Source of the DNA: Chloroflexi bacterium HGW-Chloroflexi-4
GTDB taxonomy: Bacteria > Chloroflexota > Anaerolineae > Anaerolineales > Anaerolineaceae
Reading direction: 5' to 3'
Length of the DNA stretch: 64,000 nucleotides
Assembly (NCBI GenBank): GCA_002840715.1
Contig: PHBW01000006.1
Span: 1-64,000, forward strand
Shown here: positions 1-64,000 of the stretch, in pieces
Position numbering within the stretch: position 1 is the first letter of the stretch
How the letters are laid out: each line of letters starts with the position of its first letter
Position numbers and translations under genes: made by a program
Notes under the pieces: model-generated
Database searches by the model: none
What the model was told of the DNA's origin: nothing
The model's input: the letters and a program-made list of their open reading frames with translations, nothing else

Positions 1-277
1 TCCAGAGAGGACCTTGTGGTTGATTGTATAAGAGGGAGTTGGTCATTCTAGAGTCGTATGCGCAAGTGAGGTAACAGTATAAAATTTGAGGGTTTATTGT
101 AGAACATCTGTTCAGTAAAATTATAGGCGAGATTATCTTATTGTGCAAGTAGAAGAAGGAAAAATCTATATATCAATTTCGATAGGTATTACGGTGGTTA
201 CCCTATCGAAATTAATAGATTGAGTCAACATTGTCTGGGTGTTATCCTACTTGTAAATTCGTATTGAAAGGTGCCCC
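1..277. other. AT-rich non-coding leader of the mobile-looking segment
   Basis: No credible coding frame was seen. The stretch is visibly richer in A+T than the bulk of the window and carries the inverted repeat at 175-213. It leads to the start at 278, which has an AAGGTG-like ribosome binding site. The left edge of the window may cut a larger element. Confidence 0.5.
175..213. repeat. Perfect 12-bp inverted repeat with 15-bp spacer
   Basis: AATTTCGATAGG at 175-186 is exactly mirrored by CCTATCGAAATT at 202-213, with a 15-base spacer. It lies 65 bases upstream of the gene at 278, in a segment that encodes two tyrosine recombinases and a helix-turn-helix protein. It could be an operator for a dimeric regulator, a recombinase arm or core site, or a hairpin. 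The spacer is longer than the 6-8 bp central region of a dif-type site, so the recombination-site reading is only a possibility. Confidence 0.6.
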
Positions 278-754
278 ATGACTTATAGATCAGAATACTC
301 ATATTCAAAAACCCTCTCGCAAATTGACAGTATTAAGGAAGATTTTGTACGTCTTTCCGGTTATGCATCTCAACTAACTGAAATTGATCCATCAATAATA
401 TGCCAACCAAAGGCAGTAAAAAGGATCAAGGATATTCAACGATTTTTGAAGTTCATTGAAGGTATTTTTTATGAACTTCGTTCAATGTTTGAAATAGGTG
501 ATGATATTGATTCACAAATAGTTGTCTCTACTGAAGAGATCTTTACTCTGATCGGTGATTATTCTCACAACAAGGATGGATCACAAGAGCAAAACCTAAC
601 CTCAGAATTAACGGATTCCATCCTAAGAATCCTTACCAGCAAGGGAAACAATCAGAGAAATCCAGATCGTACTTTAAGAACGATCTTGTATCGCCAGCTT
701 ATTGACTACAGTATGCAAAAAGCAGCTGAGGAATTAGATCAAATTTATAGCTAA
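278..754 (+). CDS. Hypothetical protein, 158 aa, mobile-segment associated
   Basis: I do not recognise the family. The ATG at 278 follows an AAGGTG ribosome binding site. The product is polar, looks mainly helical, and has no signal peptide or membrane segment. Ile, Asn and Ser are frequent and codon use is AT-rich, unlike the housekeeping genes further right. It is followed after 28 bases by a helix-turn-helix/zinc-ribbon gene and then a tyrosine recombinase, all on the same strand, so it probably belongs to the same acquired unit. A role in that unit is inferred from position only. Confidence 0.6.
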   Translation: MTYRSEYSYSKTLSQIDSIKEDFVRLSGYASQLTEIDPSIICQPKAVKRIKDIQRFLKFIEGIFYELRSMFEIGDDIDSQIVVSTEEIFTLIGDYSHNKDGSQEQNLTSELTDSILRILTSKGNNQRNPDRTLRTILYRQLIDYSMQKAAEELDQIYS

Positions 755-782
755 TACCAAATTTTATTAGGAGTATCGTTGG

Positions 783-1205
783 ATGGAAGAAAAAAGTCAT
801 AGAACCAAGCTGCCTCACACCGTAATCGTAAAAGCCCCCGGTTTATTACCGATGCTATATACCCCGCGTGAAATTTGCGAAGAACTGGATATTGCGGAAA
901 GCACGCTGCGTGACTGGCTACAAACAGGTGCCCCGCACCAGCGGGGTAATCGCAATCGGATCTGGATTAATGGTGAAAGTTTTGCCGGCTGGGTGGATGG
1001 GCAGCGCAAACCAAAGACGGTAAGTAAGTTAAATGAAGACGAAGCCTATTGCATGCACTGCAACCAGGTTTCCAAGCTGATCTCCCCCCAGATTCATCCT
1101 ATTAAAGGCAATCTAGTCCTGATTAAAGGGACTTGTACAATTTGCGGAAATGTTATCAATCGTGGAGCGCATCGTGATCGAACGCCAGAACTATCTCAAA
1201 ATTAG
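783..1205 (+). CDS. Helix-turn-helix / zinc-ribbon protein, excisionase-like
   Basis: The 140-residue product has an N-terminal MerR/excisionase-type helix-turn-helix around residues 24-60 (YTPREICEELDIAESTLRDW, then a wing with RIWIN). The C-terminal half has a CMHC pair and a CTIC pair about 28 residues apart, which is a zinc-ribbon pattern. DNA binding is the likely role, either as a regulator or as a recombination directionality factor. The next gene, a tyrosine recombinase, starts inside its 3' end (56-base overlap if the start at 1150 is right), which suggests translational coupling. No partner or target is visible beyond the nearby inverted repeat. Confidence 0.65.
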   Translation: MEEKSHRTKLPHTVIVKAPGLLPMLYTPREICEELDIAESTLRDWLQTGAPHQRGNRNRIWINGESFAGWVDGQRKPKTVSKLNEDEAYCMHCNQVSKLISPQIHPIKGNLVLIKGTCTICGNVINRGAHRDRTPELSQN

Positions 1206-2268
1206 GGAACATCTCAAGTATCTTGAAGAAGTTCTACAGCTGAACCCTGCTTCTGTGGAACGTTATCGCTTTTACTTGCGCCATTTACTCCTCTGGGCAG
1301 ATGATCAAAATTTTCGCAATGTGCAAGCCATCCGTCCCACGTTACCCACTTATCTAGCATCTCTTCTAGGCAAAGAAGGAAAGGGAACGCTTGCAGGGGT
1401 ATCCCAAAAGAAAATCATTGACTCAAGCAAACGCTTCTTTCGTTGGGCAAAATCCACATATCCTAGAGAAATGAATAGTCTTCCGGTCGCATGGATAGAT
1501 ACCTTACGTCTTTCCCGACAGCCGCAAGTCTCAACTGAGAATGTCTTTGTCACGCTGGAGGAAATACAAACCCTGATTTCTGTGCCTGTTCCTGAAAACA
1601 ACCTGGTTCTTTTACGGGATCAAGCAGCTGCTGCCATGTTATTCCTTTCAGGAATGCGCGCCAGCGCTTTTACAACGCTCCCAATTTCGGGGATCGATCT
1701 GGAAAACCTCACTCTACGCCAGTGGCCAGAATTAGGTGTCCATACTAAAAACAGCAAAAAGGCAACCACCTTTCTTTTAAACATTCCCGAGTTGCTCGAT
1801 CCGGTGCGCCGCTGGGATGCAATCGTTCGGGCTACGTTACCTGCTTCAACTCCCTGGTATGCTCCCATTGCACATACATGGGGAGAGCAGTATTTATCCT
1901 CTGAAGAACCAGGTAAAAGTCGTTCCAATGCTCTGCAAAAACGATTAGAAATCTTGTTTTCTTTGGCAAATGTAGAATTCAAATCGCCTCATAAATTCCG
2001 GCATGGACACGCCGTTTACGGGTTGTTGCATGCTCAGACCATGGCCGATTACAAAGCCGTATCCATGAACCTGATGCATGACAGCATCGAAATCACCGAC
2101 AGCACCTACGCTCCCATGTTATCTTCTGATGTCCAGGAGCGTATTGCCGGTTTGTCGGGTAAGGTGGCGTCCACGCCGGATAATGAGTTGGAGGCATATC
2201 TCAATCGCTTAGACCGAGAAAGCCAGAAACACGCTTTGGTCTTCATTGCCGGGAGGTTGACCGAATGA
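1150..2268 (+). CDS. Tyrosine recombinase (phage integrase family)
   Basis: The 372-residue protein has an N-terminal SAM-like DNA-binding region (about residues 25-110) and a C-terminal catalytic domain. The expected residues are present: R170 in SGMRASAF, H281 and R284 in HKFRHGH, H310 in LMHD and nucleophile Y320 in DSTYAPM. K204 could be the catalytic lysine. The family cuts and rejoins DNA at specific sites through a 3'-phosphotyrosine. The ATG at 1150 overlaps the preceding gene by 56 bases; a GTG at 1174 with GGAG before it is an alternative start. The gene converges on a second tyrosine recombinase with only 11 bases between the stops. Confidence 0.85.
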   Translation: MLSIVERIVIERQNYLKIREHLKYLEEVLQLNPASVERYRFYLRHLLLWADDQNFRNVQAIRPTLPTYLASLLGKEGKGTLAGVSQKKIIDSSKRFFRWAKSTYPREMNSLPVAWIDTLRLSRQPQVSTENVFVTLEEIQTLISVPVPENNLVLLRDQAAAAMLFLSGMRASAFTTLPISGIDLENLTLRQWPELGVHTKNSKKATTFLLNIPELLDPVRRWDAIVRATLPASTPWYAPIAHTWGEQYLSSEEPGKSRSNALQKRLEILFSLANVEFKSPHKFRHGHAVYGLLHAQTMADYKAVSMNLMHDSIEITDSTYAPMLSSDVQERIAGLSGKVASTPDNELEAYLNRLDRESQKHALVFIAGRLTE

Positions 2269-2279
2269 TCTCCTCCTCG

Positions 2280-3293
2280 TTACAAACGCATGTTATCGGC
2301 TGGGCTGGCCTTGCGGTGCGCTTGTTCCACGTCCATCTCCGCAATTTGGGCATAATGGCGCACCATATCAAGCGAACCATGTCCCAGCAGGGACTGAAGG
2401 GTAAACACGTCACCACCAGAACGCAAATAGGTGATGGCAAAAGTGTGCCTGAATTTGTGAGGATAGGTTTTTTTCACTTCTGCTCTGGAACCCAACCGGT
2501 TGATCAAGACACGCAGACTATCCTTGTTGAACGGCCTGTCGGCTTGACTGATGAAAAGCGGTGCACGGGGATCGTCCCCGTCTTCGCGCCCAACCAGATA
2601 TCGCCAGATGGCTTTTCGGGCTACTTTACCCAAGTAGACTGTGCGTCCTTTGCCACCTTTAGCTCCGCCAATAACTCCGTGCCGAATCGTGACCTTTCCA
2701 GTCTTGAGGTCCACATCGTTGATTGTCAGAGAACAAAGTTCGGTTGCTCGCAATCCGGTATCCAGCAACATCAAAACAATCGCTTGATCGCGATTGGCAC
2801 TCGGTCGCCGCATCACGAACTTTTTTCTCTCCTCGGTTTGAGATTCCCGAGAAAAGACACAGGCTTTCAGAATCTTTTCGAGGTCTTCTTTGGTAAAAGT
2901 TTCAACGGGATGCGTCTGAAATTTAGGAGCAGTGATTTCTATAGCAGGGTTGGTGTACTTGAACTCCACATGCAGCCAGCCGAAAAAGGAACGAAACGTG
3001 ACCCACACATTGCGAATGGACTTGGCGGACAATGGCTCTTTACTACCATTGAAGCGCACCGGCTTGTACTCGGTGCGCAACCAGGCCATGTAACCAGTAA
3101 GGTCGGAAGCCTGGATTTCAGAAACACTCCGATCTCCAATGTATTTCAACCAATGATTGAGCATGTATTCGTAGGAGGCAATTGTGCGTTGGCTTAACCC
3201 CTCTGCTGTTTTGAATTTTAGGAAGCCGTCGATGGATTTTACTAAGGAAAGTGATGTATTAAGTTTTGTCGAGCCCGGCGTGCTGCGGTTCAT
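2280..3293 (-). CDS. Tyrosine recombinase / integrase, XerC/D-like
   Basis: The 337-residue product has a core-binding domain (about residues 15-115) and a complete catalytic domain: R182 in TGLRATELCSL, a likely K215, H279 and R282 in HKFRHTF, H305 in LLGHGS, and Y314 in VRHYAQ. The ATG at 3293 is preferred because GGAGGAATTTCTT lies directly before it; an in-frame start at 3407 would fall inside the tRNA. The gene reads away from the initiator tRNA 90 bases upstream, the usual arrangement for an integrase at a tRNA attachment site. A host-type XerC/D relative cannot be excluded from sequence alone. Confidence 0.9.
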   Translation of the reverse strand: MNRSTPGSTKLNTSLSLVKSIDGFLKFKTAEGLSQRTIASYEYMLNHWLKYIGDRSVSEIQASDLTGYMAWLRTEYKPVRFNGSKEPLSAKSIRNVWVTFRSFFGWLHVEFKYTNPAIEITAPKFQTHPVETFTKEDLEKILKACVFSRESQTEERKKFVMRRPSANRDQAIVLMLLDTGLRATELCSLTINDVDLKTGKVTIRHGVIGGAKGGKGRTVYLGKVARKAIWRYLVGREDGDDPRAPLFISQADRPFNKDSLRVLINRLGSRAEVKKTYPHKFRHTFAITYLRSGGDVFTLQSLLGHGSLDMVRHYAQIAEMDVEQAHRKASPADNMRL

Positions 3294-3344
3294 AAGAAAT
3301 TCCTCCATTTTTGGAAAAATGTCTACCGCTGTGCGCCGGGCTAA

Positions 3345-3375
3345 TGAAAAACCAGAGCCCGACGGACTCTGGTTT
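3345..3375 (-). terminator. Intrinsic terminator after the initiator tRNA
   Basis: On the minus strand a 9-bp stem, AAACCAGAG with CTCTGGTTT, and a 9-base loop are followed by a short T run. It lies 8 bases past the tRNA 3' end and upstream of the recombinase start at 3293, so the recombinase should have its own promoter or rely on read-through. Confidence 0.75.
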
Positions 3376-3383
3376 ACTCTTAG

Positions 3384-3455
3384 TAGCGGGGAGTGGATTC
3401 GAACCACTGACCTCCGGGTTATGAGCCCGACGAGCTGCCACTGCTCTACCCCGCA
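3384..3455 (-). tRNA. Initiator tRNA-Met (anticodon CAT)
   Basis: A full cloverleaf folds on the minus strand: 7-base acceptor arm, D stem GAGC/GCTC, anticodon loop CTCATAA, and T stem AGTGG/CCACT with loop TTCGAAT. Three features mark it as the initiator rather than the elongator: three G:C pairs (GGG/CCC) beside the anticodon loop, the A11:T24 pair in the D stem, and an unpaired T1/T72 position at the acceptor end. CCA is not encoded. A terminator follows immediately. A tyrosine recombinase lies just downstream, so the 3' end may be an attachment site, but no second copy of it was found in the window. Confidence 0.93.
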
Positions 3456-3472
3456 TCACGACCCATTTCTGC

Positions 3473-3501
3473 TTGTTTGGAATCTCAGTCTGCCTTATAA
3501 T
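3473..3501 (+). promoter_or_regulatory. Sigma-70-type promoter of the tsaE operon
   Basis: TTGTTT at 3473-3478 and a perfect TATAAT at 3496-3501 are 17 bases apart. The -10 ends only 9 bases before the ATG at 3511, and there is no Shine-Dalgarno sequence, so the transcript should have almost no leader. Confidence 0.65.
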
Positions 3502-3510
3502 TTCAACATT

Positions 3511-4005
3511 ATGCCAATCATGACTGCCAACTCAATGGATTTTATCAGCCGCAGCGCAGAACAAACCCGCCGCCTGGGCATGCGTCTGGGCGCTTTACTT
3601 CAACCCGGCGATGTACTCGCCCTCAGCGGGGATCTCGGCGCTGGAAAAACCACCCTTGTACAGGGCATCGCTCAGGGTTGGGGTTCAACCGATTCTGTTT
3701 CAAGCCCAACATTTGTGTTGGTTAATGTTTATCGCCGCCCCGATGGCGGATTGCTGCACCACATGGATGCCTACCGCGTCGAATCCGCACTTGAAGCCGA
3801 AGATCTCGATCTGGATGCCATGATGTCTACGGGTGCTCTTATCGTTGAATGGGCAGAACGCATCACCGATGCACTGCCAAAAGACATCCTGTGGGTCAAC
3901 ATGAAATGGATCGCAGATGAGCACCGCAGTATGGTGTTCAATCCGGTTGGTAGCCGCAACCAGCAGCTTCTTGCAGAATTCAAACATCAGACCTTTGGAG
4001 GTTGA
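3511..4005 (+). CDS. tsaE: tRNA threonylcarbamoyladenosine biosynthesis ATPase TsaE
   Basis: TsaE is the ATPase that cycles the TsaB-TsaD complex during formation of the t6A modification at position 37 of ANN-decoding tRNAs. The 164-residue product has the family's P-loop, GDLGAGKTT at about residues 40-48, the SSPTF motif near 70, and IVEWAER near 110. This is the normal family length. The start at 3511 is chosen from the promoter position; upstream in-frame codons run through the tRNA region. The tsaB gene follows after one base and carries the partner. No tsaD is in the window. Confidence 0.93.
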   Translation: MPIMTANSMDFISRSAEQTRRLGMRLGALLQPGDVLALSGDLGAGKTTLVQGIAQGWGSTDSVSSPTFVLVNVYRRPDGGLLHHMDAYRVESALEAEDLDLDAMMSTGALIVEWAERITDALPKDILWVNMKWIADEHRSMVFNPVGSRNQQLLAEFKHQTFGG

Positions 4006-4006
4006 T

Positions 4007-4678
4007 ATGTTATTATCCATTGATACCTCAACGCAAGTCATGGGCATCGCTCTTTATGACGACCCGGTGGTCGTGGGTGAAATGCAATGGACCTCGGCGA
4101 ATCATCACACGGTTGAATTGACCACCGCTGTGGATTTATTAATGACGCGTTGCGGCGTGAAGCCGGTAGATTTGACCTTATTGGTGGTTGCGCTTGGACC
4201 TGGCACTTTCACCGGGCTGCGCATCGGGTTGGCTTTTGCGAAAGGGTTGGCTTTTTCGCTCCACCTGCCGATGCTTGGCGTACCCACCTTTGAATATATG
4301 GCCGCCTCCCAGCCGCTTTCAGATTCACCCATGGCCATCATTCTTCCTGCTGGGAGGAAGCGTCTGGCTGTTGGGTGGTTTGAAGTTCAAGACTCGATAT
4401 GGCAGAGTACATCCAAACCTGAAGTGATGACCCCCGAAGAACTTTCTGACAAAATTGCCAGCCCAACCATTTTATGCGGCGAACTCACCGCTGCAGAACG
4501 GCAGACTGTAAGCCGCAAATGGAAGAATGCCCAGCTTACTTCACCCGCCCAGGCAGCAAGACATCCTTCCATGCTGGCCGAGGTTGGCTGGCAGCGCTGG
4601 CAAGCCGGGCAGCGTCACGATCCAGTGCTGCTCGCGCCCATCTACCTGCATATTGCAGGCGGCGGACTCCCTGAGTGA
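4007..4678 (+). CDS. tsaB: t6A biosynthesis scaffold protein TsaB
   Basis: TsaB is an inactive ASKHA-fold paralogue of TsaD and forms the heterodimer that makes t6A in tRNA. The 223-residue product starts with the family signature LLSIDTSTQVMGIAL and has the diagnostic GPGTFTGLRIG segment around residues 67-77. GGAGG lies directly before the ATG at 4007, and the gene is one base from the tsaE stop, so the two are translated together. The C-terminal half is poorly conserved, as is usual for the family. Confidence 0.93.
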   Translation: MLLSIDTSTQVMGIALYDDPVVVGEMQWTSANHHTVELTTAVDLLMTRCGVKPVDLTLLVVALGPGTFTGLRIGLAFAKGLAFSLHLPMLGVPTFEYMAASQPLSDSPMAIILPAGRKRLAVGWFEVQDSIWQSTSKPEVMTPEELSDKIASPTILCGELTAAERQTVSRKWKNAQLTSPAQAARHPSMLAEVGWQRWQAGQRHDPVLLAPIYLHIAGGGLPE

Positions 4679-4682
4679 TTCC

Positions 4683-5168
4683 TTGAACACAAAATCAACG
4701 CTTGAGATCAGGCGCATGACCATAAATGATTTGGACGAAGTGATGCGCATTGACCACGCCTCCTTCGCTTTGCCCTGGCCCGAGAGTTCTTTTCGTTTCG
4801 AGATTGAAAAGAATGAGTGCTCCCGCTGTTGGGTTGCTTTAAAAGTTCAACAGATGGTTGGCATCATGGTTGCATGGTTAATTGTTGATGAAATCCACAT
4901 CGCCACTTTTGCGGTGGATCCGTCTTACCGCAGGCAGGGCATTGCACAAAAACTATTGGCTTATACGCTTGTGGAAGGTCTTAACTCTGGCGGCAAGATC
5001 GGTTTTCTTGAAGTGCGCGAAGGCAATCTGCCGGCACGACGGCTCTACGAAAAATTCGGGTTTGAAGATGTTGGACTCAGAAAAAATTACTACAAAGATA
5101 ACGGCGAAAATGCCGTGATGATGAACCTGGAAAACCCGGATATTGATATGTTGGAATCTTTACGGTAA
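4683..5168 (+). CDS. rimI: Ribosomal-protein-alanine N-acetyltransferase RimI-like (GNAT)
   Basis: The GNAT-fold enzyme transfers acetyl from acetyl-CoA to a protein N-terminus, S18 in the studied RimI. The acetyl-CoA loop is RRQGIAQKLL, preceded by the strand IATFAVDPSY and followed by FLEVREGNLPARRLYEKFGF, all typical of RimI. No ATG lies far enough upstream to include the first beta strand (LEIRRMTIND), so a TTG at 4683, four bases after the tsaB stop, is the likely start (161 aa). The tsaE-tsaB-rimI order is common in bacteria and supports the name. Confidence 0.85.
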   Translation: MNTKSTLEIRRMTINDLDEVMRIDHASFALPWPESSFRFEIEKNECSRCWVALKVQQMVGIMVAWLIVDEIHIATFAVDPSYRRQGIAQKLLAYTLVEGLNSGGKIGFLEVREGNLPARRLYEKFGFEDVGLRKNYYKDNGENAVMMNLENPDIDMLESLR

Positions 5169-5215
5169 GGTAAAATTGACCTATTCCGCAAGTGTGTTGT
5201 ACCGGAGGAATTTCC

Positions 5216-5866
5216 GTGGAAGCCGTTGAGATCATGCAAGAGATTGCCAAACAGGTTTCTGTTTGCGAAAAATGCAGTTTGCATTTGACCCGAAAACGTT
5301 CTGTGCCTGGCGAAGGCCCCATCAATGCCCACATGCTTTTCATTGGTGAAGGCCCCGGATTTAATGAAAACGAAATGGGACGCCCCTTTGTCGGCCAGGC
5401 TGGCAAGTTTCTGGATGAACTGATCGGGCATGCCGGTTATCAGCGGCAGGATGTGTTCATCACCAATGTGGTAAAGTGCCGCCCGCCCGAGAACCGCGAC
5501 CCACTGCCTGATGAACTGACTGAATGTGCGGTCTATCTGAATCAGCAGATTGCCACGATTAACCCGGATATAATAGTCACGCTGGGTAGATTTTCGATGC
5601 AAAAGTTTTTTCCGATGGCTCGAATCAGCGCCATTCACGGCAAGGCAGCATGGGTGGGCGAACGTTTGATCGTGCCCATGTACCATCCGGCGGCCGCGCT
5701 GCATCAACCAAATTTGAAGAATGACATCATTGCTGATTTCAAAGCCCTGCCATTGGCGATTGAAGAAGCCCAAAAGAAAAAAAATGCCCAGGCTCAAAAA
5801 CAAATGGAAAAGGAAAAGCCTGTCGTCCCTCCCGCTGACTCAGTGGAACAATTAAGTCTATTCTAA
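5216..5866 (+). CDS. Uracil-DNA glycosylase, family 4 (4Fe-4S), with C-terminal clamp motif
   Basis: The enzyme removes uracil from DNA in base-excision repair. The 216-residue product has the four cluster cysteines expected for family 4 (CEKC at residues 17-20, one in VVKCRPPENRD and one in TECAVYL), motif GEGPGFNENEMGRPFVGQAG, and the second motif MYHPAAAL. A GTG start at 5216 is preferred because GGAGG precedes it by 7 bases. After the fold comes a charged Lys/Gln/Ala linker ending in QLSLF, a canonical sliding-clamp-binding pentapeptide, as the last five residues. It is the last gene of the tsaE operon. Confidence 0.9.
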   Translation: MEAVEIMQEIAKQVSVCEKCSLHLTRKRSVPGEGPINAHMLFIGEGPGFNENEMGRPFVGQAGKFLDELIGHAGYQRQDVFITNVVKCRPPENRDPLPDELTECAVYLNQQIATINPDIIVTLGRFSMQKFFPMARISAIHGKAAWVGERLIVPMYHPAAALHQPNLKNDIIADFKALPLAIEEAQKKKNAQAQKQMEKEKPVVPPADSVEQLSLF

Positions 5867-5883
5867 AAAATACTAGGTGAAAA

Positions 5884-7200
5884 ATGGATCTTTCAGGTCA
5901 ACTTATTGAAAAATTGAAGAATAAAACCGCGCGTGTGGCAGTCTTGGGCATGGGATATGTCGGCTTGCCATTTGCCACCGTTTTTGCCGAAGCCGGGTTT
6001 GAAGTCGTCGGAATTGATCCCATCTCTGAAAAAATGGATCGGCTCAATCGCGGCGAAAGCTACATCATGGATGTGCCCACCGAACAAGTGGCATGTCTCG
6101 TAAAAGCCGGCAAGCTTAAGGGAACCAGCGATTACGGTGTGCTCAAAGAAATTGACGCCGTCGCGATTTGTGTTCCCACGCCCTTACGTCAGACCGGCGA
6201 CCCTGACCTCTCTTTCATTATTAACGCAGCTGAGGGTTTGGCCCCTTATGTGCATGCAGGCATGGTGGTGGTGCTCGAATCCAGCACATACCCAGGCACC
6301 ACACGTGAATTGGTGCTGCCTGCCCTCACTGAAAAGAGCGGTTTGACCGCCGGCGAAGATGTTTTCATCGCATTTTCACCTGAACGTGTTGACCCTGGTC
6401 GCGAAGATTGGACCACCAAGAATACCCCCAAGGTTATTGGCGGTATCACCGAAAAGTGTACCGAAGTTTCGGCTGCCTGGTATGCCCAGGCATTGGATAA
6501 AGTGGTGCCAGTCACCTCCACTGAAGTGGCCGAGATGGCCAAACTGCTTGAAAATACCTTCAGAATGATCAACATCGGCTTTGTCAATGAGTTGGCGCTG
6601 ATGTGCGACCGCCTTGGTGTGGATGTGTGGGAAGTGATTGATGCTGCAGCCACCAAACCGTTCGGTTTTATGAAATTCCAGCCCGGCCCCGGTTTGGGCG
6701 GACACTGCATACCCATTGATCCGCTTTACCTTTCCTGGAAGCTGCACTCACTCAATTATACCGCCCGCTTCATTGAGCTTGCTTCAGAGATTAATCTGAG
6801 TATGCCTCGTTTTGTAATCACCAAGGTGCAAGACGGCTTAAACGATCATCAAAAATCATTGAAAGGCAGTGATGTGTTGGTGTTGGGTGCCGCTTACAAA
6901 CCTGACATTGATGATCTTCGCGAATCCCCGGCGATCGATGTGATTATGCTGCTGCAAGCCAAGGGTGCTAAAGTTAGTTACCATGACCCCTACATTCCAT
7001 CCATTAAAATGGACGATAAGAAGATTCAGTCAGTTCCTGACCTCATGAAGGCAGTTAAGTCAGCGGATTGCGTTGTAATCATTACCAATCATAAAGTATA
7101 TGATTATGCTGAAATCCTTAAGGAATCAAAGTTGATCATTGATACCCGAAACGCTTTAGGCAAGGCAGGGGTAAAAAATTCTAAGGTGGTACGTCTTTAA
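5884..7200 (+). CDS. UDP-sugar 6-dehydrogenase, WecC/WbpA type
   Basis: This family oxidises the C6 alcohol of a UDP-hexose or UDP-N-acetylhexosamine to a uronic acid with two NAD+. The 438-residue protein has the N-terminal Rossmann motif VLGMGYVGLPFA (about residues 20-31), the central dimer domain, catalytic C275 in GLGGHCIPIDP, and a C-terminal domain with AAYKPDIDDLRESPA. GGHCIPIDPLYL fits the UDP-N-acetylhexosamine dehydrogenases better than UDP-glucose dehydrogenases, so the substrate is probably UDP-GlcNAc or UDP-ManNAc. It heads a five-gene overlapping set with epimerase, flippase and glycosyltransferase genes. Confidence 0.88.
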   Translation: MDLSGQLIEKLKNKTARVAVLGMGYVGLPFATVFAEAGFEVVGIDPISEKMDRLNRGESYIMDVPTEQVACLVKAGKLKGTSDYGVLKEIDAVAICVPTPLRQTGDPDLSFIINAAEGLAPYVHAGMVVVLESSTYPGTTRELVLPALTEKSGLTAGEDVFIAFSPERVDPGREDWTTKNTPKVIGGITEKCTEVSAAWYAQALDKVVPVTSTEVAEMAKLLENTFRMINIGFVNELALMCDRLGVDVWEVIDAAATKPFGFMKFQPGPGLGGHCIPIDPLYLSWKLHSLNYTARFIELASEINLSMPRFVITKVQDGLNDHQKSLKGSDVLVLGAAYKPDIDDLRESPAIDVIMLLQAKGAKVSYHDPYIPSIKMDDKKIQSVPDLMKAVKSADCVVIITNHKVYDYAEILKESKLIIDTRNALGKAGVKNSKVVRL

Positions 7201-8177
7201 TGACAAAGTATCTGGTTACAGGAGCTGCCGGTTTCATCGCCCGCCGCGTCATTGAAAAACTGACCAGCGAAGGGCATGAGGTTGTTGGTGTCGATAACAT
7301 CAACGATTCTTATGATGTGCGCCTCAAGCAATGGCGTTTGAATCGGCTTTCTGCAATTAAAGAATTCACATTTATCAAAGACGATATTTGCCGTCATGGA
7401 ATGTTTGATGATGTCGCACGAAAACATCCAGACTGCCAGGCGGTTATCCATCTGGCTGCGCGCGCAGGTGTGCGTCAGGCAGTTGAAATGCCTGACGTCT
7501 ATTTGCAGACCAATGCCGTCGGTACTCTCAATGTTTTGGAATGGTGCCGCAAGATGGGCGTCAAGAAGTTGGTTATGGCTTCGACCTCCTCCATTTATGG
7601 TGCAAATCCTCCTTTGCCAACCCCTGAAGATGCAGACTCAAGCCATCCGCTGCAGATTTACGCCGCCAGCAAAAAAGCCGCTGAAGTTATGGTGCATACC
7701 TATCATCATCTATTCGGTCTGGATGCCTCCATTGTTCGTTTTTTCACCGTCTACGGCCCAGCCGGCCGTCCAGACATGGTCATGTTCCGTTTTGCACAAT
7801 GGGTGGCTGAGGGCAAAACTGTGCAGGTCACTGGCGACGGATCGCAAATGCGCGGCTTTACCAACCTTGAAGACATTGCGGATGGAGTCATTCTAGCCTT
7901 AAAACCGCTGGGATACGAAATAATCAACCTCGGTGGTCATGAGACGATAACCATCTCTGAACTGCTTGAAAAAATCGAACAGCGCATCGGCAAGAAAGCC
8001 AGGATCGATTATATTCCCCGGCATCCGGCAGATGTAGAAGCCAACTGGGCAGATGTGACCAAAGCCAGAATGATGCTTGGCTGGCAGCCCAAGGTCAGCC
8101 TGGATGAAGGCATCACCGGCTTGGTGAATTGGTATATGGAACAACGTTCCTGGGCGAGCCAGGTATTAACTCCATGA
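7200..8177 (+). CDS. NAD-dependent nucleotide-sugar epimerase/dehydratase
   Basis: This is an extended short-chain dehydrogenase of 325 residues. It has the NAD-binding motif TGAAGFIARRV near the N terminus, the STSSIYG segment, and the catalytic YAASK. Overall it resembles UDP-glucuronate or UDP-GlcNAc(A) 4-epimerases. Its ATG overlaps the dehydrogenase stop by one base (TAATG), which suggests that it acts on the product of that enzyme. The usual second Gly-Gly in GFIG is replaced by Ala-Arg (GFIARR), a mild departure. The exact sugar cannot be read from the sequence. Confidence 0.85.
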   Translation: MTKYLVTGAAGFIARRVIEKLTSEGHEVVGVDNINDSYDVRLKQWRLNRLSAIKEFTFIKDDICRHGMFDDVARKHPDCQAVIHLAARAGVRQAVEMPDVYLQTNAVGTLNVLEWCRKMGVKKLVMASTSSIYGANPPLPTPEDADSSHPLQIYAASKKAAEVMVHTYHHLFGLDASIVRFFTVYGPAGRPDMVMFRFAQWVAEGKTVQVTGDGSQMRGFTNLEDIADGVILALKPLGYEIINLGGHETITISELLEKIEQRIGKKARIDYIPRHPADVEANWADVTKARMMLGWQPKVSLDEGITGLVNWYMEQRSWASQVLTP

Positions 8178-9547
8178 GTCAATTGAAAGAAAAGCTTTCA
8201 CGATTTTTTAAAGATAATCCCATTTTTAGCCGGTTTCTGAAAAATTCCGGCTATATGTTTTCTTCAAGCACAATCAGTGTTGGGTTGGTGGCGGTTCAAA
8301 GCATTTTAGCTGCCAGTCTGTTGGGCAAATCACAACTCGGCTTGATTACCCTGGCAATATCTTCAGTGACAACGGTTAATCAAATCTTCTCCTTTCGCAT
8401 GGGCGAATTGGTAATCAGGTTTTTTACGAAAGCAAAAGAAGAACACGGACTAGAACATGCCAAAGCAGTGATCAAGTCGTCCATTTTGATTGAAAGTATC
8501 ACATCCATTCTTGCTTTTGTTTTTCTTGTTTTGATTGCCCCTGTGGCAGCACCATTATTTACGAATAAGTTTGATCCTGAGTTATTAGTTCCTTTAATTC
8601 AATTATTTGGCATTTCCATTCTGGCAAACTTGTTCAGTGAAACCGCTAATGGCGTGCTCAGAGTGACCAACCATTTCAAGACACAGGCCGCAATCGGGTT
8701 GATTCAATCCGTTTTGACCTTCTCGATCATCACGCTGGCTTTCATTTTCAAATGGGGATTTCTGGTTGTATTGTTGGCTTACCTGGTGGGGAAAATCTTC
8801 ATTGGCGTCAGCCCCATGCTAATGGCTTTGAGGGTCATGCCCCTTGAATTTGGCAGTGACTGGTGGAAAACACGCATTTCGATCTTAACCTCGGTGAAAG
8901 AAATGAGCCGATTCGCTGTAAGTACAAATTTGAGCGGCACGATCAAGCAGCTTTCAAATGAAAGCGAAGGCTTATGGATCGGTGCGTTCATTGATGAAAG
9001 TGCCGTCGGACTATACAAAGTAGCAATGAGTGTGGCGAATTTACTGACCATACCCATCACCCCCATAATTCAAACGGCTTTTCCTGAGATTACGCGCAGT
9101 GCCGTCACCAAAAAATGGGCACAATTACGCAAATTGCTGCGTCAGTTCACCTTGGTGGCCTCTGCCTGGACCATCCCTGCCACCTTGTTTCTAATAATTT
9201 TCGGCAAATGGATCCTTACTTACATCTATACACCTATATTTGAATATACAGCAGCCTTTATCCCAATGGTCATTCTGCTCCTGGGTTATGCTTTTACGAA
9301 TATTTTCTTTTGGAACCGCAGTTTGCTCCTTTCCTTTGGCAAAGCCAATATCCCCTTGCTTGTCTTGGCGGTGGGTGGCATATTAAAGATGGTATTAACT
9401 TTTGTGGTAGTTCCGGTTTACGGAATTAACGGCGAAGCCGCACTGCTTTCAGGTTATTTTATTCTCACCACAGGCGTAATGATCGTGATGGGCTATGCAG
9501 TCATCAGAAAGTCAGAAACACTTGAGCCTGAAATTGAGGCAGCATGA
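8174..9547 (+). CDS. Polysaccharide flippase, Wzx/MOP superfamily
   Basis: The 457-residue protein has about 12-14 hydrophobic helices and the MATE-like layout of lipid-linked oligosaccharide flippases, which move undecaprenyl-linked glycans across the membrane. The ATG at 8174 overlaps the previous stop (ATGA). The N terminus is soluble and basic, followed by a first helix around residues 30-50. The gene is flanked by a nucleotide-sugar epimerase and a glycosyltransferase, the classic setting for a Wzx-type transporter. No Wzy polymerase is recognised with certainty; the membrane protein at 10674 could play a related part. Confidence 0.8.
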   Translation: MSQLKEKLSRFFKDNPIFSRFLKNSGYMFSSSTISVGLVAVQSILAASLLGKSQLGLITLAISSVTTVNQIFSFRMGELVIRFFTKAKEEHGLEHAKAVIKSSILIESITSILAFVFLVLIAPVAAPLFTNKFDPELLVPLIQLFGISILANLFSETANGVLRVTNHFKTQAAIGLIQSVLTFSIITLAFIFKWGFLVVLLAYLVGKIFIGVSPMLMALRVMPLEFGSDWWKTRISILTSVKEMSRFAVSTNLSGTIKQLSNESEGLWIGAFIDESAVGLYKVAMSVANLLTIPITPIIQTAFPEITRSAVTKKWAQLRKLLRQFTLVASAWTIPATLFLIIFGKWILTYIYTPIFEYTAAFIPMVILLLGYAFTNIFFWNRSLLLSFGKANIPLLVLAVGGILKMVLTFVVVPVYGINGEAALLSGYFILTTGVMIVMGYAVIRKSETLEPEIEAA

Positions 9548-10677
9548 AAATTGCATATATCGCCACTTCCAGTATTCCCTCTTCAACTGCCAATAGCATT
9601 CAGGTGATGAAGGTCTGCCAGGCGCTGACTCAACTGGGGCATGAAGCACATTTGCTCATCCCTGGCAGAGGGGACTTAAACTGGGAGGAATTGGACCGGC
9701 AATATGGTTTGACCAACCGCTTCCCAATCACTCGCATACCTTCAATCAAGGCGTTTAAGCGTTTTGACTTCATATTTAAGGCACTTGATTTGGTAAAAAG
9801 TCTCGATGCAGATGCTGTTTACACACGCATGTTGTGGGTGGCGATGATCGCACAGCTTCGCCGGGTGCCCGTGTTGCTAGAATTGCATGATGTGCCTGCC
9901 GGAAGACTTGGCAGACCCCTGTTCTTGCGCTACCTAAAGTCAAACTCAAAAACACTTACTGTTTTGATAACAAAAGCATTGGGGAAGGTTATTGAACAAA
10001 GATTTGAGATATCCATTCCTGATAAAACAGTGGTTATCGCACCTGACGGGGTGGATGACGCCCGTTATCAGGGGCTGCCCGAGCCAAAGGAAGCCAGAAA
10101 GAAGTTGGGACTCAAAGAAAGCATAACTGCTGTTTACACCGGTGGTTTTTACAAAGGCCGCGGACTGGAGCTTTTGGTGGAACTCGCCAAAGCATTCCCG
10201 CAGGTGCAGTTCTTGTGGGTGGGTGGAAAACCTGAAGCCGTCTCAGGTTGGAAAACCATCATTGATAATCTCAATATCGAAAATATCCAACTGACTGGGT
10301 TCATCCCCAACGAAAAGCTTGCGCTGTATCAAGCTGCTGGTGAGATATTGTTGATGCCGTTTGGCAAGTCCGTGTCGGGCAGCAGCGGCGGCAACACGGC
10401 TGACGTGTGCAGTCCGCTTAAGATGTTTGAATACATGGCGGCAGGACGGGCCATCCTAACCAGCGATTTACCCGTCTTGCGAGAAGTGCTCAACGAAAAC
10501 AATGCACTTTTTTATGCAATTGAAGATTTTGAAGATTTAAAAGCAAAATTTTCAAATTTGCTTGGTGATGCCGCCTTGCGAAACCAACTAGCCAATCAGG
10601 CTAGAATAGATATTGGGCACTACACCTGGCAGGAGCGCATGCAAAAGATTGTCAAAAGATTCACTGAGGACTTATGA
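9544..10677 (+). CDS. Glycosyltransferase family 4
   Basis: The 377-residue GT-B fold protein has an N-terminal acceptor domain beginning KIAYIATSSIPSSTANSIQV and a C-terminal donor domain with VYTGGFYKGRGLELLVELA. The family 4 signature region is SPLKMFEYMAAGRAIL, where the glutamate contacts the nucleotide-sugar donor. It adds a sugar to a growing glycan, probably on the cytoplasmic side. The ATG overlaps the flippase stop by four bases and the next gene's ATG overlaps its own stop, so the set is one transcription unit. Confidence 0.88.
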   Translation: MKIAYIATSSIPSSTANSIQVMKVCQALTQLGHEAHLLIPGRGDLNWEELDRQYGLTNRFPITRIPSIKAFKRFDFIFKALDLVKSLDADAVYTRMLWVAMIAQLRRVPVLLELHDVPAGRLGRPLFLRYLKSNSKTLTVLITKALGKVIEQRFEISIPDKTVVIAPDGVDDARYQGLPEPKEARKKLGLKESITAVYTGGFYKGRGLELLVELAKAFPQVQFLWVGGKPEAVSGWKTIIDNLNIENIQLTGFIPNEKLALYQAAGEILLMPFGKSVSGSSGGNTADVCSPLKMFEYMAAGRAILTSDLPVLREVLNENNALFYAIEDFEDLKAKFSNLLGDAALRNQLANQARIDIGHYTWQERMQKIVKRFTEDL

Positions 10678-12206
10678 AGAAATCCCATTTACTCATCAAT
10701 GACAGCCTTTGGGCGTTAACAACCGGCGCCGCCTTGGGAGTTGTTATTAGTGCTTTCAGTGCAGGCAATTTCTGGCTTGGATGGTTAAAATGCGGATTAC
10801 TTGGTGCCATTCTGGTGCTCGGTTTGATCCGTGTCTGGCGGTTGACTGGGGCCGGACGAACACTGGCAATGCTCATGCTGGTAGCTTTTACTCTTCGCAT
10901 GGCTTTTGGCATTTTCCTTAACCAGGGCTTGCCAATAATGGGGTTCGACAACCCGGTGCAGAACACCGGTTATGTGTTTTCTGATGCCCATGATCGCGAT
11001 CAAGTAGCCTATCAAATTGCTGTTTCAGGTGATGCCTGGACGCCGCAATTTAAAGAGAACATTGCAGCGGATCAATACGGCGGTTTATTAGCCTTCAGTA
11101 CTTTTGTTTATGGAATTTTCTCAGCTGATGAGCACCGTCCGCTGTTGATGGCGCTGATTTCTGCTGCAGCCATGACGACAGGGTTGGCTTTTTTGGTTTC
11201 AGCGGCCACCCGAAAATGGGGAGTAAAGGCAGCCGTCATTGCGGGTTGGATTTATACACTTTACCCTGACAGCATTCTCTTGGGCAGCTCTCAGATGCGT
11301 GAACCAATTTTGATCTGTCTGACCTGCCTGCTGTTTTGGAGTGTTCAGGATTGGAAAACTAAACCACTTTATTCAATGATTAGCATCTTGATCATCAGCG
11401 GGGTCACCTGCCTGTTTTCGCTTCCTGTGGCTGGCGCTGCAATCACAGTCGTTTTGGGAACCGTGTTTTTTGAGTGGTTCAATTCTCAAACCAAACACCA
11501 AACCCGACGGCTAGCAATTCTCTTTTTTGTCGTCTCTCTAGGGGTTATTAGTCTGGCTGGTTGGTATTGGCTCAAAGAAAGTCTGTCGTACGAATATTCC
11601 ATCACTGTTTCCAGCTCCGGTTGGATCTCCGCTTTATTGGCCCAGTACGGTGAGCAATACAAGTTGCCGTTGATCACTTTTTACGGGTTGACCCAGCCGC
11701 TGCTGCCTGCAGCTCTGGTGGATGAATCCCTACCGATTTGGAAAGGCCTTGCCATTTTCCGTGCGGCGGGGTGGTTCTTCATCATCCCCTTCCTGTTGTA
11801 TGGATTTATTTCGGTGGTTAAAAACAGAAAAAATGAGAACGGTTCAGTTTTGCTTTTTGTCAGCCTGGCTTTGGCAGCCTGGATTTTGATTTCTTCAATT
11901 CGCGCAGGCGGCGATCAATGGGATAATCCACGCTACAGAACCACTTTTCTGCCCTGGATCGCGATTATGGTAGGCTGGGTTTGGGCGCATATAGGCCAGG
12001 GAAAACACCACTGGTTTTGGCGGATCGTAGCGATGGAAGTTGTTTTTGTTTTGGTGTTTTTGGATTGGTATCTCTATCGCAACTTCAATTGGGGTCCAGC
12101 GATTCCTTTTCCTTATCTCATTCTATTTCTTGCAGCATCCATTGTATTGATATTTGTTGGTGGAATCCTTTGGGATAAAAAGATCACCAGCAAAAAACAC
12201 CGGTGA
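10674..12206 (+). CDS. Large multispanning membrane protein, possible GT-C glycosyltransferase
   Basis: The 510-residue protein has about 12 hydrophobic helices. A soluble loop after the second or third helix carries the acidic stretch FSDAHDRDQVAYQIAVSGD, and the region around YTLYPDSILLGSSQMREP is reminiscent of GT-C enzymes such as the ArnT/PMT group, where acidic residues in the first external loop are catalytic. An O-antigen-polymerase-like role is the main alternative. It is the last gene of the overlapping glycan set. The assignment rests on topology and context, not on a firm family match. Confidence 0.6.
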   Translation: MKKSHLLINDSLWALTTGAALGVVISAFSAGNFWLGWLKCGLLGAILVLGLIRVWRLTGAGRTLAMLMLVAFTLRMAFGIFLNQGLPIMGFDNPVQNTGYVFSDAHDRDQVAYQIAVSGDAWTPQFKENIAADQYGGLLAFSTFVYGIFSADEHRPLLMALISAAAMTTGLAFLVSAATRKWGVKAAVIAGWIYTLYPDSILLGSSQMREPILICLTCLLFWSVQDWKTKPLYSMISILIISGVTCLFSLPVAGAAITVVLGTVFFEWFNSQTKHQTRRLAILFFVVSLGVISLAGWYWLKESLSYEYSITVSSSGWISALLAQYGEQYKLPLITFYGLTQPLLPAALVDESLPIWKGLAIFRAAGWFFIIPFLLYGFISVVKNRKNENGSVLLFVSLALAAWILISSIRAGGDQWDNPRYRTTFLPWIAIMVGWVWAHIGQGKHHWFWRIVAMEVVFVLVFLDWYLYRNFNWGPAIPFPYLILFLAASIVLIFVGGILWDKKITSKKHR

Positions 12207-12228
12207 TCATGGATTCCTTGTTGATCGA

Positions 12229-12537
12229 TTAGGGCTGCCAGTGCCCAACATCTGTCCAGGCGTATTCAAGGTGAGAGGCAGCCACTTTGCCGGCTTTTTT
12301 TGAGACACGCGCATAAGCCCATTGCATCAACTTGTTGCCACCGATTTCATCCATTCGTTTGCCAATCGCCCGGGTTCTGACATGCCTGCATTGTGCGTTA
12401 TACCCGTTGCCTGGACGTTCTGATAAATAATCTTCTTTTATTCCGATGTTGACCAATTCATTTACCAGCGATTGAACTTCCTTCGACATGTCCGCCGGAT
12501 ACAATTTCGGACCGAAAATGAAATCTAAAAAAGCCAT
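12229..12537 (-). CDS. Hypothetical protein, 102 aa
   Basis: I do not recognise a family with a known role. The product begins MAFLDFIFGPK and contains LVNELVNIGIKEDYLSERPG, followed by a basic middle part with CRHVRTRAIGKRMDEIGG and a WTDVGHWQP end. It is soluble with no signal peptide. A GAGGAG ribosome binding site 7 bases before the ATG at 12537 supports a real gene. It is transcribed against the surrounding glycan genes, which split here into 5.9-12.2 kb and 12.6-14.2 kb. Confidence 0.7.
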   Translation of the reverse strand: MAFLDFIFGPKLYPADMSKEVQSLVNELVNIGIKEDYLSERPGNGYNAQCRHVRTRAIGKRMDEIGGNKLMQWAYARVSKKAGKVAASHLEYAWTDVGHWQP

Positions 12538-12584
12538 GGACTAACTCCTCTGACGTAATTGGGAACAAACTGCATTAATCATAC

Positions 12585-12590
12585 TATAAT
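12585..12590 (+). promoter_or_regulatory. -10 element directly before a start codon
   Basis: A perfect TATAAT lies 7 bases before the ATG at 12598, with no Shine-Dalgarno sequence between them. Transcription starting 7 bases after the -10 would begin at the ATG itself, giving a leaderless message. The -35 is not clear. Confidence 0.5.
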
Positions 12591-12597
12591 TTGTTTC

Positions 12598-13353
12598 ATG
12601 TTCATGCAAAATCCTCGAAAGGTATTTTTATCGCCGCACCTGGATGACGCCGTCTATTCCTGCGGAGGACTCATCCATGAATTAGTCACAAAAGGATTCT
12701 CGGTCGAAGTTTGGACGATATTTACCGCCGATCCACCTGAAGGAAATCTTTCTACCTTTGCACAATCACTGCACGCGCGCTGGAAAGAAAAGTCCAACCC
12801 ATCTTGGATTCGGAGGGAAGAGGATAAGCACGCACTCGATTTGTTGGGAGCTGCCTGCCGTCATCTCAGTTACCCTGATTGTATCTACCGGCGAAATGCT
12901 CAAACCAATGAACCCATCATTACAAAGGATGAAGATCTGTTTTCAAAAGATTACGTCATTGAAAATAATCTCATCCTCAATCTTTATAAAGAGTTACAAC
13001 TTCGTCTGCCGTTGAATGCCGATATTGTTTGTCCATTGAGCATGGGCGGTCATGTTGATCACCGGGTGACGAGGATGGCTGCGGAGCAGTTGAAAAGATC
13101 CCTGTGGTTCTATGCAGACTATCCTTATGCCGCCAAAGATCCATCCAGTGTCAATGATTTTCTTCCAGATCATGCCGAAGCTGAGGTTCAAGAATTCTCG
13201 CCTGCCGGGATTGATGCATGGCTGAAGGCGATCGCCTGCTATCCTTCTCAGACCAGTTCGTTTTGGAACTCGCTTGATGAAATGGATCAATCCGTCAGGG
13301 TTTACGCCAGCCTGCCGATCGGCCGCACATTGTGGTTTCACAAGATAAATTGA
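12598..13353 (+). CDS. PIG-L family N-acetylglucosaminyl deacetylase
   Basis: LmbE/PIG-L enzymes are zinc-dependent hydrolases that remove the N-acetyl group from GlcNAc-containing molecules. The metal and catalytic motif SPHLDD is at residues 12-17 (H14, D16, D17), and the third metal ligand is in GGHVDHR. The 251-residue length is normal. An upstream TTG at 12559 is in frame, but the promoter position and domain start favour the ATG at 12598; M604 (two codons on) is a possible alternative. It sits with a methyltransferase downstream and may modify the surface glycan. Confidence 0.85.
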   Translation: MFMQNPRKVFLSPHLDDAVYSCGGLIHELVTKGFSVEVWTIFTADPPEGNLSTFAQSLHARWKEKSNPSWIRREEDKHALDLLGAACRHLSYPDCIYRRNAQTNEPIITKDEDLFSKDYVIENNLILNLYKELQLRLPLNADIVCPLSMGGHVDHRVTRMAAEQLKRSLWFYADYPYAAKDPSSVNDFLPDHAEAEVQEFSPAGIDAWLKAIACYPSQTSSFWNSLDEMDQSVRVYASLPIGRTLWFHKIN

Positions 13354-13364
13354 TTGGAGTCAAT

Positions 13365-14180
13365 ATGGCAAAACACGACCTGTTAACCGAAGAAGAGTTC
13401 GCAGCTTATAAAGCCCCGGTCAGGGCGATTCAACAGCTCAATCATTTTGCTGCTTCAAAAGGAAAATCTGCGGAGCAGGTTAAAGTCTTGGATTGGGGTT
13501 GCGGACGCGGTCGTTTCGTCTTGAAACTACGCGAATTGGGTTTCGATGCCTATGGTGTGGATATTGACCCTGAGCCGGTGAATAACGGTCTGCCCTTGTT
13601 TGAAAAAAAAGGCTTTCAAAACAAACCGCTTTCAGTAATTTCTGCTGACGGTCGAACCACTTATGAAGACGGCTTCTTCGATTTTGTGATGACAGACAAC
13701 GTGCTTGAACACGTCAGTGACCTTGGCAAAGTGATAACTGAAGTAAACCGGTTAACAGCGAAAGACGGCGGCGGATATCATATTTTTCCAGCGCAAAGAC
13801 AGTTCATTGAAGGTCATTTGTTTATGCCCTTCGTCCATTGGCTGCCGCAGGGTGGGTTACGTAAGGCTGTCATCCGAAGCTGCGTCAAAAATGGAACCGA
13901 ACCGCACTGGACTGAAGTGGAAGATTCTGGAATCGAAGAAAAAACACAAGTCTATTATGATTACAGTACGGATCACATTTTCTACCGACCTTATAAGCAT
14001 TTAAAAAACCAGTTCAGCAATTGTGGATTTAAGGTGTCCTTCTTGAGTTTGCAGAATCCGACTGTGCAAAAACATAAAATACTCGGTCCGTTGGCCAGAT
14101 TCGATCTTACCAAATCTGTAATTAATTGGTTGGTATTAACCTTCAAGCAGGTTGAATTGGTAACCAAGCGCATAGATTAA
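13365..14180 (+). CDS. Class I SAM-dependent methyltransferase
   Basis: The 271-residue protein has the SAM-binding motif I VLDWGCGRGRFVLKLRELG, followed by the acidic loop AYGVDIDPEP and the motif DNVLEHVSDL, typical of Methyltransf_11/23 enzymes. GGAG lies before the ATG at 13365, 11 bases after the deacetylase stop. It may methylate a sugar in the glycan pathway; the substrate is unknown. The C-terminal third has aromatic residues and no membrane segment. Confidence 0.85.
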   Translation: MAKHDLLTEEEFAAYKAPVRAIQQLNHFAASKGKSAEQVKVLDWGCGRGRFVLKLRELGFDAYGVDIDPEPVNNGLPLFEKKGFQNKPLSVISADGRTTYEDGFFDFVMTDNVLEHVSDLGKVITEVNRLTAKDGGGYHIFPAQRQFIEGHLFMPFVHWLPQGGLRKAVIRSCVKNGTEPHWTEVEDSGIEEKTQVYYDYSTDHIFYRPYKHLKNQFSNCGFKVSFLSLQNPTVQKHKILGPLARFDLTKSVINWLVLTFKQVELVTKRID

Positions 14181-14215
14181 CAGGTGGCTGCTGAAACCAA
14201 TCTCATTTCTTATGC

Positions 14216-14221
14216 TATACT
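14216..14221 (+). promoter_or_regulatory. -10 element of the 14.2-22.3 kb cluster
   Basis: TATACT ends 8 bases before the ATG at 14230, and there is no Shine-Dalgarno sequence. It probably drives the eight-gene cluster as a leaderless or nearly leaderless message. I see no convincing -35. Confidence 0.45.
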
Positions 14222-14229
14222 CATAAAAG

Positions 14230-14478
14230 ATGATGGAACGGAAATATTGGGCTGATTGGGCGCAATCCTTGCAACAGAAAAGGCTGACTGGCCTGGTGGT
14301 AACTCTATTGGATGGTGCCGGACCCCTCAAAATTCTTTTATCGCAGGTATTGATGGGATTTTTACCGTTATTTGGACAACCTCGTGACAGTTCCTGGCAT
14401 TCTTTTGCACAGATGTTGGAAGATGCTACGGAATGCCGGTCTTTCACGACCTATCTGCTTGAGGAGAAAAATTCGTGA
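14230..14478 (+). CDS. Small protein, 82 aa, first gene of the unknown cluster
   Basis: I do not recognise a family. The product starts MMERKYWADWAQSLQQ and has one moderately hydrophobic stretch (LTGLVVTLLDGAGPLKILLS), but no clear signal peptide. The Trp-rich start and the amphipathic middle suggest a small adaptor or membrane-surface protein. Its stop overlaps the GTG of the next gene by four bases (GTGA), so it is translationally coupled to a membrane protein. A -10 element just before the ATG marks it as the start of the operon. Confidence 0.6.
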   Translation: MMERKYWADWAQSLQQKRLTGLVVTLLDGAGPLKILLSQVLMGFLPLFGQPRDSSWHSFAQMLEDATECRSFTTYLLEEKNS

Positions 14479-15230
14479 GTCCTTATGAACCTTTGATCGG
14501 AGCAGTTGTATTTTTGGTCTTTTCCGGTCTCGTCCTCTTATTCTCTTCAAAAAAAATAAGAACAAAATTCCCTCCCGTATTTCGCAAATTATCGGCTGCA
14601 CAAAAACTTCGCAGGGCTATTGGTCTTGCCGTCGAAGATGGCAGCCGAATTCATGTGTCGTTGGGTAACAGTAGCATGATTGACCCGGCGAATGCTTCTG
14701 CACTGGCCGGTTTGAGTACATTAAGCCGAATCGGTCAATTAGCCTCCACCAGCGACCTGCCTCCCATGTGCACCAGTGGCAGTGGCGATCTGCAAATCCT
14801 CAGCCAGGATGTGCTGCGGGGCAGTGCCTCAGACACGCACACCCTCAGCCAGTTTGATCCGGTTCTGGCACGTATGACCGGCGTCACACCTTTTTCGTAT
14901 GCTCTTGGTGCAATCGAATCCTCGCAAGATTCGGGCACCAGCGCCTATGTGTTAATGGGTGATTTCGGCCCTGAAGCCGGTTTATTATTGGACGGTGCCG
15001 AAAATCAGGGCGCCTACAAACTGGCGGGAAGCAACTCGTTAATTGCTCAATCCATCTTTTTTGCAGTGGCCGATGACACTTTAATCGGTGAAGAAATGTT
15101 TGCAATGCCGGCTTACCTGGGTTCACAAGCAGTACACCAGGCCAGCCTTCGCGTTCAAGATATTCTGCGATTTCTCATCGTTCTTATTTTATTGGGAGCG
15201 GTGGTCTCTAGTTTGGCAGGGTGGTTATGA
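14475..15230 (+). CDS. Membrane-anchored protein of unknown function (DUF6754-like)
   Basis: The 251-residue product starts at a GTG overlapping the previous stop. It has a transmembrane helix at about residues 5-25 and another near the C terminus (FLIVLILLGAVVSSLAGWL), with a soluble middle that is rich in Ser, Ala and Gly. The middle has an ordered look, with GLAVEDGSRIHVSLGNSSM and SYALGAIESS segments. I recall similar proteins in Chloroflexota under a DUF6754 label, but cannot verify that here. Short overlaps tie it to genes on both sides. No catalytic motif was recognised. Confidence 0.7.
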   Translation: MSPYEPLIGAVVFLVFSGLVLLFSSKKIRTKFPPVFRKLSAAQKLRRAIGLAVEDGSRIHVSLGNSSMIDPANASALAGLSTLSRIGQLASTSDLPPMCTSGSGDLQILSQDVLRGSASDTHTLSQFDPVLARMTGVTPFSYALGAIESSQDSGTSAYVLMGDFGPEAGLLLDGAENQGAYKLAGSNSLIAQSIFFAVADDTLIGEEMFAMPAYLGSQAVHQASLRVQDILRFLIVLILLGAVVSSLAGWL

Positions 15231-15847
15231 AATCTCCGTTATCAATGTTGGTTGCTGTCCTAAGCGGTTTACTCGTCCTGGCAGGGTATTTCTTCCCGTT
15301 TCCAGCGTTAATTGCAATTCGCACACCCATGTTGGATTGGGCGGTCACTCTGGCCGGCATTGCGGGTCTTGTGGCGATCATCAATCTGATGGTCGGGGTA
15401 CATTTGAAACGCCTGCGTGAACCAGGTTCCAAACGTTTTTTCAGTATAGTAGTGATCATTTCCTTTTTGATGGTGGCTGTTTTTGGTTTCTATTTGGGTC
15501 CAGCAGATCAAAAATTCCAGAGGGTTGTCACTGCCATTCAAACCCCCATTGAAACTAGTTTGATGGCGTTGTTGGCCATCACGTTGACGTACTCAAGTTT
15601 GAAGATGCTTCAGCGGCAGCGCAACTGGATGGGATTTGTGTTCTTTCTCAGCGTCATCCTCTTTTTGGTGATAAATAGCGGCATTCTAGCTTTTTCTGCC
15701 GAAATTCCAGTACTTCAAGATTTGCTTTCAGGTTTTCATCAAATTCCTGCAGCAGGTGCGCGGGGTATTTTGTTAGGCATTGCCCTCGGCAGTTTAGCCG
15801 CAGGTGTTCGCATATTAATTGGTTCTGATAAACCTTACAGCGGATGA
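15227..15847 (+). CDS. Multispanning membrane protein, 206 aa
   Basis: About six hydrophobic helices cover most of the length, starting MKSPLSMLVAVLSGLLVLAG. Short polar loops include LKRLREPGSKR and LKMLQRQRNW. The start at 15227 overlaps the previous stop as ATGA, and the next gene overlaps in the same way. No transporter or enzyme motif is recognised. The strict overlap with its neighbours suggests a membrane complex made in fixed proportion. Confidence 0.75.
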   Translation: MKSPLSMLVAVLSGLLVLAGYFFPFPALIAIRTPMLDWAVTLAGIAGLVAIINLMVGVHLKRLREPGSKRFFSIVVIISFLMVAVFGFYLGPADQKFQRVVTAIQTPIETSLMALLAITLTYSSLKMLQRQRNWMGFVFFLSVILFLVINSGILAFSAEIPVLQDLLSGFHQIPAAGARGILLGIALGSLAAGVRILIGSDKPYSG

Positions 15848-18132
15848 GCATGGCCGAAAATATTTGTCCTATATGTGAACGACCTAATGACCCCAGTGCT
15901 GAACGCTGCTGGTATTGTCAGGCTGAATTAGCCTCCGGCGAACAACCAACACCCGTAAACGGTACGGATTGGTTAAATGGTTTGCGTGAAGAATCAGAAC
16001 AAGTTACCGATGTGGAAACACCTGCTGAAACTGGTGAACTTGAGAAACCCGAAGAAATTCCTGATTGGCTGGCGCGTATCCGCACTCGCGAGCAACTGGA
16101 ACGTGAAGCTCAAGCCAACACTGAGTCTGCCCAAACTGAACCCGTTGTTGCCGGGAAAAAAGAAGAACTCCCAGATTGGCTTAAAGAAATTAAAGCTGGT
16201 TTTTCAGGCAAAAAATCAGAATCTGAACAAGATGATTCAGCCCCCGAATCCTTTTCGCCATTAGCTACGTCAACTGCTGCTGATCAAAAACCACTTGCTG
16301 TTGGTCAGGACCAAAATGAGGATACCGACGAATGGTTAAGCAGATTGGCAGCCTGGAAGCCCACTGATGCAGAAAGCCAGACTGTGGATGAGGGTCAGGA
16401 TGCTGTTGATTTTGACACTTCAGAACCTGAAATACCGCTTACACCCATGGAGACACCCCCTAAACCTCAATTTGATATGGATTCTTTGGCTGCGTTAAAC
16501 CAGGCCGAGTTTCGACCTTTTGAATCCAAACGTGGCAACGGTTGGCAAAAACTTAACACGGATGAACTTGATGCCGATCAACAGGATGAACCACAACCTG
16601 AAAAACAACTATCCTTTGATGACTTAAGCCCTGCAGAAGAAGAACTGGCGCCTGCCAATTTTGATATTAACGCCCTGCGTGAAACAATCGCGGTCCAACA
16701 TACCGATCCTGATTTCTTTGCTGAAAAAGTAACTCCTGACGCGTCTGATGCGTCGGATGAAGATGATCTGTTGGAGGATGACTTTCAGGATTTGAATTTG
16801 GCGGGTGTCGAAAATACAGCAGTTGCCTCACATGAAGAGTCGATTTTTTTGGAGATAAAATCTGAACCACAACCTGGGGACTTGACTTCATCACCATTCG
16901 TACCTGATGATCTGCCTGATTGGCTGGCAACAGCAAAGCTTGAGAAACATGAAAAACGATCCAATGAACCGATCTCTGATGAACTGGATGCCGGTAAGCT
17001 GGAAGCCACTCTGGATAAAGGCAACTTGCCTGCATGGCTGCAGGCAGCCCGCATTCCGACCCCAGATGCCGATGGACTTTATGATTCGCGTAAAGGTGAA
17101 ACCAGTGAATCAGGTCTGCTGGCTGGAATATCCGGCACACTGCAAACGCCGAGCTTTGGGATGGATATCAGGAAGCCAGTTGGTTATGGTTCTGCTTTAA
17201 AGGTGTCTGAACGTCAAAAACAGAGTGCCAATCTATTTGCCAACCTGGTCGATGAAACTTTCGATGATAATGATATTAGTCTTCCAAAAAAGTCAAAAAA
17301 CCGGCGCATGATTTGGCGTTTAGGGCTGGCATTCGCTCTTTTGTTGGCGGTTTTTCTTTCATCAAACATCCTTGCCCCATTCATTATTCAACCGGCGCTT
17401 TTCCCTCCTGAAGTCGTATCTGTGTATGACCAGGTGGATGCTCTCTCTTTGGATAAGCCAGTGTTATTGACAAGTGATTTTGAGGCAGCGGTTGCCGGAG
17501 AATTATCCTGGAGTTCGCAAGCATTACTTGAGCACCTGATGAATAGAAACATGAATCTGGTGATCATATCCAGCAATCCTTCTGGCTCAACCCTGATGAC
17601 ACAGTTGATAAATAACGCTGCCAAAAACGTTCAAGGTTTTGATGTTTCTACTCATGTTATCAACCTTGGCTACCTGCCAGGTGGGGCTACCGGAGTGAAA
17701 TTGCTGGCGGAAAATCCACGCGCGGCCATGCCATATACGCATAATCTTGATGCCGCCTGGAATTCACCAATTCTTTATACAGTTTACTCGTTGAGTGATT
17801 TTGGCGCCGTGGTTGTCTTGAGCGACAAATCCGAAAGTTCCCGTGCCTGGGTGGAACAAATCCGACCAGCGTTGGGTGCCACACCGTTGATGTTTGTAAT
17901 CAGTGCACAGGTGGCTCCGCTGCTGCAACCCTATTATCAAAGCGGGCAGGTGTCTGGATATGTTGCCGGTTTTTATGGCAGTCTGGCTTATGAACAGATG
18001 CTTCAGCAAACCAGCAAATCGCTTTCACACCTGGGTGCATTTCAATCTGCCATGCTTCTGGTCGTGGTCTTGATCCTGGTGAGCGGTGTGGTTGCGCTGA
18101 TCCGTCCGGCACGTACAGAAAGAAAAGGATAA
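15844..18132 (+). CDS. Zinc-ribbon membrane protein with repeated DWL motifs
   Basis: The 762-residue protein begins with a zinc ribbon, CPIC at about residues 8-11 and CWYC about 13 further on. A long acidic, low-complexity cytoplasmic part (to about residue 470) carries six spaced Trp-Leu motifs: DWLNGL, DWLARI, DWLKEI, EWLSRL, DWLATA and AWLQAA. Then come a membrane helix (about 485-510), a folded external domain of about 220 residues, and a C-terminal helix ending in basic residues. ATGA overlap joins it to the previous gene. I do not recognise the external domain. The Trp-Leu motifs look like docking sites for a partner, which is inference. Confidence 0.75.
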   Translation: MSMAENICPICERPNDPSAERCWYCQAELASGEQPTPVNGTDWLNGLREESEQVTDVETPAETGELEKPEEIPDWLARIRTREQLEREAQANTESAQTEPVVAGKKEELPDWLKEIKAGFSGKKSESEQDDSAPESFSPLATSTAADQKPLAVGQDQNEDTDEWLSRLAAWKPTDAESQTVDEGQDAVDFDTSEPEIPLTPMETPPKPQFDMDSLAALNQAEFRPFESKRGNGWQKLNTDELDADQQDEPQPEKQLSFDDLSPAEEELAPANFDINALRETIAVQHTDPDFFAEKVTPDASDASDEDDLLEDDFQDLNLAGVENTAVASHEESIFLEIKSEPQPGDLTSSPFVPDDLPDWLATAKLEKHEKRSNEPISDELDAGKLEATLDKGNLPAWLQAARIPTPDADGLYDSRKGETSESGLLAGISGTLQTPSFGMDIRKPVGYGSALKVSERQKQSANLFANLVDETFDDNDISLPKKSKNRRMIWRLGLAFALLLAVFLSSNILAPFIIQPALFPPEVVSVYDQVDALSLDKPVLLTSDFEAAVAGELSWSSQALLEHLMNRNMNLVIISSNPSGSTLMTQLINNAAKNVQGFDVSTHVINLGYLPGGATGVKLLAENPRAAMPYTHNLDAAWNSPILYTVYSLSDFGAVVVLSDKSESSRAWVEQIRPALGATPLMFVISAQVAPLLQPYYQSGQVSGYVAGFYGSLAYEQMLQQTSKSLSHLGAFQSAMLLVVVLILVSGVVALIRPARTERKG

Positions 18133-18138
18133 TTCACC

Positions 18139-18813
18139 ATGCCGACGCTTTCTGCTGATCTACTCTGGATGTTTGTCAGTTTTATCCTCACACTTATGGT
18201 TTTTAGCTACCTTTTTGGTGATAATGCCTTGTTCCGATTTGTTCCTGCATTGTTCATAGGTGCAACCACTGGATATATGTTCGTGATCGTGGTTTTTCAG
18301 GTGGTGCTGCCCAGGTTGGTTGCTCCCATCCTCAATGGCTCGGTTATCACTCTGATTCCGATAATTCTTTCAGGGTTGCTGCTCATGAAGGTGTCGCCCA
18401 AACTGTCAAAATTTGGCAATATTTCAATGGCCTATCTGGTGGGCACTGGTGCTGCTGTTGCCATCGGCGGCGCAATTCTGGGTACCTTGTTTGGACAGAT
18501 CAAAGGCACATTAACCGCTTTTGATTCTTTACAGCATGCAACCGGTACGACTCCACTCTTCCTCATTCTTGAAGGAACTTTCATGTTGGTGGGCACCATT
18601 GCCACACTGGTTTATTTCAATTTTGGCGCGAAAAACACTGCACAAAAAACTGCAAAACGCGGATGGCTCAGTTCCGCTTTTGCCTGGATTGGACAATTTT
18701 TTATCGCCATTACTCTGGGTGCGGTTTTCGCAGGAGTATTGACCACTGCCATCACGGCCTTGGTCGAACGATCAGACTTCATTCTTCAATCCATCAATAC
18801 CTTGTTGCGATAA
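18139..18813 (+). CDS. Multispanning membrane protein, 224 aa
   Basis: Five or six hydrophobic helices are visible, with Gly/Ala-rich packing in the third and fourth (VGTGAAVAIGGAILGTLFG). The N-terminal part begins MPTLSADLLWMFVSFILTLM. It follows the zinc-ribbon gene after six bases and precedes the ASKHA ATPase gene by nine, with AGGA before the next ATG. No named family is recognised. The layout suggests a channel-like or scaffold part of the cluster's membrane complex. Confidence 0.72.
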   Translation: MPTLSADLLWMFVSFILTLMVFSYLFGDNALFRFVPALFIGATTGYMFVIVVFQVVLPRLVAPILNGSVITLIPIILSGLLLMKVSPKLSKFGNISMAYLVGTGAAVAIGGAILGTLFGQIKGTLTAFDSLQHATGTTPLFLILEGTFMLVGTIATLVYFNFGAKNTAQKTAKRGWLSSAFAWIGQFFIAITLGAVFAGVLTTAITALVERSDFILQSINTLLR

Positions 18814-18822
18814 TAGGAATTT

Positions 18823-20547
18823 ATGGCCACGCTATTGACTGATGTTAATTCGGTATTAGGACTTGAAATTGGCTCAGTTCAAACACGTGCTGTGCTTTTT
18901 GATGTGGTTGAAGAAGCTTACCAATTTCTTGCTTCAGGCAGCGCCCCCACCACTTGCGGTGAACCCACCTTTGATGTAATGCCGGGTGTGATTGCTGCGA
19001 TCCGTGACCTGCAAGAGATCACTGGGCGATTCTTCTTAGATCTTAATAACAAGTTGATTATTCCAAGCCACGGCGGGGTGGAGGGGGTTGATCGTTTGCT
19101 GATCACACTATCCTGGGGTCCAGACGTGGACGTGGTCACTTATGGCTTGTTGAATGAGCTCTCCCTCGAAACGGCGAACAGGCTTGCCAGATCTCTGCCG
19201 CTCAATATTGCCGACAGTTTCAGTATTAATGACAGACGCTCAACGCAAGTTCAAATGGATGCGCTTTTGGCGGCCAAACCCCGAATATTGATCTTTGCTG
19301 GTGGTTCTGACCGCGGCGCCACCCGCACAGTTAGTCGTATTGCAGGAAAAATAGCAACTTCGCTTCACTTATTTAAAGCAGAAGATCGACCCAAGGTCTT
19401 GTTTTGCGGCAATCGGGCCATGGCACGCAGGGTGAAAGAGGTTCTCGAAAAAGAAACCACATACGCCAGCACGACAAACATTCGACCTGAAATTGAAAAC
19501 GAAGACCTAATACAGGCATCATTTGATCTGAATCAATTGGTCATAGATGAAAAAATGCATTCGATCAATGGGCTTGAGCGTATTGCTGCTTTTTCAAATG
19601 AGAAACCGCAGTTAACCGGCATTGGTTTTCAGCGTGTGATCCGTTTTCTTGGAAAACAATACGATCCGCTGCGTAAAGTGTTGGGCATCGATCTTGGCTC
19701 TGCACATGTGACTGCCTCATATGCCGGTTATCAAGAAAGCCAGCAGATCACCTTGCCCATCGGCACCGGTTATGGTCTCGAAAAAGCATTGGAGCAATCC
19801 AAATTCTCTGATTTTGAAAAATGGCTGCCAGAGGCATTGTCTGAATCGCAGGTAATGGATTATCTCTGGCAGAAAACCTTATTCCCAAATAGTTTGCCAG
19901 TCAGCGAAACCGACCTGATGATTGAACTTGCCTATGCCAGGCATCTTCTGTGCATGACTATGCGAGAACTTGAACAACACGCAGATTTGGTGTCCAGAAG
20001 TTTTGAACCCATTTTGGTAGGCGGATCCATATTAACCCATGCAGCCACGCCTTGGCAGATGTTAACCACACTCCTTGACGGCATTCAACCGGTTGGTATT
20101 TCGCCATTGGTGGTTGATAAGCACGGGATTCTCTCGTTATTAGGCGCAGCAGCTAAAACAAACCCGCTGCTGCCTGTGCAAGTGCTTGAAAGTACAGCTT
20201 TTATCAGCCTGGCTACCGTGGTTTCTGTTGAAAGCAAGGGTAAACCAGGAACTGTGATCTTAAAAGCCCGGCTGCAAACCGTCAGTGGTAAGGTGCGTGA
20301 ACTTGTGGTTAAACAGGGTGAGCTTTCATCACTGCCGCTTGCTTTTGGTGAAACAGGTATGCTGCTGCTAAAACCTGAGGCTAAACTCAGTATTTCGGAT
20401 ATAGAGGTTGGTAAAGACCCAATAAAGGTGAGAGGCGGTGTGTGCGGTCTCGTCTTCGACACCCGCGGACGCCCGCTTGAACTGCCAAAAGATCAAATTC
20501 ATCGGCTGGCTATGCTTGATCGTTGGTCAAAACCTGCCAATCAATAA
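18823..20547 (+). CDS. MutL / 'glutamate mutase L'-like double ASKHA ATPase
   Basis: The 574-residue protein carries two ASKHA-type halves. The first begins GLEIGSVQTRAVLFDV at about residue 14 and the second begins GIDLGSAHVTASYAG near 290; each shows the phosphate-1 motif. Further nucleotide-fold segments are ILIFAGGSDRG, VLFCGNRAM and ILVGGSILTH. This pattern matches the MutL family found beside B12-dependent glutamate mutases in clostridia. No mutase, B12-binding or amino-acid gene is nearby, so the role here is probably different, for example as the ATPase of a membrane or envelope complex. The function is inferred. Confidence 0.8.
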   Translation: MATLLTDVNSVLGLEIGSVQTRAVLFDVVEEAYQFLASGSAPTTCGEPTFDVMPGVIAAIRDLQEITGRFFLDLNNKLIIPSHGGVEGVDRLLITLSWGPDVDVVTYGLLNELSLETANRLARSLPLNIADSFSINDRRSTQVQMDALLAAKPRILIFAGGSDRGATRTVSRIAGKIATSLHLFKAEDRPKVLFCGNRAMARRVKEVLEKETTYASTTNIRPEIENEDLIQASFDLNQLVIDEKMHSINGLERIAAFSNEKPQLTGIGFQRVIRFLGKQYDPLRKVLGIDLGSAHVTASYAGYQESQQITLPIGTGYGLEKALEQSKFSDFEKWLPEALSESQVMDYLWQKTLFPNSLPVSETDLMIELAYARHLLCMTMRELEQHADLVSRSFEPILVGGSILTHAATPWQMLTTLLDGIQPVGISPLVVDKHGILSLLGAAAKTNPLLPVQVLESTAFISLATVVSVESKGKPGTVILKARLQTVSGKVRELVVKQGELSSLPLAFGETGMLLLKPEAKLSISDIEVGKDPIKVRGGVCGLVFDTRGRPLELPKDQIHRLAMLDRWSKPANQ

Positions 20548-20587
20548 AACTGGTATGTTTATTGCAACATAAGAGCCAGGTGACATT

Positions 20588-21661
20588 ATGCAAAATCCGG
20601 TGACTCAAATCAATCCTCTGGTTAAAATCCGCAGAAATCGTGTTCTGCCGGTGGCTGGTATGGTATTGGTGCGAGTTGGACAAAAAGTTGCCCCCGGGGA
20701 GATTCTGGCCGAAACGCTAATCCCGACCAAACATGTGATCGTAGATGTGTTGAATACGCTGGGATTGAAAAATGCTGACGAAGCTGAAAAACTGATTGAC
20801 CGTCAGGCTGGTGATCTGGTCGATAAACACGACATCATCGCGGAAACAGGCGGATTATTCTCTCGCGTCATCCGCGCACCCATGCCAGGCAAGATCATTT
20901 CGATCAAAAATGGCCAGGTGCTGCTCGAAGTCGAATCCCGAAAAGTTGTGGTTCAATCGGGTTATGCCGGTCAGGTGGTCGAAATATTGAATGACCGCGG
21001 CGCAGTGGTTGAAACCAACGGCACTTTGATCCAGGGTGTATGGGGAAATGGTCTGATCGGTTTTGGACCATTTATAGTTGATTCTCAATCCATTGATCAG
21101 GAACTCACCCCCGCATCGCTCAGCCTCAACACCCGCGGCACCATTTTGGCAGCCTCATGGTGTGAACAGGAAGAAAGTCTTAACCTGGCAGGAAGTATCC
21201 CAATTGCCGGTTTGGTGCTTGGTAGCATGAGCCCAAGGTTAATCCCGTGCGCGCTTAAACAAAATTACCCCATTCTGCTGCTTGAAGGTTTTGGCCGGGT
21301 AGCGATTAATGACCAGGCAAAAAATGTTCTGATTGCCAGTGAGCAAAAAGAGATGAGCCTGAACGCGGTCAAATGGGATCATTACAGCGGCATCCGCCCC
21401 GAGATTAGCATTGCACTGCAATCAAGCGGTGCATTGGAAGTTGAAAGTGCCGAATTTGCCGAAGGCCAAAAAGTAAGAGTGCATAGTTCTGCATATGCAG
21501 GCAAAACTGGCGTGTTGACTGTCATCAACCCGGGAAAGACCACTCTGCCCAATGGATTGAGGACTGCAACTGCTTCTGTTCTATTTCAGAATAATGAAAA
21601 AACGGTCGTACCGTTTTCGAATTTTGATATTATTGATGTGGAAGATCGATTCCCCGGATAA
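20588..21661 (+). CDS. Barrel-sandwich / KOW-like protein of unknown function
   Basis: The 357-residue soluble protein has short beta-rich repeats around Pro-Gly turns: VRVGQKVAPGEILAE near the N terminus, RAPMPGKIISIKNGQVLLEV near the middle, and a C-terminal EGQKVRVHSSAYAGKTGVL stretch that looks like a KOW-type motif. The first two resemble biotinyl/lipoyl-like or RnfC-type barrel-sandwich hybrids, but no modifiable lysine motif (MKM or DKA) is obvious. It follows the ATPase gene after 40 bases with an AGGTGA-type ribosome binding site. I cannot assign a function. Confidence 0.7.
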   Translation: MQNPVTQINPLVKIRRNRVLPVAGMVLVRVGQKVAPGEILAETLIPTKHVIVDVLNTLGLKNADEAEKLIDRQAGDLVDKHDIIAETGGLFSRVIRAPMPGKIISIKNGQVLLEVESRKVVVQSGYAGQVVEILNDRGAVVETNGTLIQGVWGNGLIGFGPFIVDSQSIDQELTPASLSLNTRGTILAASWCEQEESLNLAGSIPIAGLVLGSMSPRLIPCALKQNYPILLLEGFGRVAINDQAKNVLIASEQKEMSLNAVKWDHYSGIRPEISIALQSSGALEVESAEFAEGQKVRVHSSAYAGKTGVLTVINPGKTTLPNGLRTATASVLFQNNEKTVVPFSNFDIIDVEDRFPG

Positions 21662-21682
21662 CTTGTTTCAGGAGGATATACC

Positions 21683-22282
21683 ATGGCACTAAATAATTTT
21701 GATGAGGATCAATTTGACCAGGAAAGTTTCGGCGGCGGAGATTATGAACCAGAGCCACCCAAACGAAGAGGGAATCGCACCTTCCTGATTGCCATCGCCA
21801 TCGTCGGCATCATCTTTGTGATTGCCTTAATATTGCTGCTGCTTGTGGCGCCTAGATTGTTGGCAAACCAACGATTAGCCCAGCAGGAACAGGCTGCCCA
21901 GATCAATGCAGCCAACACAGCCACCGCCATGTATGCTACTTCAATGGCGCAACTGGCACAAGCCACCAAAACACCAACCAAAATGCCAGTTGCAGCGGCA
22001 GATGGAGCAGCCCCCACCAAGACGCCCGTTGTGGTGATTCAACAAAACACGCCCATGGGTGCAGGCGGATCGGGCCTTTCGGCCTCTGAATTGGCTACCG
22101 TTTCAGCTTTGCAAACCGAAATGGCAGGCCGTGGCGTGGCTGGAACCCCTGGCGCAACTTCCACGGCGCTACCCTCCACCGGTTTCGCAGATGAAGTGGG
22201 TCTTCCTATGATGGCTGGTTTGGCAATCATTCTGGTGGCGGTTATAGTTCTCAGCCGCAGACTCAGAATGAACACCAGATAA
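21683..22282 (+). CDS. Membrane-anchored surface protein with LPSTG sorting signal
   Basis: AGGAGG precedes the ATG at 21683. The 199-residue product has an acidic N-terminal cytoplasmic part, a basic patch (PPKRRGNR) and one strong helix at about residues 32-58. A Thr/Ala/Pro-rich external stalk follows. The C terminus is a standard sortase sorting signal: LPSTG, a hydrophobic helix (LPMMAGLAIILVAVIVL) and a basic tail RRLRMNTR. If it is processed by a sortase, the external part would be attached to the wall or another protein. No sortase gene is in the window, so the helix may simply be an anchor. Confidence 0.75.
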   Translation: MALNNFDEDQFDQESFGGGDYEPEPPKRRGNRTFLIAIAIVGIIFVIALILLLLVAPRLLANQRLAQQEQAAQINAANTATAMYATSMAQLAQATKTPTKMPVAAADGAAPTKTPVVVIQQNTPMGAGGSGLSASELATVSALQTEMAGRGVAGTPGATSTALPSTGFADEVGLPMMAGLAIILVAVIVLSRRLRMNTR

Positions 22283-22302
22283 TCAAAATACAATCAAAAC
22301 TC

Positions 22303-22331
22303 AACCCTCGAGTTCGTTGAATTCGAGGGTT
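22303..22331 (+). terminator. Hairpin at the end of the unknown cluster
   Basis: A 9-bp stem (AACCCTCGA with TCGAGGGTT) and an 11-base loop lie 20 bases after the stop at 22282. The T run after it is short and interrupted, so termination strength is uncertain. Confidence 0.5.
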
Positions 22332-22362
22332 TGTCATAAGTTGGTCAAATTGTTAATAGAAT

Positions 22363-22394
22363 ATCCCCCGCAGGTTTTAGATACTGTGGGGGAT
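22363..22394. terminator. GC-rich hairpin between convergent genes
   Basis: ATCCCCCGCAG pairs with CTGTGGGGGAT through one G-T wobble, with a 10-base loop. It lies between the converging ends of the cluster and the phosphohexomutase gene and can serve either strand. Confidence 0.5.
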
Positions 22395-22416
22395 TGGGTT
22401 TTCTCGAGTTATTTAA

Positions 22417-23877
22417 TTACGAAACGCTGGCAGCAACGGCTTCACCGTATTTGAGTAGTTCCTTGACCATTTCTTCCGAGCGGCCTTCTGCATAAACACG
22501 AAGCACTGGTTCGGTGCCAGAGGGTCTGATCAGCAGCCATGAGTCATCAGCAAAGATGTATTTCACGCCGTCCATCTTTGAAATTTCAACGATGCTTTCG
22601 CCGCCAATTTCAGCAGGATGGTCATTTTCAAGTTTTTCAACCATGACTTTCTTTTCAACCGGATGTTTGAGACGCAGATCGGTGCGTTCATAATAAACCG
22701 GACCGACTTCTTTCTGCAGGTCTTCAACCATTTCAAACAGGGAGGTTTTGGCCATTGCGACCATTTCAATGATCAGCAAGCCCATTAAAATACCGTCGCC
22801 TTCGGGGATGTGTCCGCTGAAGGAGATGCCGCCAGATTCTTCACCGCCGATCAATACATTTTCTTTCATCATGTAATCAGAGATGTGGTTGAATCCGACC
22901 GGGGTTTCGCGCAAAGGAAGGTTGTATTTCTTGGCCAAGCGGTCGATCATGCGCGTAGTCGATACTGTGCGCACGACGGTGCCGGTCATGCCGCGTTTTT
23001 CAACGAGGTGGCGAAGCGCCAAAGCCATGATTTTGTGTGGATCAACAAAGTTGCCGTGTTCATCCATGGCGCCGATGCGGTCTGCATCACCGTCTGTGGC
23101 CACGCCAAAACAGCCCATGCCAGCGCCTATGGCGCCAGCCAGTGGACGCAGATATGCGCCGATCGGCTCGGGATGTACGCCGCCGAAACCGGGGTTCATT
23201 TCGCCGCGGATCTCGGCAATTTCACAGCCAGAGCCTTGCAGAATGCCTTTGATCACGCCGCGACCTGAACCGAACATTGAATCCACTACAAAGTTCTGGG
23301 GGTTTTCGGCGATGGCATCAAAGTTAATCAAAGTGCGTAGGTGTTCATAATAAGCAGGGATGGGGTTAAATTTATAGATCAGGTTTTGGGCGCGAGCCTG
23401 GTCAAAATCCATCAGGTTGGGGCCGCGACCTTGCTGTTCGTTGTCGTTTAAGTAAACTTCAACCCGGCGACATTGTTCGGGCAGGGCAGAGCCGCCGTAA
23501 GCTGATTTGAGTTTCACACCGTTATAACGCGGCGCATTATGAGATGCGGTGATCATCACCCCGCCGATGGCATTAAGATTGCGCACCGCGTGTGAGATAA
23601 CCGGGGTGGGGGCGTCAGATTGGGCCAGGTAGACGGTAAATCCATTGGCGGCCAGCACACGTGCAACCTCTGCCGCATAGCGGTCTGATAAAAAGCGGGT
23701 ATCAAACCCAACAACCATCTTGCGTGGATCGGGTGTATGTTCCAGCACGGTTCCGTTCGTCCAGGTGTCTGAAGCCACTGCATCTGCGATGGCTTGCGAA
23801 AGCTGCCTCAGATTATGAAATGTAAAGGTGTCTGAGATGACTGCTCGCCAGCCGTCTGTTCCAAAGTGGATCGTCAT
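22417..23877 (-). CDS. Phosphoglucomutase / phosphomannomutase family enzyme
   Basis: The enzyme interconverts 1- and 6-phosphohexoses. All four signature loops are visible in the 486-residue product: the phosphoserine loop TASHNAPRYN with S112, the metal loop ATDGDADRIG, the sugar loop GEESGG and the phosphate-binding loop RPSGTEP. GGAG lies before the ATG at 23877; an upstream in-frame extension to 23937 lacks that support and runs into the neighbouring terminator. It would supply hexose-1-phosphate for nucleotide sugars used by the glycan genes. The GEESGG loop suits glucose-type rather than glucosamine-type mutases, but the substrate is not certain. Confidence 0.9.
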   Translation of the reverse strand: MTIHFGTDGWRAVISDTFTFHNLRQLSQAIADAVASDTWTNGTVLEHTPDPRKMVVGFDTRFLSDRYAAEVARVLAANGFTVYLAQSDAPTPVISHAVRNLNAIGGVMITASHNAPRYNGVKLKSAYGGSALPEQCRRVEVYLNDNEQQGRGPNLMDFDQARAQNLIYKFNPIPAYYEHLRTLINFDAIAENPQNFVVDSMFGSGRGVIKGILQGSGCEIAEIRGEMNPGFGGVHPEPIGAYLRPLAGAIGAGMGCFGVATDGDADRIGAMDEHGNFVDPHKIMALALRHLVEKRGMTGTVVRTVSTTRMIDRLAKKYNLPLRETPVGFNHISDYMMKENVLIGGEESGGISFSGHIPEGDGILMGLLIIEMVAMAKTSLFEMVEDLQKEVGPVYYERTDLRLKHPVEKKVMVEKLENDHPAEIGGESIVEISKMDGVKYIFADDSWLLIRPSGTEPVLRVYAEGRSEEMVKELLKYGEAVAASVS

Positions 23878-23904
23878 TGATCTTCTCCAATAATTTAAAA
23901 ATAA

Positions 23905-23933
23905 TGAAACCTGAACGAAAAAACCAGGTTTCA
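23905..23933 (-). terminator. Intrinsic terminator after the DUF389 gene
   Basis: On the minus strand TGAAACCTG pairs with CAGGTTTCA around an 11-base loop, followed by a T-rich tail. It ends the DUF389 transcript just upstream of the phosphohexomutase start. Confidence 0.75.
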
Positions 23934-23942
23934 GCAATAATT

Positions 23943-25130
23943 CTAATTAGCAAATTTAATGTAAATGATATTTACCCAGCCCTTGCTGCTGTCATCCATA
24001 AAGATTTGCACCCAAGTTTTTTCTGGATTGGTGCCCAATACCTGAACGGGTGTATTGTTTGGGATGGCAGGAATAATTTTTGGACATTGGATGTCATCGT
24101 AGCATGGAGCCTGACGTGCATAAACTCCGCCTTCTATATTGATCGTTGCCCAGGTAACAGGTGGCTTGGGCGTATTGGTCACGGTGGGGGTGCGGGTCGG
24201 AACGAGTGTATTAGTTGCTGTGGCATTCGCAGGGATGAGTATCGTGGCGGTGGGTGGTTTGGGGGTTTCGGTAATTTGCGCCGCACTTGAATTCATCAAG
24301 GTGGGTGTTTGTGTGATTGTTGATGGGGTTGTATTTGTCGATAATTCAGTTTTAATGGCGCTGGACATGATCAGGGCATATGCCGTGCCGCCCAGAATTA
24401 TTGCCGTGAGCAGATATCCAAAAAAGGTAAATGGTCTAAGTTTGAGAAATGCCAGAACCACCGCGCCGATCAGGATGACTAATAGAATATTGGTGCCGGC
24501 CGTCCGCAGAGCAGGCAGGAAGAATTGCGGCATTTTGCTGGCGAGGCCGAACCCGGCCACACCGATGGGGATGTAAACTTCGTAAGCCAGAGCAACGCTG
24601 GCTACCAGCGAACGCTGTTTGGGCACGCGTACGGTCAAATAAATGGCAAGCACTGTGCCGACAGCCAGCAATATTAGATCAGGAATGGATACCCGGGTGT
24701 GAAAAAGTGCCTGGTTGGGATAGAAATCAGGGATCAATTTTGAGATCCATCCGCTCAGCAGACCGCCGATAAAGACGAAGGCTGAGCCGATTGCCAGACT
24801 CCCCAGAGATTGACTGAAGAACTTGAATGACCCGACCGCCGTGGAGAGTCCCAACCCGACGAGTGGCGCCATGAACGGCGCAAGCAGGGCAGCCAAAATG
24901 TATATGGCAGGATGGTCAAGCAGAATGGCAGCACCCAGGATCACTGCGCATAGGATCGAAAAAAGGTAAAAATCGATGGCGGGAACCAAACGGCTCGCTA
25001 TTTCGTTTACATAAATAGAGCGTTCTGTGTGGCCAGACGGAACGATCAAACGCCGCGTTCTGCGGCGGCGAGATTCATTAATGAGACTGGAAGCTTCCAG
25101 CGGAACTTGCTCTTCAGGATTTTGATCCAT
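23943..25130 (-). CDS. DUF389 membrane protein with C-terminal SH3-like domain
   Basis: The first 265 or so residues form a multi-helix membrane domain with the DUF389 signature (ILAALLAPFMAPLVGLGLS). It ends in a Thr/Pro-rich linker with repeated TPT-type motifs, then a bacterial SH3 domain (about residues 330-395; GGVYARQAPCYDD to GWVNIIYIKFAN). SH3b domains usually bind cell-wall glycans or peptides, so the tail probably faces outward. The DUF389 family has no well-established function. The fusion to an SH3 tail is a notable architecture. A terminator follows the stop. Confidence 0.85.
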   Translation of the reverse strand: MDQNPEEQVPLEASSLINESRRRRTRRLIVPSGHTERSIYVNEIASRLVPAIDFYLFSILCAVILGAAILLDHPAIYILAALLAPFMAPLVGLGLSTAVGSFKFFSQSLGSLAIGSAFVFIGGLLSGWISKLIPDFYPNQALFHTRVSIPDLILLAVGTVLAIYLTVRVPKQRSLVASVALAYEVYIPIGVAGFGLASKMPQFFLPALRTAGTNILLVILIGAVVLAFLKLRPFTFFGYLLTAIILGGTAYALIMSSAIKTELSTNTTPSTITQTPTLMNSSAAQITETPKPPTATILIPANATATNTLVPTRTPTVTNTPKPPVTWATINIEGGVYARQAPCYDDIQCPKIIPAIPNNTPVQVLGTNPEKTWVQIFMDDSSKGWVNIIYIKFAN

Positions 25131-25256
25131 TAGTTTTTTGGTGTTAAGCTTTTAGATTAAAAACCCACCACGTGTTCGGTCTGGCAGGAAGAACGACTTG
25201 ATCAATCAACAAATTTGTAATTTCAACAAACATACGATTCTCTAACATCTACCTAT

Positions 25257-25262
25257 TATAAT
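25257..25262 (+). promoter_or_regulatory. Possible -10 element of the BMP-like lipoprotein gene
   Basis: TATAAT lies 38 bases before the ATG at 25301. No good -35 was seen at the right distance. The 170-base gap it occupies also holds the start region of the divergent DUF389 gene. Confidence 0.35.
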
Positions 25263-25300
25263 ACATCCAACAAATACAGTAAGCCGGGCGTAAAAATGTT

Positions 25301-26293
25301 ATGAAAAAACAACCCATCCTCGTCATTTCATCACTGTTAGTGATACTAATTTTACTTTTGGGGGTTTCAGGCTGTGCAGATCGAACCACGCCAACGCCTG
25401 AAATTCCCACAAGTTCGCCGACCCCTGAATTCACACCAACTGCCACCCAGACGCCTGCGCGCATCGTCTTGTTTGACCCGACCGCTCAAGCCAGTGCAGC
25501 GGTGGTTACCGTGATGACCGATTTTGCCGCGGCCAACAGTCTTGTTTATGAGACCTGGACGGAAATTGCCGGCGATCTGACCGGCATCAAAATAATGGTT
25601 GTGTTCAGCGGACTTGAAAATCTTGCAGAAATAGCAGCCGCCAATCCGCAAACGCAATTTATTACAACTGCGCAAAATGCTGCTGCCTCAGCCAACATCA
25701 GCACACTGGTGGTTAACCCTGTGCATCTGGCTTTTATGGCCGGTTATCTGGCCGCCATGACCTCTGAAGATTGGCGTGCAGGCGCTCTGATCTCTGATCC
25801 AACCAACGCGGGTCTGGCAGACGCCTTCACCCGCGGCGGAGAATACCTCTGCGGACGCTGCACGCCCAAGTACGGCCCTATTTTGTTTTATCCGGTCACT
25901 TATGGCACTGGCAGCGCGAATGATGCAGCCGGCTGGACAGCCCAGGCACAAACCATGTGGGCTGAGACTTTTGCTAATTCGGTCTTTATTGATTCTGCCG
26001 CAGATTATCCCGAAGTGTTGGCTGTGTTTACCGAAAAAGTCTTGTATACCAGCAATGCCGCTTCACCCAATCTGACCAGTTATGCCGCCGTCCTCGGCGG
26101 GGATGTGACCTCCACACTGCAGGCGGCTTTGCCTGAACTGCTGGCTGGTGTCGGCGGCAAGACCTACAATGCACGTGTCGGGCTGCAGATCATCAATAAA
26201 CCTGAAATAGTCTCCGAAGCCAAGCAGGCGCGCTTCAATGAAGCTGCCCAGGCTCTGGCTGACAACCTGATCATCCCATTGAGCGTTCCCTAA
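25301..26293 (+). CDS. BMP/Med-like substrate-binding lipoprotein
   Basis: The 330-residue product has a lipoprotein signal ending LLGVSGC, so Cys25 should be lipidated and the protein held at the outer face of the membrane. A Thr/Pro-rich linker leads to a periplasmic-binding fold similar to the basic membrane protein/PnrA group (VNPVHLAFMAGYLAAMTSED, then LADAFTRGGEYLCG). These proteins bind nucleosides or other small ligands for ABC import. No permease or ATPase gene is adjacent, so it may be a sensor or serve a distant transporter. A terminator follows. Confidence 0.72.
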   Translation: MKKQPILVISSLLVILILLLGVSGCADRTTPTPEIPTSSPTPEFTPTATQTPARIVLFDPTAQASAAVVTVMTDFAAANSLVYETWTEIAGDLTGIKIMVVFSGLENLAEIAAANPQTQFITTAQNAAASANISTLVVNPVHLAFMAGYLAAMTSEDWRAGALISDPTNAGLADAFTRGGEYLCGRCTPKYGPILFYPVTYGTGSANDAAGWTAQAQTMWAETFANSVFIDSAADYPEVLAVFTEKVLYTSNAASPNLTSYAAVLGGDVTSTLQAALPELLAGVGGKTYNARVGLQIINKPEIVSEAKQARFNEAAQALADNLIIPLSVP

Positions 26294-26302
26294 TTAACTA
26301 AT

Positions 26303-26334
26303 AGACCCGCATTGTTTTAAAACACCGCGGGTCT
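26303..26334 (+). terminator. Intrinsic terminator after the BMP-like lipoprotein gene
   Basis: AGACCCGC pairs with GCGGGTCT around a 16-base loop, followed by TTCTTA. The hairpin lies between convergent genes. Confidence 0.75.
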
Positions 26335-26353
26335 TTCTTAAGATTTATTTTTC

Positions 26354-26998
26354 TTAATTCCCGGTGTTGTTTGAGTTATTTCCCATAAACTCGGGGGCGG
26401 TGGCGCTGCCCGGCGTATTGATTGATTCGCGCTTGAAGACCTTTTTTACGGTCAACAAAAGAATTTTGATATCCAGCCAGAAAGACTGATGGTCCACATA
26501 CCAGACATCCAGCTTGAACTTTTCTTCCCAAGAGATGGCGTTGCGCCCGTTCACTTGCGCCCAGCCGGTGATGCCTGGCAGTACGTCATGGCGGCGTGCC
26601 TGCTCAGGTGAATAACGCTCAAGATATGCCACCAGCAGCGGACGCGGTCCCACCAGGCTCATCTGACCCAGCAACACATTGATCAATTCGGGCAGTTCAT
26701 CCAGGCTGCTGGCGCGCAGGAACTTGCCGAATTTCGTCAGGCGCTGGTCATCGGGCAGGGGCTTGCCCTGCGCGTCATATGCATTGCGCATACTGCGTAA
26801 TTTGTAAAGTTTGAACAATTTGCCGTGATAACCGGGCCGTACCTGTGCAAAGATCACCGGTCCGCCCAAGTTGATCCACACCAGGACCATCAAGATTAGG
26901 GTTACAGGTAATAGCACAATGATCCCAACCAGACTGACCAGAAAATCAAACAAGCGTTTGGATATGGATATACCTTTGTTCACATGAGAGGATTGCAT
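26354..26998 (-). CDS. Monotopic phosphoglycosyl transferase (bacterial sugar transferase)
   Basis: Enzymes of this family move a phospho-sugar from a UDP-sugar to undecaprenyl phosphate, the first membrane step of glycan assembly. The 214-residue product has a re-entrant N-terminal helix (KRLFDFLVSLVGIIVLLPVT), KLYKLRSMR, the catalytic Asp-Glu in SSLDELPELINVL, and VGPRP. Its size fits PglC-type enzymes rather than the longer WbaP type. It is the probable initiating enzyme for the polysaccharide genes at 5.9-14.2 kb, though it lies 12 kb away and stands alone. Confidence 0.88.
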   Translation of the reverse strand: MQSSHVNKGISISKRLFDFLVSLVGIIVLLPVTLILMVLVWINLGGPVIFAQVRPGYHGKLFKLYKLRSMRNAYDAQGKPLPDDQRLTKFGKFLRASSLDELPELINVLLGQMSLVGPRPLLVAYLERYSPEQARRHDVLPGITGWAQVNGRNAISWEEKFKLDVWYVDHQSFWLDIKILLLTVKKVFKRESINTPGSATAPEFMGNNSNNTGN

Positions 26999-27057
26999 GC
27001 TTTCATTTTACCAAATCGTAAAAAATACGTTTTACAAATCATCTCATTGGATTGAGA

Positions 27058-27063
27058 TATAAT
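27058..27063 (+). promoter_or_regulatory. -10 element of trpS
   Basis: TATAAT lies 46 bases before the trpS start, in a gap between divergent genes. A TTTACA sits 21 bases upstream, longer than the usual spacing, so the -35 is uncertain. Confidence 0.4.
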
Positions 27064-27109
27064 TTAGCGAAGAATTAATTCAAAACTCAACGATTTGTGA
27101 AAGGCACTT

Positions 27110-28099
27110 ATGACAAAAAAAGGCAGAGTTTTCTCAGGCGCACGTCCCACCGGACGGCAGCACATCGGCAATTATCTCGGCGCAATTAAGAATTATGTGG
27201 ATATGCAGGAAGATTACGACTGCGTTTACTGCATCGTGGATCTGCACGCCCTGACCACGCTTGAAACCACCAAAGATCTGCGCCAGAATACGCTCGAGAT
27301 GGCCTGGGATTGGCTCGCCGCGGGCATGGACCCCAACAAATCAATTATCTTTGTTCAATCCATGGTCAAACAGGTCACCGAATTGCACACCATTCTCTCC
27401 ATGGTCACCCCGCTGGGCAAGTTGACCGACCTGCCCACTTTCAAAGAAAAAGTGCGCGACCATCCCCATAATGTGAATTACGGCCTGGTGGGCTATCCGG
27501 TGCTTCAAGCTGCGGATATCACGCTCTACAAAACGAATTTTGTGCCCGTTGGCATTGATCAGGTGCCTCACATTGAATTTACGCGTGAATGCGTGCGTTC
27601 ATTCAATTATCTCTATAACACCACCGTGCTGATTGAACCGCAGGCCAAGATCACACAGTTCCCCAAGATCCTCGGCACGGACGGCGTTAATAAGATGAGC
27701 AAAAGTCTAAATAATGATATCGAACTGGCCGCCACTGCGGATGAGACCTCTGCCATTGTGATGAAGATGGTGACTGATCCCCAGCGCTTGCGCCGTACCG
27801 ACCCCGGCGATCCGGATGTGTGCAACGTGTTCTCGCTGCACAAGGTTTTCAGCCAGCCCGATGAAGTTGAAAATATCAACGTTGAATGCCGCAAGGCCGG
27901 TATCGGCTGTGTGGATTGCAAGAAACTGCTGGCTAAAAACATGAACGATTACTTTGCTCCTTTGCGCGCCAAGCGTGAAGAGTTTGCCAAAGATGAATCC
28001 GGCACCTGGGATATGCTGCGCGACGGCGCCAAACGCGCTGAAGTGATTGCCGAAGCCACCATGGCCGAAGTTCGTGCTGCCGTAGGCCTGCCGAAATAA
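27110..28099 (+). CDS. trpS: Tryptophanyl-tRNA synthetase
   Basis: Class I aminoacyl-tRNA synthetase that charges tRNA-Trp. The ATP-binding HIGH-type motif is TGRQHIGNYLGA near residue 15 and the KMSKS motif is NKMSKSLNN near residue 200. At 329 residues it has the usual bacterial length. An AAAGG ribosome binding site precedes the ATG at 27110. It stands alone: the divergent phosphoglycosyl transferase is upstream and dtd is downstream beyond two hairpins. CVDCKK near the C terminus (about residues 270-275) fits the shorter, cysteine-bearing group of bacterial TrpRS. Confidence 0.95.
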   Translation: MTKKGRVFSGARPTGRQHIGNYLGAIKNYVDMQEDYDCVYCIVDLHALTTLETTKDLRQNTLEMAWDWLAAGMDPNKSIIFVQSMVKQVTELHTILSMVTPLGKLTDLPTFKEKVRDHPHNVNYGLVGYPVLQAADITLYKTNFVPVGIDQVPHIEFTRECVRSFNYLYNTTVLIEPQAKITQFPKILGTDGVNKMSKSLNNDIELAATADETSAIVMKMVTDPQRLRRTDPGDPDVCNVFSLHKVFSQPDEVENINVECRKAGIGCVDCKKLLAKNMNDYFAPLRAKREEFAKDESGTWDMLRDGAKRAEVIAEATMAEVRAAVGLPK

Positions 28100-28110
28100 T
28101 GCAAAACAAA

Positions 28111-28139
28111 ATTCCGGGGGTCTTTAAGACCCCCGGAAT
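28111..28139 (+). terminator. Strong hairpin after trpS
   Basis: ATTCCGGGGGTC pairs perfectly with GACCCCCGGAAT around a 5-base loop, 12 bases after the trpS stop. There is no T run after it, so it could terminate with help or act as an RNA stability element. Confidence 0.6.
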
Positions 28140-28177
28140 CTAGGGTTTGAAAAATTGAAAGTGTGTCATAACCCCAG

Positions 28178-28206
28178 ACTCCGGGGAACTGGAAGTTCCC
28201 CGGAGT
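28178..28206 (+). repeat. Second perfect hairpin, in the dtd leader
   Basis: ACTCCGGGGAACT pairs perfectly (13 bp) with AGTTCCCCGGAGT around a 3-base loop, ending 18 bases before the dtd ATG. Its CCGGGG core resembles that of the trpS terminator 39 bases upstream. It may be a transcript-processing or attenuation element, or one member of a scattered repeat family. Confidence 0.6.
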
Positions 28207-28224
28207 TCTCAAACACGAGAGCAT

Positions 28225-28662
28225 ATGCGCGCCATTATTCAACGAGTCAATTTTGGACAGGTCACCATCGAGGGCAAGACCGTCGCGGATATTCAATCCG
28301 GGATGGTGATTTTGCTGGGCATTGGTCACGGGGATGATCAGGCGAAAGCGGCTCAAATGGTCAAGAAGATCGCCCAACTGCGCATTTTTGAAGACGATAA
28401 CGAAAAAATGAACCTCTCGCTGCTGGATATCAAAGGTTCAGCCATTGTGGTATCACAGTTCACCCTTTATGCCGACACACGCAAAGGCAACCGGCCTTCA
28501 TTCACTGATGCCGCACCGCCTGATCTGGCCAGTCCGCTGGTCGATTACTTTGTGGATGAATTACGCAAAATGGGAGTTCTGGTACAAACAGGGGAGTTCG
28601 GCGCTCACATGTATGTTCATCTGCAGAACGACGGTCCGGTTACGATCTCACTCGAAATGTAA
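28225..28662 (+). CDS. dtd: D-aminoacyl-tRNA deacylase
   Basis: DTD removes D-amino acids (and glycine from mischarged tRNA) and acts as a homodimer. The two active-site motifs are present: SQFTLYADTRKGNRPSF near the middle and NDGPVTISLEM at the C terminus, which supplies the cross-dimer Gly-Pro. The 145-residue length is standard. The start MRAIIQRV is typical of the family. It shares no overlap with trpS, but the pairing with a tRNA synthetase gene fits its job in translation quality control. Confidence 0.95.
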   Translation: MRAIIQRVNFGQVTIEGKTVADIQSGMVILLGIGHGDDQAKAAQMVKKIAQLRIFEDDNEKMNLSLLDIKGSAIVVSQFTLYADTRKGNRPSFTDAAPPDLASPLVDYFVDELRKMGVLVQTGEFGAHMYVHLQNDGPVTISLEM

Positions 28663-28664
28663 TC

Positions 28665-29414
28665 TCAAAATTTCCACAACCATGCATCCACTTGCACGGC
28701 GGCAGCGCCTGCTTCGAGGGCTGCTTCACCCTGTGCTTTGGAGAAAATTCCGCAGCCGGCGATCAGCGGCAGATTGTATCCGCGCAGTCTGTGCAGGGCT
28801 GCCATCATCTGCGGATGCAAGGCCTGCCCGTACAATCGCCCCTGTCTGCACTTGCCTTTTTCCACCATAATCCCACGTGGTGCGGATATCACCGCACCAT
28901 CCGCACCCAGGCTGGCGATCTTTTCGATGATCGCTGGTTCGGCACGATCCAGTGGCACACAAACGTAAAAGGGCAATTCCCCCGCTGCAGATCTGATCAA
29001 TTCACTCTGGCTTTTGGCGTCAGCGTCTGGCGGCAGACCCAACTCGATCGCTGCAACACTTTGTGTTTCTTCAAGCTGCCTGATCATGGTTTGCACTTCA
29101 TAGGGTGATGTCACCAGCAGATGAACCCAAAGCGACACCGCCAGATTGGTCCACTTTTTGGCGTAAGTTTTGAGCACATTCTTCATCCCCGGGTTGGGTG
29201 AGCCGGTGTGCAGCATGAACCCGCCCGGATATGGAAGCACATTGCGTGTCAGTGACGGGGTTCGAGGCAGCAGGCTGATCGGGTTGGTTACAAAACCTCC
29301 CACGGGGGTAGGGAAGTCGCTGTTGTGCTGCGGCAAATAGCCGCCAAAGCCGGCAGCATTCATCCACGGCGAATTCAATCCCAGTTCGTAGTAATGGTTA
29401 TCCAAGGCTGCCAT
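28665..29414 (-). CDS. Divergent dihydroorotate-dehydrogenase-like protein
   Basis: The 249-residue product has the TIM-barrel and FMN-binding landmarks of class 1 DHODH: LGLNSPWMNAAGFGG at the N terminus and, near the C terminus, GRLYGQALHPQMMAAL followed by LIAGCGIFSKAQGEAALEAGA. It is shorter than the usual 300 or so residues, and the catalytic-loop region that normally reads SCPN is replaced by ELGLPPDADAK, so normal dihydroorotate oxidation is doubtful. The ATG at 29414 overlaps the PyrK-like gene by 17 bases. The pair probably works together on some other flavin-dependent redox step. Confidence 0.7.
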   Translation of the reverse strand: MAALDNHYYELGLNSPWMNAAGFGGYLPQHNSDFPTPVGGFVTNPISLLPRTPSLTRNVLPYPGGFMLHTGSPNPGMKNVLKTYAKKWTNLAVSLWVHLLVTSPYEVQTMIRQLEETQSVAAIELGLPPDADAKSQSELIRSAAGELPFYVCVPLDRAEPAIIEKIASLGADGAVISAPRGIMVEKGKCRQGRLYGQALHPQMMAALHRLRGYNLPLIAGCGIFSKAQGEAALEAGAAAVQVDAWLWKF

Positions 29415-30102
29415 CCTCGCCGGGCAGATCATCCAATGCGAACACCGGGCCGTCTTTGCAGGCCAGGCGCCAGCCGCGGTTGGTAAATACCGAGCATGCA
29501 CCGCAGCTTGAGGATTCATCACAGATCTTTGGGGTTTCAAGCATGATCTCGGCGTTGAAAGGATTTTTTCTGCCTGGAATAAGTTGTAGACTCCTGCGAA
29601 GGGCATTGACCTGACCTGGTTGGAGCACTGCGGCCAGGTAATCAGCCCAATCTTGGATTTGGTGGAGTTCTTCGAGCGGCAGCACTTCAATTTCTGGTGC
29701 AAGGTCGGTGAGCTGCTGGTTTGTAAACAGACTGACTTCTGCCCGGTTTGCCAGGGCGGCCTCAGCCAATGCCATCAATCGGTTCAAGCTGAAATGATCC
29801 AGTGTGGTGAGGGCAACCCGGCGTGTCAAAGGCGGCAGGTGAAAACCGTTGCCGCGCGGTCCGCGCATGTGCAGTTCAGTCCCCGGCATCCAGCTTTTGG
29901 GGATGTCGCCGCATAGTATCAGTTCATTTGAATTCACTTGGAAAGGGTAAAGCAGGGTGGGTAGCAGGTCTTCAGAATCCGCGGCGAAGCCCTGAAAAAA
30001 CTGCCCGGCGATTGGTACTTGAAACGGTGGTGTAATAACTTGAACACATACCTCGCCGTTGATCTGTTCAAGCCCTGTAATGGTTGTTACATGTGTTTTC
30101 AC
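29398..30102 (-). CDS. PyrK-like FAD/[2Fe-2S] electron-transfer subunit
   Basis: PyrK carries electrons between NAD and dihydroorotate dehydrogenase. This 234-residue product has the FAD-binding barrel (QVITPPFQVPIAGQFFQGF), an NAD-type domain with ALTTLDHFSLNRLMALAEAAL, and the C-terminal iron-sulfur cysteines CDESSSCGACSVF and LACKDGPVF. A GTG start at 30102 is proposed because TATAAT lies 7 bases upstream; an ATG at 30135 would place the heptamer repeat inside the protein (MRDEEIS). The following gene encodes a DHODH-like partner. Confidence 0.75.
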   Translation of the reverse strand: MKTHVTTITGLEQINGEVCVQVITPPFQVPIAGQFFQGFAADSEDLLPTLLYPFQVNSNELILCGDIPKSWMPGTELHMRGPRGNGFHLPPLTRRVALTTLDHFSLNRLMALAEAALANRAEVSLFTNQQLTDLAPEIEVLPLEELHQIQDWADYLAAVLQPGQVNALRRSLQLIPGRKNPFNAEIMLETPKICDESSSCGACSVFTNRGWRLACKDGPVFALDDLPGEDGSLG

Positions 30103-30122
30103 ACATTCAATTATACTTATTT

Positions 30123-30167
30123 CCTCATCCCTCATCCCTCATCCCTCATCCCTCATCCCTCATCCCT
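30123..30167. repeat. Tandem heptamer repeat CCTCATC
   Basis: Six perfect tandem copies of CCTCATC (30123-30164) plus a three-base partial copy lie immediately upstream of the PyrK-like gene. A repeat of this kind can change length by slippage, and it sits in the promoter or start region of that gene. Confidence 0.9.
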
Positions 30168-30211
30168 AATTACTGCACTCATTCTCTAATCATTTACTTA
30201 TAAATCCCATA

Positions 30212-30217
30212 TATAAT
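30212..30217 (+). promoter_or_regulatory. -10 element of the SPFH gene
   Basis: TATAAT lies 37 bases before the ATG at 30255, which has AGGAGA upstream. No clear -35 was found. Confidence 0.4.
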
Positions 30218-30254
30218 TATTAAAGTCAAGAAAGTTCATTTTTAGGAGAAAATA

Positions 30255-31289
30255 ATGGATATCGCCACTATATTAAAAGGATTTACTGGATTTATCTGGG
30301 TAGGCTGGGTCGCCATCCTTGCGTTAGTGATGTTTAATGCAGCACGAAAGACCCCATTAAAATCAGGAAAATCTCTGATTATTATTGTGTTGGTTATTGC
30401 CATCGTTATGACCACAGTTAGTTCGGGTTTGGTTTTTACCAATCCTCAAGAACGCGGTGTGGTCATCTCGGCCGTGCAACCTGAAGGATATCGGTCTGAA
30501 GCCTTGCAGCCTGGCTTGAGCTGGATCATCCCCTTTGCTGAAAATGTTGTCTTCTACCCCATTTCACAGCAAACATACACCATGTCAATTGCACCGACAG
30601 AAGGCGCCATTCAAGGTGATGACTCGATTGCCGCCCGTACCCTGGATGGACAGGAAATCTATGTGGATGCTTCTGTCATATTCTCGATTGATCCCACCAA
30701 GGTTGTTCAGGTTCATATTTATTGGCAAAACACATATGTAGATTTAATCCGTGCTCAGGTGCGTGGTATCATCCGTGACGCAGTTTCACAATACAGTGTG
30801 GACCAGGTGGTCAGCTCCAAACGTTTTGAGATGGTGCAGAGTGTAGAAGATAACCTTCGTGTCAAAATGGAAGAAAATGGTTTATTCTTATATGATTTTG
30901 TGCTGCGAAACATCGCTTTTTCACCTGAATACGCCGCTTCAGTGGAACAGAAACAAATCGCCGAACAGCAGGCTCAGCAGGCTGAACTGGTTGTAGAACA
31001 AAAGAAACAGGAAGCTGAACAAGCCCGCCAGGTTGCCAAGGGCGCTGCGGATGCTGCAGTCACCCGTGCTGAAGGTGAAGCCCAGGCCCGTTTGATCCAG
31101 GCCGAAGCAGAAGCCAAAGCCATGCTCTTGATTGCTGAAGTGTTGAAGAATAACCCGAACTTGTTGAACTATCAATACATCACAAAATTGAGCGAAGATA
31201 TCAGCGTCATGTTGGTTCCCAGTGACGCCCCCTTTGTTCTACCCTTCCCGCAGACAAATGGTTCTGGTACGACCACTTTAGTGCCGTAA
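30255..31289 (+). CDS. SPFH/prohibitin-domain membrane protein
   Basis: The 344-residue protein has two N-terminal membrane helices (about residues 8-28 and 40-60), a Band-7/SPFH domain (about residues 65-230, with ERGVVISAVQPEGYRSEALQPG), and a long Ala/Glu/Gln-rich coiled-coil (EQQAQQAELVVEQKKQEAEQ and on), then a conserved end. SPFH proteins form membrane microdomain scaffolds and often accompany proteases. AGGAGA precedes the ATG at 30255. No protease gene is next to it here. A perfect palindrome follows the stop. Confidence 0.9.
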   Translation: MDIATILKGFTGFIWVGWVAILALVMFNAARKTPLKSGKSLIIIVLVIAIVMTTVSSGLVFTNPQERGVVISAVQPEGYRSEALQPGLSWIIPFAENVVFYPISQQTYTMSIAPTEGAIQGDDSIAARTLDGQEIYVDASVIFSIDPTKVVQVHIYWQNTYVDLIRAQVRGIIRDAVSQYSVDQVVSSKRFEMVQSVEDNLRVKMEENGLFLYDFVLRNIAFSPEYAASVEQKQIAEQQAQQAELVVEQKKQEAEQARQVAKGAADAAVTRAEGEAQARLIQAEAEAKAMLLIAEVLKNNPNLLNYQYITKLSEDISVMLVPSDAPFVLPFPQTNGSGTTTLVP

Positions 31290-31323
31290 TATCAGTTTTT
31301 CGTTTTTTGATAATTAGTAGCAC

Positions 31324-31353
31324 CGCAGGGGAGGTTCATGAACCTCCCCTGCG
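31324..31353. repeat. Perfect 30-bp palindrome after the SPFH gene
   Basis: CGCAGGGGAGGTTC is followed by AT and then the exact reverse complement GAACCTCCCCTGCG, so all 30 bases are symmetric. It can fold as a terminator-like hairpin for the SPFH gene, but no T run follows. It precedes uvrC by about 60 bases. Confidence 0.8.
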
Positions 31354-31399
31354 ACTTATTATGAGACTTTATTGATTAGCTATAAACTTTCGACAGTGT

Positions 31400-31405
31400 T
31401 AAAAT
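31400..31405 (+). promoter_or_regulatory. Possible -10 element of uvrC
   Basis: TAAAAT lies 6 bases before the uvrC ATG at 31412, and no Shine-Dalgarno sequence is present. It would give a leaderless uvrC message. Confidence 0.35.
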
Positions 31406-31411
31406 TGACCC

Positions 31412-33277
31412 ATGCCGGAACTTTCTGAACACATCCAGGGCATTTTGGCCACATTGCCTCAAAAACCGGGCTGTTACATCATGCGCGACCCCGGCGGCGT
31501 GGTCATTTATGTGGGTAAGGCTATTAATCTAAAAAACCGGGTGCGCTCCTATTTTCAGGAACGCACCGACATGGATCGCAAAACGCGCAAACTTGTCACC
31601 CACATCGCCGATCTCGAATGGATCGTGGTTGGCTCAGAACTTGAGGCTTTGATCCTCGAGATGAATCTGATCAAGAAACATCGTCCGCATTTCAACGTGC
31701 GGTTAAAAGATGATAAACGCTATCCCTATATCAAAGTTCATCTGAATGATCCGTTCCCAAAAGTGACTGTGACGCGCATCATGAATAAGGATGGATCGCG
31801 CTATTTCGGCCCCTATACCAGCGTGTGGGCGGTACATCAAACCCTCGATCTGCTGCGCAAGATTTTTCCATATCTCACCTGTGACCGAGAGATCACCGGT
31901 CTGGATGCACGACCTTGCCTGTATTATGACATCAAACTTTGCACAGGTCCCTGCATCGGCGCCATCAACCAGGAGGGTTACAAGCAGCTCATTACCGATT
32001 TATGCGCATTTTTGGACGGCCACACCGATCCGATTGTAGGTCGGCTGCAGCGTGAAATGAAAGTGGCTTCTAAAAACCTGAACTTTGAACGTGCGGCTGT
32101 GCTGCGGGATCAGTTGAATTCCATTGAACGGGTGGTTGAAAAGCAGAAGGTCATCAGCGGCGACCAGAGCGACTCGGATGTGCTGGCTCTCGCCCGCGCC
32201 GATGGTGAAGCCTGCGTGCAGATTTTCTTCATCCGCAACGGCAAACTGATGGGGCGCGAATACTTCATTTTGGAGGGCACCGAAGAGATTACCGATAATG
32301 AAGTCATCGGCGAGTTCATCAAGCAGTTTTACAGCGAAGCCGCCACCATTCCAGACCGCGTGCTGCTGCCCAATGAGGTGGAAGAAGCCCAGATTATTCA
32401 ACAGTGGTTGAACACCAAACGTGGCGGCGAAAAAATGAAGATGTTTGTGCCGAAATCAGGCTCCACTTCTGATGACCTGGTGAAGATGGCCACTGAAAAC
32501 GCCGTAGAAACCCTTCAGGCGCTGCGCAGCCAATGGGAAGCCGACAAGAACAAACAAACCCAGGCTCTCTCGGAGCTTCAATCCGCTTTGCAGCTTATTG
32601 AGCCACCCAACCGCATTGAATGCTACGACATATCCAACACCCAGGGCACTTCATCCGTGGGCAGTATGGTGGTTTTTGAGCAAGGCACGCCCAGCAAGGG
32701 AATGTACCGCCACTTTAACATCAAGACCGTGATCGGGCCTGATGATTTCGCCAGCATGGAAGAAGTTTTAACCCGCCGCTTCAAACGCTGGCAGGCTGCC
32801 CAGGAAAAACAGTTGGTCGGCGCCAAACTCGATACCTCGTTTGCGGTACTCCCCGATCTATTGATGGTGGATGGCGGCAAAGGCCAGCTCGGACGGGCGG
32901 TCAAGGTGCTTGAGAACTTTGGCTTGTCTGAGCGTGTTCCGCTGGTGGGGCTTGCCAAACAGCAGGAGGAACTTTTTAGACCGCACATAGAAGGGTCTAT
33001 TATTCTGCCACGCCATTCACAGGGTTTGTATCTGATACAGCGTGTGCGTGATGAAGCCCACCGTTTTGCCATCACCGCTCACCGCAAGGCGCGCGGCAAG
33101 GTTGGCATTGCCTCCCGGTTGGATGCGATCCCCGGGGTGGGGCCGAAACGCCGTCGGGCGCTGCTTGAAAAATTTGGCGATATCGAAAGTATTCGTCAGG
33201 CGTCGGTTGAAGAGTTAACAAAAATCCCCGGCATCACCGAGGATATTGCGCTTGCTTTACAATCAGGGTTGGATTAG
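31412..33277 (+). CDS. uvrC: Excinuclease ABC subunit C
   Basis: UvrC makes the dual cuts in nucleotide-excision repair. The 621-residue product shows the N-terminal GIY-YIG nuclease (GCYIMRDPGGVVIYVGKA), a UVR motif (LNFERAAVLRDQLNSIERV) that contacts UvrB, the RNase-H-like nuclease half with ECYDISNTQGTSSVGSMVVF, and two C-terminal helix-hairpin-helix motifs (AIPGVGPKRRRALLEKFG, then KIPGITEDIALAL). It has the normal family length. The stop overlaps the stop of the convergent rhodanese gene by four bases, so there is no room for a terminator between them. Confidence 0.97.
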   Translation: MPELSEHIQGILATLPQKPGCYIMRDPGGVVIYVGKAINLKNRVRSYFQERTDMDRKTRKLVTHIADLEWIVVGSELEALILEMNLIKKHRPHFNVRLKDDKRYPYIKVHLNDPFPKVTVTRIMNKDGSRYFGPYTSVWAVHQTLDLLRKIFPYLTCDREITGLDARPCLYYDIKLCTGPCIGAINQEGYKQLITDLCAFLDGHTDPIVGRLQREMKVASKNLNFERAAVLRDQLNSIERVVEKQKVISGDQSDSDVLALARADGEACVQIFFIRNGKLMGREYFILEGTEEITDNEVIGEFIKQFYSEAATIPDRVLLPNEVEEAQIIQQWLNTKRGGEKMKMFVPKSGSTSDDLVKMATENAVETLQALRSQWEADKNKQTQALSELQSALQLIEPPNRIECYDISNTQGTSSVGSMVVFEQGTPSKGMYRHFNIKTVIGPDDFASMEEVLTRRFKRWQAAQEKQLVGAKLDTSFAVLPDLLMVDGGKGQLGRAVKVLENFGLSERVPLVGLAKQQEELFRPHIEGSIILPRHSQGLYLIQRVRDEAHRFAITAHRKARGKVGIASRLDAIPGVGPKRRRALLEKFGDIESIRQASVEELTKIPGITEDIALALQSGLD

Positions 33278-33702
33278 GGACCAGTCACGACCGGCAGACC
33301 TGCAGAAATCCAGGCGTTAATGCCGCCGTTGATGCTGGTGGTTCTGTTTAACCCGGCGGCGCGCAACAAATCACGGGCTTGTCCGCTGCGGTTGCCGCTG
33401 CGGCAAATGATCAACACATCCTGATCGGTGGGGAGTTCACTCACACGGGCAGAGAGTTCTCCCAACGGAATTAATACAGCGCCCTCCACATGAGCTTCAT
33501 TCCATTCGCTTGGTTCCCGCACATCCAACAGGTAGGCACCATTGGCAAATTGTTCATTGGCTTGCTGCACGGTTATGGTCGCTGGCAGGCTGTCCGTTTT
33601 GGGTTGAAAGATCAGCACTGCTGCCACGATCAACGCAACCGCAACCAGACCGATCAAAATCCATTTATTGTTGTTTTGGGGTTTATTTTTCTTTGAACTC
33701 AT
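33274..33702 (-). CDS. Membrane-anchored rhodanese-domain protein
   Basis: A basic Asn/Lys-rich N terminus (SSKKNKPQNNNK) leads to one helix (WILIGLVAVALIVAAVLIF) and an external rhodanese domain. The active-site loop is CRSGNRSGQ, so sulfur or phosphate transfer by the cysteine is plausible. The 142-residue protein is a single-domain form. An AGAGGTG ribosome binding site precedes the ATG at 33702, with a GTG at 33708 as an alternative. It ends head-on with uvrC, sharing the last four bases. Confidence 0.85.
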   Translation of the reverse strand: MSSKKNKPQNNNKWILIGLVAVALIVAAVLIFQPKTDSLPATITVQQANEQFANGAYLLDVREPSEWNEAHVEGAVLIPLGELSARVSELPTDQDVLIICRSGNRSGQARDLLRAAGLNRTTSINGGINAWISAGLPVVTGP

Positions 33703-33756
33703 AATCACCTCTTTTTATATTTCAGATGTTCAAATGAAATTAAAGATACATGCAAT

Positions 33757-34776
33757 CTATTTGATTACCAAATCGCGCAGCACTTTTGCCGCAGATTCAG
33801 CCGTGATATCCCGTTGGGGCATGGCCATCAGCTCATAACCCACCATAAACTTACGCACGGTTGCAGATCTCAAGAGCGGGGGGTAAAAATGCGAGTGCAG
33901 CACCCATTCAGGGTGGGCTTTGCCGTCATAAGGCGCCTGATGAAAACCCATCGAATAGGGGAATGAAACGCTGAAAAGGCGGTCGTAGCATTTGGTGACG
34001 TCCAGCATGATGGCCGCCAGATTTTTCTTTGCTTTGGCGTCGCAATCTGCCAGACGATGCAGGGGGCGGGTCGCCGTGACCATCACTTCAAACGGCCAGA
34101 CTGCCCAAAAAGGCACCACGGCAATGAAGTCCTCATTGGCAGCCACTAACCTTTCGCCGGATTCGAGCTCGAGTTTGGCATAATCCAGCAGCAACGGTTT
34201 GCCGTGTTGGCGCAAGTATTCCGTCTGTGATGCAAGTTCTTTGGCTGGCTCATTTGGGATGGTGGAGTTCGCCCAGATCTGGCTGTGGGGGTGCGGATTC
34301 GAGCAGCCCATCATGGCGCCCTTGTTCTCAAAGACCTGCACATAGCTGATATCTTCGCGGGCACCCAACGCTTCGCTCTCATTCGTCCAGGTGGCCAGCA
34401 CCAGTTCAACTTCTTCAATTGACATATCTGGCAAGGTCAGGTCGTGGCGTGGAGAAAAGCACACCACTTTGCAGTAGCCAGTTTCGGGTTCTTCTCGCAG
34501 CAGTTCATGCTGCCCTGCAGACTTGGCTAATGATGATTCGGGCAGCAGCGCTGAAAAATCGTTATCGAACACGAAGGTATCTTTATAGGCTGGATTCACA
34601 TTACCTGATGCGCGTGTGTTGCCGGGGCACAGGCTGCACTCCGGGTCGTAATAGGGAAGGTCAATTTTCTTTTTCTCTTCGACCTGTCCAAGCCAGGGAC
34701 GTTTGGTGCGTTGAGGTGAGACAAGCACCCATTCGTTGGTCAGAGGATTGAACCGGCGGTGAGGTGAATCAGACAT
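33757..34776 (-). CDS. galT: Galactose-1-phosphate uridylyltransferase
   Basis: GalT swaps UMP between UDP-glucose and galactose-1-phosphate in the Leloir pathway. The 339-residue HIT-fold protein has the active-site HPHSQ in SNPHPHSQIWA, the N-terminal RRFNPLTNEWVLVSPQR, and zinc-site cysteines in YDPECSLCPG. AAGGAGTACTC lies before the ATG at 34776. It is divergent from a ROK regulator gene, with a 182-base gap between them, so the regulator may act on both. No galK or galE is next to it. Confidence 0.95.
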   Translation of the reverse strand: MSDSPHRRFNPLTNEWVLVSPQRTKRPWLGQVEEKKKIDLPYYDPECSLCPGNTRASGNVNPAYKDTFVFDNDFSALLPESSLAKSAGQHELLREEPETGYCKVVCFSPRHDLTLPDMSIEEVELVLATWTNESEALGAREDISYVQVFENKGAMMGCSNPHPHSQIWANSTIPNEPAKELASQTEYLRQHGKPLLLDYAKLELESGERLVAANEDFIAVVPFWAVWPFEVMVTATRPLHRLADCDAKAKKNLAAIMLDVTKCYDRLFSVSFPYSMGFHQAPYDGKAHPEWVLHSHFYPPLLRSATVRKFMVGYELMAMPQRDITAESAAKVLRDLVIK

Positions 34777-34906
34777 GAGTACTCCTTGAGCGTTGAATAT
34801 TTTTCATTATACACAGACTCATGAAAAACTATTTGAGTAAAAGACGCAGAAAACTTAAATATTCCGGTAAAAATTAAATTGCCTATTGAAATTTAAATAA
34901 AAAGCT

Positions 34907-34924
34907 TTACAATAAACTTTGTAA
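34907..34924. promoter_or_regulatory. Inverted repeat between galT and the ROK regulator
   Basis: TTACAA at 34907-34912 and TTGTAA at 34919-34924 are mirrored around six bases, in an AT-rich stretch upstream of the ROK gene. ROK repressors bind AT-rich inverted sites in divergent gaps, so it is a candidate operator, but the arms are short. Confidence 0.35.
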
Positions 34925-34958
34925 GTTCAATAAACATACAATACCTGCAAGGAATTAC

Positions 34959-36167
34959 ATGGCCAACCTTAAGGCAACACATCAGAAGACCAAGCGGCAT
35001 AATCGCGATCTGGTTCTCAAAACCATTTTTGCCCGTCAGCCCATCAGCCGGGCAGAGATTGCACGCATTACCTCGCTCACCCGCGCGACGGTTTCTGAGA
35101 TCATTAACACTTTCCTTACCGAAGGTCTGGTTGAAGAAGTTGGCCTGGGATCTTCGATTGGCGGAAAATCTCCCATTTTGCTCTCGCTCGTGGCTGATTC
35201 ACGTTATCTGATCGGTTTAAACCTGGCACAGGATAAATTCATAGGTTCAGTGGTCAATCTGCTGGGCGAACTAAAAGAAACAGTCGAAATTCCCATCAGC
35301 GACAACGATGGCAAGCAAGCCCTCGATACCGTCTTTCAGATTTTGGATCAGCTCGTCGCCAAAAACTGGAAGCCTGTGGTTGGCATTGGTATCGCCACCC
35401 CGGGTCTGGTTAATACTCGTGAAGGTGTGGTGTTGAATGCGGTCAATCTTGATTGGCAGGATCTTCCCCTAGCGCACTTGATCAAAGCCCGCTACCGCCT
35501 GCCTGTCTGTGTTGTCAATGACAGCCAAGCGAATGCCATTGGTGAGTTTGTCTACGGCGGCAAGCACGAACCAGAAGGCAACCTGGTGGTGGTGAATGTA
35601 CGGCATGGTATCGGTGCTGGTATTTTGATCAACGGTCAGCTCTTTCAAGGCGACGGCGGCAGCGCAGGCGAAATCGGCCACGTCATGGTTCAGCCTGAAG
35701 GCGGACGTTTGTGCCGCTGTGGAAAACGCGGCTGCCTTGAAACAATTTCGAGCGCCAAAGCCGTTGTGCAGCGCGCCCGTGAACTGGCCAAAGACTTTCC
35801 ACATTCTGAGCTGGCCAAAAATCCTGCAAACATCAATCTCAACGCGGTGGTCGATGCTTTTCAACACAATGATACGCTGGCGCTGCTGGTTGCCCGCGAC
35901 GCAGCCAAATTCCTCGGCTTTTCTCTCGCCACCTTGGTGGGCACTTTGAACATTGAGGATATCGTCCTAACCGGTGAGATGTCCCGTCTGGGCAGTACCT
36001 GGCTGGCTCAAATACGTGAATCCATGCTCGAAGCAGGTTTGGCGCGCATGGTTCAGGAAACCCGCCTTGAAATTGGCAAACTGGATTTCCGAGGTTACAT
36101 TCTGGGCTCATCCGCCTTGATGTTATTGGAAGACTATTCATTATTATTTCTTAAATCTGAAGAGTAG
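34959..36167 (+). CDS. ROK-family transcriptional regulator
   Basis: The 402-residue protein has an N-terminal winged helix-turn-helix (RAEIARITSLTRATVSEIIN), then an ROK sugar-binding domain with GIGIATPGLVNTREGVVLNA and VVNDSQANAIGE. The ROK zinc motif CRCGKRGCLE is intact. NagC/Mlc-type proteins of this kind repress sugar genes until the sugar or sugar phosphate binds. The downstream genes encode a kinase-like protein, deacetylase, ABC importer and hexosaminidase, so N-acetylglucosamine or chitobiose is a likely effector. AAGGAATTAC precedes the ATG at 34959. Confidence 0.9.
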   Translation: MANLKATHQKTKRHNRDLVLKTIFARQPISRAEIARITSLTRATVSEIINTFLTEGLVEEVGLGSSIGGKSPILLSLVADSRYLIGLNLAQDKFIGSVVNLLGELKETVEIPISDNDGKQALDTVFQILDQLVAKNWKPVVGIGIATPGLVNTREGVVLNAVNLDWQDLPLAHLIKARYRLPVCVVNDSQANAIGEFVYGGKHEPEGNLVVVNVRHGIGAGILINGQLFQGDGGSAGEIGHVMVQPEGGRLCRCGKRGCLETISSAKAVVQRARELAKDFPHSELAKNPANINLNAVVDAFQHNDTLALLVARDAAKFLGFSLATLVGTLNIEDIVLTGEMSRLGSTWLAQIRESMLEAGLARMVQETRLEIGKLDFRGYILGSSALMLLEDYSLLFLKSEE

Positions 36168-36176
36168 GGTTTTATT

Positions 36177-37568
36177 ATGTCTGGCAATCTTGAATTAATT
36201 CGTCCGTTCATTCAACCACCCCTGGATTCCGAGTTCCGTCCGGCGGTGTTGGCGAACCATCATTTTCAATCATTGTGCGCCAAAAACGGACTTCCGTTGG
36301 TGATCGGTCTCGAACGTAATAATGGTGAATTCTCAAGGTACGAAACCCGGGTGCTGCCTGGTGGAGAAACAGTTGAGAAATCAAATTTTGCTTATGTTGA
36401 ACGGCTTTTGAAATTCCTGCTTTGGCAGCGTGGCGCTTTTAAAATTTATATCGGCGGACCGCAATCCATAGGCGAAGCCATTGCACGCAGCTATTCAGCG
36501 AACGGCGAAAGACATTTTGAAGTGGATTTCCTCGGCCGTCAGGTTTATGAAAAACCATTCGAGGTGATCGTGTGTTCACCAGATGAGGTTCCTGCGGCAA
36601 ATGAGATCGGCAAACTGCTGGGCCGTCATCTGGAAGGCAACCGCATTGGTTTCGATCTTGGCGCTTCAGACCGCAAGGTCAGCGCAGTAAAAGACGGCAA
36701 GATCGTTTACAGCGAAGAAGTCATGTGGGAGCCGAAGAAACAAACCGACCCCGAATATTACTACACAGAAATTTCAGCGGCTTTAAAAACTGCTGCTTCA
36801 AAAATGTCCGGTTTGGATGCCATCGGCGGAAGTTCGGCCGGCATTTACCTGGATAACCGCCCCATGGTAGCGTCTCTCTTTCGCAACATTCCGGCTGAAC
36901 GCTTTGCTGAAGTCAAAAACCTGTTTGAACGCATCGGGGCTGACTTTGGGGTGCCTTTGGATGTGATCAATGACGGAGACGTAACTGCATTGGCCGGGTC
37001 AATGTCAGTAGGTGAGAACGGCATTCTTGGCATTGCCCTCGGTTCAAGTGAAGCTGCTGGATATGTAGATATGAACGGAAGAATTACCGGCTGGGTCAAT
37101 GAATTGTGTTTTGCCCCCGTGGATTACAGTCCAAATGCACCGCGCGACGAATGGTCCGGCGATATTGGCTGTGGATCATCCTATTTTTCACAGCAATGTG
37201 TTTTTCGTTTGGCTTCCAAAGCCGGGATAGAAATCCCCGCCGACCTGATGGATGCCGAAAAATTAAAATTTGTACAGGATAAACTCGAAGCCGGGCACGA
37301 TGGCGCCGTCAAAATATGGCAAAGCATGGGCATCATCCTTGGTTATGGTCTGGCACATTATGCTGATTTTTATGAGATGCGCCACGTCTTGATCCTTGGC
37401 CGTTGTACTTCTGGCCACGGAGGTGAGCTTCTGTTGGAAGGTGTGCATAAAGTTTTCGAAGCAGAGTTTCCTGAACTCTTAAAGCGTTTCACCGTTCATT
37501 TGCCAGACGAGAAAATGCGCCGGGTTGGTCAATCTGTGGCGGCAGCCAGTCTGCCTGCTTTGAAATGA
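36177..37568 (+). CDS. ROK-like sugar kinase with extra N-terminal domain
   Basis: The 463-residue protein has an N-terminal domain of about 150 residues (LPLVIGLERNNGEFSRYETR onward) that I do not recognise, then a ROK-type ATPase fold: phosphate motif IGFDLGASDRKVSAV, VINDGDVTALAG with the likely catalytic Asp, and GIALGSSEAAGYVD. The usual ROK zinc motif CxCGxxGC is absent; C and H residues in IGCGSSYFSQQC may serve instead. It is probably a sugar kinase of the locus. The gene follows the regulator by nine bases. Confidence 0.72.
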   Translation: MSGNLELIRPFIQPPLDSEFRPAVLANHHFQSLCAKNGLPLVIGLERNNGEFSRYETRVLPGGETVEKSNFAYVERLLKFLLWQRGAFKIYIGGPQSIGEAIARSYSANGERHFEVDFLGRQVYEKPFEVIVCSPDEVPAANEIGKLLGRHLEGNRIGFDLGASDRKVSAVKDGKIVYSEEVMWEPKKQTDPEYYYTEISAALKTAASKMSGLDAIGGSSAGIYLDNRPMVASLFRNIPAERFAEVKNLFERIGADFGVPLDVINDGDVTALAGSMSVGENGILGIALGSSEAAGYVDMNGRITGWVNELCFAPVDYSPNAPRDEWSGDIGCGSSYFSQQCVFRLASKAGIEIPADLMDAEKLKFVQDKLEAGHDGAVKIWQSMGIILGYGLAHYADFYEMRHVLILGRCTSGHGGELLLEGVHKVFEAEFPELLKRFTVHLPDEKMRRVGQSVAAASLPALK

Positions 37569-37575
37569 GGAAAGC

Positions 37576-38421
37576 ATGAAATTGCATCAAGATACCTCCG
37601 AACTATTTATTCCTGACGGTCTGCCAGTTGAGCAGGCACTCAGTCGCACTACGCATCTTGCCATAGCTGCTCACCAGGATGATCTTGAGATCATGGCCGC
37701 CGCACCCATCCTTGACTGCTTTCAGCAGGAAGACAGGTGGTATTCTGCCGTGGTGGTCACAGACGGACGCGGCTCTCCGCGTAATGGTTTGTATGAAAAA
37801 TATAACGATGAAGAGATGCGATTGGTGCGTTTCAAAGAACAGCGCAAAGCAGCCATCGTGGGTGAGTATGCCGCCCTCTTTATGCTGGATTATGCAAGCA
37901 AAGAGACCAAGAGCAGCAGTACCAACCCCGTGGATGATCTGGTTGCCATTCTTAAAGCCACTCGGCCACAATACGTTTATACCCACAACCTGGCTGATAA
38001 GCACGATACCCATATTGCCACGGCAATAAAAGTCATCGCTGCTCTTCGTCAATTGCCAAAAAATGACCGCCCCGAAAAGTTGTTTGGTTGTGAGGTATGG
38101 CGCAACCTTGATTGGATGGTGGATAGCGATAAAGTGCCTTTCGATCTGTCGCAGCAGGAAAACCTGCAATCCGCTTTGCTGGGTGTTTTTGATTCGCAGA
38201 TCACCGGCGGCAAGCGTTACGACCTGGCCTCGTTGGCACGCCGCCGCGCCAATGCCACCTATTTTGAATCTCACGGCGTGGATGTGCTGACCGGACTTTC
38301 ATTTGGTTTGGATATGACTTCACTTATCCAAAATGACGATCTGGAACCGGCTGCTTTCATTCTGACTTACCTCGATCATTTCGCGCAGGATGTCATGGAC
38401 CGCCTGCAACGCGTCAAATAA
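37576..38421 (+). CDS. PIG-L family deacetylase of the amino-sugar locus
   Basis: The 281-residue product carries the metal motif AHQDDLE at about residues 33-39, a variant of the usual AHPDDE, and a histidine pair HDTHIAT near the middle. Members deacetylate GlcNAc-type sugars; here it would release glucosamine from an N-acetyl sugar entering through the ABC importer. The ATG at 37576 has AGGAAAGC upstream and lies eight bases after the kinase stop. It is a different subfamily from the deacetylase at 12598. Confidence 0.85.
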   Translation: MKLHQDTSELFIPDGLPVEQALSRTTHLAIAAHQDDLEIMAAAPILDCFQQEDRWYSAVVVTDGRGSPRNGLYEKYNDEEMRLVRFKEQRKAAIVGEYAALFMLDYASKETKSSSTNPVDDLVAILKATRPQYVYTHNLADKHDTHIATAIKVIAALRQLPKNDRPEKLFGCEVWRNLDWMVDSDKVPFDLSQQENLQSALLGVFDSQITGGKRYDLASLARRRANATYFESHGVDVLTGLSFGLDMTSLIQNDDLEPAAFILTYLDHFAQDVMDRLQRVK

Positions 38422-38541
38422 ATTTTGATACCCTTTTCATAAAGAGTTTCGAACGGGAAGGAGGACGACCTCAGGAAAATCAATAGCCAGTTATTTCAAA
38501 AAAATACAACCGATAAATCGATCTGAGAAGGAGATGAAGTG

Positions 38542-39915
38542 ATGCGTACTAAATTTTTTGCACTGTTTGTTATCGTGGCTGTTTTGTTGAGCGCCTGTGG
38601 AAAAGCCGCTCCGACCGCCGCACCTGCTGCTGAAGTTGTTGCTACAGAAGCAGCCGCCCCCGCCGCCACCGAAGCACCTGTTGCTGCCGGCGATCCTGTA
38701 ACCCTCAAGATCTACCTGCTGGATTACACTCCCGATACCATTACCTGGCTCGAGGAAACCATCAATCCAGCATTTGTCACCGAGCACCCTGGTGTGACCG
38801 TTGAGATCACTCAAGGCAGCTGGAGCGGTTGGGATACCACCTTCGCCGGTTTCTTCACCGCTGGCGCAGGACCCGACATCATCAACCTCGGTTCTGAAAT
38901 GAACACCCTTTACGGCGAAAGCCTGGCCGACATGGATCCCTATTTGGGAGAAGCTGCTTGGGCTGACATCGCCAATTTTGGACCCGCACTCGAGAATGCC
39001 AAGTACGATGGTAAACTCCGCGGTTTGCCCATCTTCACCGCCCCCCGTTACGTCTTCTGCCGCACCGACTTAATGGAAGCCGCTGGCTGGACCACCGGAA
39101 CCCCTGCCAATTTTGCAGAATGGATTGATTTCGCCAAGATGGCATCCAAAATCGATACAGCCACCAATTCCCTGGTTCAACAGGCACTTGTTCCTGTCGA
39201 TGCCGGATCCATGGCCGACTGGCAGTGGTGGTTGCTCGTCTTCAATTCCCTCGGTGGAGAACTCTACAAAGCCGACGGTACCCCCAATTTCGATTCTGCT
39301 GAAGCTTTGGCCGCCACCCAGTTCCTGCTTGACATGCGCCAGGCTACCTATGGCCCCGCTGCCGATGCTGTTGCCGCTCTCCCCGCTGGACAGGGCTCTG
39401 TTATTGATGTCAACGCCGAAACCGGCAAAGACAACGGCGCCGTCTGCCTCGCTCACTCTGGTTGGGCTGCTCCTGCTTTCGACAACGCCATTTGGGAAAA
39501 AGTCAGCATTGACGCCTTCGCTGGCGATCCTGCCAACTTCCCCAATAGCAAACCCGTTGTCTTGGCTTTCAATGACTGGCTGGCTGTTCCTGAATATAGC
39601 CAGAACAAAGAATTGGCCGCAGAATGGCTCAAGATGGCCTTCTCTAAAGACGCCAACAACCAATGGAATGCTACCATGGGCTTGATCCCTGCCCGAAACG
39701 ATTCACAATTTGGTTACGTGACTGAATCTTCACAACTCAAGAGAGAAGCTGAATTGGCCTCTCAATATGGTGTTGGTTTCGCCGGCATTGAAGAAGCTGC
39801 CAAACTCTCCACCATTATGCAAGATGCCCTCGGTAAATTAATCACTGAAGAATTAACCCCCGCCGAAGTGGTTGAAAAGATTCAAGCTGATTACGTCGTC
39901 GCATTGGGTCAATAA
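38542..39915 (+). CDS. ABC sugar importer substrate-binding lipoprotein
   Basis: The 457-residue product has a lipoprotein signal with cleavage before Cys in VLLSACGK, an Ala/Pro/Thr-rich linker, then a family-1 (MalE-like) binding fold. Segments such as GPDIINLGSEMNTLYGESLA and NGAVCLAHSGWAAP are typical. It binds a sugar outside the cell for the permeases downstream. A strong AAGGAGATG site precedes the start; GTG at 38539 is an in-frame alternative. A hairpin follows the gene and probably reduces expression of the permease genes relative to this one. Confidence 0.92.
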   Translation: MRTKFFALFVIVAVLLSACGKAAPTAAPAAEVVATEAAAPAATEAPVAAGDPVTLKIYLLDYTPDTITWLEETINPAFVTEHPGVTVEITQGSWSGWDTTFAGFFTAGAGPDIINLGSEMNTLYGESLADMDPYLGEAAWADIANFGPALENAKYDGKLRGLPIFTAPRYVFCRTDLMEAAGWTTGTPANFAEWIDFAKMASKIDTATNSLVQQALVPVDAGSMADWQWWLLVFNSLGGELYKADGTPNFDSAEALAATQFLLDMRQATYGPAADAVAALPAGQGSVIDVNAETGKDNGAVCLAHSGWAAPAFDNAIWEKVSIDAFAGDPANFPNSKPVVLAFNDWLAVPEYSQNKELAAEWLKMAFSKDANNQWNATMGLIPARNDSQFGYVTESSQLKREAELASQYGVGFAGIEEAAKLSTIMQDALGKLITEELTPAEVVEKIQADYVVALGQ

Positions 39916-39935
39916 TTAACAGAAATTGAAACAAA

Positions 39936-39985
39936 TGGCAGGTCGGTGGGGAAAACAGAATCTCATTCGACCTGCCAGTTTTTTT
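39936..39985 (+). terminator. Hairpin with T run between binding-protein and permease genes
   Basis: TGGCAGGTCG pairs with CGACCTGCCA around a 22-base loop, followed by GTTTTTTTC. Partial termination here would give an excess of binding protein over permease, as is common in sugar ABC operons. Confidence 0.75.
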
Positions 39986-40004
39986 CAGACTTGGAGGCAG
40001 CGAA

Positions 40005-41159
40005 ATGCTTCAAAACCCTTATATTAGTGTCATCATCAATGCAATTATTGCCATTCTTTTTATCATTGTAACCAGTCTGGCATTGGCATCGCTGGCGCGT
40101 TTGATCGCCAAATTATTCAAAGCGACCCGCATTCAACAAGAAAACACCTTTGCCGGTTATCTATTCGCTTCTCCGTGGATTGTTGGTTTTTTGATCTTTG
40201 TGGTTGTGCCGCTGGGGTTTTCACTCTATTGGAGTTTTACCGATTTTCGAATTGCCTCCAAAGAGCCGATCAACTGGATCGGATTGGATAACTACATCCG
40301 ATTGCTGACTGCGGACTCCAGTTTCAGAGCTTCCATTATCAACACCCTTTACTTGACTTTTCTCGGCCTGCCGCTTGAGATGGCCGTTGCACTCTTTTTG
40401 GCTGTCATGCTAAACCAGAAGATGAAAGGTGAGCGCGTTTTTCGCATGGCCTTTTATCTGCCGGTCATCCTTGGATTCAACACCGCCGTCTTGTTATGCT
40501 GGCGTTTGATGCTCAACGGCGGCACCGGCATCATCAACCAATTGATCCGGGCTGTGGTTAATGCAGTTCCCCTCATTGGATGGATTGAACGTGCCCTCAT
40601 CTATGTTCAGGAACTTTTCAGCGCCTTCTTTTTGGGCATCAGCAATCAGAGTTTCACTCTTTTCAACCGTGTATTGGAAGCCGGTCTGCCAGCAGCAAAT
40701 CGAGTACCTTTATGGGTTGAGAGTCCGTTATGGTCAAAAATGTCAGTTGTGCTTTTAATCGTCTGGGGCTGCGGCACCATGATGTTGATCTTTTTGGCTG
40801 GTTTGAATAACATCCCCAAAGATTATCACGAAGCCGCCCAGGTGGATGGTGCAGGTGCCTGGCGCCGTTTCTGGAAGATTTCCTTTCCCCTGCTTTCCCC
40901 CTACATCTTCTACAACTTGATTGTGGGCATGATCGCCATGCTTCAAATATTTGAGCCGATCTTTGTGCTCTACCGCGATAATCAACCTTTGATCTCTTCT
41001 GCGATTTCGATGGTCTATTATTTGTGGAATTCAACCTTCAGACAATTTGAGATCGGTTACGGCTCTGCCATCTCTTGGTTGATCCTGATCATTATCCTGG
41101 TCGTGACACTCATCCAGTTTTGGATGCAGAAGCGCTGGGTCAATTACGATTTGTACTAG
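40005..41159 (+). CDS. ABC sugar importer permease, MalF-like
   Basis: The 384-residue membrane protein has six or more helices and the EAA-type coupling loop EAAQVDGAGAWRRFWKISFPLL near residue 280, which docks on the ATPase. Early segments AGYLFASPWIVGFLIFVVVPL are typical of MalF/UgpA proteins. It is the larger of two permeases and precedes the MalG-like gene by nine bases. The ATPase subunit is not in the locus; a shared MsmK-type ATPase elsewhere is likely, as in many bacteria. Confidence 0.92.
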   Translation: MLQNPYISVIINAIIAILFIIVTSLALASLARLIAKLFKATRIQQENTFAGYLFASPWIVGFLIFVVVPLGFSLYWSFTDFRIASKEPINWIGLDNYIRLLTADSSFRASIINTLYLTFLGLPLEMAVALFLAVMLNQKMKGERVFRMAFYLPVILGFNTAVLLCWRLMLNGGTGIINQLIRAVVNAVPLIGWIERALIYVQELFSAFFLGISNQSFTLFNRVLEAGLPAANRVPLWVESPLWSKMSVVLLIVWGCGTMMLIFLAGLNNIPKDYHEAAQVDGAGAWRRFWKISFPLLSPYIFYNLIVGMIAMLQIFEPIFVLYRDNQPLISSAISMVYYLWNSTFRQFEIGYGSAISWLILIIILVVTLIQFWMQKRWVNYDLY

Positions 41160-41168
41160 GAGGCAGCC

Positions 41169-42008
41169 ATGCGACAGCTCTGGCATATTCTCAAACGTGT
41201 TTTCCTCTACATTTTCTTGACCGGCGCCACTGTCATGATGGCTTTTCCGCTTTTCTGGATGATCTCATCATCTCTAAAAACGGTTCAAGAGACCAACTCT
41301 GCCGGCATCGTCTGGTTTCCACCGCACCCTACTTTACAGGCTTATATAGAAATATTCCGAAACGAGATTTTCCTGCGTTCCTACTTCAACAGCATTTTCT
41401 ACACAACGCTGGCGCTGGTAGGCACACTAGCATCCATTGCAGTCGTGGCTTATGCCTTCAGCCGTATCAACTGGCCTGGGCGCAACATTGTATTCTTCTT
41501 GATGCTTTCAACCATGATGATCCCGGCGCAAGCTTTGCTGGTGCCACAGTATGTCTTCTTCAATAAATTGGATTGGATCAATACCTTTAATCCGCTCATC
41601 ATCCCTGGGTACTTTGCCGGTGGCGCAGCCATGGTCTTTTTGCTCAGGCAGTCGATGAGCCAGATTCCAAAAGAGATGGATGAATCCGCCGTCATGGATG
41701 GCGCCAGCCACATTCAAATATTCTGGGAGATCATCTTGCCGTTGGTGAAAGCCCCCATGGCCACCATCGCCACGCTCTTGTTCGTAGGGTTGTGGAGCAG
41801 CCTCCTCGTTCCCATTATGTATCTGCAAACTGTGGATTTATACACACTGCCTATCTATATCTCGACGCTATATAATATTAATTTGACTGTCCAACCCTGG
41901 CCGACAATCATGGCTGCAGCAGTGCTTACAACCGTTCCGCTGATGGTGGTTTTCTTCTTTGCTCAGCGTTACATTTTAGACAGTGTGGTAATCTCGGGAA
42001 TGAAATAA
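41169..42008 (+). CDS. ABC sugar importer permease, MalG-like
   Basis: The 279-residue product has six helices, the N-terminal MMAFPLFWMISSSLKT segment and the EAA loop MDESAVMDGASHIQIFWEIIL. It forms the channel with the preceding MalF-like protein. AGGAGGC precedes the ATG at 41169. The next gene begins three bases after its stop, tying uptake to the hexosaminidase. Confidence 0.92.
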   Translation: MRQLWHILKRVFLYIFLTGATVMMAFPLFWMISSSLKTVQETNSAGIVWFPPHPTLQAYIEIFRNEIFLRSYFNSIFYTTLALVGTLASIAVVAYAFSRINWPGRNIVFFLMLSTMMIPAQALLVPQYVFFNKLDWINTFNPLIIPGYFAGGAAMVFLLRQSMSQIPKEMDESAVMDGASHIQIFWEIILPLVKAPMATIATLLFVGLWSSLLVPIMYLQTVDLYTLPIYISTLYNINLTVQPWPTIMAAAVLTTVPLMVVFFFAQRYILDSVVISGMK

Positions 42009-42011
42009 ACC

Positions 42012-43610
42012 GTGAATTCAGTAGATTTAATTGGCCAAAAATTATTGTTAGCCTTTCAAGGGAAACAGTTCACACCCGAAATGGCGCAATCCCTTGCCAG
42101 CTACAAGCCAGGCGGGGTTACCTTCTTTCGCAGTTTCAACATTGGCAACCCTGAGCAGGTCAAGAAACTGGTTTCTGATCTTCAAAACCACGCCCACAAC
42201 CTTGGACTGCCGCCTCTGTTAATTGGCACAGATCAGGAAGGCGGGCAATTGATGGCCGTTGGTGAAGGCACCACACCCTTGCCTGGCAACATGGCGCTTG
42301 GTGCGGCGGGTTCTACAAAACTTGCAAGAAGAACCGGTGAAGTGCTGGGACGCGAATTAGCCGCCATGGGCATCAATATGAATTATGCACCTTGTTGTGA
42401 CGTCAATGTTAATCCGCGCAACCCGGTGATTGGCACCAGATCATTTGGTGAAGATCCAAAACAGGTTGCGCTGATGGCCGCAGCCATGGTTGAAGGCATC
42501 CAATCGCAGGGGGTTGCAGCGGTTGCCAAGCACTTTCCGGGTCACGGCGATACTTCGGCGGATTCACATCTCGGCTTACCCTCTTTGCCTCACAGCCTCG
42601 AAAGATTGCAATCTGTTGAATTTATTCCCTTTCAGGCTGCCATCGATGCGGATGTTAAACTGACAATGAGCGCTCATATCGCCATGCCGGCAATTGATGG
42701 TAATGATGCACCGCCCGCCACCTTATCAAAGGCTATTCTGACTGGTCTGCTTCGGGAACAGCTTGGTTTTGAGGGTGTGATCGTTTCAGACGCCATGGAT
42801 ATGCAAGCCATTCAGCAGGGTGAGAACCTGGGTGAAGAATGTGCCCGGGCCTCCACCGCCGGCATTGATCTTTTGCTGATGACTGCAGACCCTGTAGATC
42901 ACAAACGTGCCTGGAATGGCTTAACCCGTTCTTATCAATACGACCTTCAATTCCGTGTGACTTGCGAACATTCAGCAGAACGCATTGAGCATCTGAAATC
43001 CTGGCTGGCTGCTCACCAAACAAAACCAGGGCTGGAAGTTCTTGGCTGTGCAGATCATCTGGCGGTTGCTGACGAAATCGCAGAGCGCTCTGTCACCTTG
43101 GTGCGTAATGATGCGCATTTGCTGCCTTTATCACTCGATCAAGACCAACGGATTGGGGTCATAATTCCACAGCCCGCAGATCTTACCCCTGCTGATACTT
43201 CATCTTATGTTGTGCCAGCGCTGGCATCCTCAATTCGCGAGTTCCACTCCAACGTGGATGAAATTGTCATTCCCTTTGCGCCAAATGAATCGGTCATACA
43301 AAAAGTGCTTGAACAAGTACAAGGTGCAGCGTTGGTCATTGTCGGCACAATAAATGCATTTGATTGCCCTGCCCAAGCCGAATTGGTCAATAAACTACTG
43401 CAAAGCGGCATCCCTACTGTGGTGACTGCGCTGCGTATGCCTTACGACCTGATCTCATTTGATAAAGCTCCAACCTATTTGTGCACCTACAGCATTCAAT
43501 CGCCATCCATGGTTGCGCTGGCGAAAATTTTGTTTGGAAAGCTCAAACCACAAGGCTGTCTGCCTGTTTCGATCCCCGGGCTATACCCCAACGGTTACCG
43601 CCTGGTTTGA
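42012..43610 (+). CDS. Glycoside hydrolase family 3, NagZ-type beta-N-acetylhexosaminidase
   Basis: The 532-residue enzyme has an N-terminal TIM barrel with the NagZ signature KHFPGHGDTSADSHLGLP, where the Asp-His dyad acts as acid/base, and the nucleophile region VIVSDAMDMQAI. A C-terminal alpha/beta domain of about 190 residues makes it the two-domain form. No signal peptide is seen, so it works in the cytoplasm on imported GlcNAc-oligosaccharides or muropeptides. The start is GTG at 42012, three bases after the permease stop, making it the last gene of the importer operon. Confidence 0.9.
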   Translation: MNSVDLIGQKLLLAFQGKQFTPEMAQSLASYKPGGVTFFRSFNIGNPEQVKKLVSDLQNHAHNLGLPPLLIGTDQEGGQLMAVGEGTTPLPGNMALGAAGSTKLARRTGEVLGRELAAMGINMNYAPCCDVNVNPRNPVIGTRSFGEDPKQVALMAAAMVEGIQSQGVAAVAKHFPGHGDTSADSHLGLPSLPHSLERLQSVEFIPFQAAIDADVKLTMSAHIAMPAIDGNDAPPATLSKAILTGLLREQLGFEGVIVSDAMDMQAIQQGENLGEECARASTAGIDLLLMTADPVDHKRAWNGLTRSYQYDLQFRVTCEHSAERIEHLKSWLAAHQTKPGLEVLGCADHLAVADEIAERSVTLVRNDAHLLPLSLDQDQRIGVIIPQPADLTPADTSSYVVPALASSIREFHSNVDEIVIPFAPNESVIQKVLEQVQGAALVIVGTINAFDCPAQAELVNKLLQSGIPTVVTALRMPYDLISFDKAPTYLCTYSIQSPSMVALAKILFGKLKPQGCLPVSIPGLYPNGYRLV

Positions 43611-43628
43611 ATTCTTCTCTTTTTTACA

Positions 43629-43672
43629 CGAATCTGCCCTGAGTCAATGGTCAAGACTTCAGTGCAGATTCG
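43629..43672. terminator. Hairpin between convergent hexosaminidase and chitinase genes
   Basis: CGAATCTGC pairs with GCAGATTCG across a 26-base loop that can form a further short stem. It lies in the 90-base gap between converging genes. No T run follows in either direction, so an intrinsic terminator is not certain. Confidence 0.4.
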
Positions 43673-43699
43673 ATAATTTATCCTATTAGGTTAATGGCT

Positions 43700-45649
43700 T
43701 CACTTTACCAGCTTAATCTTTCCAAACGTCCTTGGATCAGCATAAGTACGGATGTTTGAAGTGGATAACATGCTCTCCTGACTGCCGCCGGGTGTATCCG
43801 AGTCGCTGGGGCTGATATTCATGCCAATGACCGCGCCCTCCGCAAGGCTGATGCCCGATAATGCTCCAACCGGGATGAAGGCTTCAAGAATATAGCCTGT
43901 GTCGGTTTCGCTGTAAGCCATTTCAAGCCCATTGATTTCGCCGGGGGTGAAAGCACCGTTGAACCAGGCGTAACCCACGGAAGATACTTTCTCAAGATCA
44001 CCGAGTGAAAGACCGATTTGAAAGTCATCATCGTTCATGCCTGGGTTGTCATAATCCCCATCCATTTGTGTGTCGAGCTGAATTTCCATGTGATCGCCGT
44101 GCCAGAGAGTGTCGTCTGCCGCAGATTGGACATGCTTGTCGTCGGTAACCCGAAAGGCAAAATAAAGCCCCTCTGAGCTCCAACCTGCCCAGGCCTGGGC
44201 TGAAAGGTCTTCTGGTCCGCTCCAACTGGTGGGTGCTGCCATGTAGACGACCTGGCTTTCTTGATCCAACACGAAGTCTGGCGTTTCAGCCCATTCGCTT
44301 AACTGACCATCCACAATAATTTTATTGACCTCGTGAAGGTTTGTCTCAAATGGCCGCGGAACCACCACCATGGGCATCGGGGTTGGCTTAATCGGTCCGC
44401 CGTTCTCAAAGCCTGAGTAGATACCGTCAACCAGACTCTGGTCTCCCTGAGTGATCTCCCAAATCATCACGCCGGCCAGCCCCTGGTCTTTGACATAGCC
44501 AGCTTTGGCTTCTAGCGAACGGGCATCGTCAAAACTGATAAAGGTCTGGCTGGCACTGTCATACAACCAGGGCACGTTGGCTTCCTGATTCCAATAGTAC
44601 TGCCAGGTGGGCAGGTAGCGGTCACGGATATCGTTGTATTCAAAAGATCCGGGCTCATGTGTGCCGGGGGCAGCGCTTGCCGCGGATTGATACAAACCGT
44701 GATCCACATCTGCCACACCCGTCCAACCGCGGCCGTAGAAGGGAACGCCCATGACCAGTTTGGAGGCGGGCACACCTTCTGCCAGATACCGTTGCACGGT
44801 GGCGTCAGCATTAAGCGCAGCATCCGCAGGGTCATTGCCGGGACGGTACAGCGGTGCATTGAAATTGGTGGTGGAATCCCAGGTGCCGTGAAAGTCGTAA
44901 GTCATCAGGTTGATCCAATCCACGGCGGCGGCGATACCAGGTAGATCGAGGTTGCGAATGCTGCCCGGACCAACCGGCGCGGCAATCGTGAGAAGGTAAT
45001 GAGTGCCGTTAGTCTGACCAAGCGAATCTAGTTGCAGGCGCAATTCATTAAGCAACAGGGTGAAATTGGCGGTGTCGTCGGGAGAGCCATTGGTCAATCC
45101 GCCGCTTACCGGATATTCCCAATCGATATCGATGCCGTCGAATACATCACCGTATTGTTTAAGATACAGGTCAATGCAGGAGGTTGCGAAACGCTGCCTA
45201 GAAGCTTCGTCTTTGGCTGCGTTTGAGAAATTACCAGACCAGTTCCATCCGCCAACGGAGATTAGCACCTTGAGCTGCGGATTTAGTTTCTTCAGTTCCA
45301 ACAGTTGGTTAAAATTACCATGAAAGACGGTTTTGTTTTTTTCATCCCTACCCGTGATGCTTTCACCGGCGTCGTAGACTTTTTCGATATCCGCAGCGGG
45401 GTCGCCTAACACACATTCTCCCGTGGTTGACACGTTCGAAAAAGCATAATTGATGTGTGTCAGCTTTTGAGTGGGGGCAGATAACAACGGCACTCCGCGG
45501 GCGGTTGCCCAGGAGGGGTAATATCCAATCACCATTTTATCTATAGGTAGTGAAACATCTGGCCGGGGGGGTGCAGCTTCGGGCGAAGCGCATCCGCTGA
45601 GGACGAACACAAGTATGAGAATAGACGTTAGAACTCTTTTAATTAACAT
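43700..45649 (-). CDS. Secreted GH18 chitinase with CBM9-like C-terminal domain
   Basis: The 649-residue product has a lipoprotein signal ending FVLSGC and a GH18 barrel with the catalytic DGIDIDWEYP motif, whose last Glu is the acid. LMTYDFHGTWD and GVMIWEITQGD are further GH18 signatures. The final 200 or so residues (VDGQLSEWAETPDF, GLYFAFRVTDDKHVQ, GDHMEIQLDTQ) resemble CBM9/DOMON-like sugar-binding domains. AGGAGGAGTGTT precedes the ATG at 45649. It would cut chitin outside the cell and feed the importer locus that converges on it. Confidence 0.9.
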   Translation of the reverse strand: MLIKRVLTSILILVFVLSGCASPEAAPPRPDVSLPIDKMVIGYYPSWATARGVPLLSAPTQKLTHINYAFSNVSTTGECVLGDPAADIEKVYDAGESITGRDEKNKTVFHGNFNQLLELKKLNPQLKVLISVGGWNWSGNFSNAAKDEASRQRFATSCIDLYLKQYGDVFDGIDIDWEYPVSGGLTNGSPDDTANFTLLLNELRLQLDSLGQTNGTHYLLTIAAPVGPGSIRNLDLPGIAAAVDWINLMTYDFHGTWDSTTNFNAPLYRPGNDPADAALNADATVQRYLAEGVPASKLVMGVPFYGRGWTGVADVDHGLYQSAASAAPGTHEPGSFEYNDIRDRYLPTWQYYWNQEANVPWLYDSASQTFISFDDARSLEAKAGYVKDQGLAGVMIWEITQGDQSLVDGIYSGFENGGPIKPTPMPMVVVPRPFETNLHEVNKIIVDGQLSEWAETPDFVLDQESQVVYMAAPTSWSGPEDLSAQAWAGWSSEGLYFAFRVTDDKHVQSAADDTLWHGDHMEIQLDTQMDGDYDNPGMNDDDFQIGLSLGDLEKVSSVGYAWFNGAFTPGEINGLEMAYSETDTGYILEAFIPVGALSGISLAEGAVIGMNISPSDSDTPGGSQESMLSTSNIRTYADPRTFGKIKLVK

Positions 45650-45769
45650 AACACTCCTCCTGAAAACGTAAACTATTTTCAGAGAAGGAGAGTAACTCAA
45701 TTATAAACCATCACTTTCAAACTGATTAAGGTTAGCCAGAATAAGTATTAAAAAAAGGTTCAATTGATC

Positions 45770-46360
45770 TTATTTGGCTGAAACTTCAATTCGATTTTGA
45801 CCGTTTTGTTTTGCTTGCTTTACCAACTTAATAGAAGCATCAATGAGTTGATCTGTTGACTCGCCATTAAATTGGCAAATACCGCCGCTTATTGAAATTC
45901 TGATCTCATCTTCGAAAATGTTTAGTTCAACAGATTCTCTGATTTGTTCTGCTACCGTTAAGGCATTCTCTGCCTTGCATGAAGGTAAGATGAGCATGAA
46001 TTCATCGCCATCAAATCGGCCGACGATATCGGTTATTCTGACACTTGAGGTAATTATTTTGGCAATCTCAGTCAGAACTTTGTCTCCAAATGAATGACCG
46101 TACCGATCATTAACCGCTTTAAAATCATCCACATCAAAAAGCACCAAACTTAATGGTTCTTTGGTGCGGGTGGCTCTTTTAGTTTCATAGCCAAGGCGCT
46201 CAACCAGTTCACTGCGATTATTAAGTTTGGTTAAGAAATCCAAACGGCTCATTTGTTCAATTTGCTTGTTCTTTTCGGTTTGAACATTTTCCAATTCGAT
46301 GGTGAGTTCTTTTACTTTATCAATCAATTGCTCTTTTGAAAGGGCTTGATATGAATCCAT
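45770..46360 (-). CDS. GGDEF-domain protein (possible diguanylate cyclase)
   Basis: The 196-residue protein has a short N-terminal coiled coil (LIDKVKELTIELENVQTEKN) and one GGDEF domain with LDFLTKLNNRSEL and LVLFDVDDFKAVNDRYGH. The active loop reads RFDGDEFML, so the first Gly of GGDEF is Asp. That change is unusual and may weaken c-di-GMP synthesis. There is no sensor or membrane domain, so any signal must come through the coiled coil or a partner. Confidence 0.88.
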   Translation of the reverse strand: MDSYQALSKEQLIDKVKELTIELENVQTEKNKQIEQMSRLDFLTKLNNRSELVERLGYETKRATRTKEPLSLVLFDVDDFKAVNDRYGHSFGDKVLTEIAKIITSSVRITDIVGRFDGDEFMLILPSCKAENALTVAEQIRESVELNIFEDEIRISISGGICQFNGESTDQLIDASIKLVKQAKQNGQNRIEVSAK

Positions 46361-46604
46361 CTAACTACTCCTAATGGTCGTTAATTAATCCAGTACTAAC
46401 ATTATAGTGTTCAAAATCGATGAATACAAACCCCAATGAGTAATAGTTGGTAAACAGAAATGTAAACTTAAAATGAGCCATGAAGGTTATAATCTCATCT
46501 TATGCAAGCGGTTGCATTCGAATAATTAAGTGGTTGTTTTCACTTTTTTTGAAAAACAGGTTATTTTTTTTTATCCCTTTAAATTGCGACGGTTATAGAA
46601 GTTA

Positions 46605-47918
46605 ATGAGAATTCCTTTTTATGCACGTAAAATTTCACGATGGACTGCGGATCTACCTGTCGGCGGCGCCTGGGGGCGGACAGCGCAGGAGTATATTCAA
46701 CAAAACCTGCGCTGGCTATGGTTTGACGGATTATATGCTGCAGCCAGCGATAATATCATTATAAATTTTATCAGCCTGTATATTCTTTCGCTCGGGGCAA
46801 GTGAATTCCAGATTGGTTTGATGAGTTCCATCTCGAGCTTTTTCGCCGCCTTGATGTTATTTCTGGGGGCTGTTCTGGCTGATCGTATTGGTCATCATAA
46901 AGAGATTGTCGTTATCTCTGGTGGATCGCTGGGTCGTTTGTGCATTTTAATGTTGGTGTTTGTTCCCATTCTGTTCCATGGCGCATCAGTGGTGTGGATC
47001 GCGATAGCATTTTCTGTGCTGCGCGATGCTTTTGGCAATTTGTCTTATCCAGCATGGATGTCGGTTTTGAATGAAACCATTCCCCTAGAAGGCCGTGGGC
47101 GTTACTTTGGATCGCGCAACTTTGTGATGGGCATTGCCGGCATGATCACCACCCTGGCGGCTGGCAAGATCATCACTCTGTTTGTTCATCAAATGGGATA
47201 TCAAATCGTTATTGCCGCAGCCTTCGTACTCGGATTAGCCTCAACTTATAATTTTTTCAGCATTAAGACCCAGCCGACAATTAAGAAGTTAGGCCGTGGG
47301 GCGAGTCTTTCACTCAAAACAATCCCAGGGCTTCTCAAGGGCCATCCGCAGTTCGTGGCGTTGATGCTGACTGCCGGTGTGTGGAACTTCGCCATCAACA
47401 TATCCGGTCCGTTTTTCAGCGTTTATATGGTTCAGGATCTGCATTTCTCTGCTTCAGTAGTGGGCTTGACCAATGTAGCCACCGCTTTGAGCGGATTATT
47501 GGTGCTCAATGAAGTGGGCAGTCTTTCAGACCGCCTCGGCCCACGAAAGCTGCAAATATTCAGCATGATTTTGATTCCACTGCTGCCTGTGATGTGGATC
47601 TTCGCCCGGGAGCCCTGGCACATCATCTTAATCAATATCTTTGGCGGCACAATTTGGGCAGCCTTTAACCTCACCTCCTTCAACTTGCTGCTCAATTCAA
47701 TCCCCAAAGATAAGGTTCCGGGTTATTCCGCCCTTTATCAAATCATGGTGACCCTCTCGCTGGCAATGGGTGCCATGCTGGGCAGCGCCCTGATAACCCG
47801 CTTTGGTTTTTATGTATTGTTGAGCGCATCTGCGGTGGTCAGGGTGATTGCCACCATCCTGTTTGCCAGATTGGTGAAGGAACCTACTAAAGAGCTTGTT
47901 GACGTTGTTTCACCATAA
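46605..47918 (+). CDS. Major facilitator superfamily transporter
   Basis: The 437-residue protein has about 12 helices and MFS loop motifs ADRIGHHKEI after helix 2 and LSDRLGPRKLQ after helix 8. The direct neighbour, a GH3 beta-glucosidase starting 36 bases later, suggests that the cargo is a beta-glucoside or disaccharide. A long soluble N terminus (about 40 residues) precedes the first helix. I find no strong ribosome binding site before the ATG at 46605. Confidence 0.85.
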   Translation: MRIPFYARKISRWTADLPVGGAWGRTAQEYIQQNLRWLWFDGLYAAASDNIIINFISLYILSLGASEFQIGLMSSISSFFAALMLFLGAVLADRIGHHKEIVVISGGSLGRLCILMLVFVPILFHGASVVWIAIAFSVLRDAFGNLSYPAWMSVLNETIPLEGRGRYFGSRNFVMGIAGMITTLAAGKIITLFVHQMGYQIVIAAAFVLGLASTYNFFSIKTQPTIKKLGRGASLSLKTIPGLLKGHPQFVALMLTAGVWNFAINISGPFFSVYMVQDLHFSASVVGLTNVATALSGLLVLNEVGSLSDRLGPRKLQIFSMILIPLLPVMWIFAREPWHIILINIFGGTIWAAFNLTSFNLLLNSIPKDKVPGYSALYQIMVTLSLAMGAMLGSALITRFGFYVLLSASAVVRVIATILFARLVKEPTKELVDVVSP

Positions 47919-47954
47919 AAGAGAGTGACAATCTTCAAAAAAGGATTGGATAAG

Positions 47955-50258
47955 ATGGCCGACAAAATAAACGAAATAATTTCGCAGATGATGCTTGAAG
48001 AAAAAGCGGCACTTTGCATCGGCGCCAGTAACTGGACCACAACCCCCATAAAGCGTTTGGGGGTGCCCGAAATGTTTGTTGCAGACGGCCCGCACGGCCT
48101 GCGCCGACAGCCTTCAGCGACCGATTCAGCCATTAAGAGCTTGCCTGCCACCTGTTTTCCGACGGCATCCTTGCTAGCCTCCACCTGGGATGTGGACTTG
48201 ATTCGTTTCATGGGTGAAGCGCTGGCTGAAGAATGCATCGCCCAAAACGTGGATGTGATTCTCGGCCCCGGTGTCAACATGAAACGTTCGCCTCTCTGCG
48301 GACGCAATTTTGAGTATTTTTCTGAAGACCCCTATCTGGCTGGCGAGATAGCCGTAGCTTTTATCAACGGAGTTCAATCCAAAGGGGTGGGTACCTCACT
48401 GAAACATTATGCCGCCAATAATCAGGAGTACCAGCGTCTGGCCATCAACGCTGAGATCGATGAACGTACCCTGCGCGAGATTTACCTGCCCGCTTTTGAA
48501 AAAGCTGTCAAGCAGGCCAACCCCTGGACGGTGATGTGCTCTTACAACAAGATCAACGGTATTTTGTCTTCTCAGAACCCCTATCTGCTTGACGATATTC
48601 TTAAAAATGAATGGGGTTTCGAAGGGTTGGTTGTTTCGGATTGGGGGGCCGTGCGTGATCGCACAGCCGCTTTGCAAGCCGGTCTGGATTGGGAAATGCC
48701 CGGTCCGCGTCAGTACCGCGTCAATAAAGTGGTGGAGGCAGTCGAAAACGGCATTCTTGATTTAACCGTGCTTGATGAATCCGTGCGCCGCATACTCAAA
48801 ATCGTTTTCAAAGCCGCCGAGACCCCCAAAACGGGTGAGTTTGATGCGGAGGCTCATCATGATCTGGCGCGCAAGATTGCGTCTGAAGGCATGGTGCTGC
48901 TGAAAAATAATGGCATTCTGCCCTTGAAAAGTAAAGGGAAGATTGCCGTTATAGGACATGCAGCCAAAGAAGCTCACTTTCAGGGTGGGGGCAGTTCGCA
49001 CATCAATCCCACCCGGGTTGCCGTGCCGCTGGATGAGTTAAAGAAAGCCGCTCCTGAAGTGGAATTTATATACTGCGCGGGTTACCCGGCGGATGATTCT
49101 GCCCAGCCGCATTTAATTGAAGAAGCCGTAAAGCTCGCCAAAAACGCCAACATTGCTCTTCTTTACATTGCCCTGCCGACCTTCAAAGAATCTGAAGGCT
49201 ATGACCGCCCTGACATGGATTTGACTCAGCACCAAATAAAATTGATCCAGGCAGTCACCGGAGTGCAGCCCAATTCGGTGGTGATTCTGAATAATGGTTC
49301 ACCCATCGCTGTTTCGGCCTGGATGGAGCACACCGCGGCCATCCTCGAAGCGTACATGATGGGGCAGGCAGGTGGTGCCGCGGTTGCAGATATCCTCTTT
49401 GGCAAAGTCAACCCAAGCGGCCGACTTGCTGAAACTTTTCCTCTGCGACTGGAAGATACGCCGGCATTCACCAACTGGCCAGGTGACATGGGCGTTGTAC
49501 GCTACGGCGAAGGTTTTTACATTGGCTACCGTCATTACGATGTTAGAAAAATGGCTGTGTCTTTTCCGTTTGGTTTTGGCTTGAGCTACACCACTTTTGA
49601 ATATAAAAACCCATGTGTGGATAAATCCACTTTCAATGATGTGGATGGTGTGAAGGTGTCTGTAGAGGTGACCAACACTGGCAAAATGACCGGCAAAGAA
49701 ACCGGGCAGGTTTATGTGCATGATTGTAAATCCACTTTGCATCGACCTGTAAAAGAATTGAAGGCTTTTGCCAAGGTGGAACTGCAGCCCGGCGAAACTA
49801 AAAAAGTCACCCTCAAGCTGGACTTCCGTGCTTTCGCGTTCTATCACCCCGAGCACAAGCAGTGGATCACCGAGGACGGTGAATTTGACATCCTCATTGG
49901 CACATCGGCAGAGGATATATGTCAGACCCTCACCGTCACGCTTAAATCCACACTGGATTTGCCCAGCCTTCTCGATTTTGATTCAACCCTCAACGAATGG
50001 ATGCAGGATCCTCGCGGTTACCAGGTTTTATCGCCCATGTACGACCAAATTGAAGCGGCGCAGCGCAGACGCTTTGGCGGACAGGGCCGTTATGCCGACA
50101 AGAAAGAAGCCGGCGCCGGTCTGGGTGTGGCAGATATTATGGACATGGTGGGTGAGAATCCCCTTATGAGTGCATTTGCCATGATGATCGATGAAATCGG
50201 CAAGCCGCCTGAAGTCATGGTGGAGGAACTGCTGGCCAAGGTTCATGCCTTGAAATAG
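47955..50258 (+). CDS. Glycoside hydrolase family 3 beta-glucosidase
   Basis: The 767-residue protein contains the GH3 barrel, the (alpha/beta)6 sandwich and a C-terminal fibronectin-III-like domain. The nucleophile is the Asp in GLVVSDWGAV. The first region includes ADGPHGLRRQ, and LKNNGILPLK starts the second domain; the FnIII part has VSVEVTNTGKMTGKETGQVYV. A GTG at 47925 also opens the frame, but the ATG at 47955 gives a better start. No signal peptide is seen, so it probably works in the cytoplasm on sugars taken up by the MFS protein. An intrinsic terminator follows. Confidence 0.9.
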   Translation: MADKINEIISQMMLEEKAALCIGASNWTTTPIKRLGVPEMFVADGPHGLRRQPSATDSAIKSLPATCFPTASLLASTWDVDLIRFMGEALAEECIAQNVDVILGPGVNMKRSPLCGRNFEYFSEDPYLAGEIAVAFINGVQSKGVGTSLKHYAANNQEYQRLAINAEIDERTLREIYLPAFEKAVKQANPWTVMCSYNKINGILSSQNPYLLDDILKNEWGFEGLVVSDWGAVRDRTAALQAGLDWEMPGPRQYRVNKVVEAVENGILDLTVLDESVRRILKIVFKAAETPKTGEFDAEAHHDLARKIASEGMVLLKNNGILPLKSKGKIAVIGHAAKEAHFQGGGSSHINPTRVAVPLDELKKAAPEVEFIYCAGYPADDSAQPHLIEEAVKLAKNANIALLYIALPTFKESEGYDRPDMDLTQHQIKLIQAVTGVQPNSVVILNNGSPIAVSAWMEHTAAILEAYMMGQAGGAAVADILFGKVNPSGRLAETFPLRLEDTPAFTNWPGDMGVVRYGEGFYIGYRHYDVRKMAVSFPFGFGLSYTTFEYKNPCVDKSTFNDVDGVKVSVEVTNTGKMTGKETGQVYVHDCKSTLHRPVKELKAFAKVELQPGETKKVTLKLDFRAFAFYHPEHKQWITEDGEFDILIGTSAEDICQTLTVTLKSTLDLPSLLDFDSTLNEWMQDPRGYQVLSPMYDQIEAAQRRRFGGQGRYADKKEAGAGLGVADIMDMVGENPLMSAFAMMIDEIGKPPEVMVEELLAKVHALK

Positions 50259-50278
50259 GATATTTATTGAATCCGATT

Positions 50279-50312
50279 AGCGCCTGATTTTCCTTCACAG
50301 GCGCTTTTTTTT
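50279..50312 (+). terminator. Intrinsic terminator after the beta-glucosidase gene
   Basis: AGCGCCTG pairs with CAGGCGCT around an 11-base loop, followed by an uninterrupted run of T residues. Confidence 0.9.
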
Positions 50313-50410
50313 GCCATAAACGGATTATGTTCGTTTTTTTGATTATAATGAATTCATTCATGGATCATGAAATCTTAAAGTAGTGTTTAAAAAGGCGATA
50401 TAGGTGTTGA

Positions 50411-52087
50411 ATGAGCGATAAACAAGTAATTTTTTCACTGGTCAAAGTCGGCCGGGTTTACCAACCCAACAACAAACAGGTCTTAAGGGATATTTCGTTG
50501 GGTTTCTATTACGGCGCCAAGATCGGTGTACTCGGCTTGAATGGGTCTGGTAAATCCAGCTTGCTCAAGATCATTGCGGGCAAAGACGATGGGTTCACCG
50601 GTGAGATGGTTTTTTCACCCGGCTATTCTGTGGGCATGCTTGAACAGGAACCCCATCTCGATGACACAAAGACCGTGCAGCAGGTGGTTGAAGAAGCTGT
50701 TCAGCCCCTGGTGGACGTGATGAAACGTTACGACGAGGTCAATAACCTCTTCGCCGAACCGGATGCCGATTTTGATGCTCTGCTGGCTGAACAGGCCAAA
50801 CTGCAGGAGCAGATCGAAAAGCATGATGGCTGGACGCTGCAGAACCGGCTTGATCTCGCCATGGATGCCCTGCGCTGCCCGCCGGGTGACGCCCCTGTTA
50901 AAAACCTCTCTGGGGGTGAACGCCGCCGTGTGGCCTTGACTCGTCTGCTTTTGACCGAACCTGATATTCTCTTGCTTGACGAGCCCACCAACCATCTGGA
51001 TGCCGAATCTGTGGCCTGGTTGGAAAAGCATTTGCAGCAGTACAAAGGCACCGTCATTGCTGTAACCCATGACCGCTACTTTTTGGATAATGTGGCCGGC
51101 TGGATTCTTGAACTGGATAAAGGTTTTGGCATCCCCTGGGAGGGTAACTACTCCTCCTGGTTGGAACAAAAAGAGGAACGTCTTCGCCGTGAAGAGAAAT
51201 CTGAAGGCAAGCGCATCAAAACCCTCGAACGCGAGTTGGAATGGATCCGCATGTCGCCCAAGGCGCGGCAATCCAAAGGTAAGGCGCGTTACACTGCATA
51301 CGAAAATCTGTTGTCTCAAGAAGCTGAAGACAGACGCGAAAATCTTGAAATCTACATTCCACCCGGACCTCGTTTGGGAGGCAAGGTGATTGATTTTACG
51401 AATGTCACCAAAGGCTATGGAGACCACTTATTGCTGGATAATTTGAATCTCAGTATTCCTGCTGGCAGCATCGTCGGCGTGATTGGACCCAACGGCGCTG
51501 GCAAGACCACCATGCTGCGCATCATCACTGGGCAGGAGACGCCAGACAGCGGCTCCGTTGAGATCGGTCAGACCGTCAAACTAACCTATGTAGATCAAAG
51601 CCGTGCCACCCTCGACCCCGAAAAATCCGTTTGGGAGGAGATCACCGGCGGTGAAGAGAATATCATGCTCGGCGGTGTTAAGAAGAATTCTCGTGCATAT
51701 GTGAGTGCTTTTAATTTTCAGGGTACCGACCAGCAAAAGAAAGTGGGAACTCTTTCTGGCGGCGAGCGCAACCGCGTTCATCTTGCCAAGATTTTGAAAG
51801 AGCAGGGCAACGTCATCCTGCTCGATGAGCCAACCAATGATTTGGATGTCAACACCCTGCGCGCGCTTGAAGAAGCCATTGAAAATTATGCCGGCTGTGC
51901 CGTGGTCGTCTCGCATGATCGCTGGTTCCTGGATCGCATCGCCACCCACATCCTCGCCTTTGAAGATGACAGCACCGCCTGGTTCCAACCCGGCAATTGG
52001 ACGGATTATGAAGTGGACCGCAAGAAACGTCTCGGTATCGCTGCAGACACTCCGCACCGTGTGCGATATCGCAAGTTGACCGTTTAA
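50411..52087 (+). CDS. ettA: ABC-F energy-dependent translational throttle protein
   Basis: EttA binds the ribosomal E site and gates the first translation steps by the ATP/ADP ratio. The 558-residue protein has two ATPase domains with Walker A motifs GLNGSGKSSL and GPNGAGKTTM, signature motifs LSGGERRRVAL and LSGGERNRVHL, and the charged inter-domain linker with ARQSKGKARYTAYENLLSQE, which is characteristic of EttA. Length and linker match EttA closely, with no extra C-terminal extension. It stands alone, with a strong terminator after the stop. Confidence 0.95.
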   Translation: MSDKQVIFSLVKVGRVYQPNNKQVLRDISLGFYYGAKIGVLGLNGSGKSSLLKIIAGKDDGFTGEMVFSPGYSVGMLEQEPHLDDTKTVQQVVEEAVQPLVDVMKRYDEVNNLFAEPDADFDALLAEQAKLQEQIEKHDGWTLQNRLDLAMDALRCPPGDAPVKNLSGGERRRVALTRLLLTEPDILLLDEPTNHLDAESVAWLEKHLQQYKGTVIAVTHDRYFLDNVAGWILELDKGFGIPWEGNYSSWLEQKEERLRREEKSEGKRIKTLERELEWIRMSPKARQSKGKARYTAYENLLSQEAEDRRENLEIYIPPGPRLGGKVIDFTNVTKGYGDHLLLDNLNLSIPAGSIVGVIGPNGAGKTTMLRIITGQETPDSGSVEIGQTVKLTYVDQSRATLDPEKSVWEEITGGEENIMLGGVKKNSRAYVSAFNFQGTDQQKKVGTLSGGERNRVHLAKILKEQGNVILLDEPTNDLDVNTLRALEEAIENYAGCAVVVSHDRWFLDRIATHILAFEDDSTAWFQPGNWTDYEVDRKKRLGIAADTPHRVRYRKLTV

Positions 52088-52108
52088 AAATCTGAAAATA
52101 ATTTTTCG

Positions 52109-52138
52109 CACACCCTTCAAGTTGAAGGGTGTGTTTTT
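52109..52138 (+). terminator. Intrinsic terminator after ettA
   Basis: CACACCCTTCAA is mirrored by TTGAAGGGTGTG with only a G between; a realistic loop opens a few central bases. A T run follows directly. Confidence 0.88.
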
Positions 52139-52234
52139 CACTTACTTCATCAAGATAAGATAGAATTATTAAATAGACGAACGCATGAAATCAGGCGGAT
52201 ACCATTTATGCAAGACCTTGTAATTGGAGTTCTA

Positions 52235-53719
52235 ATGGCAGATCACAAACTAAATCATCGACAGATACTTTCAGAAATAGCCCATCGGGCTATGCTTGAA
52301 AGAGATTTAATACCGGATTTTTCATCTGAAATCATGGCTGAATTGGACCAGCTATTATCTGGTTCACGACATCAGTTTATTGATCCGTCATTCACTCATA
52401 AAGACTTACGCGGCATGTTGTGGTGCTCCATTGATGATGACGATTCACTGGATCTTGATCAACTCACAGTGGCAGAAGAACTTCCCGATAAAACGGTGAA
52501 GGTTTATGTCGCCATCGCGGATGTGGATGCCCTGGTTAAAAAAGGGTCTGCCATCGACAAGCGTGCGCAGCACAACACCGCTACGGTTTACACAGTAGGG
52601 ATGATTTTTGCCATGCTGCCCGAGGCAATTTCTACGGGTTTGACCTCGCTCAATTTCAATCAGGACCGTTCTGCAGTTGTCGTTGAATTGACGATTAGTG
52701 AAGATGGCGCTTTGAAAGACTCCTCCATATATATGGGTTTGGTGAAAAATAAAGCCAAACTGGCATATAACAGTGTGGCTGACTGGCTCGAAGGGCAGGC
52801 TGAGTTTCCTCCAAACGGTGCAGCGGTTAAAGGTTTGGCTGAAAATCTGAAACTGCAAGACGCGGTGGCTCAAAAAATGAAAGGGTTCCGCCAACGCCAG
52901 GGCGCTTTAAGCCTTGAAACCATTGAGAGCAAACCGGTGTTTAGTGGTGACCAAATTCTTTCGATGGAATTTGCCACCAAAAATCGGGCGCGTGAAATTG
53001 TCGAAAATTTTATGATCTTCACCAACAGTGTGACTGCACGCTTTTTATCAAAGCATAACTATCCTTCCATTCGCCGTGTCGTGCATATTCCCGATCGCTG
53101 GGATCGCATTGTTGAAATTGCTGCCAGGTACAACCATCAATTGCCCGCGACCCCTGACGCGAAAGCCCTCGAAGCATTTTTAGTCAAACAACGCTCCGCA
53201 GATCCGCTGCGATTTTCAGACCTCTCACTCTCGGTGATCAAGCTGCTTGGTGCCGGGGCATACACGGCCACCCCACCTGAAGGATGGCCGCCCGGGCATT
53301 TTAGTTTGGCCGTCAAAGACTACGGGCACTCCACCGCACCCAATCGGCGTTTTACCGACCTCGTGACTCAGCGATTGGTTAAATCGGTGCTTAACAAAAC
53401 ACCTCAGCCTTATTCACTCGAAGAACTGAAAAGCATAGCCGAACAATGCACCTTCGCTGAAGATGCCGCCAATAAGGTGGAGCGTCAGGTCGAAAAATCC
53501 GCGGATGCCATGCTGCTCGAGAACCGCATTGGCGAACGCTTCGACGCCATCATCACTGGTGCGTCATCCAAAGGCACCTGGGTGCGGCTTTTGAGATTGC
53601 CTGTTGAGGGCAAATTAATGACCACTTTAAATCACCCCGATGTGGGAGATCGTGTCAAGGTGCAGTTGATCGGCGTGGATATCGATAAAGGGTTTATTGA
53701 CTTCAACGAAGTCAGTTAA
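52235..53719 (+). CDS. RNB-domain exoribonuclease (RNase II/R family)
   Basis: RNB enzymes degrade RNA 3' to 5'. The 494-residue protein has the metal-binding stretch CSIDDDDSLDLDQL near the N terminus and the hallmark HSTAPNRRFTDLVTQRL near residue 370. It lacks obvious cold-shock and S1 domains at the ends, so it is a compact form compared with RNase R (over 700 residues). The ATG at 52235 with GGAG before it is preferred; an earlier ATG at 52208 lacks a good site. A strong terminator follows the stop. Confidence 0.88.
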   Translation: MADHKLNHRQILSEIAHRAMLERDLIPDFSSEIMAELDQLLSGSRHQFIDPSFTHKDLRGMLWCSIDDDDSLDLDQLTVAEELPDKTVKVYVAIADVDALVKKGSAIDKRAQHNTATVYTVGMIFAMLPEAISTGLTSLNFNQDRSAVVVELTISEDGALKDSSIYMGLVKNKAKLAYNSVADWLEGQAEFPPNGAAVKGLAENLKLQDAVAQKMKGFRQRQGALSLETIESKPVFSGDQILSMEFATKNRAREIVENFMIFTNSVTARFLSKHNYPSIRRVVHIPDRWDRIVEIAARYNHQLPATPDAKALEAFLVKQRSADPLRFSDLSLSVIKLLGAGAYTATPPEGWPPGHFSLAVKDYGHSTAPNRRFTDLVTQRLVKSVLNKTPQPYSLEELKSIAEQCTFAEDAANKVERQVEKSADAMLLENRIGERFDAIITGASSKGTWVRLLRLPVEGKLMTTLNHPDVGDRVKVQLIGVDIDKGFIDFNEVS

Positions 53720-53735
53720 CAAAACCTGAAAAAAC

Positions 53736-53776
53736 AAAACCGCAGGAGGTATTTATGCTCCTGCGGTTTTGTTTTT
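53736..53776 (+). terminator. Intrinsic terminator after the RNB gene
   Basis: AAAACCGCAGGAG pairs with CTCCTGCGGTTTT around a 9-base loop, followed by GTTTTTTA. Confidence 0.92.
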
Positions 53777-53789
53777 TATACAAGATGGA

Positions 53790-54407
53790 TCAGGGTTGCT
53801 CGGCCAATTTCTTAAGCGTCAGCAGCATTTTGCGTTCCATGGTGAAAGAAATCGGACGGATCACTTCCCACATGCCGCCCACCATGTTGGTGCTGGTGCG
53901 GGTGATCAGCCGCGTGGTGCCGTCTGCTTGAGGAACCAGCACAAACTGCCAGACATCCACCCAGGCATCATTTTCTTTGTGCCCGTAAATCACCGCCTGG
54001 TTGGGAAGAGTTTCAACCACGATGTAAGGAGGAGGTGCAAAGTCACCGGCACACATTTTCATCTCATCGCCTGCGGCCAGATTCTGCCACTCAGGCCGGA
54101 TGGTTTCGTCCTTTGCCATTTTGCAGCCAACCAAATTTTCAAGCCAGGTGTAGCTGTACATGCCGGATTTATCTGCTCCGATCTGCAAGATCCACGGATA
54201 GATCTTTTCAGCTGGAGCGTTGATGGTCACAGCCCGGTTTGCGACGCGTCCGGGATTGCTGTGGTATTTATCACCTGGCAATTCCATCAGTCTCTCTTCG
54301 GGTGTGGTGCGCCAACGGTCCATCCACGGCGTAAGGAGAACCGCCATCAGAACAACAATTCCAAGAATCACAACCAATATCACCAAAACCAGTAGGAACT
54401 TTTTCAT
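53790..54407 (-). CDS. Membrane-anchored SRPBCC/START-like protein
   Basis: The 205-residue product has one N-terminal helix (LLVLVILVVILGIVVLMAVLL), then a domain with the SRPBCC pattern: NRAVTINAPAEKIYPWILQIG, GDEMKMC and VDVWQFVLVPQADGTTRLI. SRPBCC folds bind hydrophobic ligands. The Trp-Leu rich stretch after the helix (GMYSYTWLENLVGC) is common in the family. It faces the RNB gene across a terminator. The ligand is unknown. Confidence 0.85.
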   Translation of the reverse strand: MKKFLLVLVILVVILGIVVLMAVLLTPWMDRWRTTPEERLMELPGDKYHSNPGRVANRAVTINAPAEKIYPWILQIGADKSGMYSYTWLENLVGCKMAKDETIRPEWQNLAAGDEMKMCAGDFAPPPYIVVETLPNQAVIYGHKENDAWVDVWQFVLVPQADGTTRLITRTSTNMVGGMWEVIRPISFTMERKMLLTLKKLAEQP

Positions 54408-54629
54408 AAAACACCTTCCAAAATAATAATTTTATAGTAAGAACTAATGCAGATGCGTATGTTTTGCTTTCATTGTTTCATGAGTAATACTACATTGGAT
54501 AGCAGTGTTCTTTATTATCCTTAAGTACAGGTTGTTACAGTCCGGAAGTACAGTAATTTTTTACATTGGATATGATAATATTTTCTTGCAGAGGTAATTA
54601 ATCATCCATTGTGAGAGGTTTATATCATT

Positions 54630-55355
54630 ATGCAGAATATAGAAAGACGAGCCTGGTTCATGCTCCCCATTCGGTTGATATTGTTTGCTGGAATTCAAGC
54701 ATTATTTGCCTTGGGTTTTTTCTTTTTTGGAGACAAGCAAGCTTGGAATTCTTCGGCAAACTGGTGGCCGATGGTTGTTTTCATCGCCAATCTGGTTTGT
54801 CTATTGCTCCTCGTTCGTTTTTACAAGGAAGAAGAAGACAGTTTTTGGAGAATATTCAAATTCCAAAAAGAATTCGTAGGCAAAGACTTGCTTGCCGTTT
54901 TGGGTTTTCTTGTGGTTGCGGGCCCAGTTGCATTTTTGCCAAATATGCTTCTGGGTAATCTTTTTTTTGGCGATATCAATAATGCCGTGGCTTTGTTTAT
55001 CAGACCTTTACCAATGTGGGCGGCAATCACAAGCATTGTTTTATTTCCTGTAACTCAAGGGCTGGTTGAAATTCCAACCTACATGGTATTTGTGATGCCC
55101 CGCCTTGAAAAAAGTGGATTTTCGCGTTGGGCATCCATTCTACTGCCAACATTATTTCTTGCAGCACAGCATATAGCGATCCCCCTGATCTTCAATATGA
55201 ATTTCATCCTTTGGCGCTTTCTCATGTTCTTGCCGTTTGCATTATTAATCGCACTGTTGATTAACTGGCGACCGAGATTATTGCCCTACATCGCTATCAT
55301 TCATGTATTGATGGATGTCTCTACTGCTGTAATGCTTCTTCCGCTGGCATATTAA
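54630..55355 (+). CDS. CPBP-like multispanning membrane protein
   Basis: The 241-residue protein has about seven helices. Three features suggest the CPBP (ABI/Rce1-like) intramembrane protease fold: LVEIPTYMVFVMPRL at motif 1, FLAAQHIAIPL with a conserved His at motif 2, and IHVLMDVS at motif 3. The usual paired glutamates of motif 1 are reduced to one, so catalysis is uncertain. It begins MQNIERRAWFMLPIRL. No partner gene is evident. A terminator follows the stop. Confidence 0.6.
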   Translation: MQNIERRAWFMLPIRLILFAGIQALFALGFFFFGDKQAWNSSANWWPMVVFIANLVCLLLLVRFYKEEEDSFWRIFKFQKEFVGKDLLAVLGFLVVAGPVAFLPNMLLGNLFFGDINNAVALFIRPLPMWAAITSIVLFPVTQGLVEIPTYMVFVMPRLEKSGFSRWASILLPTLFLAAQHIAIPLIFNMNFILWRFLMFLPFALLIALLINWRPRLLPYIAIIHVLMDVSTAVMLLPLAY

Positions 55356-55376
55356 TAGGACGATCTTTTTTTACAA

Positions 55377-55407
55377 ACAATACCTCCCGAAATCGGAGAG
55401 GTATTGT
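55377..55407 (+). terminator. Hairpin after the CPBP-like gene
   Basis: ACAATACCTC pairs with GAGGTATTGT and an inner CCGA/TCGG extends the stem, followed by a T-rich tail. Confidence 0.75.
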
Positions 55408-55534
55408 TGTTTAATCTCTTATTTCCTTTGTTACCAATTTACTTGTCGATGAAAAGAGGTGTAAAAAACTGAATATGCACCTTGTTCACTTAAGCAAAAC
55501 AAGCAAGAAACCATTAAATCTTGTTTTGTTATGA

Positions 55535-56152
55535 TCAAGTTCGCGCATCGATCTGTACATAAAACCCGGCATATCGTTTTATGATTGTATAGAGTAAAAA
55601 CAAGGAAATGCCAAGGGAAAGCACCAGAAATATTGTAATAATCAAATCTCCAACCCACAATTGAATATGATACAAATCACCCATAAAACCGTAAATAAAC
55701 CCGATTGTCTCACATACAAGATCGAATGTAGGTCTTAGACATAAAATCATGAACAAGAAACCGACCCATAATGCGTTTTTTGACTGATTACGCAGCATAA
55801 CTACAGCCCCGACCAAAATAGATGCAAAGTCAAGAATATAAGGAGCACCTGTCATGGACATGTTTTGCCAGAAGCCATTTAAACCCGTGGTCCTAACCCA
55901 GGCTACAGCGAATACACCTTCCCAGAAATTTGGGATGAGTTTTAATTCGGTCACTTTCCCGCCAGCAATGATGGTACCCAATGCATGACTCAACTCATGA
56001 ATAGGTGCATAAGTGAGGTACCACAATATGGGAATCACAAAAAGACAAAGGATAACCTTTTTGAGAGGCCACTTTCCGCGTAAATATAACCATAACAAGG
56101 GAAGAACGATTACGACTAAGACTTCCAAGGTGGTGAACATTAGGGTTGGCAT
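55535..56152 (-). CDS. Membrane protein with HEXXH motif (M50-like)
   Basis: The 205-residue protein has about five or six helices. PIHELSHALGTIIAGGKV contains HEXXH, the zinc-binding motif, near the end of the second helix, as in site-2-type (M50) intramembrane metalloproteases. A second conserved acidic motif of the M50 family is not obvious; FDLVCE and FMGD are candidates. The function could be intramembrane proteolysis, but the family is not identified with confidence. It is transcribed away from the ABC-2 genes at 56280 onward. Confidence 0.6.
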   Translation of the reverse strand: MPTLMFTTLEVLVVIVLPLLWLYLRGKWPLKKVILCLFVIPILWYLTYAPIHELSHALGTIIAGGKVTELKLIPNFWEGVFAVAWVRTTGLNGFWQNMSMTGAPYILDFASILVGAVVMLRNQSKNALWVGFLFMILCLRPTFDLVCETIGFIYGFMGDLYHIQLWVGDLIITIFLVLSLGISLFLLYTIIKRYAGFYVQIDART

Positions 56153-56279
56153 TTTATAATTTTCCTTATGAATTACGTTTGGACGGATTTCGACAACTCA
56201 AAAGATTCAAAGCAATTTTTCTTGTTCAAACCTTTTGAATTGTCTGTTAATTTTTGGTTGATAAGTAATCCGGGTTGAT

Positions 56280-57473
56280 TTATTCCGTTTTAAACTTCCA
56301 GTTTGCCAGCAAGAAAAACACAACCGCGTATCCAAGCAAGGCGGCAGCCGGCAGCCATGCAGATTCAAGCCCCAGCCCTCTCACAAGAATATTTTTGAAT
56401 CCGTCCATAGCCCAGGCAAGGGGGGTGATATGTCCGATCGATTGGAAGGTTTTGCCGGTAAACTCCAAAGGCACCCATGCTCCTCCAAGTCCTGCAAAAA
56501 GAAACATACAAATCAGTGAAAAACTTATCACTTGTTCTTCGCCTTTTGCCAATGTTCCAATCAAAAGACCCAAACCGGCGATGCACAAACTGGCAGTTAA
56601 TGCGATGAGTAATGTTGCCAGCGGCTGACTGAAATAATTAAGTTTCAACACCAGATCGCCGAAAGTAATCAACAAGATAAACTGAGCCAGAATCATAATA
56701 ACAACAGATAGGTAATGCCCAACTAAAATTTGCATGCGGCTCGTCGATGTGGTCATCAGACGCTGTAAACAATTATTTTTACGTTCAGCCACAATGACGA
56801 GAGCGCAGGTCATCAATCCGGCTACGGCAAATTGAAGGATCATCCCGGGTGAGCTGTGTGCAAATAAGTTCTCCTTCGTTTCACCATCACTGGTTGGTTC
56901 ATTAACCTTGATATCATTCTTTTCCTGACTCAAGATTACAGGCGGAGTTTGCCAAGCCAGTAGCGCATTTTTCAAAACCTCATCAAAGTTCGTTGTATTT
57001 GCAGGGGTCATTACTTTAGCTGTCTGTATTGCACTGTTCAGTCGATTGGCTTGGACGTCAATTTCGGTTTGAATACTCATTCCATCAATCGAAGCGCTAT
57101 CCACCCATAGAATGAGCTGCATGGGATGGTCACTTTTTAATGAATCTCCATATCCAGCCGGGATTATTAATGCGGCGGTCAAGTCTTTTTTTGTGACCTG
57201 GTTAATTAGTTTTTCTTCTTCACCAGCTTCCAGTCGGATCAACGTCGATTTCGACAGATTTGCTTCCAATTCTTGCCCAATCAGAGACCGGTTGTCATAG
57301 TTGATGAACCCCACTGGCAGCCTGGTATCTTGTTCCTGATTTGAGTTGCCGCTAAATGCAAAACCGAATAGGAAGGTAAATGCGATTGGCATGATCAAAA
57401 GGAACAGAAAAGATTTCCAATCACGAATGATTTGTGTCAAGTCTTTCAATGCAATATTGATTATGGATGACAT
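56280..57473 (-). CDS. ABC-2 type exporter permease (second subunit)
   Basis: The 397-residue protein has an N-terminal helix (FLFLLIMPIAFTFLFGFAF), a long extracellular loop of about 190 residues, and five C-terminal helices, as in NatB/YhaP-type exporters. GGAGTATCAC precedes the ATG at 57473. It follows a similar permease gene by 31 bases, and together with the ATPase at 58757 they form a complete exporter. A drug, lipid or peptide export role is likely from context; the substrate is not known. Confidence 0.88.
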   Translation of the reverse strand: MSSIINIALKDLTQIIRDWKSFLFLLIMPIAFTFLFGFAFSGNSNQEQDTRLPVGFINYDNRSLIGQELEANLSKSTLIRLEAGEEEKLINQVTKKDLTAALIIPAGYGDSLKSDHPMQLILWVDSASIDGMSIQTEIDVQANRLNSAIQTAKVMTPANTTNFDEVLKNALLAWQTPPVILSQEKNDIKVNEPTSDGETKENLFAHSSPGMILQFAVAGLMTCALVIVAERKNNCLQRLMTTSTSRMQILVGHYLSVVIMILAQFILLITFGDLVLKLNYFSQPLATLLIALTASLCIAGLGLLIGTLAKGEEQVISFSLICMFLFAGLGGAWVPLEFTGKTFQSIGHITPLAWAMDGFKNILVRGLGLESAWLPAAALLGYAVVFFLLANWKFKTE

Positions 57474-57504
57474 GTGATACTCCAATTATTTGATTCGAAA
57501 ACAA

Positions 57505-58746
57505 TCACGCAAATCGGCTTTTCAACCGCGCAACACCCACCACAAAAAACAGGATGCTCATGGCAAACATGACGAGGGCGAAGGGCAAAATTGTTTCTAC
57601 TGCTGCGCCGTCCATTGTCGCGAGGATGGCACGGGTTGCCCATCCCTGCGGAGTGAAGAGCGGAACGATACCCAGCGGAGCCCCTTGCGGGTTGCCGGTG
57701 AAAATATTAACCATCCCCAGCATGCCTGTGACAGTCAACAATCCGCCGAAAATCACTCCGCTTTGTTTTGTGTTTTTAAGAAAAGACACCAGCAGGATTC
57801 CAAACGTGGATGCGGCAACTGCAATCGCCAGCGCGGAGAGACCTGCCGAGGTTAGCAGTCCCCATTGGATGCCGAAAATCAATCTGGCTGCCAGCATCAG
57901 CACGGTAATCTGCACGATCACCGTCAACCCGACAGAGTAGATTTTTCCGCGCATGATTTCTGTCTGGGCGGTCGGCGTGGTCAGCATTCTTTGCAAAGTG
58001 CCTTCTTCATCTTCACGCAAAATGGAGTTGGCGCTGTTTGCACCTGTAAAAAAGGCATAGAAGATCATCATGCCTGCCATGATCGGTCCGACTAAAGCTA
58101 ACATGGGGCTTCTTTCAGGCAGCGTGGCAGGCGTACGCAGATCGATCATCGGTGTTTTGTCGGATGAGAATTCCGTGACAGACATGTATTCATCGACAAT
58201 GCGGTTGATTTCTTCATAATGAAGTGTTCCACTTTCAGCCATTTTCAATGATTCGGCCACGGTGATTTTGATTCCCGCATAACCATCCAGCACCTGATTC
58301 ACCACTGAACGCACCACCTGGGGACCCAGGGTTAAAGTCGGATCCTGAATGAACTCAATTTCAATTTTGGCAGCGGTGTCTGAAAACGAGTCAGAGAAAT
58401 TTTCAGGGATGATAATGGCAACCCCTGCTTGCTGGGCGTCCACCATCTCACGTGCGGCGGCTGCATCTTCGACCAGGGTGATTTCCATCAAGTCTTTCAG
58501 CCCTTCACTTTGCAGGGCATCCACCAGGGTTTGACCGAGCTGCCCGGTCTGAGCGTTTCCGGAATCCAGGTTGACAAGCGCAACTTTGATGGCTGTGAGT
58601 GTTGGAGCATCATTGTCTTTTATGTTGCCAAACATCACAAAAAACATACCTGTCACCAGCAAGGGGATGACGAACATGAAAAGCAGCGCAAATGTGTTGC
58701 GGAAGGAGCGTCGCATGTCATTGAGAGCGATCGTTAATGATTTCAT
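57505..58746 (-). CDS. ABC-2 type exporter permease (first subunit)
   Basis: The 413-residue protein has the same layout as its neighbour: helix FALLFMFVIPLLVTGMFFVMF, an extracellular domain, and a C-terminal helix bundle including MAGMMIFYAFFTGANSANSI. GGGAGAGAT lies before the ATG at 58746, ten bases after the ATPase stop. The two permeases have clear similarity in layout and are probably paralogues forming a heterodimer. Confidence 0.88.
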   Translation of the reverse strand: MKSLTIALNDMRRSFRNTFALLFMFVIPLLVTGMFFVMFGNIKDNDAPTLTAIKVALVNLDSGNAQTGQLGQTLVDALQSEGLKDLMEITLVEDAAAAREMVDAQQAGVAIIIPENFSDSFSDTAAKIEIEFIQDPTLTLGPQVVRSVVNQVLDGYAGIKITVAESLKMAESGTLHYEEINRIVDEYMSVTEFSSDKTPMIDLRTPATLPERSPMLALVGPIMAGMMIFYAFFTGANSANSILREDEEGTLQRMLTTPTAQTEIMRGKIYSVGLTVIVQITVLMLAARLIFGIQWGLLTSAGLSALAIAVAASTFGILLVSFLKNTKQSGVIFGGLLTVTGMLGMVNIFTGNPQGAPLGIVPLFTPQGWATRAILATMDGAAVETILPFALVMFAMSILFFVVGVARLKSRFA

Positions 58747-58756
58747 ATCTCTCCCT

Positions 58757-59722
58757 TTAAGCATCCCTGAGGGCGCGGCCGGTCAGGTGCAAAAAGACGG
58801 TTTCAAGGTTGGGTTCTTGAATCTCAACCGAAGTGATGCGAATGGCTTTTGCGGCTGCAGCTTCAAACAAACGCGGCAGCACCAGGTTGGAGTCGTCAAC
58901 TAACAGATTTATTTTGGATTCATCAACCGCCAGTGTTGAGACACCTTTGCAGTTCTTCCACGGTTCAACCATGGTTTCGGGTTCGGCGTTGATTGAAAGC
59001 GAGATGCGTGTTTTTTGTCCAACCAGGTGGATCAGGTTTTCATGACTGTCGTTAGCAATGATCTTACCGTGGTCCATGATGGCGATGCGGTCCGATAGTT
59101 CCTGCGCTTCTTCCATGTAATGGGTGGTATAGAGCACGGTCATGCCCTGGTTTTTCAAGGCGATGACGCCGTCCAAAATACTACGTCTGCTCTGCGGATC
59201 AATGCCCACCGTAGGTTCATCCATGTAAATCACTTTAGGCTGGTGCAGCAAAGCCACACCAATGTTCACCCTGCGCTTCATACCACCGGAGTACTTGCTG
59301 ATGCGTTCGTTGGCGCGGTCAGTTAATCCGATCAGATCAAGCACTTCTGCGACCCTGGTTTTTATTTGGGCGCCTTTCAAACCGTACATCTTAGCCCAAA
59401 AAACCAGGTTCTCACGTGCTGAAAGATCTTGATAAAGGGCGATATCCTGAGGCACCACGCCAATCAAAGCTTTGGCAGCCAAAGGCTCTGTGATTAATGA
59501 ACGCCCCATTATGCGGATGTCGCTGGTGCCGGTGGCACTGTTATCCGGTTTCAATAAGGCAGAAAGCATTGAAATGGTGGTGGTCTTGCCTGCGCCGTTG
59601 GGACCTAACAAGCTGAAGATTTCACCCGGGTTCACTTCAAAGCTGACGCCGTCCACAGCTTTCAAGCTGTGCCCATTACGAAAGGTTTTGTGAAGATTTT
59701 GAACTAAAAGTGCAGGTTGCAT
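58757..59722 (-). CDS. ABC exporter ATPase
   Basis: The 321-residue ATPase has Walker A GPNGAGKTT, the Q-loop VPQDIALYQDLS, signature KYSGGMKRRVNIG and Walker B VIYMDEPTVGID. A C-terminal domain of about 90 residues is typical of the NatA/DrrA type. AGGAGAAACC precedes the ATG at 59722. It heads the three-gene exporter and is divergent from the sensor kinase gene, which may control it. Confidence 0.95.
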   Translation of the reverse strand: MQPALLVQNLHKTFRNGHSLKAVDGVSFEVNPGEIFSLLGPNGAGKTTTISMLSALLKPDNSATGTSDIRIMGRSLITEPLAAKALIGVVPQDIALYQDLSARENLVFWAKMYGLKGAQIKTRVAEVLDLIGLTDRANERISKYSGGMKRRVNIGVALLHQPKVIYMDEPTVGIDPQSRRSILDGVIALKNQGMTVLYTTHYMEEAQELSDRIAIMDHGKIIANDSHENLIHLVGQKTRISLSINAEPETMVEPWKNCKGVSTLAVDESKINLLVDDSNLVLPRLFEAAAAKAIRITSVEIQEPNLETVFLHLTGRALRDA

Positions 59723-59860
59723 TTGGTTTCTCCTGTTATTAATAAGTCGTAATTAGTTTACAGTTCATCCAGGGTTGTTGCCATTGGCCGATGGGCTGGA
59801 TTTCACCTGTACTTTCGTACAATGTCCGGAGCGGCAGTGGCTAAACAGAGAAAGTGGGAA

Positions 59861-59866
59861 TACAAT
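59861..59866 (+). promoter_or_regulatory. Possible -10 element of the histidine kinase gene
   Basis: TACAAT ends 6 bases before the ATG at 59873 and no Shine-Dalgarno sequence is present, which would give a leaderless message. The -35 is unclear. Confidence 0.35.
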
Positions 59867-59872
59867 TAATTT

Positions 59873-61069
59873 ATGGAAAAATCAAATACCACGCTTATTA
59901 ATATGGAAAAAGAAACACGCAGTTTCTTTTGGTTTATGACCGTGATCCTTGCCGGTTTGGCTGTTTGGGTCATCATTGAGCTGCCGCAGCTGCATAAACT
60001 TAGTAATTTAATCCCGTTCGTTTTATGCATGGCGATTCAAATTGTTTTGCATTGGATGTTAAGACGGTTTATTGAAAAACCTTGGTGGACGATTGGATAC
60101 ATGCTCACCCAGGGATCTCTCACAGCAGCCATGATCCTGATTTCTCACCATATCGGAATAACTGTCGGCTTAACCATGGCGCTCATCGGCGAAGCCATAG
60201 GTGTTTATGGGATTTCTAAAAAAGGATTTTTTGCTGCCTTATTTTATACACTCTTGTCTTTTGGGTTTTATGTTTTGATCCTTGGTTTTAAAGAGCTGGT
60301 ATGGTGGGTGATTGCAACTGTTCCAATGACGCTTTTCGTCGTTCTCTACGTGGAGTTGTATTCTCGTCAAGCAAATTCCAATATTAAAGCTCAGAAATTA
60401 CTCAAAGAACTTGAAACATCCAATCAGCAGCTCACCGAGTTTGCGGCTCAAGTTGAAGACCTCACCATTGCCACTGAACGCCAGCGGATGGCACGCGAAC
60501 TGCATGACACATTATCTCAAGGTCTTGCCGGGTTGATCCTTCAACTGGAAGCCGTGGATGCCAACCTTGCCAGCGGTAAAACGGATCGCAGCCGCCAGAT
60601 CGTTCACCAAGCCATGGAAAGCGCCCGCCAAACCCTTTTTGAGGCGCGGCTGGCGATTGATGATTTACGGCAGGATAAATTATCAGACTGCTGCGGTGAT
60701 CTTGAAAAGAAAATAACCCAATTTACCAAAAACACTGGCATCCCCTGCGAGTTTCAATGCAATTTGACTGACAACCTGTCACCTGATATTAGTGAAGCTC
60801 TGGCCGGAGTGGTATCTGAAAGCTTGATGAATATTACAAGACATGCAAAAGCCTCCTCTGTCACAATCAGGGTTGAGAATAATGAAGAATATTTGAACCT
60901 TGAGATTCAAGATAACGGCAGTGGTTTTGAACCATCATCCGTGCCTGAAGGTGGTCACTACGGTTTGATCGGCATGCGTGAGAGGGTCAATCTGGTGAAT
61001 GGATCTTTTGAAGTCATCAGCCAGCCAGGTACTGGAACCGCCGTAAAAGTCAGGATACCTTGCTTATGA
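59873..61069 (+). CDS. Membrane sensor histidine kinase, LiaS/NarX type
   Basis: The 398-residue protein has about five or six N-terminal helices with little external loop, a coiled-coil linker (LLKELETSNQQLTEFAAQ), and a HisKA_3 domain with the phospho-acceptor H in ERQRMARELHDTLSQ. The HATPase_c domain ends GLIGMRERVNLVNG. The intramembrane sensor type fits proteins that detect envelope stress or membrane-active drugs. The response regulator gene overlaps its stop (ATGA), and the exporter genes lie divergently upstream. Confidence 0.92.
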   Translation: MEKSNTTLINMEKETRSFFWFMTVILAGLAVWVIIELPQLHKLSNLIPFVLCMAIQIVLHWMLRRFIEKPWWTIGYMLTQGSLTAAMILISHHIGITVGLTMALIGEAIGVYGISKKGFFAALFYTLLSFGFYVLILGFKELVWWVIATVPMTLFVVLYVELYSRQANSNIKAQKLLKELETSNQQLTEFAAQVEDLTIATERQRMARELHDTLSQGLAGLILQLEAVDANLASGKTDRSRQIVHQAMESARQTLFEARLAIDDLRQDKLSDCCGDLEKKITQFTKNTGIPCEFQCNLTDNLSPDISEALAGVVSESLMNITRHAKASSVTIRVENNEEYLNLEIQDNGSGFEPSSVPEGGHYGLIGMRERVNLVNGSFEVISQPGTGTAVKVRIPCL

Positions 61070-61707
61070 CCATCAAAATTGTGATTGCAGATGACCACTT
61101 GATCATTCGGCAGGGTCTAAAATTGATCCTCGAAACTGAACCTGATTTCTCTTTGGTGGGTGAGGCCGGGGATGGCGCCGAAGCACTTCTGATATGCACG
61201 CAAACACATCCGCAGGTTGTTTTGATGGACCTGCGCATGCCTGGCATGGACGGCTTGACTGCTATTGAGAAAATGCGTGTAGATTTCCCTGATGTGGCGG
61301 TGGTTATTTTGACCACTTTTAATGAAGATGATTTAATGCTGCGCGGCTTGCAGGCTGGCGCCAAAGGATATCTTCTCAAAGACACCACGCGTGAAGCTTT
61401 ATTTAATGCCATCCGGGCGGCAGCCCGGGGCGAGACACTACTCTCACCAGAAACCATGCTCAGGCTCTTGCACCAGGTGGAAAAACCTCAAAGGCTCTCA
61501 AATGAAGATGCCAGCCTGACCGAACGTGAACAGCAGGTACTTAAAGCCGTGGCATTGGGAGAACGCAGTAAAGAAGTGGCTTTCAAGCTGGGCATCAGTG
61601 AACGGACAGTTAAAGCCCACCTGGCCAGCATTTATAACAAGTTAGGGGTCGATTCACGCGCCGCGGCCATTGCCATTGCAGCTCAAAAAGGCTGGCTAAA
61701 AGAGTAA
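61066..61707 (+). CDS. NarL/LuxR-family response regulator
   Basis: The 213-residue protein has a receiver domain with D8-D9-D10-type acidic residues (VIADDH), the phospho-acceptor D55 in VVLMDLRMPGMDG and the conserved Lys in GYLLKD. A LuxR-type helix-turn-helix (LTEREQQVLKAVALGERSKE, then ISERTVKAHLASIYNKL) follows. It starts on the ATG overlapping the kinase stop. The pair probably controls the ABC exporter at 56.3-59.7 kb, judged from the divergent arrangement. Confidence 0.93.
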   Translation: MTIKIVIADDHLIIRQGLKLILETEPDFSLVGEAGDGAEALLICTQTHPQVVLMDLRMPGMDGLTAIEKMRVDFPDVAVVILTTFNEDDLMLRGLQAGAKGYLLKDTTREALFNAIRAAARGETLLSPETMLRLLHQVEKPQRLSNEDASLTEREQQVLKAVALGERSKEVAFKLGISERTVKAHLASIYNKLGVDSRAAAIAIAAQKGWLKE

Positions 61708-61717
61708 TCCTCTATTG

Positions 61718-63112
61718 TTAGTTTATTGAAATAACTCTATAAACTCTACCCGCAGCGTCATCAGAAATATACATTGCGCCGTCTGGTCCAAATATCACAT
61801 CCACCGGGCGGCCAAATGCAGAGCCGTCTCCGCAGTTGCTGCCTGGTGCACGCCATCCGTTCACGAAAACTTCGTTTCGCACAGGCATTCCGTTTTCAAT
61901 CACGATTCTCTCGACCTTGCAATCACGGATCGAGTCCGGATTTTCAACGTTCCAGGAGCCGTGGTAAGCCACGTATAAATCACTCTGAAAATTGGATGGG
62001 AAGTTCCCGACTTGCCCGAGCGTCATTCCCAGAGGAGCGCTGTGAGCCAAATCGGTAAAAAGTGCTGGCACAGCTTGATTGCAATCCAGTCCGTTGGGTA
62101 ACCGCAGGTTGGTTTGTGTATCGGTGACCTGTAAAAATCCTCCTAAATTGCTTCCCAAGAAGAGGTTGTAGCAATAAGGCCATCCGTAGAATTGGCCGCT
62201 TCGAATTGGTAACACGATGACTTCAGGAGGCAGGCTGTCGGGTAATCCGTCGCTGTCGATCAGGTTGTCCCGACCGTTCAGATTGGCCCATAAATCACCG
62301 GCAGGCGTCCACAAGAAATCCACGCTGTTGCGCAGACCCCATGCCCAAACTGCATGCATGCGTGAATCTTCATTGTCTATGTATGGATTATCCGCCGGGA
62401 TGCTGCCGTCAGGGTTGAAACGTAAAATGGCTGCCCTTCTAGGGTCTGATTCAACACAAACGTTACAAGAGGAACCGGCACTCACATACAGCTTGCCGTC
62501 CGGCCCAAAATGAAGCGTGCGCGTATAGTGGCCCACGCCACCCGGTATGTTGTCGGTTACCAATTCACGTGCATCGAACAAGCCGGTTTCCATTGAGTAT
62601 CGAAAACGTTCGACGCGGTCATTTTCGGCCACATAAAGCCAATCCCCCTGCCATTCCAGTCCATGGGGTTGGTTTAGGCTGCTGATCACAACCTCGTTGG
62701 AATCTACCAATCCATCCTGGTTGACATCAGGCAAGCGCATAATCGAACCACCGTTGGTCATTGATATGTAGCGCGAATTGTCAGGTCCAAAAGACATGAA
62801 CCGGGGTTTTCCCTGCAGGCCTTGAGCGAAGATTCGAATAGCGAATCCATTGGGCACGCTCAGTCGCGCGGAGGCTTCGTCTTCAGCAGGCAGTGAAAGA
62901 AATGTAGCTGGAGAATCAGTTGCAGTGGATACTAAAGGCGTATCAATCAGAGGCACGACAGGCGTAACGCTCGGGTCCATGGCTGGTGGTATGGATACAA
63001 TGGGGGTGGATGTGGCTTCTTGTTCTTCAACAATGGCCGCTGAACTGCAGCCTGATAAGATTAAAACTACTATTGAAACAAGCATCACAAGCTTAATAAT
63101 TTTACCAATCAT
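61718..63112 (-). CDS. Glucose/sorbosone-dehydrogenase-like lipoprotein
   Basis: The 464-residue product has a lipoprotein signal ending LILSGCSS, a Thr/Pro/Val-rich linker and a beta-propeller of the GSDH family. Typical segments are GNFPSNFQSDLYVAYHG, LRNSVDFLWTPAGDLWANLN and FGPDGAMYISDDAAGRVYRV. Some members use PQQ to oxidise sugars outside the membrane; others have no shown activity. Cys residues in SSCNVCVESD might form a disulfide. It ends next to the response regulator stop and faces the esterase gene at 63236. Confidence 0.85.
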   Translation of the reverse strand: MIGKIIKLVMLVSIVVLILSGCSSAAIVEEQEATSTPIVSIPPAMDPSVTPVVPLIDTPLVSTATDSPATFLSLPAEDEASARLSVPNGFAIRIFAQGLQGKPRFMSFGPDNSRYISMTNGGSIMRLPDVNQDGLVDSNEVVISSLNQPHGLEWQGDWLYVAENDRVERFRYSMETGLFDARELVTDNIPGGVGHYTRTLHFGPDGKLYVSAGSSCNVCVESDPRRAAILRFNPDGSIPADNPYIDNEDSRMHAVWAWGLRNSVDFLWTPAGDLWANLNGRDNLIDSDGLPDSLPPEVIVLPIRSGQFYGWPYCYNLFLGSNLGGFLQVTDTQTNLRLPNGLDCNQAVPALFTDLAHSAPLGMTLGQVGNFPSNFQSDLYVAYHGSWNVENPDSIRDCKVERIVIENGMPVRNEVFVNGWRAPGSNCGDGSAFGRPVDVIFGPDGAMYISDDAAGRVYRVISIN

Positions 63113-63235
63113 ATAAATATTATCCTCTTTATATGAAGCATTTACAAGAGTTCATAGCAAGTTGTAAGGGTGAACAAATACTTTCTTTCGAGCTTGGAGT
63201 AAAATAAATCAAATCAGGTCATAGGAGAACTTATT

Positions 63236-64000
63236 ATGGCATTTTTTGATCTTCCATTAAATGAACTGCAAGTCTATAAACCAGAACGGGTGGAGCCTGC
63301 AGATTTCGACCAGTTTTGGTCTTCCACACTGAATGATGCTCGCGCTCACCCCCTGGATGCGAAATTTATACCAATCGACTCAGGCTTGAAACTGGTTGAG
63401 ACCTTTGATGTCACCTTTTCAGGTTACGGTGGTCAACCCGTCAAGGGATGGTTGATCCTGCCAAAAGAACGGTCTGGCAAGCTACCTTGTGTTGTGGAGT
63501 TCATCGGCTACGGCGGCGGGCGTGGATTCGTGTTTGACTGGCTAGTCTGGGCTTGCGCAGGCTATGCCCACTTAGTCATGGATACCCGCGGCCAGGGTTC
63601 AAATTGGCGGCCTGGCGATACACCCGATTTATTAGAAGGCGCCAATTCTTATTACCCCGGTTTTATGACACAGGGGGTTCTTGAGCCAAAAAACTATTAT
63701 TACCGCAGGGTATTTACTGACGCAGTTCGTGCCGTTGAAGCTGCCCGCAGCCATCCGGTTGTGGATGCAACCAAAGTTGCTGCCTGCGGAGGCAGCCAGG
63801 GCGGTGGCATTACACTGGCCGTCAGTGGGTTAGTGCCTGATCTATCCGTCAGTATGCCGGATGTGCCTTTCTTGTGTCACTATCGTCGGGCTACTGAAAT
63901 CACTGATGGCTTCCCTTATGGCGAGATCAGTCAATATCTTCACTGCCACCGCGATCAGGTCGAACAGGTCTTCAACACCCTCAGCTATTTTGATGGTGTG
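63236..64000 (+). CDS. CE7 acetyl-xylan esterase / cephalosporin C deacetylase (cut by window end)
   Basis: The frame is open to the last base and encodes at least 255 residues of an alpha/beta hydrolase. The N terminus ([18 protein letters not shown]) and the segments [21 protein letters not shown] and nucleophile loop CGGSQGGG are the CE7 (AXE1) signatures; the serine in GGSQGG is catalytic. The remaining Asp and His of the triad lie beyond the window. The enzyme removes acetyl groups from xylo-oligosaccharides. GGAGAACTT precedes the ATG at 63236. Confidence 0.92.

Follow-up and report, generated by a model that had tools for sequence, protein, structure and literature searches.

Eight genes on a contig of Chloroflexi bacterium HGW-Chloroflexi-4 represent a modular membrane system of two modules that is common to bacteria and archaea, and it is almost certain that they form a real, conserved system. 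One module (g2-g3-g4-g5) is a cassette of membrane proteins and the other (g1-g6-g7) includes a MutL-superfamily ASKHA ATPase; very probably, the latter is a shared engine and the cassettes are exchangeable. The system spans Chloroflexota, Planctomycetota, candidate phyla and archaea, and is nameless and previously undescribed; the open-access literature, to which the search was confined to the exclusion of subscription papers, yielded no paper for DUF6754, PF13941, PF20539, IPR006230 or TIGR01319. The window, meaning the whole stretch of DNA analysed (GCA_002840715.1, PHBW01000006.1, positions 1-64,000, forward strand), carries the following genes:

g1, 14230..14478, + strand: small, amphipathic protein of 82 aa
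g2, 14475..15230, + strand: DUF6754 (PF20539) protein; transmembrane helix 5-24, Rossmann-like alpha/beta domain about 37-215, transmembrane helix 219-247
g3, 15227..15847, + strand: polytopic membrane protein with 5-6 transmembrane helices; first in-frame start GTG 15221
g4, 15844..18132, + strand: N-terminal zinc ribbon and disordered [IL]PxWL region (cytoplasmic), transmembrane helix, extracytoplasmic Rossmann-like domain, C-terminal transmembrane helix
g5, 18139..18813, + strand: polytopic membrane protein with about 6 transmembrane helices; FSYLxGDN motif
g6, 18823..20547, + strand: MutL-superfamily ASKHA ATPase (PF13941); its C-terminal domain, about 110 aa long, carries a DxRGRP motif
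g7, 20588..21661, + strand: soluble barrel-sandwich-hybrid (RnfC_N / biotin-lipoyl-like) protein with a C-terminal KOW domain
g8, 21683..22282, + strand: N-terminal transmembrane helix, Thr/Pro-rich outer linker, LPSTGFADEVGLP motif, second transmembrane helix, basic tail

As the initial annotation had described, all eight open reading frames lie on the + strand within 14230-22282. The ATGA/GTGA overlaps it had reported for g1-g4 are present as GTGA at g1/g2 and ATGA at g3/g4, and as ATGA at g2/g3 given an ATG start for g3 at 15227 (the overlap is 10 bp if g3 begins at GTG 15221); the gaps after g4, reported as 6-40 bases, are 6, 9, 40 and 21 bases. The order g1-g8, on one strand, is kept in 36 loci of the same taxonomic order (Anaerolineales), with g1 HMM matches at the equivalent position in 35 of these 36 relatives. 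Gene absences among the 36 loci fall at contig ends or concern single divergent members, for example in L028, and another apparent absence reflects a gene masked by ORF overlap during later filtering. Most Chloroflexota lineages with the cluster also keep this order, and conservation extends far outside the strain, beyond order and phylum. The arrangement is far beyond chance. An undescribed conserved cluster coupling an ASKHA ATPase to membrane proteins had been proposed, and order conservation across relatives supports it; the two modules, the multi-copy cassettes, the fusion in g4 and the DUF6754 domain of g2 had been overlooked. A phosphoglucomutase (37 loci), a PIG-L-like deacetylase and a methyltransferase are conserved neighbours, and look like local synteny and not parts of the system. 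A PHROGs comparison of the cluster gave no match, and a PDB sequence-profile search with g2, g3, the C-terminal part of g4, g5 and g6 found no credible relative.

Beyond Chloroflexota, where the evidence comes largely from MAGs, the system is found without the LPxTG gene in Planctomycetota, Armatimonadota, Eisenbacteria and archaea. About one in four of the Planctomycetota sampled carry it, among them anammox bacteria, as do several candidate phyla. Planctomycetota and other phyla have the order g1-g6-g7-g2-g3-g4-g5; archaea have g6-g7, g5-g4 and isolated g2-g5 cassettes. The unit of duplication is the cassette, of which two Culexarchaeum-type genomes have seven copies each and one MAG has 27; DUF6754 counts are 27 in G223 and 7 in both G217 and G401, and close pairs occur in Planctomycetota. 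Since the g2 paralogs of multi-cassette genomes are 33-70% identical, these repeats are not assembly copies. The g1-g6-g7 module is usually single-copy, with one PF13941 match each in G217 and G401 and seven in G223. DUF6754 and PF13941 co-occur (Planctomycetota, 27/30 versus 1/14; Chloroflexota, 36/37 versus 27/114), and the p values for joint occurrence of the two modules are about 1e-7 and 1e-16. This co-occurrence is often without linkage, and includes genomes in which the two families lie far apart.

Within the cassette, g2 is a member of DUF6754, scoring 81.5 bits against a gathering cut-off of 27 for PF20539, and a planctomycete g2 scores 395 bits. Its AlphaFold model has a Rossmann-like domain (pLDDT 95.7) that is predicted to be cytoplasmic from positive-inside counts of 131:10 homologs. 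The C-terminal 283 aa of g4 are likewise modelled as Rossmann-like (pLDDT 93.2), and counts of 127:3 homologs predict that this domain is extracytoplasmic; hence the same counts place the g2 and g4 domains on opposite membrane faces. Structure comparison (VIA) matched g2 to Sir2 (Z 12.1), the KtrA RCK domain (Z 10.9) and GmhA (Z 10.7), but such matches of the modelled g2 and g4 domains, with Z up to about 12, appear to be generic. Foldseek against the PDB returned nothing below E 1e-3 for g2 (best E 0.027), and a lone weak match of the g4 C-terminal domain to eIF2B (E 6e-4, TM 0.28) was not trusted. The g2 and g4 proteins share a TM / Rossmann-like / TM architecture. Profile comparison found no sequence kinship between the g2 and g4 domains, nor between g3 and g5. 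The latter two belong to no Pfam family and contain no Cys residues in the window; a weak match of g3 to cytochrome-c-assembly proteins (E 0.02) was disregarded. In g4, [IL]PxWL motifs lie at residues 72, 109, 162, 357 and 395. The zinc-ribbon/LPxWL half is a separate scaffold gene beside g6-g7 in Ktedonobacteria-like genomes, where the cassette is absent; the window g4 is thus a fusion that joins this scaffold to a membrane half. The occurrence of g6-g7 without a cassette in those genomes implies either a different role for the engine or a partner that was missed. Cassette neighbours include no consistent transport- or substrate-related genes.

Among the genes of the other module, g1 adjoins g6 in Planctomycetota and others, and in other phyla is 105-139 aa long with the consensus pA..fLEs..Pl.f.gsQ.m.ff.P. 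The likeness of g6 to MutL is confirmed by a PF13941 match of 159.9 bits (E 1.2e-46), above the gathering cut-off and covering model positions 2-448 of 450. It had also been described as a double ASKHA protein, which is incorrect: Pfam MutL spans residues 12-457 as a single match, and the pair of DxGS motifs corresponds to the halves of a single ASKHA fold. The KOW domain of g7 has a profile match to that of SPT5/NusG. The RnfC_N match of g7 (22.8 bits) is below the cut-off of 25.6 and the protein contains only two Cys residues, so that it does not qualify as an RnfC. The two genes are fused in locus L244, and g7 is a probable adaptor of g6.

Proteins of the g6 family are usually misnamed 'glutamate mutase L', and the Pfam label 'MutL protein' misleads metabolic reconstructions. 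Against a cut-off of 475 bits for the GlmL model NF040745, g6 proteins score 61 to 236 bits (window 61.5, Culexarchaeum 211, Brocadiaceae 236), versus 600 and 610 for two GlmL controls and 438 for a third (G091). The first two controls, both loci of one genome (L205 and L206 of G087), adjoin GlmE, and L205 also GlmS; the third adjoins a GlmS-like gene. In the tree, GlmL forms a separate 100/100 clade on a long branch that excludes all g6. No glutamate mutase E or S gene was seen in g6 clusters, in agreement with the earlier view that no mutase gene explains the cluster, and in relatives the ATPase gene is not found mainly beside B12-dependent mutases. Membership of g6 in GlmL is refuted by score, clade and neighbourhood alike.

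Alongside the module structure, co-occurrence, gene order, two domain folds and topology described above, we infer a mechanism. The cytoplasmic module comprises the g6 ATPase, its probable barrel-sandwich/KOW adaptor g7 and g1, a small membrane-associated protein; in the cassette, the Rossmann-like domain of g2 is predicted to lie inside and that of g4 outside, with polytopic g3 and g5 between them. In the mechanism, the ATPase would cycle between ATP-bound and ADP-bound shapes, as in reactivases and Hsp70-type ASKHA proteins, and, acting via g7, push the cassette between states, allowing a small molecule, or information on its presence, to be handed from one Rossmann-like domain to the other across the membrane. 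Each cassette would have its own ligand and one engine would serve many, which would account for genomes with 7-27 diverged cassettes but few engines. In the window lineage the fused zinc-ribbon/LPxWL scaffold of g4 may tie engine to cassette, and g8 may add a wall- or surface-facing strap. The conserved gene order, the duplication of cassettes beside few engines, the co-occurrence of the two families, the g6-g7 fusion, the scaffold gene accompanying g6-g7, the opposite topology of g2 and g4 and the confident folds point to this model. In full, as an ATP-driven engine working trans-membrane ligand-handling cassettes for transport or transfer, it is possible, though we hold it somewhat short of an even chance.

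An alternative, which we consider unlikely, is that g6-g7 serves as an ATPase that repairs or activates a client, here a membrane-bound enzyme formed by g2-g5, whose Rossmann domains would hold a nucleotide or another cofactor. GlmL, DdrA and RACo are such ATPases for B12 enzymes, and g6 is in the MutL superfamily; CODH epsilon subunits are among the VIA matches. By eye, Bathyarchaeota copies of g6 have genes for corrinoid and UroD-type methyltransferases close by, and in one Anaerolineales clade methylmalonyl-CoA mutase small-subunit-like and MeaB-like genes are divergently upstream. However, these B12-related genes lie on the other strand, occur at few loci and belong to lineages in which their kind abounds; the membrane subunits carry no metal-ligand signature, window g3 and g5 being devoid of Cys, and true GlmL genes belong to a separate clade beside GlmE or GlmS-like genes. 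It is quite improbable that the cassette is instead a trans-membrane ligand sensor (outer g4, inner RCK-like g2) whose state g6-g7 reads or resets, so controlling envelope or membrane physiology. RCK domains of K+ channels (MthK, KtrA, TrkA) are among the top structural matches of both domains, and diverged multi-copy cassettes would fit many ligands, but the RCK resemblance appears common to Rossmann folds in general, and the genes beside the cassettes include no recurrent output domain, transcription factor or kinase.

Very unlikely is an envelope-building machine in which sortase would anchor g8 to the wall. From its C-terminal LPSTG motif, transmembrane helix and basic tail, and the sortases of its own genome (8 matches; 70 of 101 Chloroflexota genomes are positive), g8 is predicted to be a sortase substrate, with a TIGR01167 score of 17.8 bits (cut-off 15.9) and a Pfam Gram_pos_anchor score of 13.2, below 20. 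The motif noted in the initial annotation is real but not strict: LPxTG occurs in 43/69 g8 homologs, and the others have LPDAG, LPQGG, LPNSG or similar, or no clear motif, the Thr being replaced in several. No g8 was found outside Chloroflexota, of which it appears to be an accessory, and one genome (G043) carries the cluster as far as g7, but neither a sortase match nor a g8 was found in it. Archaea and anammox planctomycetes also have the core, and the earlier proposal of a complex that would build or sense something at the envelope is not supported as regards a wall or sortase system; it is weakened by the narrow distribution of g8 and its loosely kept motif. Finally, despite its PF13941 match and weak GlmL-model scores, the idea of g6 as a conventional accessory protein of glutamate mutase, its neighbours having nothing to do with it, is scarcely credible, given its sub-cut-off scores, extra domain, separate clade, absent mutase neighbours and co-inheritance with DUF6754.

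Were the shared-engine reading true, this would be, to our knowledge, the first ASKHA-driven trans-membrane transfer machine, and we know of no transporter powered by an ASKHA ATPase. Isolated hosts exist (Thermanaerothrix daxensis, Oscillochloris), and the system is therefore testable now. It is somewhat unlikely that bacteria and archaea share a new class of energy-coupled membrane machine whose power comes from an ASKHA ATPase, in place of ABC or ion-driven units, and drives interchangeable trans-membrane cassettes of four proteins that bear matching Rossmann-type domains on the two membrane faces.

Several known systems resemble parts of this one. GlmL/MutL accessory proteins (PF13941, NF040745, TIGR01319) share ASKHA core motifs and a full-length Pfam MutL match with g6, but are 466-470 aa long (GlmL) against about 575-740 aa, and the C-terminal DxRGRP domain is found in g6 only (136/148 g6 ORFs versus 0/3 GlmL for D.RGRP). 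DUF6754 (PF20539), of which g2 is a member by sequence, is a family without prior functional assignment. The g7 protein resembles both the N-terminal barrel-sandwich domains of RnfC/NqrA and the KOW domains of NusG/SPT5, although its domain order and middle domain differ and redox partners of the iron-sulfur or flavin type are absent from the cluster. In GspL, PilM and FtsA, which are actin-like scaffolds of the secretion and division machineries, an ASKHA-type protein also stands alongside membrane proteins, but there are no pilus, secretin or division genes here and g6 aligns to MutL. In ECF transporters one energising unit serves many substrate-binding subunits, and the likeness is limited to this logic of few cytoplasmic ATPases and many diverged membrane partners: the eight proteins have no ABC, EcfT or S-component Pfam matches, and where ECF transporters use an ABC ATPase, this system has an ASKHA ATPase and a four-gene cassette with two Rossmann-like domains.

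The cluster comprises eight open reading frames, here called g1 to g8.

14230-14478, forward strand: g1, ORF
14475-15230, forward strand: g2, ORF
15227-15847, forward strand: g3, ORF, alternative GTG start at 15221
15844-18132, forward strand: g4, ORF
18139-18813, forward strand: g5, ORF
18823-20547, forward strand: g6, ORF
20588-21661, forward strand: g7, ORF
21683-22282, forward strand: g8, ORF

GTGA/ATGA overlaps couple g1 through g4 in the window sequence, and gaps of 6, 9, 40 and 21 bases separate g4/g5, g5/g6, g6/g7 and g7/g8 respectively. In Pfam, g2 is DUF6754 (81.5 bits), g7 resembles biotin-lipoyl/RnfC_N and g6 is MutL (159.9 bits); since the MutL match forms one span, g6 contains a single ASKHA fold and not the double ASKHA proposed by the initial annotation. 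No above-cut-off Pfam match was found for g1, g3, g4, g5 or g8, the last having only a weak LPXTG anchor match in NCBIfam. The g7 profile matches SPT5 and NusG in their KOW domains; profiles of g2, g3, the C-terminal part of g4, g5 and g6 found no credible relative of solved structure. A phosphoglucomutase/phosphomannomutase gene (22417-23937, reverse strand) is convergent with the cluster, and its family occurs in 37 loci, adjoining the cluster syntenically in many relatives. Directly upstream (12559-14180) are PIG-L-like deacetylase and SAM methyltransferase genes, the deacetylase-like gene being retained beside the cluster in 14 loci.

DUF6754 was present in 37 of 41 genomes searched, counting the window's own, and in the 36 loci read all eight families occupy one strand in identical order, save where a contig stops or, in a few cases, a member went undetected. 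Across a Chloroflexota sample 37/151 genomes were positive, including families taken for Chloroflexaceae and Herpetosiphonaceae, where g1-g6 are retained and g7-g8 were undetected. A g6 contig scan returned 79 named loci, among them Chloroflexota (Thermanaerothrix daxensis, Oscillochloris), Planctomycetota (Scalindua, Brocadiaceae), Armatimonadota, Eisenbacteria, one Bacillota MAG, Culexarchaeum, Thermoproteota and Bathyarchaeota, phylum assignments beyond Chloroflexota resting mainly on MAG records. Bacteria outside Chloroflexota have the order g1-g6-g7-g2-g3-g4-g5, with g4 as the membrane half alone and no g8 found in the loci read. In anammox-type Planctomycetota, SpoIVB S55 peptidase-domain and beta-propeller genes immediately precede g1 (L122:5494-9615; L113, L116, L119, L123).

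We distinguish a membrane cassette (g2-g3-g4-g5) from a cytoplasmic module (g1-g6-g7), the putative engine. In multi-copy loci the repeated unit is the entire four-gene cassette, DUF6754 copies numbering 27 in G223 (a MAG), seven in both G217 (Culexarchaeum) and a second archaeal genome, G401, and six in G215 and G220. Pairwise identity among the g2 copies read within a genome (36-70% in G223, 33-49% in G217) marks them as old paralogs rather than assembly duplicates. MutL-type genes are few: one each in G217 and G401, and seven matches in G223, fragments and divergent ones counted. DUF6754 occurs in 31/119 sampled Planctomycetota; a MutL-type gene accompanies 27 of 30 tested positives versus 1 of 14 tested negatives there, and 36/37 positives versus 27/114 negatives in Chloroflexota (Fisher p = 1.4e-7 and 1.8e-16 respectively, optimistic given kinship among genomes). 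Because the modules lie far apart in many planctomycetes, their co-occurrence is not merely shared synteny.

A Rossmann-like domain between two TM helices is predicted both for g2 (pLDDT 95.7) and for the C-terminal 283 residues of g4 (pLDDT 93.2), and the best second-look structural matches (Sir2, RCK, SIS and CODH epsilon folds) indicate fold class, not function. Of 152 g2 homologs, charge bias assigns the domain to the inner side in 131 and to the opposite side in 10; of 135 g4 homologs, 127 have it outside, with 3 contrary. Module structure, co-inheritance, fold class and predicted topology are shown by these data. Beyond these, g6 would act through g7 on the cassettes, each handing a ligand or signal between outer and inner domains, with the ligand varying from cassette to cassette; we hold this shared-engine reading as a whole tentatively, at somewhat below an even chance, while a chaperone is doubtful and a sensor more doubtful still.

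Some Chloroflexota families without detected DUF6754, Ktedonobacteria-like ones among them, carry a zinc-ribbon protein gene before g6-g7; the product of this gene has dense LPxWL motifs and a C-terminal basic Trp/Phe-rich tail. This Ktedonobacteria-type set (L198-L201, L204, L211 and L212, all with g6, and with g7 except L198 as called) would be a reduced system with a putative other partner. The N-terminal half of the window's g4 shares these scaffold features (zinc ribbon; motifs at 72, 109, 162, 357 and 395). In g4, LPxWL-type motifs reach 9.6 per 1000 aa versus a background of 0.96, a tenfold density. The motifs may dock g6 or g7, and the window's g4 is probably a fusion of scaffold and cassette subunit. 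The g6 C-terminus resembles the scaffold protein in Herpetosiphon-like L086 (LPxWL motif and basic tail) and in L092 (basic tail only), and g6 and g7 are fused into a single ORF in G220. In a Bacillota MAG (L237:5207-14122), two tandem g6-g7 pairs are flanked by FtsX-like ABC permease genes, a context suggesting a possible separate role for the engine.

Neither DUF6754 nor any of the Pfam/InterPro accessions looked up drew a mention in the open-access literature searched; we regard the system as new, though its biochemical class could yet prove familiar. Only two B12 links were identified, both by eye: one Anaerolineales clade (L128, L133, L135, L140, L148, L149, L152, L157) has methylmalonyl-CoA mutase small-subunit (C-terminal)-like and MeaB-like genes divergently upstream of the cluster, and some Bathyarchaeota g6 copies (L234, L235) have MttB-like and UroD-like methyltransferase genes and corrinoid-protein genes nearby. 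Identity of g6 with GlmL, the glutamate mutase accessory protein, is ruled out by model scores, which are sub-threshold in NCBIfam, by a C-terminal DxRGRP domain in 136 of 148 g6 ORFs (the remainder partly fragments), and by position outside the GlmL clade (support 100/100). On the GlmL model, g6 proteins score 61-236, against 438-610 for three GlmL-type genes of the same phylum, which encode 466-470 aa and adjoin mutase genes or a GlmS-like gene.
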